35,240 nucleotides of DNA, taken from NCBI GenBank assembly GCA_945869965.1, contig CAMBRC010000044.1:1-35240 (forward strand), read 5' to 3'. Below, piece by piece: positions 1-35,240 of the stretch. Under the pieces are notes generated by a model that saw only the letters and a program-made list of their open reading frames with translations, was not told the DNA's origin and searched no databases. The stretch is from Asaia bogorensis. GTDB lineage: Bacteria; Pseudomonadota; Alphaproteobacteria; Acetobacterales; Acetobacteraceae. Each line of letters starts with the position of its first letter. The first letter of the stretch is position 1. A program made the position numbers and the translations under genes.

Positions 1-74
1 AAGCGCCTTCGGCCAAGGGGGGGCGTCGAGGCCTTTCGCACGGCCTCGATGCCCCCCCTTGGCCGAAGGCGCTT
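1..74. repeat. Long near-perfect hairpin upstream of rsmB
   Basis: Arms 1-33 and 42-74 pair over 33 bases with a single G:T-type mismatch, around an 8-base loop at 34-41. The arm starts AAGCGCCTTCGGCCAAGG. No T-run follows on either strand, so a rho-independent terminator is less likely than an intergenic palindromic repeat or a strong transcript-processing structure. It is the first of four consecutive hairpins before rsmB. Confidence 0.75.
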
Positions 75-88
75 CAAACGAATGGGGT

Positions 89-154
89 CTGGGGCCGCCG
101 GCCCCAGTGGGGTGCAGGGGCAACGCCCCTGCCGGGTCCAGGGCAGAGCCCTGG
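89..154. repeat. Three consecutive GC-rich hairpins (REP-like block)
   Basis: Three perfect small inverted repeats lie in a row: CTGGGGCC/GGCCCCAG at 89-96 and 100-107, GCAGGGGC/GCCCCTGC at 114-121 and 125-132, and CCAGGGC/GCCCTGG at 138-144 and 148-154. Each has a 3-base loop. The last resembles a hairpin at the right end of the block at 25305-25420 (shared core GGGCAGAGCCC), so the two loci probably hold members of one intergenic repeat family. The block ends 22 bases before the rsmB start. Confidence 0.7.
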
Positions 155-176
155 TCTTACTGGAGCACCACCACCG

Positions 177-1472
177 ATGACCCCAGCTGCGCGGATAGCT
201 TCGGCGATTGAGTTGTTGTCGGCGGTTCAGGCGGCCGGGCGGAAGCCTGCGGATGCTGTTGCGAACGGGTTTTTTCGGGATCGGCGGTTTATTGGGTCGG
301 GCGATCGGCGGTCGGTATCGGATCGGGTTTGGGGGGTGATGCGGGCCAGGCGGCGGTTGGGGTGGTGGTTGGGGCGGATTGGGGCGGAGGTGACGCCCAG
401 GTTGTTGGTGGCGGCGAGTTTGTTGCTGGAGGGGTGGACGCTGGATGGGGTGAAGCAGTCGTTTGCCGGCGGGCAGTTTGGGCCGACGCATTTGACGGCG
501 GGGGAGGCGGCGGGGCTGCGGCGGTTGGAGGCGCAGGGGTTGGCGCATCCGGAGATGCCGGAGGGGGTGGCGCTGGAGGTGCCGGATTGGGTGGTGCCGT
601 TGTTGAGGGCGCGGTTTGGCGCGGCGGTTGGGGCCGAGATGGCGGCGATGGGGGAGGCGGCGCCGTTGGATTTGCGGGTGAATTTGTTGAAGGGGACGCG
701 GGAGGAGGCGGTGGCGGCGCTGTTGTCCGAGGGGATTGCGGCGGAGGTGACGGGGTTGTCGCCATGGGGGTTGCGGGTTGAGGGGCGGCGGTTGGTGACG
801 TCTGGGCCGGCGTTTCAGACGGGGTTGGTGGAGATCCAGGACGAGGGCAGCCAGTTGGTGGCGCTGATGGTTGGGGCGCTGCCTGGGATGCGGGTGGCGG
901 ATTGGTGCGCGGGGGCGGGGGGAAAGACGCTGGCGCTGGCGATGACGATGGCGAACAAGGGGGCGATTGTTGCGTGTGATGTGTCGGCGCCGCGGCTGGA
1001 GGGGGCGGTGCGGCGGCTGCGGCGGGCGGGGGTGCATAATGTGGAGCAGCACCTGATTGAGAGCGGGGATAAGTGGGCGAAGCGGCGGGCGGGGAGTTTT
1101 GACCGGGTGCTGGTGGATGCGCCGTGTACCGGGACGGGGACGTGGCGGCGGAATCCTGATGCGCGGTTGCGGCTGGTGGAGCAGGATTTGCGGGAATTGG
1201 TGGTGAAGCAGGCGGCGATTCTGGAGCGGGCTTCCGGGTTGGTTCGCAAGGGTGGGCGGCTGGTTTACGCGACGTGCTCGATTTTGGTGGAAGAGAACGA
1301 GGCGCAGGTGGCGGCGTTTTTGGCGGCGCATGCGGATTTTTCTGTTGTTCCGTTGGGGCGGGTTTGGACTGGTGAGGCGGATGTGCCTGGCGGGGGGGAT
1401 TTTCTGTCGTTGACGCCGTTGCGGCATGGGACGGACGGGTTTTTCACCGCGGTGCTGGAGCGGGCGGCGTGA
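177..1472 (+). CDS. rsmB: RsmB/NOP-family rRNA cytosine-C5 methyltransferase
   Basis: 431-residue SAM-dependent RNA methyltransferase of the RsmB/NOP2 family, expected to make 5-methylcytosine in 16S rRNA. The N-terminal part (about 1-140) fits the helical RNA-binding region of RsmB. The Rossmann methyltransferase domain holds the SAM-binding motif CAGAGGKT (residues 244-251). The motif IV DAPCTGTG places Cys317, and the motif VI YATCS places the nucleophile Cys367, so both cysteines needed by the m5C mechanism are present. The ATG at 177 has only a weak upstream TGGAG. The stop overlaps the GTG start of the next gene by four bases, which suggests translational coupling. The family is clear; the exact rRNA position (C967 in E. 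coli RsmB) is inferred. Confidence 0.9.
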   Translation: MTPAARIASAIELLSAVQAAGRKPADAVANGFFRDRRFIGSGDRRSVSDRVWGVMRARRRLGWWLGRIGAEVTPRLLVAASLLLEGWTLDGVKQSFAGGQFGPTHLTAGEAAGLRRLEAQGLAHPEMPEGVALEVPDWVVPLLRARFGAAVGAEMAAMGEAAPLDLRVNLLKGTREEAVAALLSEGIAAEVTGLSPWGLRVEGRRLVTSGPAFQTGLVEIQDEGSQLVALMVGALPGMRVADWCAGAGGKTLALAMTMANKGAIVACDVSAPRLEGAVRRLRRAGVHNVEQHLIESGDKWAKRRAGSFDRVLVDAPCTGTGTWRRNPDARLRLVEQDLRELVVKQAAILERASGLVRKGGRLVYATCSILVEENEAQVAAFLAAHADFSVVPLGRVWTGEADVPGGGDFLSLTPLRHGTDGFFTAVLERAA

Positions 1473-2032
1473 TCACCATTCGGCGGGCGCGGATTTCGGA
1501 TGCGGTGCCGATTGCGGCGGTGCATGTGGCGGCGTGGCGCAGTGCGTATCCGGGGATTTTGCCGGATGCTTATCTGGCGCGGCTGTCGGTGCCGCGGCAG
1601 GCCGGGCATTACGAGCGGGCGATCCGGGCGGGGATGGGGGTGCATGTCGCCACCGTGTCGGGGCTGGATTTGGGGCCGGAGGGCGGGCCGGCGCGGGTGG
1701 TTGGGTTTGCGACGAGTGGGCCGGCGCGGGCGCCGGCGGAGCATTTGGCGCAGGGTGAGATTGAGACGTTGTATGTGCTGGATGACTGGCGGGACCGGGG
1801 GATTGGACGGCGGTTGATGCGGGCGGCGGCGGGGCATTTGGCGGCGATTGGGTGCGCCAGCGCGTTTTTGTGGGTGCTGCGGGATAATCCGAGCCGATGG
1901 TTCTATGCGCGGCTGGGGGGCAAGCATTCGGCGGAGGCGCTGGTGGAGGTGGGGGGGCAGGCGGTGTTGCAGACGGCGTATGTGTGGTCGCCGCTGGAGA
2001 AGCTGGAACAGGCGACGCAGACGACGAATTGA
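1469..2032 (+). CDS. GNAT-family N-acetyltransferase
   Basis: 187-residue GCN5-related acetyltransferase that would transfer an acetyl group from acetyl-CoA to an amine. The beginning ITIRRARISDA is typical of GNAT proteins. The acetyl-CoA pyrophosphate-binding loop is seen as RDRGIGRRL, preceded by the strand EIETLYVLDDW. A following segment, AFLWVLRDNPSRWFYARLGG, matches the usual motif B region with its aromatic residues. The start is a GTG overlapping the rsmB stop, so the two are probably co-translated. Close to rsmB and guaA it might modify a ribosomal or translation protein, but the substrate cannot be told. Confidence 0.85.
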   Translation: MITIRRARISDAVPIAAVHVAAWRSAYPGILPDAYLARLSVPRQAGHYERAIRAGMGVHVATVSGLDLGPEGGPARVVGFATSGPARAPAEHLAQGEIETLYVLDDWRDRGIGRRLMRAAAGHLAAIGCASAFLWVLRDNPSRWFYARLGGKHSAEALVEVGGQAVLQTAYVWSPLEKLEQATQTTN

Positions 2033-2116
2033 GCGGGCCTTGCGGTGCGGCGGCGGTCGTGGTGCAAGGGCGTGCACTGGTAATTTTCCCAACTGGCAGC
2101 AGCAGGTTCTTCCCGC

Positions 2117-3673
2117 ATGACCGAGACCACCGACAGAATCCTGATCCTCGATTTCGGGAGCCAGGTGACGCAGCTGATCGCGCGGCGGCTGCGCGAGGCG
2201 GGGGTGTATTGCGAGATCTGGCCCTATAGCGCCTCGGCGGAGCGGATTGCGGGGTATCGGCCGCGGGCGATTATCTTGTCGGGTGGGCCGGCGAGTGTGC
2301 CGGATGGGGACTCGCCACGGGCGCCGCAGATGGTTTTTGAGTGCGGGGTGCCGGTTTTGGGCATCTGCTATGGGCAAATGACGATGTGCGCGCAGTTGGG
2401 CGGGGTGGTGGAGAGTTCGGACCATCGCGAGTTCGGGCGGGCGTTTGTGGATGTGAAGGAGGATTGCGCGCTGTTCCATGGGGTGTGGGCGGCCGGTGCG
2501 CGTGAGCAGGTTTGGATGAGCCATGGCGACCGGGTGACGCGGTTGCCGCCGGGATTCCGGCCAGTGGGGACGAGCGAGGGGGCGCCGTTTGCGGCTTTTG
2601 CCGATGATGCTAGGCGGTTTTATGGGCTGATGTTTCACCCGGAGGTGGTGCACACGCCGCATGGGGCGCAGTTGCTGGCGAATTTTGTGCTGAAGGTTGC
2701 GGGGTGTTCCGGGACGTGGACGATGGCGGGGTATCGGGACACGCAGATTGCCAAGATCCGGGCGCAGGTGGGGCAGGGGCGGGTGATTTGCGGGCTGTCG
2801 GGCGGGGTGGATTCGTCGGTGGCGGCGGTGTTGATCCATGAGGCGATCGGGGATCAGTTGACCTGCATCTATGTCGATCACGGGTTGATGCGGGCCGGGG
2901 AGTCCGAGGATGTGGTGCGGAGTTTTCGCGACCGGTTCAACATCAAGCTGGTGCATCGGGATGCCGGCGACTTGTTTTTCGGGGCGCTGGAGGGGGTGAC
3001 GGACCCCGAGGTGAAGCGCAAGACGATCGGGCGGCTGTTTATCGAGGTGTTCGAGGAGGAGGCGGCGAAGATCGGCGGGGCGGATTTCCTGGCGCAGGGG
3101 ACGCTGTATCCGGATGTCATCGAGAGCGTGAGTTTTACCGGCGGGCCGTCGGTGACGATCAAGAGCCATCATAACGTGGGGGGGCTGCCGGATCGGATGC
3201 GGATGCAGCTGGTGGAGCCGCTGCGCGAGTTGTTCAAGGACGAGGTTCGGGTGCTGGGGCGGGAGCTGGATATTCCCGAGGTGATTGTTGGGCGGCATCC
3301 GTTTCCGGGGCCAGGGCTGGCGATCCGTATTCCCGGCGCGGTGACGCGGGAGAAGGCGGATCTGCTGCGGCGGGTGGACGCCATTTACCTGGAGGAGATC
3401 CGCAACGCCGGGCTGTATGACGCGATCTGGCAGGCGTTTGCGGTGCTGTTGCCGGTGCGCACGGTGGGCGTGATGGGGGATGGGCGGACCTATGACATGG
3501 CCTGTGCGTTGCGGGCGGTGACCAGCACGGACGGGATGACGGCGGAGTTCTATCCGTTCGACATGGGGTTCCTGGGGCGGGTGGCGAACCGGATCGTCAA
3601 CGAGGTGCGGGGGGTGAACAGGGTGACCTATGACGTGACCAGCAAGCCGCCGGGGACGATTGAATGGGAGTGA
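2117..3673 (+). CDS. guaA: GMP synthase (glutamine-hydrolysing)
   Basis: 518-residue enzyme converting XMP, ATP and glutamine to GMP in the last step of guanine nucleotide synthesis. The N-terminal class I glutamine amidotransferase domain has the nucleophile Cys84 (in GICYGQM) and the partners His174 and Glu176 (MFHPE). The ATP-pyrophosphatase domain carries the P-loop SGGVDSS at 228-234. The C-terminal dimerisation/XMP-binding domain ends in PPGTIEWE, the canonical end of GuaA. Length is normal. An 84-base gap separates it from the GNAT gene. I see no purine riboswitch in that gap. The 3' end overlaps the start of the following secreted protein by 10 bases. Codons here are strongly G-ending. 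Confidence 0.97.
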
Positions 3674-4671
3674 GGATTTTCGCCGCGTTGCTGTTGCTGA
3701 CGGTGTTTCCGGCGTTGGCGCAGGAGCGGTTGGCCGTTGGGCCGGGGCAGACGTTGCGGCTGCATGCGTCGCCGGGGCCGGAGCGGCCGGTGTCGGCGGT
3801 TTATGCGCTGGAGTTTGCGGCCGGCGACTGGATTGCGGTGACGGCGCCGGCGGCGTTGATCAGTGGTTCTTCGACGGAGCCAGGGATCACGCTGACCGGA
3901 CCCGAGGGGCCGCCGGTCGCTGATTTCGGGCGCCTGGTGCATCGCGTGGCCAGCGCCGGGGCGTATCGCCTGGCGGTGCGGAATTTTCATGCGCTGGCCG
4001 TGGCGCGCTATCCGGCGGGGCATCCGGTGGTTGAGCCGGGGATTTTGCCGAGCGCCGTGCGGGTGGCGGCGGGCGGGCTTGGCGCCGTGAGCATGGCGAT
4101 TGAGCCAATGGAGCCGCGCTATGACGACGTGCCGCCGCCCAGCGGTACGCCGGCGCGGCTGGCGGTGCAGGTTGGGGACGGGATGACCATCCACCTGTAT
4201 CGCCGCGATGCGCTGCGACAGATGGCGCTGTGGGCCGAAAATCCGGCCGGGCGGGTGGCGGCGTTGCTGGCGGGCACTGGGCCGATCGAGGCCGGGCTGG
4301 ATTTGCCGGCCTACCCGGCGGGGAATCATTCGGTTTCCTACGTGACGCGGCCGGAGCGGGTGCGCGGGGTGTGCTTCAACTTCCTGCGCTATATCGCGCG
4401 CTGGACGCAGGAGGAGGTGTATCCGTTCGACTCGTTGACCTATGTGGCGCTGGGGCTCAGCCGCGACGGGCGGTGGTTCGCGGTCGTGACGGGCACGACC
4501 ACACCTGCCGCGGTTCCCGGCCAGCCGGCGGCGGCGCGCGATGGCCGGTCCGCCAGCTATGAGGCGGCGCTGACCCGCCGGATCGCCGGCGATGCCAAGG
4601 CGCTGTCACCGGGTATCGCGGCGCTGGATGCCTTGGCGGCCAGCCTCACGTTACCCTGCGGCACGCCCTGA
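3664..4671 (+). CDS. Unknown exported protein following guaA
   Basis: 335-residue protein I do not recognise. It opens with a clear Sec signal peptide ([19 protein letters not shown], cleavage predicted near residue 19), so it is probably periplasmic. The mature part is rich in beta-type sequence with alternating hydrophobic residues, and has no obvious catalytic motif. Only two cysteines are seen in the mature chain (in GVCFNF and near the C-terminus in LPCGTP), which could pair. The ATG at 3664 lies inside the last codons of guaA with GGGGA upstream, so translation is likely coupled to guaA although the protein has no evident purine role. The G-ending codon style matches guaA. Confidence 0.7.
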
Positions 4672-4677
4672 GCGGCA

Positions 4678-5250
4678 TCAAGCCGCGCGCCGGTGCCGCA
4701 GGCGAGCCACCCCCAGGCCTAGCACGCCCGCGGCCAGCAGCAGGGCACTGGCCGGTTCCGGGGTGCTGGTCGCGCCGAGGATGATCTCTTCCGGCGGCCT
4801 GGTGTCCAAGGTTAGCGTCTCGGTGTCGCCTTGGATGAAATACTGGTCGTCGCCGCCGAGCTGGGTGCCGGCGTCGATGATCATCCGCACCGTATAGGTA
4901 TCGCCGAGGCCAACCACAAAGGACGAGGCCAGCAGCAAGTTGACCTGGGTATAGCTGAGGCCGAACGAGGAGCTGGGGAAGCTGACCGAGTCAAGCAGGC
5001 TGAACCCCTCATCATACAGCGCCAGGGTGACGCCGACACTGATGCCGGCGCCGCGCTTCATCATGAAAATGCCGCCGCCGAAAGCGGTCTCGCCAGCCTG
5101 CGGGATGATGGTCCAGATTTTCTGGTCGCCGGCATCGAGGGTGAATACCCCGCCGGCCTGGCCGGTGGTGACATAGAAGGGTGCTGCCGGAGCGGCGGTG
5201 GCCACCACGAATGCCGTTGCCACGGTTGCGAGGGTGAGGCCGATGCGCAT
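4678..5250 (-). CDS. PEP-CTERM sorted protein, copy 1
   Basis: 190-residue secreted protein with a tripartite PEP-CTERM sorting signal at its end: the PEP triplet at about 164-166, a hydrophobic helix (ALLLAAGVLGLGVA) and a basic tail (RLRHRR). Such proteins are exported and then processed by an exosortase, whose gene is not in this window. An N-terminal signal peptide is visible (MRIGLTLATVATAFVVATAAPA). The start at 5250 is chosen because GGGAG stands just upstream; the frame stays open further to 5322 without a better site. The body resembles copy 2 (6455-7069): F-x-V-x-TGQ near the mature start, a GGG-F segment, LxLY and YFI-x-G. It is divergent from TPR copy 1. Function unknown. Confidence 0.85.
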   Translation of the reverse strand: MRIGLTLATVATAFVVATAAPAAPFYVTTGQAGGVFTLDAGDQKIWTIIPQAGETAFGGGIFMMKRGAGISVGVTLALYDEGFSLLDSVSFPSSSFGLSYTQVNLLLASSFVVGLGDTYTVRMIIDAGTQLGGDDQYFIQGDTETLTLDTRPPEEIILGATSTPEPASALLLAAGVLGLGVARLRHRRAA

Positions 5251-5523
5251 GATAACTCCCATTTTCAGCCGTTCGTCCGGGAGATGCGTCCAGGCCGGCC
5301 GGCAGTTAATAATCATTAACACTTATCACAAATTGACACCAATCGGGCAAGCGATTCCGAACGAACGTGAAAGATGCATATCTTATCATTGTGTATCATC
5401 AGGGATCGGAAACAATTTCTGGACCGGGGACGCGCGGCGGCGCATGTTCTCAATACGAAGCGTTCACGATGCCGGAAATACCCAGGTATATCCGGCGCCG
5501 CATCTTTCGGAGGAGCCGCGGTG
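5251..5523. promoter_or_regulatory. Divergent intergenic region between PEP-CTERM 1 and TPR 1
   Basis: This 273-base gap lies between two divergent genes and must hold promoters for both. It contains a markedly AT-rich stretch at about 5306-5400 in an otherwise GC-rich window, including a TTGACA at 5333-5338 on the plus strand. I could not find a convincing matched -10 for it. An SD-like GGAGGAG stands at 5509-5515 before the TPR start. Confidence 0.45.
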
Positions 5524-6465
5524 ATGCGCCGGGCTTGGATGGCGTTTGGATTTGCGTTGGCGCTCGGCCTTGGCGCCCCGCTGTGGGCGCAGGATGGCGC
5601 GGTGGCGTCGCGGGAACAGGCCCGGGCGGCGTGTCTCGCCGAAGGGAGTGCGCGGGACAAGATGGCGGCCTGTGCCGTGGCACTCGACCTCGGCGCCTGG
5701 ACGGCGGACGAGACGGCGATGTTGCTCGGCCACCAGGCGGCGGCGCTGGCGGCGGGCGGTGATGCGGCGGCGGCGATCGAGGTGGCTGGCCGGGCGCTGA
5801 CGCATAACCATGCCGAGCCGATGGCGCTGCTGGTGCGCGGTCTGCTGCGGGTGAACCAGCAGGAATTCGCCGGCGGGGTGCGCGACCTCACGGCGGCATT
5901 GCGCTTGCTGCCCGATCACCCCGATGCGGTGAATGCGCGCGCGGTGGCGTATGCGCGGCTGGGGCTTTGGGGACCGGCGCTGAATGACCTGGAGGCCGCG
6001 TTGCGCATGCGGCCGGACAATCCGATGCTGTTGCACAACCGTGCCAATGCCTTGCGCGACAGCGGCGCGGTGGAAGCGGCGCTGCGCGAATACGACCGGC
6101 TATTGTTGTTGCGCGGGCGCAGTGCCGCGGTGCTGAGCGACCGCTGCCTGGCTCGGCTGGTGCGCGGCGACCTGCGCGTGGCCGAGGCCGATTGCGAGGC
6201 AGCCCTCGTGCTGGCGCCCGGCGAGCCCGGGGTGATCGAGAACCGCGGGCTGGTGCAGTTGCGCTGGAACCGGCCGGACCAGGCGCTGGCCGATTTCGAC
6301 CGGGCGCTGTCGATCCGTCCGGACATGGCGTGGGCGATGTACGCGCGCGGGGTGCTGCGGCTGCGGCGCGGCGATCCCGCGCGCGGGGGTGCGGATATCC
6401 GCGCCGCGCGGGCGCTGGACCCGCGCGTGGCCGAGGACCTCGCGCGGTTCGGGATCAGGCCGTAA
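5524..6465 (+). CDS. Exported tetratricopeptide-repeat protein, copy 1
   Basis: 313-residue protein with a signal peptide (MRRAWMAFGFALALGLGAPLWAQ) followed by about six to seven TPR units. The repeats show the usual A-x-x-x-A and D-x-x-x-AL pattern, as in ALNDLEAALRMRPDNPMLLHNRANAL. TPRs mediate protein-protein contacts; the chain is probably periplasmic. Two cysteine pairs are conserved with the second copy: C37/C50, and the pair in DRCLARL...DC spaced 16 residues, which suggests structural disulfides. The ATG at 5524 is preceded by GGAGGAG at a good distance; a GTG at 5521 is also possible, and the frame is open upstream to 5374. It ends in RFGIRP, as does copy 2. The 3' end overlaps PEP-CTERM 2 by 11 bases, convergently. 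Confidence 0.85.
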   Translation: MRRAWMAFGFALALGLGAPLWAQDGAVASREQARAACLAEGSARDKMAACAVALDLGAWTADETAMLLGHQAAALAAGGDAAAAIEVAGRALTHNHAEPMALLVRGLLRVNQQEFAGGVRDLTAALRLLPDHPDAVNARAVAYARLGLWGPALNDLEAALRMRPDNPMLLHNRANALRDSGAVEAALREYDRLLLLRGRSAAVLSDRCLARLVRGDLRVAEADCEAALVLAPGEPGVIENRGLVQLRWNRPDQALADFDRALSIRPDMAWAMYARGVLRLRRGDPARGGADIRAARALDPRVAEDLARFGIRP

Positions 6466-7069
6466 CGCGGCGGCGGCGTATTGCGCCGAGTCCGGTCAGG
6501 GCAACGGCAAATATCAACATGCTGGCGGGCTCCGGCACCTGCGTATCCGGCGGTGTTTCGCCGTCCGGAGTCTGAATGGTGAAAGTGTCAAAGCCCTTGA
6601 TGAAATAGGCTCGGCTCTGCACGTCGTCCGCGATCGAGGTCAAGGCGAGGTGATACTGGTTGTTGGCCGACAGCGTGAACGGCGCCGCGAAATGCAGCGG
6701 GATCAGCGTAAAGCTTTGGGTGTTCTCCGCAGGGTTGGTGATCGGCGGCGCATACAGCGCATCGAACTGCGTATTCGTCAGATTGAGCTGGGCGACCTGG
6801 ACCCCCGTGGCGTCCATTCCTTGATACAGGGTCAGCACGAGGTTCGCGATCGTGTTTGGCCCTTCCTTCAAGGTGAAATTGCCGCCACCGAGGTCGAACG
6901 GCACGTTGCCGGTTGTGAAGTTCCACGAACTGGTGTGGTTGACGTCGATCTGCGTCTGGGCGTTCGACTGTCCGGTGAACACGAAAAACGTGTCGCCGCG
7001 TGCTGTGCCCGGGATTGCCGGAACAGCGCCCGCAATGAGCAACGCCACGACCTTGGTGCTTAAACGCAT
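6455..7069 (-). CDS. PEP-CTERM sorted protein, copy 2
   Basis: 204-residue secreted protein with a signal peptide (MRLSTKVVALLIAGAVPAI) and a C-terminal PEP-CTERM signal: VPEPAS at about 178-183, a hydrophobic helix and the basic end RRRR. The start at 7069 is supported by GGAGGAG six bases upstream; the frame is open to 7150 but lacks a better site. The body is related to copy 1, sharing F-x-V-x-TGQ, GGG-x-F, LTLY and YFI-x-G at matching places, and it differs by a longer central Asn/Thr-rich part. It is divergent from TPR copy 2 and convergent with TPR copy 1. It is probably anchored at or released from the cell surface; no biochemical function can be given. Confidence 0.85.
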   Translation of the reverse strand: MRLSTKVVALLIAGAVPAIPGTARGDTFFVFTGQSNAQTQIDVNHTSSWNFTTGNVPFDLGGGNFTLKEGPNTIANLVLTLYQGMDATGVQVAQLNLTNTQFDALYAPPITNPAENTQSFTLIPLHFAAPFTLSANNQYHLALTSIADDVQSRAYFIKGFDTFTIQTPDGETPPDTQVPEPASMLIFAVALTGLGAIRRRRVTA

Positions 7070-7400
7070 GTCTAACTCCTCCAACCAGTCACCGCACAAA
7101 CGTCTCAAATATGGCGCGGCTCGATAAATTTGATTGCGCATGATACGCATACCCGAAGGCGTGTCGCAAGCGTACTATCGTGACTATGTGTTGCGAAAAG
7201 GTGTCAAACCGCCATGTGCAATGGCATGTCGGCAGAACAGCGGAAATGTAATAATATATTGCTTGGGGAATTTTGCGCTTCGCGCGCCCCCTCATCAGGA
7301 TGACAGAGTGGCGGCCCCGCTCGGTGTGAGGCACAGTGAAATCGGTCGGTCGGCGATTCCGGGCGAGAACGACGGGTGCGATGTGGCGGTGAATGGGGTC
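7070..7400. promoter_or_regulatory. Divergent intergenic region between PEP-CTERM 2 and TPR 2
   Basis: This 331-base gap has no convincing gene, although the TPR 2 frame stays open through most of it. It is less GC-rich than its surroundings, with AT patches at about 7105-7135 and 7245-7280. It must hold the promoters of both divergent genes and occupies the same place as 5251-5523 in the first copy of the pair. I see no clear shared operator beyond general AT richness. Confidence 0.4.
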
Positions 7401-8330
7401 ATGCGCGGGCTGTTGCTGACCGTTCTCATGTCGATCGCCACGCCAGCGGCCGCGCAGGACGTTGACGCGACAGTTCAAGCACAACTGTGGGAAAGCTGCC
7501 TGCTCGGCGGGGCACCGTCATCGGTTGAACTTGCCTGCACCGCAGCGTTGGCTCTGCCAGATCTCAGCGAGCACGATACCGCCGCCGTGCTGGCACAGCG
7601 CGGCAACGCGCACGCCGTCATGGGTCAATGGGATCGCGCCGTGCCGGATTTGGCACGGGCGCTGGAACTTAACCACGAAGAGCCGACGGCGCTCCTGGCG
7701 CGCAGCATTGGCCTGCTTGATCGCGGTGACCCGGTCCGCGTCATCGTCGACCTTACCGCCTTTCTGCGCTGGTTGCCGGGGCATGCCGGCGCGTTGAACG
7801 CGCGCGCGATCGCCAACGTCCGTGCCGGCAGGCCCGTCGCGGCGGTTGCCGACTTCACCGAGGCGCTGCGCTTGTCGCCCAATCACCCGCTGCTGCTGCA
7901 CAATCGTGGCAACGCCCTGCGCGACCTCGGACGGACCGAGGCTGCAATCCGCGATTACAACCTTGCTGTGCAGTCAGGCGGTGCTTCCGCCCGGCTGCTC
8001 AGCGACCGTTGCCTTGCCCGGCTGTCACGGGGTGACCTCCTGTTGGCCGAGGTTGACTGTGACGCGGCTGCGACGATGGCTCCCGACGAACCTGGCCTGA
8101 TCGAGAACGCCGGCATTGTTGCGTTGAAGCAGAACCGCCAGGAAAAGGCGCTCGCCGCATTTGGTGGGGCCCTGGCGATCCGCCCGAACTTGCCTTGGTC
8201 GCTCTATGGCCGCGGAGTTTTACGCATCCGGCGCGGAGACGTGCCGAGTGGCTTGGCCGACATCCGTGAGGCACAATCACTCGCCCCGCGTGTCAGCGAC
8301 GATTTCGAGCGCTTCGGCATCCGGCCGTAG
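7401..8330 (+). CDS. Exported tetratricopeptide-repeat protein, copy 2
   Basis: 309-residue paralogue of the TPR protein at 5524-6465. A signal peptide (MRGLLLTVLMSIATPAAAQ) is followed by TPR units such as AVADFTEALRLSPNHPLLLH. Both cysteine pairs of copy 1 are kept with identical spacing: C33/C46 (13 apart), and the DRCLARLSRGDL...DC pair (16 apart). The C-terminus again ends in RFGIRP. The start at 7401 is chosen from the signal peptide; the Shine-Dalgarno sequence is weak and the frame is open upstream to 7134, so the start is less sure than in copy 1. With its divergent PEP-CTERM neighbour it forms the second copy of a duplicated unit. It may act in exopolysaccharide or surface-protein handling, but that is inference only. 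Confidence 0.82.
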   Translation: MRGLLLTVLMSIATPAAAQDVDATVQAQLWESCLLGGAPSSVELACTAALALPDLSEHDTAAVLAQRGNAHAVMGQWDRAVPDLARALELNHEEPTALLARSIGLLDRGDPVRVIVDLTAFLRWLPGHAGALNARAIANVRAGRPVAAVADFTEALRLSPNHPLLLHNRGNALRDLGRTEAAIRDYNLAVQSGGASARLLSDRCLARLSRGDLLLAEVDCDAAATMAPDEPGLIENAGIVALKQNRQEKALAAFGGALAIRPNLPWSLYGRGVLRIRRGDVPSGLADIREAQSLAPRVSDDFERFGIRP

Positions 8331-8341
8331 GCAAGGCCGGT

Positions 8342-8950
8342 TCAGCGGCGCGGCACGCACAATCCAGCAGCCACCATCTCCTTCCCGAGATCGCGGCCGT
8401 CCAGGAGCGTGCAGTTCCCAATCTCCCGGTCGAAGCTGCGTCGGCCGGCAAGCCGGCATTGGACGGTTTGCCCGGCGGCGAGACGGCGCATTGCCTCGGT
8501 GGCGCGGTCGCCCCGGCGCGTGCCTTTCTCGGCGCAATCGATACCCTCGAACCGGATCGGGGTTTTTTCAACCACGATCGTGTCGCCGTCGCGCACATGG
8601 GTCACCCGACCATCGAGGCGGCCGCCACTTGGCACGGTTCTCGGGACCACGGGCGATGATGGATGGATAATGTTCGGCATCGGCACGGTGCCGGGTCGCG
8701 ACGGCACTGCATCGCGAAACCCTTGCCAGCCTTGCTGCGCTAAGCTTGGTCCGCCGAACACCAGCAACGCCGCGGCCATCAACCCGATCAAGCCAATGCC
8801 GCCGAGCAGCAAACCGCCAACAAACGCAGTGCCATGCCGCAGCCGGCGCCACGTCGCGGCGGACGCCGTGGCGGCGACAACGGCAAGAACGGCTGCCAGC
8901 GCAAGCAACAGCCAGACATGGTCATGACCCGCGCCGGGGAGACTAGGCAC
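8342..8950 (-). CDS. Membrane-anchored staphylococcal-nuclease-like protein
   Basis: 202-residue protein with two N-terminal hydrophobic helices (about 12-32 and 40-66), a Pro-rich linker, then a C-terminal SNase/thermonuclease-fold domain. The domain shows VRDGDTIVV and IRFEGIDCAEKG, which match the Ca-binding Asp and the catalytic Arg and Glu of the family. The third catalytic element, normally D-x-Y-G-R, reads DREIGN, so nuclease activity is uncertain. Cysteines in IDCAE, VQCRL, GNCTL and GLCVP could form disulfides, consistent with a location outside the cytoplasm. The start is a GTG at 8950; no ATG is available in frame upstream of the helices. It is convergent with TPR 2 and 11 bases from it. 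Confidence 0.7.
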   Translation of the reverse strand: MPSLPGAGHDHVWLLLALAAVLAVVAATASAATWRRLRHGTAFVGGLLLGGIGLIGLMAAALLVFGGPSLAQQGWQGFRDAVPSRPGTVPMPNIIHPSSPVVPRTVPSGGRLDGRVTHVRDGDTIVVEKTPIRFEGIDCAEKGTRRGDRATEAMRRLAAGQTVQCRLAGRRSFDREIGNCTLLDGRDLGKEMVAAGLCVPRR

Positions 8951-8979
8951 AGGTCATGACCGATACGCGGTGGCCGACG

Positions 8980-10239
8980 TCATTCGGCCGCGCGGCCGCC
9001 GCTCTTCTCGAGCTTGATCTTGTCGAAATCCGGCACATTTGACGCCGAGGCGGCAATCCGCGGCGAGTTGGTGTATTTCAGCGCCTCGGTCGCCGCCTCG
9101 TTCTGTTGGATATTGGCCAGCACCGCCTGTTTCGAGCGGTCGAAATATTCGCGGTTGTTGGCGACGAAATCGCGCGACTTGCGCAGTTCGGTGAGGTAGC
9201 CGTTGATCTCCGGCACCACATAGCGCGCCACCATGTCCCACGAGCGGAAGGTGTTTTCCGGACTGGCCCAGTCATGGACGAAGCCGATCACCGTGCCGAA
9301 GCCGCCGCTGGCCGTCATCACGTCCTTGATCTTGGCCACCAGGTCGTCCGGCGTGCCGATGGTCGCCGCCGCACCGGGGCCGAAGGCGGTCTTGTCGACG
9401 GCCTCGTCGGGGTCGCTGAACGGCGGCTTGGTGCCGGGGTTTTGCAGCGTGCCGTGGATGTATTCGTTGTGGTGGCGCAGCAGGCCCGGCCCGGCCTGGC
9501 GCCGCGCTTCCTCGCGCGTTTCGGCGATGTGCCAGGACAGCAGCACGCGCCAGTTCTTGCGGTCGACCGTCTGGCCATGCTGCTTGGCCGCTGCCTCGGC
9601 AAAGCCCCATTGCGTCGGCAGGGCGGTCAGCCCCTGGCTGGACAGCGAGCCGATCGAGATCACGCCGGCGCCGTACTTGCCGGCCAGGGTCATGCCGGAG
9701 GGCGAGATCTGCGAGGCGACGACGAATTCCATGTCCTCCTGCATCGGCAGAAGCTGCAGGGCGGCGTCGTTCAGCTCGAACCAGTCGCCCTTGTAGGTGA
9801 CGCGCTCGCCCTTCATCAGCCGCTTGATGATGCCGATCGCCTCGTCCTGGCGCGGGCGTTGCAGCATCGGGTCGATGCCCAGCGCATGCGCGTCCGAGGC
9901 CAGTGCGCCCGGGCCGGAGCCGAAGATCGCCCGCCCGCCGCACATCCAGTCCAGCTGCACAATGCGCTGCGCCACGTTGAACGGGTGATGATAGGGCAGG
10001 GAGACGACGCCGGTGCCGAGTTTGATCCGCCCGGTGCGCTGGGCGGCGGCGGCGAGGAACATCTCCGGCGAGGCAATCATTTCCCAGCCCGAGGAATGAT
10101 GCTCGCCGCACCAGAATTCGTCGTAGCCCAGCTTGTCCATGTGCTCGACCAGCGCGATATCGCGGCGGAATTGCAGCATCGGGTGCTCGGTGACGGGATG
10201 ATGGGGGGCGAGGAAGGCGCCGAAGCCGAGGCGGGCCAT
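8980..10239 (-). CDS. LLM-class flavin-dependent monooxygenase
   Basis: 419-residue luciferase-like monooxygenase, expected to use FMNH2 and oxygen on an organic substrate in the cytoplasm. Family features include the start RLGFGAFLAPHHP, the segment FWCGEHHSSGWE, the TGRIKLGTGVVSLPYHHPF strand-turn, and the flavin-site region AIFGSGPGALASDA. AGGAGA stands upstream of the ATG at 10239. Alkanal and limonene monooxygenases have the same fold, but the substrate cannot be assigned. Downstream is the nuclease-like gene on the same strand, 29 bases away. Upstream is the TetR regulator on the same strand, 62 bases away, so that regulator may control this gene. Confidence 0.88.
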   Translation of the reverse strand: MARLGFGAFLAPHHPVTEHPMLQFRRDIALVEHMDKLGYDEFWCGEHHSSGWEMIASPEMFLAAAAQRTGRIKLGTGVVSLPYHHPFNVAQRIVQLDWMCGGRAIFGSGPGALASDAHALGIDPMLQRPRQDEAIGIIKRLMKGERVTYKGDWFELNDAALQLLPMQEDMEFVVASQISPSGMTLAGKYGAGVISIGSLSSQGLTALPTQWGFAEAAAKQHGQTVDRKNWRVLLSWHIAETREEARRQAGPGLLRHHNEYIHGTLQNPGTKPPFSDPDEAVDKTAFGPGAAATIGTPDDLVAKIKDVMTASGGFGTVIGFVHDWASPENTFRSWDMVARYVVPEINGYLTELRKSRDFVANNREYFDRSKQAVLANIQQNEAATEALKYTNSPRIAASASNVPDFDKIKLEKSGGRAAE

Positions 10240-10301
10240 GGGGGTTCTCCTGGGGCTGTGCGGGCATCGCCTGCCCGCCGCGGTTTGTTCTGAGGTGGAG
10301 C

Positions 10302-10967
10302 CTAGGTTCCGGGCGGTGGCGGGGCAAGCGCAGCGGTGCGGGTCTGTCCTGGCGCTGGCGGTAACAGGTGGCGGACCAGGATCTCGCGCAGCATCGCCTC
10401 TTCGCCCGCCGCATCGCCCTGCGGCAGGTAGGGCAGGCGGCTGGTGATCGCCAGGTCGGCCATGCCGTGCACTATCGCCCAGGAGGAAGCGACCATGGCC
10501 CGGCCCTCCGCGCTCGCCTCCGGGTTGGCCCCAAGCACCGCGGCAACACCGGTCACCAATTGGCTGAACGCGGCGCGGGCCGCGGCGCAGAGGGCTTGGT
10601 CATCGCGGTCGGGTCGGTCGGAGGCGAAGATCAGCCGGAACAGTGCCGGGTTGGCGCGGGCGAAATCGATGTAGCCCAGCCCCGCGGCAACCAGCTGCGC
10701 CTGCGCGTCAGGGGCCGCGCCCTGCTTGCGCCGCGCCTGGGTGGCGAGGAATCGCTGGTAGCCGATGGCGGCCAGCGCGGTCAGCAAGCCGCGCGCATCG
10801 CCAAAATGGTGCGCCGGCGCGGCATGGGACACCGCGGCGCGCCGCGCGCAGCCGCGCAGGGTGAAGCCTTCAACGCCATGCGCGCGCAACTCGGCCTCGG
10901 CCGCATCGAGCAGGGCGGCCCGCAGGTCGCCGTGGTGGTAGCGATCCTTCGTGGTGGGGCGTGGCAT
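10302..10967 (-). CDS. TetR-family transcriptional regulator
   Basis: 221-residue regulator. The N-terminal helix-turn-helix is seen in YHHGDLRAALLDAAEAEL...GFTLRGCARRAAVSHAAPAHHFGD, the usual TetR pattern in which the recognition helix ends near H-F. The C-terminal ligand/dimer part contains FARANPALFRLIFASD, common in a TetR_C subfamily. The start at 10967 is supported by GGAGG five bases upstream. The gene is divergent from the ABA4-like membrane protein at 11070, and the gap holds a palindrome and direct repeats suited to an operator. It may also be transcribed with the flavin monooxygenase downstream. Ligand unknown. Confidence 0.88.
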   Translation of the reverse strand: MPRPTTKDRYHHGDLRAALLDAAEAELRAHGVEGFTLRGCARRAAVSHAAPAHHFGDARGLLTALAAIGYQRFLATQARRKQGAAPDAQAQLVAAGLGYIDFARANPALFRLIFASDRPDRDDQALCAAARAAFSQLVTGVAAVLGANPEASAEGRAMVASSWAIVHGMADLAITSRLPYLPQGDAAGEEAMLREILVRHLLPPAPGQTRTAALAPPPPGT

Positions 10968-11069
10968 CTGGCCTCCGGATATCCTGAGCAATGGTCTTCG
11001 CGCATCATGTTGACATTGGCAAGATGTGGCGGCAAGACTGGTCTTGACAGTGCAAAGATGGAGGGGACG
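10968..11069. promoter_or_regulatory. Divergent promoter/operator region of the TetR gene
   Basis: In this 102-base gap a direct repeat TTGACA-N5-AAGATG occurs twice with a 34-base period (11010-11026 and 11044-11060). Between the two units is an inverted repeat, CAAGAC-TG-GTCTTG, at 11033-11046. If the first TTGACA is a -35 box, the palindrome covers the -10 position 17 bases later, a layout that fits repression. The match to a -10 hexamer is poor. Binding by the adjacent TetR protein is inference. Confidence 0.45.
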
Positions 11070-11516
11070 ATGCCGCCGGAGGATATGTTCAACCTGGCCA
11101 ACACGCTGGCACTGGCCGGATGGGCCGTGCTCGTCCTGGCACTCTGGGGGCCGCGCTGGTTGATGCAGGCGGGCGGCTTCGTGCTGCCTGCGTTTCTGGG
11201 CTGCCTTTACGCGGGCCTTGTCCTGGCCTTCTTTGCCGGCGCCGAGGGGGGCTTTTCCAGCCTGGACGCCGTTGGCCGCCTGCTCTCCGGCCGCGAAATG
11301 CTGTTGGCGGGCTGGCTCCACTTCCTCGCCTTCGACCTGTTCGTCGGCGCCTGGCAGGTTCGCACCGCGCGGCGGGACGCCCTGCCGCGCCTGCTCGTGG
11401 TGCCGTGCCTCGCCCTGACCTTCCTGTTTGGCCCTGCCGGGCTGCTCGCCTTCCTGGCCCTCCGTGCGGCGATCCGCGCCACCCGCGCGCCGCTCGCCGC
11501 GGGAGCACCAGCATGA
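11070..11516 (+). CDS. ABA4-like (DUF4281) membrane protein
   Basis: 148-residue integral membrane protein with about four helices, resembling the ABA4/DUF4281 family. Characteristic segments are FNLANTLALAGWAVL near the start, LLAGWLHFLAFDLFVGAW in the middle and LLVVPCLALTFLFGPAGLLAFL near the end. Plant ABA4 takes part in neoxanthin formation; the bacterial relatives are uncharacterised. Candidate ATGs are at 11058, 11070 and 11085. I prefer 11070 because GGAGGGG (11060-11066) is a suitable distance away. Its stop overlaps the start of the next membrane protein gene (ATGA at 11513-11516), so the two are probably one operon under the divergent TetR protein. Confidence 0.82.
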   Translation: MPPEDMFNLANTLALAGWAVLVLALWGPRWLMQAGGFVLPAFLGCLYAGLVLAFFAGAEGGFSSLDAVGRLLSGREMLLAGWLHFLAFDLFVGAWQVRTARRDALPRLLVVPCLALTFLFGPAGLLAFLALRAAIRATRAPLAAGAPA

Positions 11517-12316
11517 GCCCGCTCGCCCGGCTGCGGGCCTTGCTGTCGGCCGAGCCGATCTTTGCCGCCGGCGGCCTGTTCCTGCTGTTGCTGGCCGGAC
11601 CGCTTCTGGCCGCCGCCTGGCTTGATCCGCGGACCTTCAACGGCATCAACATCTGGATCAAGCCGCTGAAATTCACTGTCTCACTGGTTCTCTTTCTGCT
11701 CACCCTGGTCGCGATCGCCCCGCTGCTGCGCCCTGGCTTCGTCCGCTCGCGCACCTATCGCGTCTATGCTGGCGTGGTGCTGGCGGCGGTCGGCTTCGAA
11801 ATGGTGGTGATCATCGGCGCCGCCGCGCTGGGCACCGCCTCGCATTTCAACGTCGCCACACCCTTGGCCGCCCGCCTCTATTCCGCGATGGCCATGATGG
11901 CCGTCGTGCTGACCACCCCCACCGCCGTCTATGCCTGGGCGCTCTGGCGTGCCGGACCTGGCCGGACCTGGCCGGTGTTGCATGACGGCTTGGTGCTGGG
12001 CCTGGCGCTGGTGCTGCCGCTGACGTTGGTGACGGCCTTCACCCTGGGCGGCAATGGCGGCCACTGGGTCGGCGGCACGCGCAGCGATGCGGGCGGAAGC
12101 GCGCTGTTCGGCTGGTCGCGCGACGGCGGCGACCTGCGGGTGGCGCATTTCTTCGCCACACATGCGATGCATTTCATCCCCGCCGCCGCGATTGCCGCCG
12201 CCCTGGTGCTCGGCCCCGCCCGGCGCTGGCCGGCCTGGCTTGCCGCGGCTGGGCTTGTCGCCCTTGTTGCCTTTACCTACGCGCAGGCGTTGCAGGGCAG
12301 GCCCTTCCTGGGCTGA
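11513..12316 (+). CDS. Polytopic membrane protein of unknown function
   Basis: 267-residue protein with about seven predicted transmembrane helices, such as IFAAGGLFLLLLAGPLLAAA, FTVSLVLFLLTLVAIA and LGLALVLPLTLVTAF. Notable polar segments are FNGINIWIKPLKF between helices 1 and 2, and a His-containing motif HFFATHAMHFIPA near the end. The two histidines of that last motif could sit in the membrane and bind metal or haem, but this is speculation. The ATG overlaps the stop of the ABA4-like gene, which indicates co-translation. I do not recognise the family by name. Codons are C-ending, unlike those of guaA. Confidence 0.8.
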   Translation: MSPLARLRALLSAEPIFAAGGLFLLLLAGPLLAAAWLDPRTFNGINIWIKPLKFTVSLVLFLLTLVAIAPLLRPGFVRSRTYRVYAGVVLAAVGFEMVVIIGAAALGTASHFNVATPLAARLYSAMAMMAVVLTTPTAVYAWALWRAGPGRTWPVLHDGLVLGLALVLPLTLVTAFTLGGNGGHWVGGTRSDAGGSALFGWSRDGGDLRVAHFFATHAMHFIPAAAIAAALVLGPARRWPAWLAAAGLVALVAFTYAQALQGRPFLG

Positions 12317-12372
12317 CAGGCGACCGCGTCCTTGCGCTAGGGTGCAGCACGAAATCTCTACCGGAAGGCACC

Positions 12373-12726
12373 ATGGCCCACACCGTCATCATCCACGGCA
12401 TCAAGAACTGCGACACGATGAAGAAGGCCCGAGCCTGGCTGGAGGCAAGCGGCGTCGCCCACGCCTTCCACGACTACAAGACTGCCGGCATCGACGCCGC
12501 CACCCTGCAACGCTGGGCCGCCGAGGTCGGCTGGGAGGTGCTGATCAACCGCGCCGGCACCACGTTCCGCAAGCTTCCCGACGCCGACCGCCAGGACCTG
12601 ACGGAAGCAAAGGCCATCGCTCTGTTGCTCGCCCAGCCCGGCATGATCAAGCGCCCGGTGCTGTCTGGCGCCGGCGGCCTGCTGGTCGGCTTCAAGCCGG
12701 AGGCCTACGCCGCCCGCTTCGCTTGA
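12373..12726 (+). CDS. ArsC/Spx-type reductase family protein (YffB-like)
   Basis: 117-residue thioredoxin-fold protein of the ArsC family, closest in form to YffB/Spx-like members. The active-site region is IKNCDTMKKA with Cys13, and the conserved Arg-Pro motif appears as KRPVL near residue 97. A true arsenate reductase role is not supported, since no ars genes are nearby; YffB-like proteins have been proposed to use glutathione-dependent thiol chemistry. The start has GGAAGG upstream. It stands 56 bases after the membrane protein and 116 bases before the aminotransferase. Confidence 0.88.
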   Translation: MAHTVIIHGIKNCDTMKKARAWLEASGVAHAFHDYKTAGIDAATLQRWAAEVGWEVLINRAGTTFRKLPDADRQDLTEAKAIALLLAQPGMIKRPVLSGAGGLLVGFKPEAYAARFA

Positions 12727-12841
12727 GCGTCACCCATTCCGGCATCGCGGGTTCCGTCCGGCCCGCCTCGCCTGTAGGTTGTGGCCAGCCCGGCCCGTGG
12801 GCGACTCCATGGCCGCAGAAACGATTGTGATGGAGACCGCC

Positions 12842-14038
12842 ATGGACGCCCCCGCCCCGACCAAGAAAGCCCGCGGCCGCTTGTTCTTCGCCAACCCCGG
12901 ACCGACCAACATCCCGGACTCGATCCTGCATGCGATCGGCCATGTCGCCGTTGATTTCCACGATCCCGACTTCATGAAGATGTACGATGAATGCTGGGAA
13001 GGCATTCTGCGCATCATGAAGACCACCCAGCACATGTTCATGTACACCGGCTCCGGCCACGCCGCCTGGGAAGCCGCCCTGGTGAACACGCTGTCGCCGG
13101 GCGATACCGTGCTGATCCCGGAGACCGGCGCCTTCTCGCTGTCCTGGGGCAGCATGGCGGCCGACCTCGGCATCATGGTCCAGAAGGTCGAGTGCGATTG
13201 GCGCCAGGGCGTGGACTTCGCCCAGATCACCGCCATCCTCAAGGCCGATACCGCCGGCAAGATCAAAGCCGTCTGCGCCGTCCAGAACGAAACCTCCACC
13301 GGAATGCACCTGCCGATCGACGAGGTCCGCGCCGCCATGGACGCGGCCGGCCACGGCGCCCTGCTGATGGTCGATACCATCTCCTCGCTCGGCTGCATGG
13401 AACTGCGCATGGACGACTGGCGCCTCGACGTCGTCGTCGGCGGCAGCCAGAAGGGCCTGATGCTGCCCACCGGCATGGCCTTCACCGGCGTGTCCGACAA
13501 GGCGATGAAGGCCGCCGAGACCTCGACCATGCCGAAGCACTACCTGAACTGGAAGGCGATGGCGGCGCGCAAGCAGCGCAGCTTCATCGGCACCGTGCCG
13601 ACCAACCAGTTCTTCGGCCTGCGCGAATCCGTCCGCCTGATCGAGGAGGAAGGCCTGGACAACGTCTTCGCCCGCCACACCCGCCTCGCCCGCGCGGTGC
13701 GCGCCTGCGTGCGCCACTGGTCCGGCAATAATGGACCGCAGCTGTATTGCACCAACCCGACGCGCGAGTCCGACAGCGTCACCGCCATCCTGATGCCGGA
13801 GGGTTTTGACGCCGAGGCGATCCGCAAGACCACGATGCAGCGCTTCAACGTCTCGCTCGGCGGCGGCCTGGCCAAGCTGGGCGGAAAGGTGTTCCGCATC
13901 GGTCATCTTGGCGATCTCAACGAGCCGATGATCCTTGGCACCCTGGCGGCGGTTGAAATGGCGCTGAAGATCAATGGCGTGCCGCATGCGCCGGGCGGCG
14001 TGGCGGCGGCGATGGCGAGCCTCACCGCCGACGCCTGA
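12842..14038 (+). CDS. Serine-glyoxylate-type aminotransferase (class V)
   Basis: 398-residue PLP enzyme of aminotransferase class V, similar to serine-glyoxylate and alanine-glyoxylate aminotransferases. It probably converts serine plus glyoxylate to hydroxypyruvate plus glycine. The N-terminal FFANPGPTNIPDSIL and the glycine-rich TGSGHAAWEAAL are typical. The PLP lysine is Lys204 in GGSQKGLMLPTG, preceded by MVDTISSLG, which holds the PLP-ring aspartate. The start at 12842 is chosen for GGAG six bases upstream; in-frame ATGs at 12809 and 12830 are alternatives. Hydroxypyruvate could be a substrate of the D-2-hydroxyacid dehydrogenase at 26567-27502, but the genes are far apart. An AT-rich repeat follows directly. 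Confidence 0.88.
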   Translation: MDAPAPTKKARGRLFFANPGPTNIPDSILHAIGHVAVDFHDPDFMKMYDECWEGILRIMKTTQHMFMYTGSGHAAWEAALVNTLSPGDTVLIPETGAFSLSWGSMAADLGIMVQKVECDWRQGVDFAQITAILKADTAGKIKAVCAVQNETSTGMHLPIDEVRAAMDAAGHGALLMVDTISSLGCMELRMDDWRLDVVVGGSQKGLMLPTGMAFTGVSDKAMKAAETSTMPKHYLNWKAMAARKQRSFIGTVPTNQFFGLRESVRLIEEEGLDNVFARHTRLARAVRACVRHWSGNNGPQLYCTNPTRESDSVTAILMPEGFDAEAIRKTTMQRFNVSLGGGLAKLGGKVFRIGHLGDLNEPMILGTLAAVEMALKINGVPHAPGGVAAAMASLTADA

Positions 14039-14050
14039 GGCATTGTTGGG

Positions 14051-14113
14051 CGGATGAAAGTTTTTTAAAAAGAAGGCCTTCTTTTTGAAAAAAGAAGCAA
14101 AAACTTTCATCCG
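14051..14113. repeat. AT-rich nested palindromic repeat, locus A
   Basis: Outer arms CGGATGAAAGTTTTT (14051-14065) and its exact complement (14099-14113) enclose a second palindrome, AAAAAGAAGGCCTTCTTTTT, at 14067-14086. The tail resembling CAAAAACTTTCATCCGTTTG recurs at 26474-26494 and, inverted, at 26514 onward. It lies between the aminotransferase and the chromate transporter and could act as a terminator for the first. Its recurrence elsewhere argues for a mobile or REP-like repeat. Confidence 0.75.
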
Positions 14114-14133
14114 TTTGCGCCGGGGCTAGCGGC

Positions 14134-14661
14134 GTGAGGCCGACGGCTGGGGAGTTGTTTCGCGGGTTTTTGTCGATCGGGATTATCGGCTTTGGCGGCG
14201 TGCTGCCGTGGGCGCGGCGCATGGTGGTGGAGCAGCGGCGCTGGCTGACGGCCGGCGAGTTCACCGATCTGCTGGGGCTGTGCCAGTTCCTGCCAGGGCC
14301 GAACATCGTCAATTTTGCGGTGGCGCTGGGCAGCCGGTTTCGCGGGGCACTGGGGGCGGCGGCGGCGGTGGCCGGGCTGATCTCGCTGCCGATGGTCGCC
14401 GTGGTGGCACTCGGGTCGCTCTATGCCGCGTTCAGCGACCATCCCGTGGTGGCGCGTGGGGCTGCCGGGCTGGCGGCGGCGGCGTCGGGCCTGGTGGTCG
14501 CGACGGCGCTGAAGATCGCCTCGCCGTTGCGCGGCAAGCCGATGGGCATCGCCATCGCGCTGGTGGTGATGCTGGCGATCGCCTGGGGGCATTTTCCGCT
14601 GGTGCCGGCCATGCTGGTGCTGGCGCCGGCCTCGATCCTGCTGCACCGGCTGGTGCGATGA
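14134..14661 (+). CDS. Chromate transporter family protein, first subunit
   Basis: 175-residue membrane protein of the CHR (chromate ion transporter) family in its short, single-domain form. It has the conserved N-terminal pattern GFLSIGIIGFGGVLPW and the signature LCQFLPGPNIVNFAV. About five to six hydrophobic helices are present. Short CHR proteins usually work as a pair of homologous halves, and the second half follows immediately with a four-base ATGA overlap. The start is a GTG at 14134 with a poor Shine-Dalgarno sequence. Members of the family export chromate or take up sulfate; the real substrate here is not known. Confidence 0.88.
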   Translation: MRPTAGELFRGFLSIGIIGFGGVLPWARRMVVEQRRWLTAGEFTDLLGLCQFLPGPNIVNFAVALGSRFRGALGAAAAVAGLISLPMVAVVALGSLYAAFSDHPVVARGAAGLAAAASGLVVATALKIASPLRGKPMGIAIALVVMLAIAWGHFPLVPAMLVLAPASILLHRLVR

Positions 14662-15179
14662 GCGAGGTGGTCGAGATCGCGTCGGTGTTCGGTCAGCTCT
14701 CGCTGGTGTCGATCGGCGGGATCAACGCGGTGCTGCCGGAACTGAAGCGGCAGGTGGTGGAGCGCCATGGCTGGATGAGTGCCGCCGATTTCGCCGCCCT
14801 GTATGCGCTGGCCCAGGCAGCGCCGGGGCCGAACATGCTGGTCTCGACCTTGATCGGCTGGCACGTGGCGGGCGTCGCCGGGGCGTTGGCGGCGACCGGT
14901 GCGTTGGTGGGGCCGTGTGCGCTCTTGACCTTCCTGGTCGCCGGCGCCTGGCACCGCTTCCGCGACCGGCCCTGGCGGCTGTTGGTCCAGGCCGGGCTGA
15001 TGCCGGTCACCGCCGGGCTGGTGGTGGCGGCGGCGATCGTGTTGTCCGAGGCGACCGCGATTTCCGCCGGTCATGCCGGGCTCACCGCCGTGGCGGCCGC
15101 GGCGCTGGTGGCCACCCGGCTGCATCCGCTTTGGGTGCTTGGGGCTGGCGCCGCGCTGGGTGCCGCCGGGATCCTCTAG
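14658..15179 (+). CDS. Chromate transporter family protein, second subunit
   Basis: 173-residue partner of the preceding gene, again a short CHR-family protein. It carries the matching signature ALAQAAPGPNMLVSTLIGW and an N-terminal FGQLSLVSIGGINAVLPE in which the usual G-G of the family is kept. Its ATG at 14658 overlaps the stop of the first subunit, so a stoichiometric pair is likely. The 3' end overlaps the convergent CHAP-domain gene by four bases. Codons are G-ending, in contrast to the aminotransferase just upstream. Confidence 0.88.
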   Translation: MSEVVEIASVFGQLSLVSIGGINAVLPELKRQVVERHGWMSAADFAALYALAQAAPGPNMLVSTLIGWHVAGVAGALAATGALVGPCALLTFLVAGAWHRFRDRPWRLLVQAGLMPVTAGLVVAAAIVLSEATAISAGHAGLTAVAAAALVATRLHPLWVLGAGAALGAAGIL

Positions 15180-16054
15180 CGCAGGGAGCGCATCGGCGCG
15201 TCGGTGAAGCCGCCGGCCTGCTGAGCGGGCACAAAGCCGCGCGCCGACTGGGGGGCCACCACGCGGGCCGACCAAGCCTCGGCCACTTCGGAATAGCGGG
15301 TGCCGCTGGCCGACGGCCGCGCCAGGCTGTTGGCGACCATCACGCCACGGTCCGGCCGGTCGTAGATGAAGCCAAAGGTCGGATAGACGCTGCCGAAGCC
15401 GCCGCCGGACAGGCCGACCTGCACCGCGGACCAGTCATTGCCCTCGGACACGTCGATCACTGGCACGCCGCGCGCGACGCGGCCCTTGCCGCCGCCGGGT
15501 CCGGCCCAGTTGGCGTGGTCGATCTCGATGGTACGGCTGTCGACGACGCGGGCGACCACGGCGACATGGCCGAGCCGCATGCGGTTTGTGGAGCGGAAAT
15601 TGAGCACGCTGCCGGCCTCGGGACGCTGACCGCGCTCGTAGGAGCCGGCGGCCGAACCCCACCACGCATGGGCATTGCCCTTCACGTCCAGCCCGGTGGC
15701 GGCGCGCGCGAACGGCACGCAGCTGATGCCGCCCCAGGATTGCTGGATCGCGCTGCCGGCAACACGGAGCTTGGCGGACTTGATGTTGCCGCTCTTGGAG
15801 GTCGGCGCGGCAACGGCGCCACGCAGCTTGCCGCTTTGTGCGGCACGCAGGGTGGCGGTCGGTTGCGGCAGGGAGACACGCTGCGGCGCGCCGGCGCGCA
15901 CCGGCGCGGCGCTAACTGGCCGGCTCGCGGCGGTCCGGGCATCCTGTGCCTGCGGGCGGGCTGCCTGCGCGTCCGCCGCGGTCATCACCACAAGGCAAAG
16001 AGCGGCGATCGCCGCGGCTGAGCAGGTGGAAAGGATCCGGTCGGTCACTCGCAT
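15176..16054 (-). CDS. Exported CHAP-domain protein (putative peptidoglycan amidase)
   Basis: 292-residue protein with a long N-terminal signal peptide (hydrophobic AAAIAALCLVVMTAADA), an Ala/Pro/Arg/Ser-rich linker, then a CHAP-type cysteine peptidase/amidase domain. The catalytic Cys lies in GISCVPFAR, the His in RLGHVAVV, and the following IEIDHANWAG may hold the third residue. CHAP domains usually cleave peptidoglycan cross-bridges or act as amidases, so a cell-wall role in the periplasm is likely. The start at 16054 is preferred because AGGAG stands seven bases upstream; the frame is open to 16084. It is convergent with the chromate transporter pair. Confidence 0.82.
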   Translation of the reverse strand: MRVTDRILSTCSAAAIAALCLVVMTAADAQAARPQAQDARTAASRPVSAAPVRAGAPQRVSLPQPTATLRAAQSGKLRGAVAAPTSKSGNIKSAKLRVAGSAIQQSWGGISCVPFARAATGLDVKGNAHAWWGSAAGSYERGQRPEAGSVLNFRSTNRMRLGHVAVVARVVDSRTIEIDHANWAGPGGGKGRVARGVPVIDVSEGNDWSAVQVGLSGGGFGSVYPTFGFIYDRPDRGVMVANSLARPSASGTRYSEVAEAWSARVVAPQSARGFVPAQQAGGFTDAPMRSLR

Positions 16055-16396
16055 GCGTCGGCTCCTGGGATCGGGGGTTCGCATGTCATTTGGCTAACAA
16101 CTGCGTTACGCGCCTGGCAACCCAGGAAAGCACGAGTCGCAGTTCAGTCATGCAAATTCGTCGGCTGCCCCCAGTTCGCGGTGCCCTTTTTCAGGACGCA
16201 CGTCCTATTCACTCGATTGTGAGCAGGTTTGTGGCAAAGATGTCTATTGCGTGTTGCGGATTAGCCACATGCGATCCTGCGCCATGTGCGATCCCGCCAG
16301 GGCAAGCGCCAACGAGGCGGCTGGCTCCTGAATCAAACACGGCGCGCTCCCCTGGGGAACGCGCCGTGCAACATAACGCAACAGTTGGTGATTCTG
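16055..16396. other. Gene-free stretch with a palindrome and a terminator
   Basis: This 342-base gap separates the CHAP gene start from the ridA end. I find no convincing protein gene. It holds a perfect 14-base inverted repeat, AGGACG-CA-CGTCCT, at 16193-16206, which could be an operator. It also holds the ridA terminator at 16339-16367. Two copies of a short motif like CATGYGATCC lie near 16268-16293. The CHAP promoter must lie in the left part. Confidence 0.5.
16339..16367 (-). terminator. Probable rho-independent terminator of ridA
   Basis: Arms ACGGCGCG (16339-16346) and CGCGCCGT (16360-16367) pair perfectly, and the loop contains a further short TCCC/GGGA pairing. On the minus strand the stem is followed by GTTTGATTC, a modest T-rich tail. 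It stands about 30 bases beyond the ridA stop, as expected. Confidence 0.6.
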
Positions 16397-16747
16397 CTAC
16401 TTGCAGGCGGTGACCATGATCTCCACCAGCAGGCGCGGGTCGGCCATGTTGGCCTCGACGCAGGCGCGCGCCGGGGCGCCGCCTTTGGGCAGCCACGCCG
16501 TCCAGACCTCGTTCATGGCGTCGCGGTCGCGGATGTCCTTCACCCAGATTTGGGCCTGCAACAGCCGGGTCTTGTCGGTGCCATGGGTTTCCAGGATGGC
16601 GTCGATCTGGTCGAGCACCGACTTCGTCTGGCCCTTGATGTCGGCGCTGGTGTCCTTGGCGGTGCAGCCCTGGAGGTAGACAAAGCCATGGTACTCGACC
16701 GCCTTGGACAGGATGGCGTTCGGCTCAGTGCGGATGATCTTGCTCAT
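16397..16747 (-). CDS. RidA family protein (enamine/imine deaminase)
   Basis: 116-residue YjgF/YER057c/UK114-family protein. Canonical RidA hydrolyses reactive 2-aminoacrylate-type enamines released by PLP enzymes. The key arginine is Arg105 in ANMADPRLLVEI, followed by Glu109, and the segment VYLQGCTAKD takes the place of the usual SGQ. Length is normal for a RidA subunit, which forms trimers. The start at 16747 has GGGGAG seven bases upstream. It is divergent from pntAA with a 288-base gap and has its own terminator. Which RidA subgroup it belongs to, and its substrate, cannot be decided here. Confidence 0.9.
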   Translation of the reverse strand: MSKIIRTEPNAILSKAVEYHGFVYLQGCTAKDTSADIKGQTKSVLDQIDAILETHGTDKTRLLQAQIWVKDIRDRDAMNEVWTAWLPKGGAPARACVEANMADPRLLVEIMVTACK

Positions 16748-17035
16748 CGTGGGCTCCCCGGTGTTTGCTGATGCACCGTTTCTACGAGTGGCCCGGCATC
16801 GCTGCAAGCGGCAGCATCTCGCCGAAATGATCTGAATCAAAGCCGATTGCGATCGGCGGGCGGGGCAGGGCTGCGGGATTTCTTGCGGCTGTCCCTTGCT
16901 GGCAGCGCCGCGCGGAGGCAATGTGCGCCCGGATGCGGCATTTGCGGACGGCGTGTGAACGCGGGTCGGCTGCTTTGTCATGCCGCGCCCGGATCGGCAG
17001 ACGCCGCCAAAGTGATGCAGTATAAGGATGAGCGC

Positions 17036-18175
17036 ATGCGCCTCGCGATCCTGAAGGAACGGTTCGCGTTCGAGACGCGTGTCGCCGCCACCCCCGATAC
17101 GGTGAAGAAGCTGGCCGCCCTCGGCCTGAGCATCGCCGTCGAGGCCGGTGCCGGCCAGGGTGCCGCCATCTCCGACCAGCAGTTCCGCGAAGCCGGCGCC
17201 GAGATCGCGCCCGATGCCGCCAGCCTGCTCGCCGGTGCCGGCGTGGTGCTGGCGGTGCAGATGCCGGGCGAGGCCGAGCGGGCGCTGATCCCGCGCGGCG
17301 CACTGTTGATCTGTATCGCCAATGCGCTCGCCACCCCTGATGTCGTGCCCGCCCTGGCCGCCGCCGGGATCGACACGGTGGCGATGGAACTGTTGCCGCG
17401 CATCACCCGCGCGCAAGCGATGGACGTGCTGTCGAGCCAGGCCAACCTCGCGGGCTACCGCGCCATCATCGAGGCGGCGGCCGCCTTCGAGCGCGGCTTC
17501 CCGATGATGATGACCGCCGCCGGGACGGTGCCGCCGGCCCGCGTCTTCGTGCTCGGCGCCGGCGTGGCCGGCTTACAGGCGATCGCCACCGCCCGCCGCC
17601 TGGGTGCTATCGTCAGCGCGACCGATGTCCGCCCGGCCGCCAAGGAAGAGATCAAGTCGCTCGGCGGCACCTTCATCGGCGTCGAGGATGACGAGACCGC
17701 CGCCCAGAAAGGCGCCTATGCCGGGCAGATGAGCGAGGCCTTCCTGAAGAAGCAGGCCGAGCTGGTTGCAGCGACGGTGGCCAAGAACGACATCATCATC
17801 TGCACCGCGCTGGTGATGGGCCGCCGCGCCCCGATCCTTCTGACCGCGGCGATGGTCGAGAGCATGAAGCCCGGCAGCGTGGTGATCGACCTGGCATCCG
17901 ACGCCGGCGGCAACTGTGCGCTCACCGTGCCGGGCGAGGTCATCACCACGCCGGGCGGGGTCAAGGTGCTCGGCTACCGCAACTGGCCCGGCCGCATTTC
18001 GGTGGCGTCCAGCGCGCTCTATTCCCGCAATTTGCTGACCTTCCTGACCAGCTTCTGGGACAAGGACGCGAAGGCGCCAAAGCTGCCGGAGGCCGACGAC
18101 ATCGTCCGCGGCACCCTGCTGACCCGCGGTGGCGCCGTGGTACACGCCAGCTTCGCCCCCAAGGCCGCAGCCTGA
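17036..18175 (+). CDS. pntAA: NAD(P) transhydrogenase subunit alpha, part 1
   Basis: 379-residue NAD(H)-binding domain I of the proton-translocating transhydrogenase, which moves hydride between NADH and NADP+ using the proton gradient. The Rossmann dinucleotide motif GAGVAG is at 174-179, and the typical [16 protein letters not shown] follows. Further family segments are [13 protein letters not shown] and [14 protein letters not shown]. As in Rhodospirillum rubrum, the alpha subunit is split, so this chain is soluble and lacks the membrane part. The start at 17036 has AAGGA upstream; an in-frame ATG at 17015 is an alternative. The next gene begins 19 bases after the stop. Confidence 0.95.
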
Positions 18176-18194
18176 TTCGACCGGAGACCATGCC

Positions 18195-18566
18195 ATGACT
18201 CCCGCCCAACTGGCCGACCAGGCCGCCGCCCTCGCGCAGAATCTGCGCGCCTATGCCGACGCCGCCGGGCCGGTGGCCGAGGCGGTGCAGCCGTTCATCT
18301 TCCTGCTGGCGATCTTCCTGATGGCCTGTTTCGTCGGCTACTACGTGGTGTGGAACGTCACCCCGGCGCTGCATTCGCCGCTGATGGGTGTCACCAACGC
18401 GATCTCCAGCGTGATCGTGGTCGGCGCGATGCTGGCCACCGGGCTGGCCGAGAGCGGCTGGGCGCGGACCTTCGGCTTCATTGCCGTGCTGTTGGCCTCG
18501 GTGAACATCTTCGGCGGCTTCCTGGTGACCCAGCGGATGCTGTCGATGTTCAAGAAGAAGGCCTGA
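18195..18566 (+). CDS. pntAB: NAD(P) transhydrogenase subunit alpha, part 2 (membrane)
   Basis: 123-residue membrane chain that forms part of the proton channel (domain II) of transhydrogenase. Three to four hydrophobic helices are visible, starting with [20 protein letters not shown]. The conserved stretch [26 protein letters not shown] is diagnostic. It ends in the basic MLSMFKKKA. The ATG at 18195 follows GGAG, and the stop is three bases before the pntB start, so the three pnt genes form one operon. The size fits alphaproteobacterial PntAB. Confidence 0.95.
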
Positions 18567-18569
18567 GAG

Positions 18570-19976
18570 ATGTCCGCCAGCATCACCTCCGCCGTCTATC
18601 TCGTCGCCGCCGTCCTGTTCATCCTGGCCCTGCGCGGCCTGTCGCATCCCGAAACGTCCCAGCGGGGCAACCGGATGGGCATGATCGGCATGGCGATCGC
18701 CATTGCCGCCACGTTGTTGCAGCACGGCATGTCGGCTTCCGGCTTCGGGCTGATCCTGTTGGCCATCGTTATTGGCGGCGGTATCGGCACGGTGCTGGCC
18801 CGCAAGATCCAGATGACGGCGCTGCCGCAGCTGGTGGCGGCGTTCCATTCGTTGGTCGGTCTCGCCGCGGTATTCGTGGCCGCCGCTGCGTTGTATGCGC
18901 CGGAGTCGTTCGGCATTGGCCGGGCGGGCGACGTGCATACCCAAAGCCTGGTCGAGATGTCGCTCGGCCTGGCGATTGGCGGCATCACCTTCTCGGGCTC
19001 GTTGATCGCGTTTGCCAAGTTGCAGGCGTTGATGAAGGGCAATCCGATCACCTTTCCGATGCAGCACCAGGTCAATCTGGGCATTGCGCTGCTGATCCTG
19101 GCGCTGGTCGTGGCGTTTGTGGCGACGGGTGGCAACCTGGTGCTGTTCTGGATCATCGCGCTGTTGTCGATCACGCTCGGTTTCCTGCTGATCATCCCGA
19201 TTGGCGGGGCGGACATGCCGGTCGTGGTGTCGATGCTGAACTCTTATTCGGGCTGGGCGGCGGCGGGCATTGGCTTCACCATCGGCAACCTGGCGTTGAT
19301 CATCACCGGGGCGCTGGTCGGGGCATCGGGCGCGATCCTGTCGTACATCATGTGCAAGGGGATGAACCGCAGCATTATCAATGTGTTGCTCGGCGGCTTT
19401 GGCACGGATGGCGGCGCGGCGGCGGGACCGGCGGCGAGCGGGGATCGGGCGGTCAAGGCGGGGGCGGCCGAGGATGCGGCCTTCATCATGAAGAATGCTT
19501 CCAAGGTGATCATCGTGCCGGGCTATGGCATGGCGGTGGCGCAGGCGCAGCATGCTCTGCGCGAAATGGCGGATACGCTGAAGAAGGAAGGCGTTGTTGT
19601 TAAGTACGCCATCCATCCGGTGGCCGGGCGGATGCCGGGGCATATGAACGTGCTGCTGGCCGAGGCGAACGTGCCGTATGATGAGGTGTTCGAGCTGGAG
19701 GAGATCAACAGCGAGTTCGCCAGCGCCGATGTGGTCTATGTCATCGGCGCCAACGATGTGACCAACCCGGCGGCCAAGACCGATCCGCAATCGGCGATCT
19801 ACGGGATGCCGATTCTGGAAGTGGACAAGGCCGGCACGGTATTGTTCGTCAAGCGTTCGATGGCGTCGGGCTATGCCGGGGTGGATAACGAGCTGTTCTT
19901 CCGGGCGAACACGATGATGCTGTTCGGGGACGCCAAGAAGATGACCGAAGAGATCGTCCAGGCTTTAGGCCACTAG
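18570..19976 (+). CDS. pntB: NAD(P) transhydrogenase subunit beta
   Basis: 468-residue subunit with the remaining membrane helices (about residues 1-260) and the NADP(H)-binding domain III at the C-terminus. Family marks include SYSGWAAAGIGFTIGN, the domain III beginning KVIIVPGYGMAVAQAQH, the segment YAIHPVAGRMPGHMNVLLAEA, and VIGANDVTNPAAKTDP. The protein completes the PntAA-PntAB-PntB complex, which probably supplies NADPH from NADH. The stop overlaps a convergent small lipoprotein gene by four bases. Codon style changes within the gene: the 5' part is C-ending like pntAA, and the 3' part is G-ending like the genes that follow. Confidence 0.96.
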   Translation: MSASITSAVYLVAAVLFILALRGLSHPETSQRGNRMGMIGMAIAIAATLLQHGMSASGFGLILLAIVIGGGIGTVLARKIQMTALPQLVAAFHSLVGLAAVFVAAAALYAPESFGIGRAGDVHTQSLVEMSLGLAIGGITFSGSLIAFAKLQALMKGNPITFPMQHQVNLGIALLILALVVAFVATGGNLVLFWIIALLSITLGFLLIIPIGGADMPVVVSMLNSYSGWAAAGIGFTIGNLALIITGALVGASGAILSYIMCKGMNRSIINVLLGGFGTDGGAAAGPAASGDRAVKAGAAEDAAFIMKNASKVIIVPGYGMAVAQAQHALREMADTLKKEGVVVKYAIHPVAGRMPGHMNVLLAEANVPYDEVFELEEINSEFASADVVYVIGANDVTNPAAKTDPQSAIYGMPILEVDKAGTVLFVKRSMASGYAGVDNELFFRANTMMLFGDAKKMTEEIVQALGH

Positions 19977-20179
19977 CGCCAGCCGCGATGGCCCCAGCCG
20001 CCGTGGCGGTGGCCGCGGTACTGCGGGCGGTAGCCGCCGTAGCCGCCGCCGATATAGACTGAGGGCGGGGCGACGTAGACAGGTGCGGGCTGGGCATAGA
20101 CGCCCTCGACCGGGTAGGCGACGCAGCCGCCCAGGGCGAACAGGCCGAGGGCGGCCAGGATGATGCGGTAGCGGGGCAT
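19973..20179 (-). CDS. Small Gly/Tyr/Arg-rich lipoprotein
   Basis: 68-residue protein with a lipoprotein signal sequence ending in the lipobox LGGC (Cys at residue 19), so it is probably lipid-anchored. The short mature part is low-complexity: a Pro/Val/Tyr segment followed by GGGYGGYRPQYRGHRHGGW-like repeats of Gly, Tyr, Arg and His. GGAG stands about ten bases upstream of the ATG at 20179. It is convergent with pntB and divergent from the FecR-like gene, and the 140-base gap on that side must hold both promoters. Function unknown. Confidence 0.75.
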   Translation of the reverse strand: MPRYRIILAALGLFALGGCVAYPVEGVYAQPAPVYVAPPSVYIGGGYGGYRPQYRGHRHGGWGHRGWR

Positions 20180-20319
20180 GGTGTTCGCACTCCGGTGAAC
20201 GTGGTGGTTATGACGCGCGATTGCGGCGGGTTGATGGATGTTGCCGCCGTGGTGCTGCCATGATGGCGGGGTAGGCTGATCTTTGTCCTCGCCATTGGGC
20301 GGAGGTGGAGGTCGAGTTC

Positions 20320-21654
20320 ATGCTGCGATCGCTTCGTATGTCTGGGCTGGCGCTGGTGACCGGGCTGATGCTCGCAATGCCGGCGGTGGCGCAGGGGCCG
20401 GTGGGGCGGATTGCCGAGGCCAGCGGGCCGGTTTCGCTGCGGCCGCCGGGGGGCGGATGGGCCAATGTGGCGCGCGGGGCGGCGCTGTCCGAGGGGCAGA
20501 CGGTGCGGACCGGGCCGCGCAGCCAGGTCGAGCTGGATCTGGGGGCCAACCGGGTGGGGCTGGATCCCGGCACGGTGCTGCGCATCGATAGCGCGCATCC
20601 GGCGACGCCGGCGCTGACGCTGGAGCAGGGGCGGACGATGGTACTGGTGCGCAGCTTGCTGGCAGGGCAGGTGGCGCGGGTGGTGATGCCGCGCGGGTCG
20701 GTGATCCTGGCGGCGCCGGGGTTGTATGTGATCGAGGCCGGGGATGGCGGGGCGGCGACGGTTGGGGTGAGCCGGGGCATGGCGCAGGTCTATGGGGCCG
20801 GGGTTTCGATGATGGTGGCGGCCGGGCAGACCGGGGTGATCGGGGGCGCGGACGGGCGGCCGGGGAGTCTGCGGGCCGGGGTTGCGGACGGGTTTCTGGC
20901 CGATGATGCCAGCATGCCGGCGATGCCGCAGGTGGTCCGGCCCAGCTTGGCGCCACCGGTGTTGGCGCAGCCCAGCTTGCCGCCACCGGTGGCTGGGGCG
21001 GCTCCTGGGGTGCCGTACGACGAGCTGGCCGAGTTGCCGGGCGGGGCGGCGCTGTTGCGCGACGGGGTTTGGGCGAGCAATCCGGAGTATGGCCAGGTCT
21101 GGTATCCGCCGGTGGTGACGGGGTGGAGCCCGTATGCCGATGCCTGGGCGGAGGACCGGGCATGGGGCTATACGCCGTGGCATTTCGGCACCTGGATCCA
21201 GATCGGGCCGCGTTGGGGCTGGCTGCCGCCGCGGCGGCATTTTTCGCCGGGGCATGGCCATCACGCCGGCCGGCCACCGCCGGGGGTGGCGCAGCCGCAC
21301 CGGCCGGTGCCGGTGTTCGGGCAGCCGCCGGGGTATGGCGGCGGGCGGCCCCCGGGGGTGTTTGGCGGGCCGCCTCGGGGCGTTGCCCCGGCAGTGGTTG
21401 CGCCACCGGTGAATGCGCCGCTGGTGAGTGGGCCGCGTGGGGGGGGATGGCCGCCGCTTTCGGGCGCGCCGGTTGTGCCGCCGCAGGTGTTCGCGCCGCG
21501 CCCTGGGCCGGCCATGGCTGGACCGCCGCCGGGTGCGGCACCGCAGGTATTTGCGCCGCGGCCATCGGCGGGGCCGCCGATGTCGGCGGGGCCACCGCGG
21601 GCGGCGGCACCGGCGCCGTCGCGGCGCTGTGGGCCGTTGCAAACGCCCTGTTGA
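20320..21654 (+). CDS. Exported FecR/DUF6600-like protein with Pro-rich tail
   Basis: 444-residue protein. After a signal peptide (SGLALVTGLMLAMPAVAQ) comes a FecR-like beta domain (about 25-170), recognised from ASGPVSLRPPGGGW, the G-x-x-L-x-x-G-x-x-V-x-T pattern and LDLGANRVGLDPGTVLRID. A Trp/Tyr-rich middle (YGQVWYPPVVTGWSPYADAW, then PWHFGTW) matches the repeat style of DUF6600. The last third is Pro/Gly/Arg low complexity, with a 30-base direct repeat at 20941-20961 and 20971-20991 (PSLxPPV) and two PQVFAPRP units 60 bases apart. It ends in CGPLQTPC. Start 20320 is chosen for GGAG nine bases upstream; a GTG at 20305 is also in frame. Probably an envelope protein; role unknown. Confidence 0.78.
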   Translation: MLRSLRMSGLALVTGLMLAMPAVAQGPVGRIAEASGPVSLRPPGGGWANVARGAALSEGQTVRTGPRSQVELDLGANRVGLDPGTVLRIDSAHPATPALTLEQGRTMVLVRSLLAGQVARVVMPRGSVILAAPGLYVIEAGDGGAATVGVSRGMAQVYGAGVSMMVAAGQTGVIGGADGRPGSLRAGVADGFLADDASMPAMPQVVRPSLAPPVLAQPSLPPPVAGAAPGVPYDELAELPGGAALLRDGVWASNPEYGQVWYPPVVTGWSPYADAWAEDRAWGYTPWHFGTWIQIGPRWGWLPPRRHFSPGHGHHAGRPPPGVAQPHRPVPVFGQPPGYGGGRPPGVFGGPPRGVAPAVVAPPVNAPLVSGPRGGGWPPLSGAPVVPPQVFAPRPGPAMAGPPPGAAPQVFAPRPSAGPPMSAGPPRAAAPAPSRRCGPLQTPC

Positions 21655-21946
21655 TGGTTGTCGTATTATAATAAAACGATAACGTAATAATATAGCCGTG
21701 CGTCGGCGCCGAGGCCAAACCGGGTTTTTGCGATTTTGGTGGGATTTGCGGCCTGCCGGGTGCGGTGGTGGCGCAGGGATGGCGCGAGCCGGGGATCTGG
21801 CCGGCGCGGGCGAACGGGGAGTTGTGGCCAGCGGCGCCGGTGCGGGGATGTGTCGCGCCATGATGGAAGGCGCCAGGGATTGCGGCGCGGCGGGACGCAT
21901 CGCGGGCATGCGGGATCTGGGCGCGCGCGGTGCTTCCTTCGCTGGC
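21655..21946. other. Gene-poor stretch with an AT-rich island
   Basis: These 292 bases follow the FecR-like gene. An AT-rich island at about 21663-21697, containing TTATAATAA and GTAATAATAT, stands out sharply from the GC-rich surroundings and could be a terminator or promoter region. The rest is GC-rich, and the open frames in it are low-complexity Ala/Pro/Arg translations. One minus-strand frame could be the displaced tail of the small ORF at 21947-22168. I see no convincing intact gene. Confidence 0.4.
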
Positions 21947-22168
21947 CTAGGGGGTGGCGCGGGGCGGCTGGGGGCATTTGGGTTGGGTGAGTTGGCCGGC
22001 TTGCCAGAGCTGGATGAGTTGTTCGAGACGGCCGAAGATGCGGGCGAAGATGGCGGCGATGGCGGCGTGGATGACGGCGGGTATCCAGGCGGATTTCGAG
22101 TCTGCTTCCACCGCGGCGTGCAGGCCGGCGAACCGGGCCGCCAAGGGGGAGGTTGACTGTGTTTCCAT
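21947..22168 (-). CDS. Small helical protein of unknown function
   Basis: 73-residue ORF beginning METQSTSPLAARFAGLHAAV. The core (IPAVIHAAIAAIFARIFGRLEQLIQLWQAG) looks like a real amphipathic helix rather than a shadow translation, and the end is Pro-rich. I recall similar short proteins scattered in Acetobacteraceae genomes, but cannot name the family. No good Shine-Dalgarno sequence precedes the ATG at 22168. The frame stays open upstream to 22333, starting inside an AT-rich repeat, but that part looks non-coding. In relatives the helix is often followed by a longer Ala/Pro/Arg-rich tail, so this copy may be truncated by a frameshift. That comparison is from memory. Confidence 0.45.
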   Translation of the reverse strand: METQSTSPLAARFAGLHAAVEADSKSAWIPAVIHAAIAAIFARIFGRLEQLIQLWQAGQLTQPKCPQPPRATP

Positions 22169-22306
22169 ACGCCGGACACTAACTAACTTCCGTTCACCGC
22201 GCAAGGAAAAAATCATCGAGTCAAAGTTTTTTTCTATCCCGGACGGCCAGAGGCTCCCCGAATCCAACGGCATGCACGCCCGGCGGGAGGGACGGACGCA
22301 GTGAAC

Positions 22307-22342
22307 AAAGTTTTTTTGCTTCTTTTTGTTCACAAAAAGAAG
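22307..22342 (-). repeat. AT-rich palindromic repeat, locus D
   Basis: These 36 bases are the exact reverse complement of 26450-26485. They contain the hairpin CTTCTTTTTGT/ACAAAAAGAAG with a two-base loop, then a CAAAAAAACTTT tail as read on the minus strand. The site lies just downstream of the antiporter gene on its strand and upstream of the small helical ORF. Confidence 0.8.
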
Positions 22343-22369
22343 ATCTTTTTCTAACTTTTAGCCTCCCTC

Positions 22370-23959
22370 TTAATGCGCAGCGCCGCCGAGCTGGCGGCGC
22401 AGGCGGAGGTCTTCGAGGTCCAGTTCCTCGACCACGGCGATGAGTTCCTCTTCGCCGAGTTCGCCGTCACGGGCGAGGGCGACCACGTGGGTTCGGGCGG
22501 CCTGGTTGGCGTGCAGGCGCAGGGCGAGCCGGGCCTGGTGGGTTGCCCGGCTGGCGGCCGGGTTTGGGGCTGCGTGGTTGTGGTGGGTGCCGGCGCGGTC
22601 GCGGAATTCGGCCAGCAGGTCTTGGGCCATCGCGCCGTCGAGCGGGTCTGCGGCGCGCAGTTCGATGGCGGCGAGGGCGGCGCGTTCGGCGGCGGTGCGG
22701 GCGGCGATGGCGGGGTGTTCGCCGTCGTCAGTGGCGGGGGATTTGCTGAGGCCGAGGGCCTTGATGAGGGGGCCGAGGGTGACGCCCTGGATCAGCACGG
22801 TGCCGAGGATGACGGCGAAGGTGAGGATGATGATGGTATCGCGGCCGGGGAAGGCGGCGGGCAAAGCGAGGGCGGCGGCCAGGCTGACCACGCCGCGCAT
22901 GCCGGCCCAGGAGATGACGGTGAGGGTTGCGACCGAGGGGACGGGATCGCGCTTGCGGACCCAGGGCGGGCGGGAGAGGTGGGCGGCGGGGAAGACCCAG
23001 ACGAAGCGGCCGATGATGACGGTGGCCAGGACGGCCAGGGCGACGGGGGCAAGTTGGGCGGCCTCGCCCGGGCCGATGCGGTCGAGCACGCCTTGCAGGG
23101 AGAGGCCGATCAGGTTGAAGACCAGCGCGTCCATGACGAAGACGACGAAGCTCCAGGTGGCGGCGGCTTCGAGGCGGGTGCGGGCGGAGAGCGCTTCGTG
23201 GCGGCGGAAGCCGAACCAGACGCCGCAGGCCACGGTTGCAAGCACGCCGGAGACATGGAGCTGTTCGGCGATGATGTAGCTTCCCCAGGCGGCGAGGAAG
23301 GAGGCGGCGGTTTCCATGTGGGTGTCGCGCAGGCGCTGGGCCAGCCAGACCAGGAGCATGCCGGCGAGGATGCCCACGACCACACCGCCGACGGAGACGC
23401 CGACGATGGTGACCTTGACCATCGTGGGGTCGAACAGACCGGTCATGGTGGCGGCGACGGCGAAGCGGTACAGCACTAGGCCGGAGGCGTCGTTCACCAG
23501 GCTTTCGCCGGACAGGATGGTGACCATGCGGCGCGGCATGCGCAGGCGTTCGAGGATGGAGGCGGCGGCGATGGCATCGGGGGGCGAGACGATGGCGCCG
23601 AAGGCGAAGCAGGCGGCCCAGGGCAAAGACGGGATCAGGGTGTGGAGCACCACGGCGACGATGCCGGTGGTGAAGGCGACGGCACCGACAGCGAGCAGGA
23701 GGATGGGGCGCAGATTGGCGCGGAAGGCGCGCCATGAGGTGAAGTAGGCCGACGCCATCAGCAGTGGCGGCAGGAACAGGACCATGGTGAGGTCCGGGTC
23801 CAGGCGGATTTCCGGCAGGCCCGGGGTGACGGCGAGGACCATGCCGCCGAGGACGAAGACCACGGCGGTGGGGATGTTCAGGCGGCGGGCCAGGACGGCG
23901 AGGCCGACGGCGATGGCCAGCAGGACGAGGATGAGTTCGAAGGAATGGACGGGGCTCAT
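22370..23959 (-). CDS. CPA1-family Na+/H+ antiporter
   Basis: 529-residue monovalent cation:proton antiporter of the CPA1 (NhaP/NHE-like) family, in the inner membrane. About twelve helices are followed by a hydrophilic helical C-terminal part (about 405-529) rich in Ala, Arg and Glu that may regulate activity. The ion-site helix is seen as GAIVSPPDAIAAASI, and the conserved GESLVNDASGLVLY follows. The segment VISWAGMRGVVSLAAALALP is also diagnostic. The ATG at 23959 has no strong Shine-Dalgarno sequence. It is divergent from the membrane protein at 24026 with a 66-base gap. It should contribute to pH or sodium homeostasis; ion preference cannot be read. Confidence 0.93.
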   Translation of the reverse strand: MSPVHSFELILVLLAIAVGLAVLARRLNIPTAVVFVLGGMVLAVTPGLPEIRLDPDLTMVLFLPPLLMASAYFTSWRAFRANLRPILLLAVGAVAFTTGIVAVVLHTLIPSLPWAACFAFGAIVSPPDAIAAASILERLRMPRRMVTILSGESLVNDASGLVLYRFAVAATMTGLFDPTMVKVTIVGVSVGGVVVGILAGMLLVWLAQRLRDTHMETAASFLAAWGSYIIAEQLHVSGVLATVACGVWFGFRRHEALSARTRLEAAATWSFVVFVMDALVFNLIGLSLQGVLDRIGPGEAAQLAPVALAVLATVIIGRFVWVFPAAHLSRPPWVRKRDPVPSVATLTVISWAGMRGVVSLAAALALPAAFPGRDTIIILTFAVILGTVLIQGVTLGPLIKALGLSKSPATDDGEHPAIAARTAAERAALAAIELRAADPLDGAMAQDLLAEFRDRAGTHHNHAAPNPAASRATHQARLALRLHANQAARTHVVALARDGELGEEELIAVVEELDLEDLRLRRQLGGAAH

Positions 23960-24025
23960 GCGGCCGATGGTATACGGTTATGGGCGTCTGGTCGCCGGGG
24001 TTGGCTGGGCGGGGGAGGATTTTTG

Positions 24026-24556
24026 ATGCCGCGCTGGTTGCGTCGCCTGATGAACCTGTTGCTGCTGCCGTTGGCGCTGCTGATGGTGGTGCTGGAGGAT
24101 GTGGTCTGGGCCGGGGCGCTGTTTGTGCTGCGGGCGGTGCGGACGGCGGGGCCGGTGCGGCGGGTGGAGGTGTGGCTGGGGACGTTGTCCGGCTATGCCG
24201 TGCTGCCGTTGTTCCTGGGGCTGGAGGTGGTGGGGATTGCCGGCAAGATCTGGGCGATCGGGCTGGTGGCGCGCGGGTATCCGGTGGCGGGGCTGGAGGC
24301 GTATGTGGTGATCCGGCTGGGGTCGACGCTGCTGGCGGTGTTTGTCTATCAGGCGTGCGCGCCGGCGCTGTTGCGGATTGGCTGGTTTGCCTGGCTGGTG
24401 GGGTGGGTGCATGTGGCGCGGGACTGGGCGATGCGGCTGGTGCGGCCGATGCTGGAGGTGGTCCGGCGGTTGCTGCGGCGGGGGCGCGGGCGGTTGGCGC
24501 TGCGATGGCTGGCGATACGGCGGGCTTTGAGGGCGCGGCGGGGTGGGGCGGGATGA
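24026..24556 (+). CDS. Integral membrane protein of unknown function
   Basis: 176-residue protein with three to four hydrophobic segments: LLLLPLALLMVVLEDVVWAG, LGTLSGYAVLPLFLGLEVVG, and a later pair around LGSTLLAVFVYQACAP and WFAWLVGWVHVA. The C-terminus is a highly basic tail with many Arg residues (RRLLRRGRGRLALRW and onward), presumably cytoplasmic. A strong GGGGGAGG precedes the ATG at 24026. The stop is part of an ATGA that opens a chain of tiny ORFs leading to the HAD gene, so the two genes are probably coupled. The family is not known to me. Confidence 0.75.
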   Translation: MPRWLRRLMNLLLLPLALLMVVLEDVVWAGALFVLRAVRTAGPVRRVEVWLGTLSGYAVLPLFLGLEVVGIAGKIWAIGLVARGYPVAGLEAYVVIRLGSTLLAVFVYQACAPALLRIGWFAWLVGWVHVARDWAMRLVRPMLEVVRRLLRRGRGRLALRWLAIRRALRARRGGAG

Positions 24557-24608
24557 AACGACGGCCATGAAACGACGGGCATGAAACGGCGGGCATGAAA
24601 CGGCGGGC
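24553..24608 (+). repeat. 14-bp tandem repeat making three coupled minicistrons
   Basis: Four head-to-tail copies of ATGAAACGRCGGSC start at 24553, 24567, 24581 and 24595. The first three copies encode MKRRP-stop, MKRRA-stop and MKRRA-stop; each stop TGA overlaps the next ATG as ATGA. The fourth ATG begins the HAD protein MKRRAV. The stop of the upstream membrane protein also overlaps the first ATG. Ribosomes could pass from gene to gene by repeated termination-reinitiation. The repeat probably arose by slippage at the original ATGA junction. Confidence 0.8.
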
Positions 24609-25293
24609 GGTTCTTTTCGATGTCGGCGGGCCGATCGAAACCGAGGTGGCCTGGGAAGCGCTGATGGATGGGATCATCCGGCGCGAGGTGCGGCAGGCGA
24701 TCGGGCGGGAGGTGACCGACGCTGCCTATGACGCGGCTTGGCGGGGGGCCGTGGAGAGCCACGCGCCGCATGCGTATCAGGCGGTGGTTTGGGAGCTGAT
24801 GGAAGGGGACGCGGGGCGGGCGCCGCTGGTGTGGAGCCGGATTGCCGAGGCGGCGCGGCTGGGGCGGGGGGCGCCGGAGATCCGGCCGGGGATCGCGGAA
24901 TTGCTGGTGGCGTTGCAGGCGCAGGGGGTGCGGCTGGCGCTGGCGGCGAATCAGCCGGTGGCGATGCTGACGGCGCTGGGGGAGGCGGGGTTGCTGCACC
25001 TGTTCGCGGTGCATGGGATTTCGGAGGTGATGGGGCTGCGCAAGCCGGATCCTCGGTTCTTCCTTGAGATTGTCTCGGCGCTTGGGCGGCCGGTGGAGGA
25101 ATGCGTGATGGTGGGGGATCGGATCGACAACGATATCGCGCCGGCGCGGGCGTTGGGGATGGGCACGGTGTTGTTTCGCGGCGGGCGGCATGCGGGGCAG
25201 CGGGCGCGGAGCTGGCTGGAGGAGCCGGATGTCGAGGTGCGGGATGTCGAGGGGTTGCGGCTTGGGCTGATGCGGGTTTTGCAGGGGGAGTAG
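24595..25293 (+). CDS. HAD-superfamily hydrolase
   Basis: 232-residue HAD-like phosphatase or dehalogenase. Motif I is VLFDVGGPIE; the nucleophile Asp8 is present but the usual second Asp (D-x-D) is Gly, as in several HAD subgroups. The cap is helical (about 20-95). Motif II is near LALAANQ, motif III is the Lys of RKPDP, and motif IV is VMVGDRIDNDIAPARALG with its acidic metal ligands. The substrate is unknown. The start is the last ATG of a 14-base tandem repeat, and translation is probably coupled to the preceding membrane-protein gene. Strongly G-ending codons. Confidence 0.85.
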   Translation: MKRRAVLFDVGGPIETEVAWEALMDGIIRREVRQAIGREVTDAAYDAAWRGAVESHAPHAYQAVVWELMEGDAGRAPLVWSRIAEAARLGRGAPEIRPGIAELLVALQAQGVRLALAANQPVAMLTALGEAGLLHLFAVHGISEVMGLRKPDPRFFLEIVSALGRPVEECVMVGDRIDNDIAPARALGMGTVLFRGGRHAGQRARSWLEEPDVEVRDVEGLRLGLMRVLQGE

Positions 25294-25304
25294 AAGCGGA
25301 GAGT

Positions 25305-25420
25305 AAGGCTGGGCTCCGCCCAGACCCGCCAGGGAGCCAAGCCCCCTGGACCCTTAATACTTAAGGATTGGGTTTCCAAAGGCCCTCGGCCTTTGGCGGG
25401 TCTGGGCAGAGCCCAGGCTT
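25305..25420. repeat. Composite intergenic element with nested hairpins
   Basis: Long imperfect arms at 25305-25330 and 25395-25420 (core GGGCTCCGCCCAGACCCGCC and its complement) enclose three smaller palindromes: CCAGGG/CCCTGG at 25329-25349, CCTTAA-TAC-TTAAGG at 25352-25366, and CCAAAGGCC-CTC-GGCCTTTGG at 25376-25396. It lies between the convergent HAD and lactonase genes. Its right arm resembles the hairpin at 138-154. It could end transcription from both sides, but its composite form points to a REP-like repeat. Confidence 0.75.
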
Positions 25421-25499
25421 TCTTGCTTTGTGCGTCCGTTGTTTTTGTGTAACAATTTAGTGGCCGCGACAGCAATGCGCGCGAGCCGGCGTGGCGGGC

Positions 25500-26423
25500 T
25501 CAGGCGGTGTAGGCCAGCGGAAGGCCCGGGACGTCCCAGTCGGCGCCGGTCCAGTCGAGCTCGACCAGTTGGCCGATGCCGGAGAGGGTGACGTAGGCCT
25601 TGGTCAGGCCGGGGCCGCCGAAGCAGATGTTGGTGGTCATCGGGTCGGCGAAGCGGACCACGCGGAGCACGCGGCCGTCCGGGGCGATGACGGTGACGGC
25701 GCCGGTGACCAGGGTGGCGATGCAAATATTGCCGGCGGCGTCGACCTTGAGGCTGTCGAACATTTGCAGGCCGCCGAGGCCGCAGACGAAGCGGCCGCCA
25801 TGGGGTTGGCCGGGGTGGCGCTTGGCTACGCCGGGGGCTTCGAGGTCGAAGGCCCAGAGGCGGGCGGTGGCGGTTTCGGCGACGTAGACGGTCTTGCCGT
25901 CTGGCGAGAGGCCGACGCCGTTCGGGGTGTTTAGGCGGTAGCCGATTTCGGTGATGAAGGAGCCGTCGGGGCGGGCGTAATAGAGGCCGCCCCAGTCGCG
26001 GTCGCGGGCACGGGTTTTGCCGAGGTCGGAGAAGTAAAAGCCGCCTTCGCTGTCGAAGACGATGTCGTTGGGGCCGCGCAGCTTGTGGCCGTTGCAGGAG
26101 TCGTAGAGGCGGGTGACGGTGCCGGTGGTGGGGTCGATGCGCTCGATGCGGCCGGTTTCGTAGTTTTCGGGTTGCAGGCCCGGGCGGATCACGCCGCCCT
26201 CCTCGGACCAGGTGAAGCCGCCATTGTTGCAGACATAGAAGGCGCCGTCTGGGCCGACCGCCATGCCGTTCGGGCCGCCGCCGGGGGTGGCGATGGTGGT
26301 CTTGGTGCCGTCGGGGGCGATGCGGGTGACGGCGCCGCTGGCGATCTCGACCAGGGCGATGGAGCCGTCGTTCAGGTAGACGGGGCCTTCGGGGAAGCGC
26401 AGGCCGGTGGCAATGACACGCAT
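25500..26423 (-). CDS. SMP-30/gluconolactonase-family lactonase
   Basis: 307-residue six-bladed beta-propeller of the SMP-30/gluconolactonase/LRE family, which opens sugar lactones with a bound divalent metal. The metal-site residues are visible: Glu12 in FPEGP, an Asn in RGPNDIVFD and TPNGVGLSPD, and an Asp in MFDSLKVDAAGN. No signal peptide is present, so it is cytoplasmic. GGAGG stands five bases before the ATG at 26423. It is on the same strand as the hydroxyacid dehydrogenase, but 143 bases with two AT-rich repeats separate them. The lactone substrate may belong to the pathway of the neighbouring genes, which is inference. Confidence 0.88.
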   Translation of the reverse strand: MRVIATGLRFPEGPVYLNDGSIALVEIASGAVTRIAPDGTKTTIATPGGGPNGMAVGPDGAFYVCNNGGFTWSEEGGVIRPGLQPENYETGRIERIDPTTGTVTRLYDSCNGHKLRGPNDIVFDSEGGFYFSDLGKTRARDRDWGGLYYARPDGSFITEIGYRLNTPNGVGLSPDGKTVYVAETATARLWAFDLEAPGVAKRHPGQPHGGRFVCGLGGLQMFDSLKVDAAGNICIATLVTGAVTVIAPDGRVLRVVRFADPMTTNICFGGPGLTKAYVTLSGIGQLVELDWTGADWDVPGLPLAYTA

Positions 26424-26449
26424 GGGAACCTCCAGGGGGAAGGAAGACT

Positions 26450-26494
26450 CTTCTTTTTGTGAACAAAAAGAAGCAAAAAAACTTTATCCGTTTG
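26450..26494 (+). repeat. AT-rich palindromic repeat, locus B
   Basis: The hairpin CTTCTTTTTGT/ACAAAAAGAAG is followed by a tail CAAAAAAACTTTATCCGTTTG. The first 36 bases are identical to the reverse complement of 22307-22342. The tail faces an inverted copy of itself at 26514-26535 across a 19-base spacer. Confidence 0.8.
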
Positions 26495-26513
26495 CCGGTG
26501 GATAGTCTCGGCC

Positions 26514-26556
26514 CAAACGGATGAAAGTTTTTTGGTTCTTTTTTTCAAAAAAGAAC
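26514..26556 (-). repeat. AT-rich palindromic repeat, locus C
   Basis: An inverted relative of locus B: read on the minus strand, a hairpin of GTTCTTTTTT and AAAAAAGAAC arms is followed by CAAAAAACTTTCATCCGTTTG. It sits 11 bases after the hydroxyacid dehydrogenase stop and may serve as its terminator, although no T-run follows the stem on that strand. Confidence 0.75.
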
Positions 26557-26566
26557 ATGCTTTCTT

Positions 26567-27502
26567 TCATATGACGCAGTTGAGCAGTTCGGTGCCCGCC
26601 GCGAGGCGGCTTATGTTCTCGGCAGCGATGGTGAAGGAGCGGTCGAAGGTGCCGCTGGTGACCCAGGCAACGTGCGGGGCGACGACGACGTTGTCCTGTT
26701 TTAGCAGCGGGTTGTCGGCTTGTGTTGGCTCGCGGTCGAAGACATCCAGGCCGGCGGCGGCGAGGTGGCCGGTGGCTAGGGCCTGGAGCAGGGCGGGTTC
26801 GTCGACCAGGCCGCCGCGGGCGGTGTTGATCAGGATGGCGCCGGGTTTCATGCGGGCGAGGGCTTGGGCGTTGATCAGGCGGGTGGTTTCGGCGGTCTGC
26901 GGGATGTGCAGCGAGACGATGTCGGATTCGGCCAGCAAGGCGTTGAGATCGCGGTATTCGTAGGGCAGGGCGGGCTTGTGCGCGCGGGCGGTGTAGAGCA
27001 CGCGGCAGCCCATGGCGGCGAGGATCGGGGCGAGGATGGCGGGCACGGCGCCGAAGCCGACGAGGCCGACGATGCGGCCGCCGAGTTCGCCCAGGCGGTC
27101 TTGGACCAGGGGCGGTGTGGCCCAGGTGCCGGCGCGCAGGGCGGCGTCGAATTGCGGCAGGCGGCGCAGGGTGGCCAGCATCAGGAGCAAGGTCATTTCG
27201 GCGACGGCGCGGGAGTTGGTGCCGGGCAAGTTACAGACGGCAATGCTGCGGGCCTTCGCTGCTTCGAGATCAATGGTGTTCACGCCGACGCCGATCTTCT
27301 GGATTAGCTTGAGGCGCGGGGCGGCGGCAATCACCTGGGCGGTGCAGGGTTGCAGCACGTGCCAGAGCACATCGGTGTCGGGCAGGGTGGCGAACAGGGC
27401 TTCGTCGTCGCCCTCGGCCACGCAGCGCAGGGACAGGCCGGGCAGGGCGGCGAGGCGGGATTTCAGCGCCGGGCCGGCATTGTAGTGCAGCAGGACGTTC
27501 AT
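26567..27502 (-). CDS. D-2-hydroxyacid dehydrogenase
   Basis: 311-residue NAD(P)-dependent D-isomer-specific 2-hydroxyacid dehydrogenase, reducing 2-oxo acids such as hydroxypyruvate or glyoxylate, or the reverse. The nucleotide-binding loop is VGLVGFGAVPAILAP; the third glycine of G-x-G-x-x-G is replaced by Pro, a variant seen in some members. The catalytic Arg is in NTARGGLVDEPALL, the Glu in DVFDREP, and the His in VAPHVAW. The ATG at 27502 overlaps the stop of the enolase-like gene (ATGA), so it is the third gene of a coupled kinase-enolase-dehydrogenase unit. Substrate not determinable; hydroxypyruvate is one candidate. Confidence 0.9.
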   Translation of the reverse strand: MNVLLHYNAGPALKSRLAALPGLSLRCVAEGDDEALFATLPDTDVLWHVLQPCTAQVIAAAPRLKLIQKIGVGVNTIDLEAAKARSIAVCNLPGTNSRAVAEMTLLLMLATLRRLPQFDAALRAGTWATPPLVQDRLGELGGRIVGLVGFGAVPAILAPILAAMGCRVLYTARAHKPALPYEYRDLNALLAESDIVSLHIPQTAETTRLINAQALARMKPGAILINTARGGLVDEPALLQALATGHLAAAGLDVFDREPTQADNPLLKQDNVVVAPHVAWVTSGTFDRSFTIAAENISRLAAGTELLNCVI

Positions 27503-28788
27503 GGTTTGGAGCGGCCCAGCATGCTGCCGCCGGCGAAGCGGGCGAGCGGGCCGAGGGCTTCCTCGATGCGTAGGGCCTCGTTCCACTTGGCCATGCGTTC
27601 GCTGCGGGCGAAGCTGCCGACCTTGAGCTGGCCGCAGCCCCAGCCGATGGCGAGGTGGACGATGGTGGTGTCCTCGGTCTCGCCGGAGCGGGCGGAGACG
27701 ATGCCGGCGTAACCCACGGCTTTTGCGGCGTCCCAGGCGGCCTTGGTCTCGGTCAGGGTACCGCGCTGGTTCGGCTTGATCAGGACGGTGTTGGCGGCGC
27801 CGGTGGTGGCGGCGGCGTGGATGCGGGCGGCTTCGGTGACGAGGAAATCGTCGCCGACGACCTGGATTTTCTGGCCGTAGGCTTTGGTGAAGGCGACGAA
27901 GCCGGCCTGGTCGTCCTCGGCCAGCGGGTCCTCGATCGAGACGATGGGGTAGCGGTCGATCCAACGCCCGAGCATTTCGCACATGCCGTCGCTGTCCAGT
28001 TCGCGGGCTTCCAGGCCGAGCTGGTAGCGCCCGTTGCGGCCGAATTCGCTGGCGGCGATGTCGAGCGCGATGGCGACCTGGTCACGCGGCATGTAGCCGG
28101 CGCGCTCGATGGCGCGGACGAGCATTTCCAGCGCCTGTTCGTTGTTGGTGAAGGCCGGCCACCAGCCGCCCTCGTCGGCCACGCCCTGGAGCAGGCCGGC
28201 TTCTTTCATGAGGAGGCCGGCGTGGCGATAGACCTCGGCGGTCCAGTCCAGTGCCTGGGCGAAGTTCTTGGCCGCCGGGCAGACGATGAGGAAGTCCTGG
28301 ATGTCGACGCGGCGGCCGGCATGGGCGCCACCGCCGAAGATCTGGATTTGGGGGAGCGGCAGGAGGTCGGCGGTGTCGCCGCCGAGGTGGCGGTAGAGCG
28401 GTTTGCCGGCTTCGGCGGCCATGGCATGGGCGTTGGCCATCGAGACGGCGAGGATGGCGTTGCCGCCGAGGCGGGTCTTCGCCGGGGTGCCGTCGAGCTT
28501 GATCATGGCGGCGTCCAGCCCGGCCTGGTCGCTGGCGTCGCGGCCGAGGATTTCCTCGGCGATCTCGCCAGTGACGGCCGCGACAGCCTGGGTCACGTCG
28601 AAGCCGCCAAAGGTCGGGCCGCCATCACGTCGGTCCAGCGCTTCGCCGCTGCCGGTGGAGGCGCCGGCCGGAGCAATGGCGCGGCCGACTGCGCCGCCGG
28701 CCAGCATCACTTCGGCCTCGACGGTGGGGCGGCCGCGGCTGTCCCAGACGCGGCGGCCGTGGACGTAGACGATCTCGGTGTCGCTCAT
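27499..28788 (-). CDS. Divergent enolase-like protein lacking the conserved His
   Basis: 429-residue member of the enolase family, full length. Retained features: the mobile loop GASTG (Ser44; the preceding residue is Ala rather than Ser), GGGAHA, ADEGG, the metal ligands in ALDIAASEFG, SIEDPLAEDD and VGDDFLV, the catalytic Lys of IKPNQRGTLTET, and the Lys of GQLKVGSFARSER. The motif normally S-H-R-S-G-E-T-E-D reads SARSGETED, with Ala366 in place of the conserved His. In true enolases this His contacts the substrate. A specialised paralogue is therefore likelier than the glycolytic enzyme. It overlaps both neighbours by ATGA, with the kinase upstream and the dehydrogenase downstream. It may dehydrate a phosphorylated acid. 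Confidence 0.85.
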   Translation of the reverse strand: MSDTEIVYVHGRRVWDSRGRPTVEAEVMLAGGAVGRAIAPAGASTGSGEALDRRDGGPTFGGFDVTQAVAAVTGEIAEEILGRDASDQAGLDAAMIKLDGTPAKTRLGGNAILAVSMANAHAMAAEAGKPLYRHLGGDTADLLPLPQIQIFGGGAHAGRRVDIQDFLIVCPAAKNFAQALDWTAEVYRHAGLLMKEAGLLQGVADEGGWWPAFTNNEQALEMLVRAIERAGYMPRDQVAIALDIAASEFGRNGRYQLGLEARELDSDGMCEMLGRWIDRYPIVSIEDPLAEDDQAGFVAFTKAYGQKIQVVGDDFLVTEAARIHAAATTGAANTVLIKPNQRGTLTETKAAWDAAKAVGYAGIVSARSGETEDTTIVHLAIGWGCGQLKVGSFARSERMAKWNEALRIEEALGPLARFAGGSMLGRSKP

Positions 28789-29792
28789 CGGCGCAATTCT
28801 TCTTCCCAGGCGTGGCGCACGTCCTGCAGGCGATCGACGGGATCGGCCAGCAGGGCGCGGGCGGTGCGGCGCACGGTGGCGCGCGGTGCTTCGGTGGTGA
28901 TGTACTCCACCGGCGACTTGCCATCCACCCGGGCCAGCAGCAGGCCGGGCAGCAGGCGGGCGGCGCGGGCCTCTACGGACTCGGGCGGCTCCCAGGTGAC
29001 CTCCGCGCGGTAGGCGGCGGCCAGCGCGGTGAAGCAGGCGAGGAAGCCCTGGGTTGCGGCGGGGGTCCACAGGCATTTCAGCAGCAGGTGGTTGAGGCAG
29101 AAGGCGAGGTCGAAGGCGGGATCGCCCCACCAGGCGCATTCGGCGTCCAGGAAGACCGGGCCGTCGGGGCCGGCCAGGATGTTCTTCGGGCTGACATCGC
29201 CGTGGACCAGGGCGTGCTTGTTGGCCTGGGTGGCGGCGACCAGGGCGTGCAGGGCGGCGGCGCGGTCAGGGTGCTTTGCGGCGGTGGCGACCAGGTAGGG
29301 TTCGAGGCGGATGTCGAAGAAGATTTCGTCGGTGGGGAATCGGCCAGGAATCGATGAATCAGTTGATGTCGCCGCATGGACTCGACCGACTCGCTGTCCG
29401 ACTCGAGCTGCGAATCTCGAGTCAGCGAGTCCATCGCGGAGTTGCGCTTTCCACAGCGGATAGGTTTCGGCCGGTAGATAGGTCATCGCCAGGGCGCCGG
29501 CTTCCTCGTCCTGGCCCAGCAGGCGCGGCACCGCGCCGGGAGCCGCGGCGGCGGCCACGCGCATCCATTCGGCCTCGAACCGGTTGCGGCCCACCGGCGC
29601 GCGCCAATCGGCGGCCACTTTCAGCTTGCCCAGCGCTCGCTTCACGCAGATCGCGCCGTCCGGCAGGTCGATGCGCCAGATGTCGGACGACACGCCGCCG
29701 GTGAGCTGTTCGCCCAGCGTGCCCCGCCCCACGGCGATGCCCATGCGGCGCAGTGCGGCCAAAAGGTCAGGAGGTGGCGCAATCGCGGTCAT
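28785..29792 (-). CDS. APH/choline-kinase-fold phosphotransferase
   Basis: 335-residue kinase of the aminoglycoside phosphotransferase fold. The N-lobe has a Gly-rich turn (LTGGVSSDIWRI) and the ATP-binding Lys in ICVKRAL. The catalytic loop is HGDVSPKN (His197, Asp199, Asn204), and the metal-binding Asp is in FLDAECAWWGDPAFDLAF. Because it precedes and overlaps the enolase-like gene, it is more likely to phosphorylate a small hydroxy acid or sugar acid than an antibiotic. The start at 29792 has a weak AGGA. A 59-base palindromic stretch inside the gene (29376-29434) does not break the frame. It is divergent from the GMC oxidoreductase, only 47 bases away. Confidence 0.85.
   Translation of the reverse strand: MTAIAPPPDLLAALRRMGIAVGRGTLGEQLTGGVSSDIWRIDLPDGAICVKRALGKLKVAADWRAPVGRNRFEAEWMRVAAAAAPGAVPRLLGQDEEAGALAMTYLPAETYPLWKAQLRDGLADSRFAARVGQRVGRVHAATSTDSSIPGRFPTDEIFFDIRLEPYLVATAAKHPDRAAALHALVAATQANKHALVHGDVSPKNILAGPDGPVFLDAECAWWGDPAFDLAFCLNHLLLKCLWTPAATQGFLACFTALAAAYRAEVTWEPPESVEARAARLLPGLLLARVDGKSPVEYITTEAPRATVRRTARALLADPVDRLQDVRHAWEEELRR
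29376..29434. repeat. Palindromic GACTCG-rich stretch within the kinase gene
   Basis: Outer arms ATGGACTCG and CGAGTCCAT (29376-29384, 29426-29434) and inner arms GACTCGAG and CTCGAGTC (29400-29407, 29416-29423) are perfect complements. The left half repeats GACTCG three times. The kinase frame continues through it (GLADSRFAARVGQRVGRVHAA), so it is coding, yet the sequence looks unlike the codon choice around it. Confidence 0.7.
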
Positions 29793-29839
29793 CCGGGCAT
29801 CCTGTGCGCCGTCGAGACGCCAGGCAACGGGGAGTCGTC
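29793..29839. promoter_or_regulatory. Short divergent gap between kinase and GMC genes
   Basis: Only 47 bases separate two divergent start codons, so the promoters must overlap each other or the coding ends. GGGGAG before the GMC start and AGGATG before the kinase start are the probable ribosome-binding sites. I see no clear -35/-10 pair and no obvious palindrome. Confidence 0.4.
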
Positions 29840-31456
29840 ATGGAAACCATCGAGGCTGATTATGTCGTGGTTGGGGCTGGGTCCGCCGGGTGCGTGGTGG
29901 CCGCGCGGCTGTCGGAGGATCCCGGCGTGCGCGTGGTGGTGCTGGAGGCCGGTGGGCCTGACAGAAATATCTGGATCCATGTGCCAATCGGCTATGGCAA
30001 GACCATTGTCGATCCCAGCGTGAACTGGATGTACGAGACCGAGCCCGATCCTGGGGCAAATGGACGAAAACTGTTCTGGCCGCGCGGCAAGGTGCTGGGT
30101 GGGTCGTCGAGCATCAACGGGCTGTTGTATGTGCGCGGGCAACCGGCGGATTACGACCACTGGCGGCAACTGGGTAACCAGGGCTGGGCGTGGGACGACG
30201 TGCTGCCGTATTTCAAGCGCAGCGAGGGCCGGGTGGGGGCAGGGGACGATGCCCTGCGTGGGCGCGACGGGCCGCTGAGCGTGATCGATTTCGCGGCACG
30301 CTCGCGGCTGTCCGAGGCCTATGTGGCTTCGGCTGAGGCGGTCGGGATTCCGCGCAACGAGGACTACAACGGCGCGGAGCAGGAAGGCGTCGGCTACTAC
30401 CAGAACACGATGAAGAACGGCCGGCGCTGGTCCGCGCACCGGGCGTTTCTCAAGCCGGCGATGAAGCGGGCGAACCTGCGGGTGATCACCCATGCCCAGG
30501 CCGAGCGGGTGCTGATGGCCGGCAAGCGGGCCGTGGGGGTGTCCTATCGCCAGGGTGGCCAGAGCCATACGGTGCGCGCGACGCGGGAAGTGATCCTGTG
30601 CGGCGGCGCGATCAACTCGCCGCAGTTGCTGATGCTGTCCGGCATCGGGGCGGGGGCGCATCTGGCCGAGAAGGGGATCGAGGTGGCGCACGACCTGCCG
30701 GGTGTCGGGCAGAACCTGCAGGACCATTACCAGGTGCGCTTCGTCTACAAGTGTACCGAGGCGATCACGGTCAACGACATCATGATGTCGCCGGCCAGGA
30801 TGGCGATCATGGGCATCCAATACGCCCTGTTCCGCACCGGCCCGCTGACCGCCAGCGCCGGCCAGGTGGGCATCTTCACCAAGAGCCGGGCGGAGCTGGA
30901 GGCGCCGGACATCCAGTTCCACTTCATCGGCTTCTCCGCCGACCGGCCGGGCGAGGGGCTGCACAAGTTCTCCGGATTTTCGCAGAACGTCTGCCAGTTG
31001 CGGCCGGAGAGCCGGGGCGAGATCCTGCTGAAATCCGCCGATCCGCTGGCGCCACCGGCGATCCATCCCAACTACCTCTCGGCCGAGCTCGACCGGACGG
31101 TGCTGCTGGCCGGGCTGAAGCTCGGGCGCCGGATCGCGGCCCAGCCGGCGATGCGCGCCTTCATCGACAGCGAATACCTGCCGGGCGAGGCGGTGCAGAG
31201 CGATGACGAGATGATGGAGTATGCCCGCACCTATGGCGGCACGATCTTCCATCCGATTGGCACCGCCAAGATGGGCCAGGACGCGATGGCGGTGGTGGAT
31301 GACCAGTTGCGGGTGCACGGGATCGCCGGGCTGCGCGTGGCAGACGCCGCGGTGATGCCGACGATGGTCAGCGGCAACACCAACGCCGCCTGCATCATGA
31401 TCGGCGAGAAATGCGCTGATCTGGTGCGGGGACAGGCGTTGGCGCGGGCGGCTTAG
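29840..31456 (+). CDS. GMC-family oxidoreductase (choline dehydrogenase-like)
   Basis: 538-residue FAD-dependent glucose-methanol-choline oxidoreductase, oxidising a primary or secondary alcohol. The FAD Rossmann motif GAGSAG is at 12-17, followed by the ribose-binding Glu in VVVLEAGG. The GMC signature is in WPRGKVLGGSSSINGLLYVRG and GGAINSPQLLMLSGIG. The active-site pair is His471 (TIFHPIGTAKMG) and Asn515 (SGNTNAACIMIGEK), a 44-residue spacing as in choline oxidase. The start at 29840 has GGGGAG upstream. It is first of four plus-strand genes, with the SelA-like gene 10 bases after its stop. Substrate unknown; no betaine genes are near. Confidence 0.92.
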   Translation: METIEADYVVVGAGSAGCVVAARLSEDPGVRVVVLEAGGPDRNIWIHVPIGYGKTIVDPSVNWMYETEPDPGANGRKLFWPRGKVLGGSSSINGLLYVRGQPADYDHWRQLGNQGWAWDDVLPYFKRSEGRVGAGDDALRGRDGPLSVIDFAARSRLSEAYVASAEAVGIPRNEDYNGAEQEGVGYYQNTMKNGRRWSAHRAFLKPAMKRANLRVITHAQAERVLMAGKRAVGVSYRQGGQSHTVRATREVILCGGAINSPQLLMLSGIGAGAHLAEKGIEVAHDLPGVGQNLQDHYQVRFVYKCTEAITVNDIMMSPARMAIMGIQYALFRTGPLTASAGQVGIFTKSRAELEAPDIQFHFIGFSADRPGEGLHKFSGFSQNVCQLRPESRGEILLKSADPLAPPAIHPNYLSAELDRTVLLAGLKLGRRIAAQPAMRAFIDSEYLPGEAVQSDDEMMEYARTYGGTIFHPIGTAKMGQDAMAVVDDQLRVHGIAGLRVADAAVMPTMVSGNTNAACIMIGEKCADLVRGQALARAA

Positions 31457-31466
31457 GAGCGGCGCG

Positions 31467-32630
31467 ATGAGCATCTATGCGGAACTCGGCGTGCCGGAGA
31501 TCATCAATGCCTGCGGCACGGTCACCCGCTTGTCAGGCGGGCTGATGGCGCCCGAGGTGGCCGAGGCGATGCGCCAGGCGTCGTTGGCCTGCGTCGACAT
31601 GGTTGCCCTCCAGGCCGCGGCCTCGCGCATCATCCGCGAGGCCACCGGTGCGGAGGCCGGGATCGTTACCTCGGGCGCGTCCGCCGCCGTCCTGCTCGGC
31701 ACCGCCGCCATCCTTGCTGGTCTTGACCCCGCGCGGATGAACGCGCTGCCGGAGGTGCCGGACGGGCGGCGGGAGTTCCTGATGGTGCGCAGCCAGCGCA
31801 ACATGTACGACAAGGCGCTGCTGGTCGCCGGTGCCCGCATCGTGGAGATCGGCATTCCCGACCGCTATTCCGGCCCTGGCGTGCGCGATGCCGCCCCCTG
31901 GGAACTCGAAGCCGCGATTACGAAGAACACCGCTGGCATCTACTATCTCGCCGGCGCGCAATCGAAGCCGTCGTTGCGCGAAATCGCTGCGGTGGGCCGG
32001 GAGCATCGCCTGCCGGTCCTGGTCGATGCCGCCGGCCAGCTTCCGCCCGCCGCCAACCTGCACCTGTTCCTCGACGAGGGCGCGGACCTCGTGTGCTTCT
32101 CCGGCGGGAAGGCGATCGGCGGCCCGCAATCCAGCGGCATCCTCGCCGGCCGCGCCGACCTCATCGCCAGCGCCCTGTTGCAGATGCTCGACCTCGATAT
32201 CTACGAGGATGCCTGGTCCCCGCCGGCCGAGTTCGCCCCGCTGCGCCAGATGCGCGGCCTGCCGCACCACGGCATCGGGCGGTCGTGCAAGGTGGGCAAG
32301 GAGGAGATTGCCGGGCTGTGCGCGGCGCTGAAGCGCTTCACCTCTACCGACGAGGTTGCGCGACGCAATACATGGCTCGCCCGGCTGCAACGCATCGCCA
32401 CCCTGGCCGGCGGCGAGGGCCTCTCCATTGAGGGCGGTGCGATCCCGATCCTGAACCTCAAGACCGCTGATCTCGACACTGCCATGGCGTTGGCGCGCAT
32501 ACTCGCAGCTGGCAGCCCGGCCATTCATTGCGGGCTCGGCCGGCGGGACGAAGGCATACTCACCTTTAACCCCGTCTCCCTGACCGACTCCCACGCTGAC
32601 GAAGTCGGCCGGCGCCTCGCAGCCCGCTAG
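31467..32630 (+). CDS. SelA-like PLP-dependent enzyme (DgaE-type lyase)
   Basis: 387-residue fold-type I PLP enzyme of the SelA-like group that includes D-glucosaminate-6-phosphate ammonia-lyase and related lyases. The start YAELGVPEIINACGTVTRLSGG is typical, and VTSGASAAVLLGTAAIL binds the PLP phosphate. VDAAGQLPP holds the ring-binding Asp, and Lys215 in FSGGKAIGGPQSSG is the Schiff-base lysine. True selenocysteine synthase is unlikely, because the protein is short and no sel genes are nearby. A likely role is beta-elimination on an amino sugar acid or a hydroxy amino acid. AGGAG overlaps the stop of the GMC gene, which supports co-transcription. Confidence 0.85.
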   Translation: MSIYAELGVPEIINACGTVTRLSGGLMAPEVAEAMRQASLACVDMVALQAAASRIIREATGAEAGIVTSGASAAVLLGTAAILAGLDPARMNALPEVPDGRREFLMVRSQRNMYDKALLVAGARIVEIGIPDRYSGPGVRDAAPWELEAAITKNTAGIYYLAGAQSKPSLREIAAVGREHRLPVLVDAAGQLPPAANLHLFLDEGADLVCFSGGKAIGGPQSSGILAGRADLIASALLQMLDLDIYEDAWSPPAEFAPLRQMRGLPHHGIGRSCKVGKEEIAGLCAALKRFTSTDEVARRNTWLARLQRIATLAGGEGLSIEGGAIPILNLKTADLDTAMALARILAAGSPAIHCGLGRRDEGILTFNPVSLTDSHADEVGRRLAAR

Positions 32631-32674
32631 ACTTCCCGTCGTGCCACGGCACGGACCACAAGAAGGAGCACGCC

Positions 32675-33973
32675 ATGGACGGTTTCATGCAATCGGTCGG
32701 CCACTACATGCTGGACCACAAGACCAAGGGTATGCCCGGCGGCATCGCGCCCTTCCCGATGGCCGAGATTGCGTCGAAGGGCTGGAACGTCCTGCGCGAG
32801 GACCTGCCCATGCCGCTCGCCGTGCTGAAGAAATCTGCCATGGAGCACAACTCCGCCTGGATGCGCGATTTCGTCGCCCGCTCCGGCGCGGTGATCGCCC
32901 CGCACGGCAAGACCACCATGGCCCCACAGCTCTTCGGCCAGCAAATGGACGACGGCGCCTGGGCCATCACGGTTGCCACCGCGCAGCAGATCGCCGTCGC
33001 CCGCGATTTCGGTTTCTCCCGGATCATCCTGGCCAACCAACTCGTCGGCAAACAGATGATCCGCTACGTGCTGGACGAACTGAAACGCGATCCCACGCTG
33101 GATTTCTATTGCATCGTCGATTCCGAAGCCAACGTCGCCCAGCTCGCAGCCGCCACCCGCGCGGCCAATATCGGCCGCCCGCTACAGGTTTTTCTCGAAG
33201 GCGGCTGGCAGGGCGGCCGCACCGGCGTGCGTGACATCGCAACCGGTCTCAAGGTCGCCCGCGCGGTCAAGGCCGCCGCCCCCTATCTCGCCCTGCGCGG
33301 CGTCGAGGGCTTCGAGGGCCTGACCCCTGCCGACCGCACCGCCGCCGAAACCCAAGTACGCGGCTTCCTCGACATGCTTGTCCACCTTGCCCAGGCCTGC
33401 GAAACGGAAGACCTGTTTTCGCCCGGCGAAGTGATTCTCACCGCCGGAGGCTCAGCTTTTTACGACATGGTGCTCGCCCGCTTCACCCATTCCGGCCTCA
33501 AATCACCCACGCGCATCATCACCCGCAGCGGCTGCTACATCACCCACGATTCCGTCCGCTATCGCCGTTTCTTCACCGAAATAACTGACCGCACCCCGGA
33601 CGCGGCCCAAGGCGGCGGCCTGCTCTCGGCCATCGAGGTCTGGGCCTATGTCCAATCCCGCCCCGAACCCGACAAAGTCCTGCTCACCGTCGGCGCCCGC
33701 GACCTCGGCACCGATGACCGCCCCATCGCCGAAACCTGGTTCCGCCCGGGCTCGAACATGACGCAGCCGGAACCCGCCCCGCCCGGCCACCTCGTCACCG
33801 GCCACAACGACCAGCACACCCACATGACCGTCCCCGAAAACTCCCCGCTCCAGGTCGGCGACATGGTCAGCTTCGGCGTCGGCCACCCCTGCCTCACCTT
33901 CGACAAATGGCAAGTCCTGGTCGTGGTCGACGACGCCTACAACGTGGTCGGCGCGGTGCGCACCTTCTTCTGA
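32675..33973 (+). CDS. D-threonine aldolase/D-serine dehydratase-like enzyme
   Basis: 432-residue fold-type III PLP enzyme (alanine racemase-like barrel) of the D-threonine aldolase/D-serine dehydratase group. The PLP lysine is Lys79 in APHGKTTMAPQ. The C-terminal metal pair His404 and Cys406 in GVGHPCLTFDKW matches the Zn site of D-serine dehydratase. It would split a D-beta-hydroxy amino acid to glycine plus aldehyde, or D-serine to pyruvate plus ammonia. AGGAG stands seven bases before the ATG. It lies 44 bases after the SelA-like gene and 23 before the M81 gene, all on the same strand. Which reaction it runs cannot be decided by eye. Confidence 0.88.
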   Translation: MDGFMQSVGHYMLDHKTKGMPGGIAPFPMAEIASKGWNVLREDLPMPLAVLKKSAMEHNSAWMRDFVARSGAVIAPHGKTTMAPQLFGQQMDDGAWAITVATAQQIAVARDFGFSRIILANQLVGKQMIRYVLDELKRDPTLDFYCIVDSEANVAQLAAATRAANIGRPLQVFLEGGWQGGRTGVRDIATGLKVARAVKAAAPYLALRGVEGFEGLTPADRTAAETQVRGFLDMLVHLAQACETEDLFSPGEVILTAGGSAFYDMVLARFTHSGLKSPTRIITRSGCYITHDSVRYRRFFTEITDRTPDAAQGGGLLSAIEVWAYVQSRPEPDKVLLTVGARDLGTDDRPIAETWFRPGSNMTQPEPAPPGHLVTGHNDQHTHMTVPENSPLQVGDMVSFGVGHPCLTFDKWQVLVVVDDAYNVVGAVRTFF

Positions 33974-33996
33974 GCCAGAGCCGAAAGGATCCCCCG

Positions 33997-35240
33997 ATGC
34001 GCCTCTTCTCCGCCACCCTGGCCACCGAGACCAACACCTTCTCCCCGCTGCCCACCTCCATCGAGGGCTACAAGGAAGGCGTCTGGCTGCGCCCCGGCGA
34101 ACACCCTGCCGACGCCCCGCGGATGTGCACCGCCACCCTCTTCGTCGCCCGCCAACGCGCAAAAGTCGACAACTTCACCCTCATCGAAGGCTCCTGCTTC
34201 GCCGCCTCGCCCGCCGGCACCACCAATCGCGCCGACTACGAAACCATGCGCGACGAAATTCTCGGCCAACTCCGCCAGGCCCTCCCGCTCGACGGCGTGC
34301 TCCTGGGCCTGCACGGCGCCATGGTCGCCCACGGCTATGACGACGTCGAAGGCGACATCATCGAGCGCGTGCGCAACATCGTAGGCCCCGCCTGCATCAT
34401 CGGCGTCGAGCTCGACCCGCACTGCCACCTCACCCTCAAGCGCGTCCGCCTGGCCGACATCACCATCCTCTACAAGGAATTCCCCCACACCGACGTCGTC
34501 GACCGCGCCGAAGACCTCCTCACCCTGGTGCTCAAGACGATCCGCAAGCAAATCAAACCCACCCAGGCGATGTACGACTGCCGCCAGATCGGCTCATACC
34601 CCACCACGCTCCCGCTGATGCGCGCCTTCGTCGACCGCATGATGGCCATGGAGGGGAAAGACGGCATTCTCTCCATCTCCATCGCCCACTGCTTCCCCTA
34701 CGCCGACGTACCCGAAATGACCGGCCGCATCCTCGTCATCACCGACGGCAACAAACCCCAGGCCGACCAGCTCGCCACCGCCATCGGCGAGGAGTTCGTC
34801 TCCATGCGCGGCCGCACCGCACCCGACTACCTCGAAGTCGACGCCGGCATCACCGCCGGCCTCGCCTCGAACGCCTTCCCCGTCGTCATGGCCGACCCCG
34901 CCGACAATGCCGGTGGCGGCGCCGCCTCGGACAACACCACCATCCTCAAGCGCCTCATCGAACGCGACGTCCAGGACGCCGCCCTCGGCCCGATCTGGGA
35001 CCCCATCGCCGTGCGCCTATGCTTCGACGCCGGCCTCGGCGCCACCTTCAACCTGCGCTTCGGCGGCAAGATCGGCCCCACCTCGAACACCCCGGTCGAC
35101 GCCCAGGTCACCGTCATCGGCCTCGCCCGTGACTGCTACCAATCCTTCGGCCCCGCACAGGCCGAACTCGGCGACTGCGCCGCCATCCGCATCGGCGGCG
35201 TCGAAGTGGTGCTGGAAACCAAGCGCAACCAGGCGCTCGG
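33997..35240 (+). CDS. M81-family metallopeptidase (MlrC-like), 3' end outside window
   Basis: The first 414 residues are visible; no stop occurs before the window end, so the gene runs off the edge. It belongs to peptidase family M81, named after MlrC, which degrades linearised microcystin. The N-terminal FSATLATETNTFSPLPT is typical. Likely metal ligands are His106 in LHGAM, Asp140 and His144 in ELDPHCHL, with Glu118 in DVEGD nearby. AAGGA precedes the ATG. M81 proteins often sit beside amino-acid and peptide catabolic genes; here the neighbour is the D-threonine aldolase-like enzyme, so hydrolysis of a small amide or peptide is plausible. Strongly C-ending codons. Confidence 0.88.
   Translation, partial: MRLFSATLATETNTFSPLPTSIEGYKEGVWLRPGEHPADAPRMCTATLFVARQRAKVDNFTLIEGSCFAASPAGTTNRADYETMRDEILGQLRQALPLDGVLLGLHGAMVAHGYDDVEGDIIERVRNIVGPACIIGVELDPHCHLTLKRVRLADITILYKEFPHTDVVDRAEDLLTLVLKTIRKQIKPTQAMYDCRQIGSYPTTLPLMRAFVDRMMAMEGKDGILSISIAHCFPYADVPEMTGRILVITDGNKPQADQLATAIGEEFVSMRGRTAPDYLEVDAGITAGLASNAFPVVMADPADNAGGGAASDNTTILKRLIERDVQDAALGPIWDPIAVRLCFDAGLGATFNLRFGGKIGPTSNTPVDAQVTVIGLARDCYQSFGPAQAELGDCAAIRIGGVEVVLETKRNQAL

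Follow-up and report, generated by a model that had tools for sequence, protein, structure and literature searches.

In textbooks, enolase has a single function. A locus of Asaia bogorensis raises the question of what an altered second enolase does when its gene lies between those of a kinase and a dehydrogenase. The locus was found in contig CAMBRC010000044.1 (assembly GCA_945869965.1), in a window of 35,240 nucleotides, which is the whole stretch of DNA that was analysed. The three genes are on the minus strand and encode a kinase of 335 amino acids (28785..29792), an enolase paralogue of 429 amino acids (27499..28788) and a D-2-hydroxyacid dehydrogenase of 311 amino acids (26567..27502). 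As the initial annotation of the window had it, the genes are joined by four-base overlaps: the first ATGA (28785..28788) combines the kinase stop TGA with the enolase ATG and the second (27499..27502) the enolase stop with the dehydrogenase ATG. In 40 loci of the same taxonomic family, 4-bp overlaps of the same kind join kinase and enolase in 32 and enolase and dehydrogenase in 20.

The enolase paralogue matches the TIGR01060 profile with 476 bits (cut-off 300), for which the NCBIfam name is phosphopyruvate hydratase. The window protein was aligned with 39 relatives from the same taxonomic family. The alignment agrees with the initial annotation that Ala366 replaces the His of the S-H-R-S-G-E-T-E-D motif and that Ala41 replaces the first Ser of P-S-G-A-S-T-G, before the GASTG loop. 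A second active-site change, Glu165 to Asp, had been overlooked. Ala366 and Ala41 are present in 40/40 sequences and Asp165 in 39/40, a pattern that is not due to chance. The metal ligands (Asp243, Glu286 and Asp313) and the catalytic lysines (Lys338 and Lys389) were rightly described as retained and are found in all 40 sequences, as are Arg367, Ser368 and Ser44; Glu206 is found in 39.

Ser44, the second Ser of the loop in the window protein, is presumed from the yeast numbering to be the counterpart of Ser43 of the Chloroflexus aurantiacus enolase. The Ala41 site is thus taken not to be the Mg(II) ligand, a role assigned here to Ser44, which is kept in 40/40 sequences. In the C. aurantiacus enolase the Mg(II) ligand is Ser43 (yeast Ser39), and Glu165 (yeast Glu168) is listed as a contact of both 2-PGA and PEP (PMC4450660). 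The Asp165 substitution therefore falls on a direct substrate contact. His366 is absent from the substrate contacts listed in section 16 of the same paper, which leaves the earlier statement that this His contacts the phosphate substrate unsupported by that list; among the papers listed by literature searches on the yeast His, none combined enolase terms with H373/His373. The structure model of the paralogue, made from a nine-row alignment, had a mean pLDDT of 67 and was used for no claim, so the argument about the pocket is based on homology.

The loss of a conserved His might suggest a degenerate or moonlighting copy with a nonenzymatic role, present in the operon by accident. Two divergent second copies look altered further: L069 has Gly165 and Gly206, and L071, the fortieth same-family relative and outside the 40-sequence alignment, has Ser206 and Thr366. 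This explanation is nevertheless very improbable: the catalytic residues have been kept in a clade that, judged by record titles, includes Proteobacteria, Actinobacteria, Planctomycetes and Chloroflexi, and its kinase partner is nearly obligate. A search for the Ala motif found 118 enolases, of which 108 could be read at both positions 165 and 366; these sequences all differ from one another, and 3 also occur in the same-family set. Every one of these 108 Ala366 enolases carries Asp165. Glu165 and His366 are present in all 23 enolases that were picked as either the other copy in their genome or the one with the best score. In a phylogenetic tree the Ala-motif enolases form one clade apart from the canonical enolases, separated by a single split with support of 0.999. 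The Asp165/Ala366 enolases are a distinct and widespread subfamily. Neither the subfamily nor a pathway for it was found to be described in the literature that was searched, a body that leaves out most subscription papers.

The presence of a second, canonical eno gene had been proposed as a check, and one is present in the A. bogorensis genome. A canonical enolase likewise accompanies the paralogue in 22/22 checked genomes with an Ala-motif enolase, and no complete genome was found in which the paralogue is the sole enolase. The paralogue alone was seen in two incomplete genomes that carry the kinase (63% and 78% complete).

The kinase recurs with the enolase variant to an extent that makes it a near-obligate partner. 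It is the neighbour in 36/36 same-family loci with enough upstream sequence, which upholds the expectation that a kinase would recur. Among 385 genomes of the class, 39 have the kinase, and all 33 genomes with a high-scoring paralogue fall within those 39 (hypergeometric P 5.6e-42, a value not corrected for relatedness). High-scoring here means 457 bits or more, a cut chosen after a gap in the scores was seen; members of the Ser41 type have lower scores, and in genomes without the kinase, which were screened by score alone, some may have escaped detection. Such an enolase is carried by 35 of the 38 other kinase genomes and is absent from three (G536, G516 and G203). Conversely, the kinase is present in 21 of 22 genomes chosen by their enolase, unlinked in seven of them; the exception is a Chloroflexi genome (G591). 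Conservation of the gene set in relatives, whose absence had been named as a possible argument against the initial proposal, is thus observed.

The kinase has an aminoglycoside phosphotransferase (APH) fold (Pfam APH, PF01636, 70 bits) and scores 49.5 bits against the 5-methylthioribose kinase (MTRK) equivalog model, far below the cut-off of 275. A Foldseek search with its AlphaFold2 model (pLDDT 95.8) gave 5-methylthioribose kinase as the nearest solved fold, with 2pyw_A as best match (TMq 0.77, E 2.2e-15) and 2pun_B at TMq 0.79, at about 15% identity. Residues D199, S201, P202, K203, N204 and D216 are invariant in 33 aligned sequences. The Pfam families of glycerate 2-kinases (GarK, PF02595; GckA, PF13660) are not matched by the kinase, which matches only APH and, weakly, fructosamine kinase. 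Methionine-salvage genes were not noticed in passing among the neighbours that were read.

The dehydrogenase often belongs to the module as a third member. Its recurrence had also been anticipated, and it does recur, but less often than the kinase (24/37 same-family loci with enough downstream sequence). It matches PF02826 (186 bits) and PF00389 (91 bits) and belongs to the glycerate/hydroxypyruvate/phosphoglycerate dehydrogenase superfamily. The best NCBIfam model is PGDH (218 bits, below the cut-off of 454), and none of the 21 listed models reached its cut-off, which leaves the protein unassigned to the hydroxypyruvate reductase or phosphoglycerate dehydrogenase equivalogs.

Membership of this superfamily is consistent with a simpler reading, in which the trio is a nonorthologous segment of the serine cycle that converts hydroxypyruvate to D-glycerate, 2-phosphoglycerate and PEP, and in some rhizobia to oxaloacetate, with a pathway-specific set of isoenzymes in which the enolase variant would still act on 2-phosphoglycerate. 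The variant keeps all of the catalytic machinery. In three rhizobial plasmids with this cluster, ppc adjoins the dehydrogenase and kinase genes on the same strand, and tblastn located ppc in two more loci (L288 and L195); the rhizobial PEP carboxylase from the cluster aligns nearly end to end with that of Escherichia coli and looks ordinary. A PEP carboxylase in this position points to PEP as the product and possibly to plain 2-phosphoglycerate as the substrate, and so favours this reading. However, ppc is present in only 5 of all loci examined (4/13 plasmid regions) and in none of the window's own family, a GckA-type glycerate 2-kinase is encoded elsewhere in the A. bogorensis genome, and the joint fixation of E165D and H366A across phyla beside a canonical enolase is left unexplained. 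The serine-cycle segment is a possible explanation but a less probable one than a changed substrate. The linked substitutions, the canonical enolase alongside and the separate GckA-type kinase favour instead the undescribed pathway suggested in the initial annotation.

Divergent from the kinase gene is that of a recurring neighbour, a GMC oxidoreductase (29804..31456, plus strand; NF002550, 650 bits, passing the cut-off of 605), which adjoins the kinase in 13/40 same-family loci. It is followed on the plus strand by genes for a DgaE/SelA-like PLP enzyme (31467..32630; TIGR01437, 148 bits, below the cut-off of 385) and a protein with a D-serine dehydratase domain (32675..33973; PF14031, 66 bits), occasional neighbours whose clusters occur in 8/40 and 10/40 of these loci, respectively. 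Other neighbours hint at acid sugars. A D-threonate-kinase-like gene (95 bits, below the cut-off of 450) and a pdxA-family gene (356 bits, above the cut-off of 290) are each present in 6/40 and an HpcH/HpaI aldolase gene in 7/40, the acid-sugar families having been assigned from one scanned representative per cluster. In Paracoccus and Roseibium, genes for sugar ABC transporters, SDRs and FAH hydrolases adjoin the kinase-enolase pair. Outside the family, 145 near same-strand neighbours were thinned to two per cluster (133) and 85 were scanned with Pfam; short neighbours and many from already annotated clusters were omitted, such that FAH, VOC, cupin and similar families are undercounted. At most 4/85 neighbours share a single Pfam family, and the neighbours vary between lineages. 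Thus, the neighbours alone name no substrate.

The two shrunken residues include a direct substrate contact, and we infer from the alignments that the pocket is remodelled and that its natural substrate departs from 2-phosphoglycerate at the C3 or leaving-group side. The preferred explanation is that the Asp165/Ala366 enolases, in company with a dedicated kinase that resembles MTR kinase and, in many cases, with a D-2-hydroxyacid dehydrogenase, act on a substrate other than 2-phosphoglycerate (probability about 0.5). The dehydrogenase would interconvert a 2-oxo acid and a (2R)-2-hydroxy acid and the kinase would phosphorylate the C2 hydroxyl. Lys338 of the enolase variant would then take the C2 proton and the C3 substituent would be expelled with Glu206 as the general acid, giving a phosphoenol. 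The substrate might be a 2-phospho acid with a larger group at C3, such as a tetronate or another acid sugar, or one with a group on the C3 oxygen, in which case PEP would still be the product. The order of kinase and elimination, with an enzyme for 2-oxo/2-hydroxy acids, had been proposed in outline and fits the contexts seen. As Lys338, the canonical base, does not vary, L-2-phosphoglycerate is an unlikely substrate.

In phosphinothricin biosynthesis, an enolase homologue, carboxyphosphonoenolpyruvate (CPEP) synthase, catalyzes a transfer. The enolase variant may similarly no longer dehydrate and may use the same enolate for another reaction. A substrate-contact residue is changed, and proton abstraction is the only step that enzymes of the enolase superfamily have in common (PMC4450660). 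A further divergent form with Asp165, Lys206 and Gly366 adjoins a kinase relative in a biosynthesis-like cluster on an Enterobacter plasmid. The general acid Glu206 is retained in 39/40 same-family sequences, however, and no phosphonate gene was noticed in passing among the neighbours read, making loss of dehydration improbable. Metabolite repair, F420 precursor synthesis and a CPEP-synthase-like transfer were considered and set aside for want of evidence.

Many bacteria carry, beside the normal enzyme, a second enolase with two linked active-site changes and a kinase of its own; the substrate may be another phosphorylated acid and the pathway one not yet described. If so, a new enzyme family spans several bacterial phyla, hidden under the name phosphopyruvate hydratase, and genome annotations and models may carry a systematically wrong, or at least untested, assignment. 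A catabolic module with an uncharacterised kinase would be left to discover, and the kinase-enolase pair offers a directly testable two-enzyme assay. The chances are roughly even that, together with a 2-O-kinase, the new family would phosphorylate and then eliminate acid sugars or 3-O-substituted glycerates to PEP or a substituted PEP.

The paralogue resembles enolase (EC 4.2.1.11; TIGR01060, PF00113/PF03952) over its full length, with 44-49% identity to 22 canonical enolases compared and with shared metal ligands, Lys338/Lys389, Arg367, Ser368, Glu206 and Ser44. It differs in having Asp165 in place of Glu together with Ala366 in place of His, in forming a separate clade, and in occurring as a second copy beside the canonical enzyme in 22/22 Ala-motif genomes, tied to the kinase. 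The kinase shares the APH Pfam domain and the fold of MTR kinase chains (TMq 0.74-0.80) but is only about 15% identical to them and far below the MTRK equivalog cut-off. In acid-sugar catabolism, the known route of the DUF1537 D-threonate kinase and PdxA2 phosphorylates C4 and, to our knowledge, has no enolase; these two families are near the trio in 6/40 same-family loci each. The corresponding segment of the serine cycle consists of hydroxypyruvate reductase, the glycerate 2-kinase GckA, enolase and PEP carboxylase. The trio has the same order of enzyme classes, with PEP carboxylase added in some rhizobia, but its kinase is APH/MTRK-like rather than DUF4147/GckA or PF02595, its enolase has altered residues, and A. 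bogorensis has a GckA-type gene in addition.

The kinase (29792-28785), enolase paralogue (28788-27499) and D-2-hydroxyacid dehydrogenase (27502-26567) genes all lie on the minus strand and are joined by two ATGA overlaps, as the initial annotation had placed them. Its proposals that the paralogue keeps the metal ligands and catalytic lysines of enolases, and carries Ala366 for the conserved His and an Ala before the GASTG loop, are borne out by alignment: D243, E286, D313, Lys338 and Lys389 are present, A366 and A41 are confirmed (Ala41 taking the place of the first Ser of the canonical P-S-G-A-S-T-G), and Arg367, Ser368, Glu206 and His156 are retained as well. A further substitution, Glu165 to Asp, had been missed. 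In C. aurantiacus enolase, which is numbered like the window protein at most of the sites named here, the residues that bind 2-PGA and PEP are Glu165, Glu206, Lys338, Arg367 and Ser368, and Ser43 is a Mg(II) ligand (PMC4450660). Because Glu165 is in this contact list, residue 165 is, by sequence comparison, the direct substrate contact that has changed. His366 is absent from that list (PMC4450660), which gives no support to the earlier statement that the His contacts phosphate. In an alignment of the window protein with 39 family relatives, the Mg(II)-binding Ser appears to be kept as Ser44 (40/40), A366, A41, W15, R160, W210 and P339 are each found in all 40, and D165 is found in 39. Departing enolase copies occur at L069 (G165, G206) and at L071 (S206, T366; outside the 40-row alignment), and both genomes have a second, D165/A366 copy (L070 and L064). 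These extra divergent enolases are possibly decaying or serving yet another role.

The variant enolase accompanies a normal one. The window's own genome (4.7 Mb, 97% complete) encodes two enolases, and the other, on contig 49, is the canonical E165/H366 gene that the initial annotation had suggested looking for. Among the matches listed, at least 42 of 200 same-family genomes carry a copy at least 57% identical to the window protein, a lower bound as Ser41-type members could sit among the remaining family copies at 46-52% identity; 40 loci were fetched, drawn from 38 of the 41 genomes besides the window's own. Scanning genome contigs with a DNA pattern that encodes the Ala motif found at least 118 stretches, all 118 with an enolase match, and the record titles (at least 80 named, those of metagenome bins being sometimes wrong) include Alpha-, Beta- and Gammaproteobacteria, Streptomyces, Planctomycetes, Chloroflexi and others. 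Since A366 was the search key, only residue 165 is informative in this set, and it is Asp in all 108 enolases readable at both sites; the 108 sequences are all distinct and three are identical to family-set members. Ala41 is typical of most proteobacterial and the Streptomyces members, and Ser41 is kept in Planctomycete, Chloroflexi, Rhodococcus and some other members. A FastTree phylogeny of 141 sequences (132 unique; 8 are genes already represented by a different locus) has one split, with support of 0.999, that puts 23 E165/H366 enolases opposite all others. In each of 22 genomes checked that carry pattern loci, two or more enolases occur and the best Pfam match is E165/H366/S41; by contrast, in two incomplete kinase-carrying genomes, G452 (63% complete) and G488 (78% complete), the paralogue is the only enolase seen. 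With the NCBI equivalog model of phosphopyruvate hydratase (cut-off 300 bits), the window protein reaches 476 bits, and of 18 plasmid matches listed at 56% identity or more, the six that name enolase all read phosphopyruvate hydratase. A PDB sequence search revealed no solved structure of the D165/A366 subfamily; the best match reaches 404 bits, whereas full-length same-family members reach ~530-860 bits, scored in another program, so that the comparison is a rough one.

Recurrence of the neighbours, which the initial annotation had proposed as a check, holds for the kinase and less often for the dehydrogenase. By gene calls scripted in this analysis, the kinase lies immediately upstream of the enolase, in the same orientation, in 36/36 family loci whose upstream sequence exceeds 1.3 kb (37/40 overall), with a 4-bp overlap in 32/40, and the dehydrogenase lies directly downstream in 24/37 with enough sequence (27/40 overall). 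Within the first 80 loci of the pattern set, adjacency to the enolase holds for the kinase in 41/52 and for the dehydrogenase in 14/65 with enough sequence on the relevant side. The kinase occurs at E <= 1e-30 in 39 of 385 class genomes. Twenty loci were read from the 38 kinase genomes other than the window's, and 16 contain a D165/A366 enolase, directly downstream of the kinase in 15 and directly upstream in one (L261). A genome search of the 18 remaining genomes and of the four whose loci showed no such enolase found a paralogue copy in 19/22 (judged by identity or adjacency; residues checked for two, one cut short), for a total of 35/38; it did not find the paralogue in G536, G516 and G203, and kinase and dehydrogenase remain in G536. 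Kinase loci L260, L263 and L265 belong to genomes without the variant enolase, and L260 retains kinase and dehydrogenase. Conversely, the paralogue scores at least 457 bits in 33 of the 385 class genomes, all 33 being kinase genomes (hypergeometric P 5.6e-42, kinship ignored; the cut was set in the 457-428 gap after scores were seen, and lower-scoring Ser41-type copies in kinase-less genomes are uncounted). The kinase is found in 21 of 22 genomes chosen by enolase, G591 being the one without. In seven of these, from Chloroflexi/Planctomycetes, the kinase is elsewhere than the enolase or on another contig, and such partnership without linkage is stronger evidence of shared function than linkage alone. 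By eye, the unlinked kinase of Chloroflexi loci L270-L272 adjoins lumazine-synthase-like and LLM-class-oxidoreductase-like genes; the variant enolase of these lineages adjoins a gidB-family gene (one representative scanned).

The kinase has a Pfam APH domain, and its structure was predicted from a 33-row alignment with a pLDDT of 95.8. The best solved structural matches are 5-methylthioribose kinases (TMq 0.74-0.80, ~15% identity), followed by hydroxytryptamine kinase, LxmK and antibiotic kinases; the protein is below the MTRK model cut-off. A search of the window's own genome gave no PF02595 match. Because this genome encodes a GckA-type glycerate 2-kinase (PF13660) elsewhere, the APH kinase need not serve ordinary glycerate use. 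On an Enterobacter plasmid (L282), a "hypothetical protein" (6229-7500) divergent from a kinase relative is an enolase homologue, 34% identical to the window protein, that has D165 and G366 and carries Lys206 in place of the general acid Glu; the kinase heads a run of U32 peptidase, oxidoreductase, aminotransferase and MFS transporter genes. A second Enterobacter plasmid (L291, 4229-5500) has the same arrangement by annotation.

The wider neighbourhoods differ between lineages. In family loci they include a GMC oxidoreductase gene transcribed divergently from the kinase (13/40), DgaE-like, D-serine-dehydratase-like and M81/MlrC-like genes (8, 10 and 8 of 40) and, with one representative scanned per cluster, a D-threonate-kinase-like gene scoring under its model cut-off (6/40), a pdxA-family gene (6/40) and an HpcH/HpaI aldolase (7/40). 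The window itself holds DgaE/SelA-like, D-serine-dehydratase-like and M81/MlrC-like genes at 31467-35238 and, at 10368-11516, an ABA4-like domain (PF14108) protein preceded by ~240 unassigned residues. Paracoccus and Roseibium contexts contain an FAH-family hydrolase, SDRs, a LacI regulator, and sugar ABC and tricarboxylate transporters. Neighbours in Variovorax, Paraburkholderia, Trinickia, Streptomyces, Rhizobium and Rhodococcus are a cupin, a VOC protein (homoprotocatechuate-dioxygenase-like in Variovorax), a carboxymuconolactone-decarboxylase-like protein, a zinc alcohol dehydrogenase and an FAH hydrolase, which in Variovorax matches the HpaG-C and 2,4-didehydro-3-deoxy-L-rhamnonate hydrolase models, both under cut-off. 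These contexts often include a dehydrogenase of the same superfamily, just 29-39% identical to the window's. The order is dehydrogenase, enolase, kinase in Rhodococcus, also with 4-bp overlaps, and dehydrogenase, kinase, enolase in Sphingobium; thus, the three enzyme classes come together in differing orders.

Three annotated rhizobial plasmids carry ppc, dehydrogenase and kinase consecutively on one strand. The cluster common to these plasmid loci (L278, L284 and L285) comprises a cupin, variant enolase, VOC protein, zinc alcohol dehydrogenase, NAD(P)H-dependent oxidoreductase, FAH hydrolase, carboxymuconolactone-decarboxylase-like protein, kinase, dehydrogenase and PEP carboxylase, and looks like an undescribed catabolic pathway. 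A tblastn search over all loci collected places this PEP carboxylase in L288 and L195 as well and gave no match in the others; a fourth annotated rhizobial region, L290, has an FAH/SDR-type cluster that lacks ppc. The rhizobial PEP carboxylase aligns nearly end to end with that of E. coli (485 bits), and its ordinary look speaks for glycerate as the acid, with plain 2-phosphoglycerate as the probable substrate of the paralogue in that case. In favour of a different acid is the joint loss of bulk at residues 165 and 366, which is fixed across phyla in a protein that coexists with a normal enolase. A substrate other than plain 2-phosphoglycerate has a probability of about one half and is rated above plain 2-phosphoglycerate, which is given about one third. 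Speculatively, a 2-phosphoglycerate with a group on the C3 oxygen would satisfy both lines, and elimination would still give PEP. The best guess for the chemistry is that a 2-oxo acid would be converted to a 2-hydroxy acid, a 2-phospho acid and then a phosphoenol, since the gene set resembles the serine-cycle segment of hydroxypyruvate reductase, glycerate 2-kinase, enolase and PEP carboxylase.
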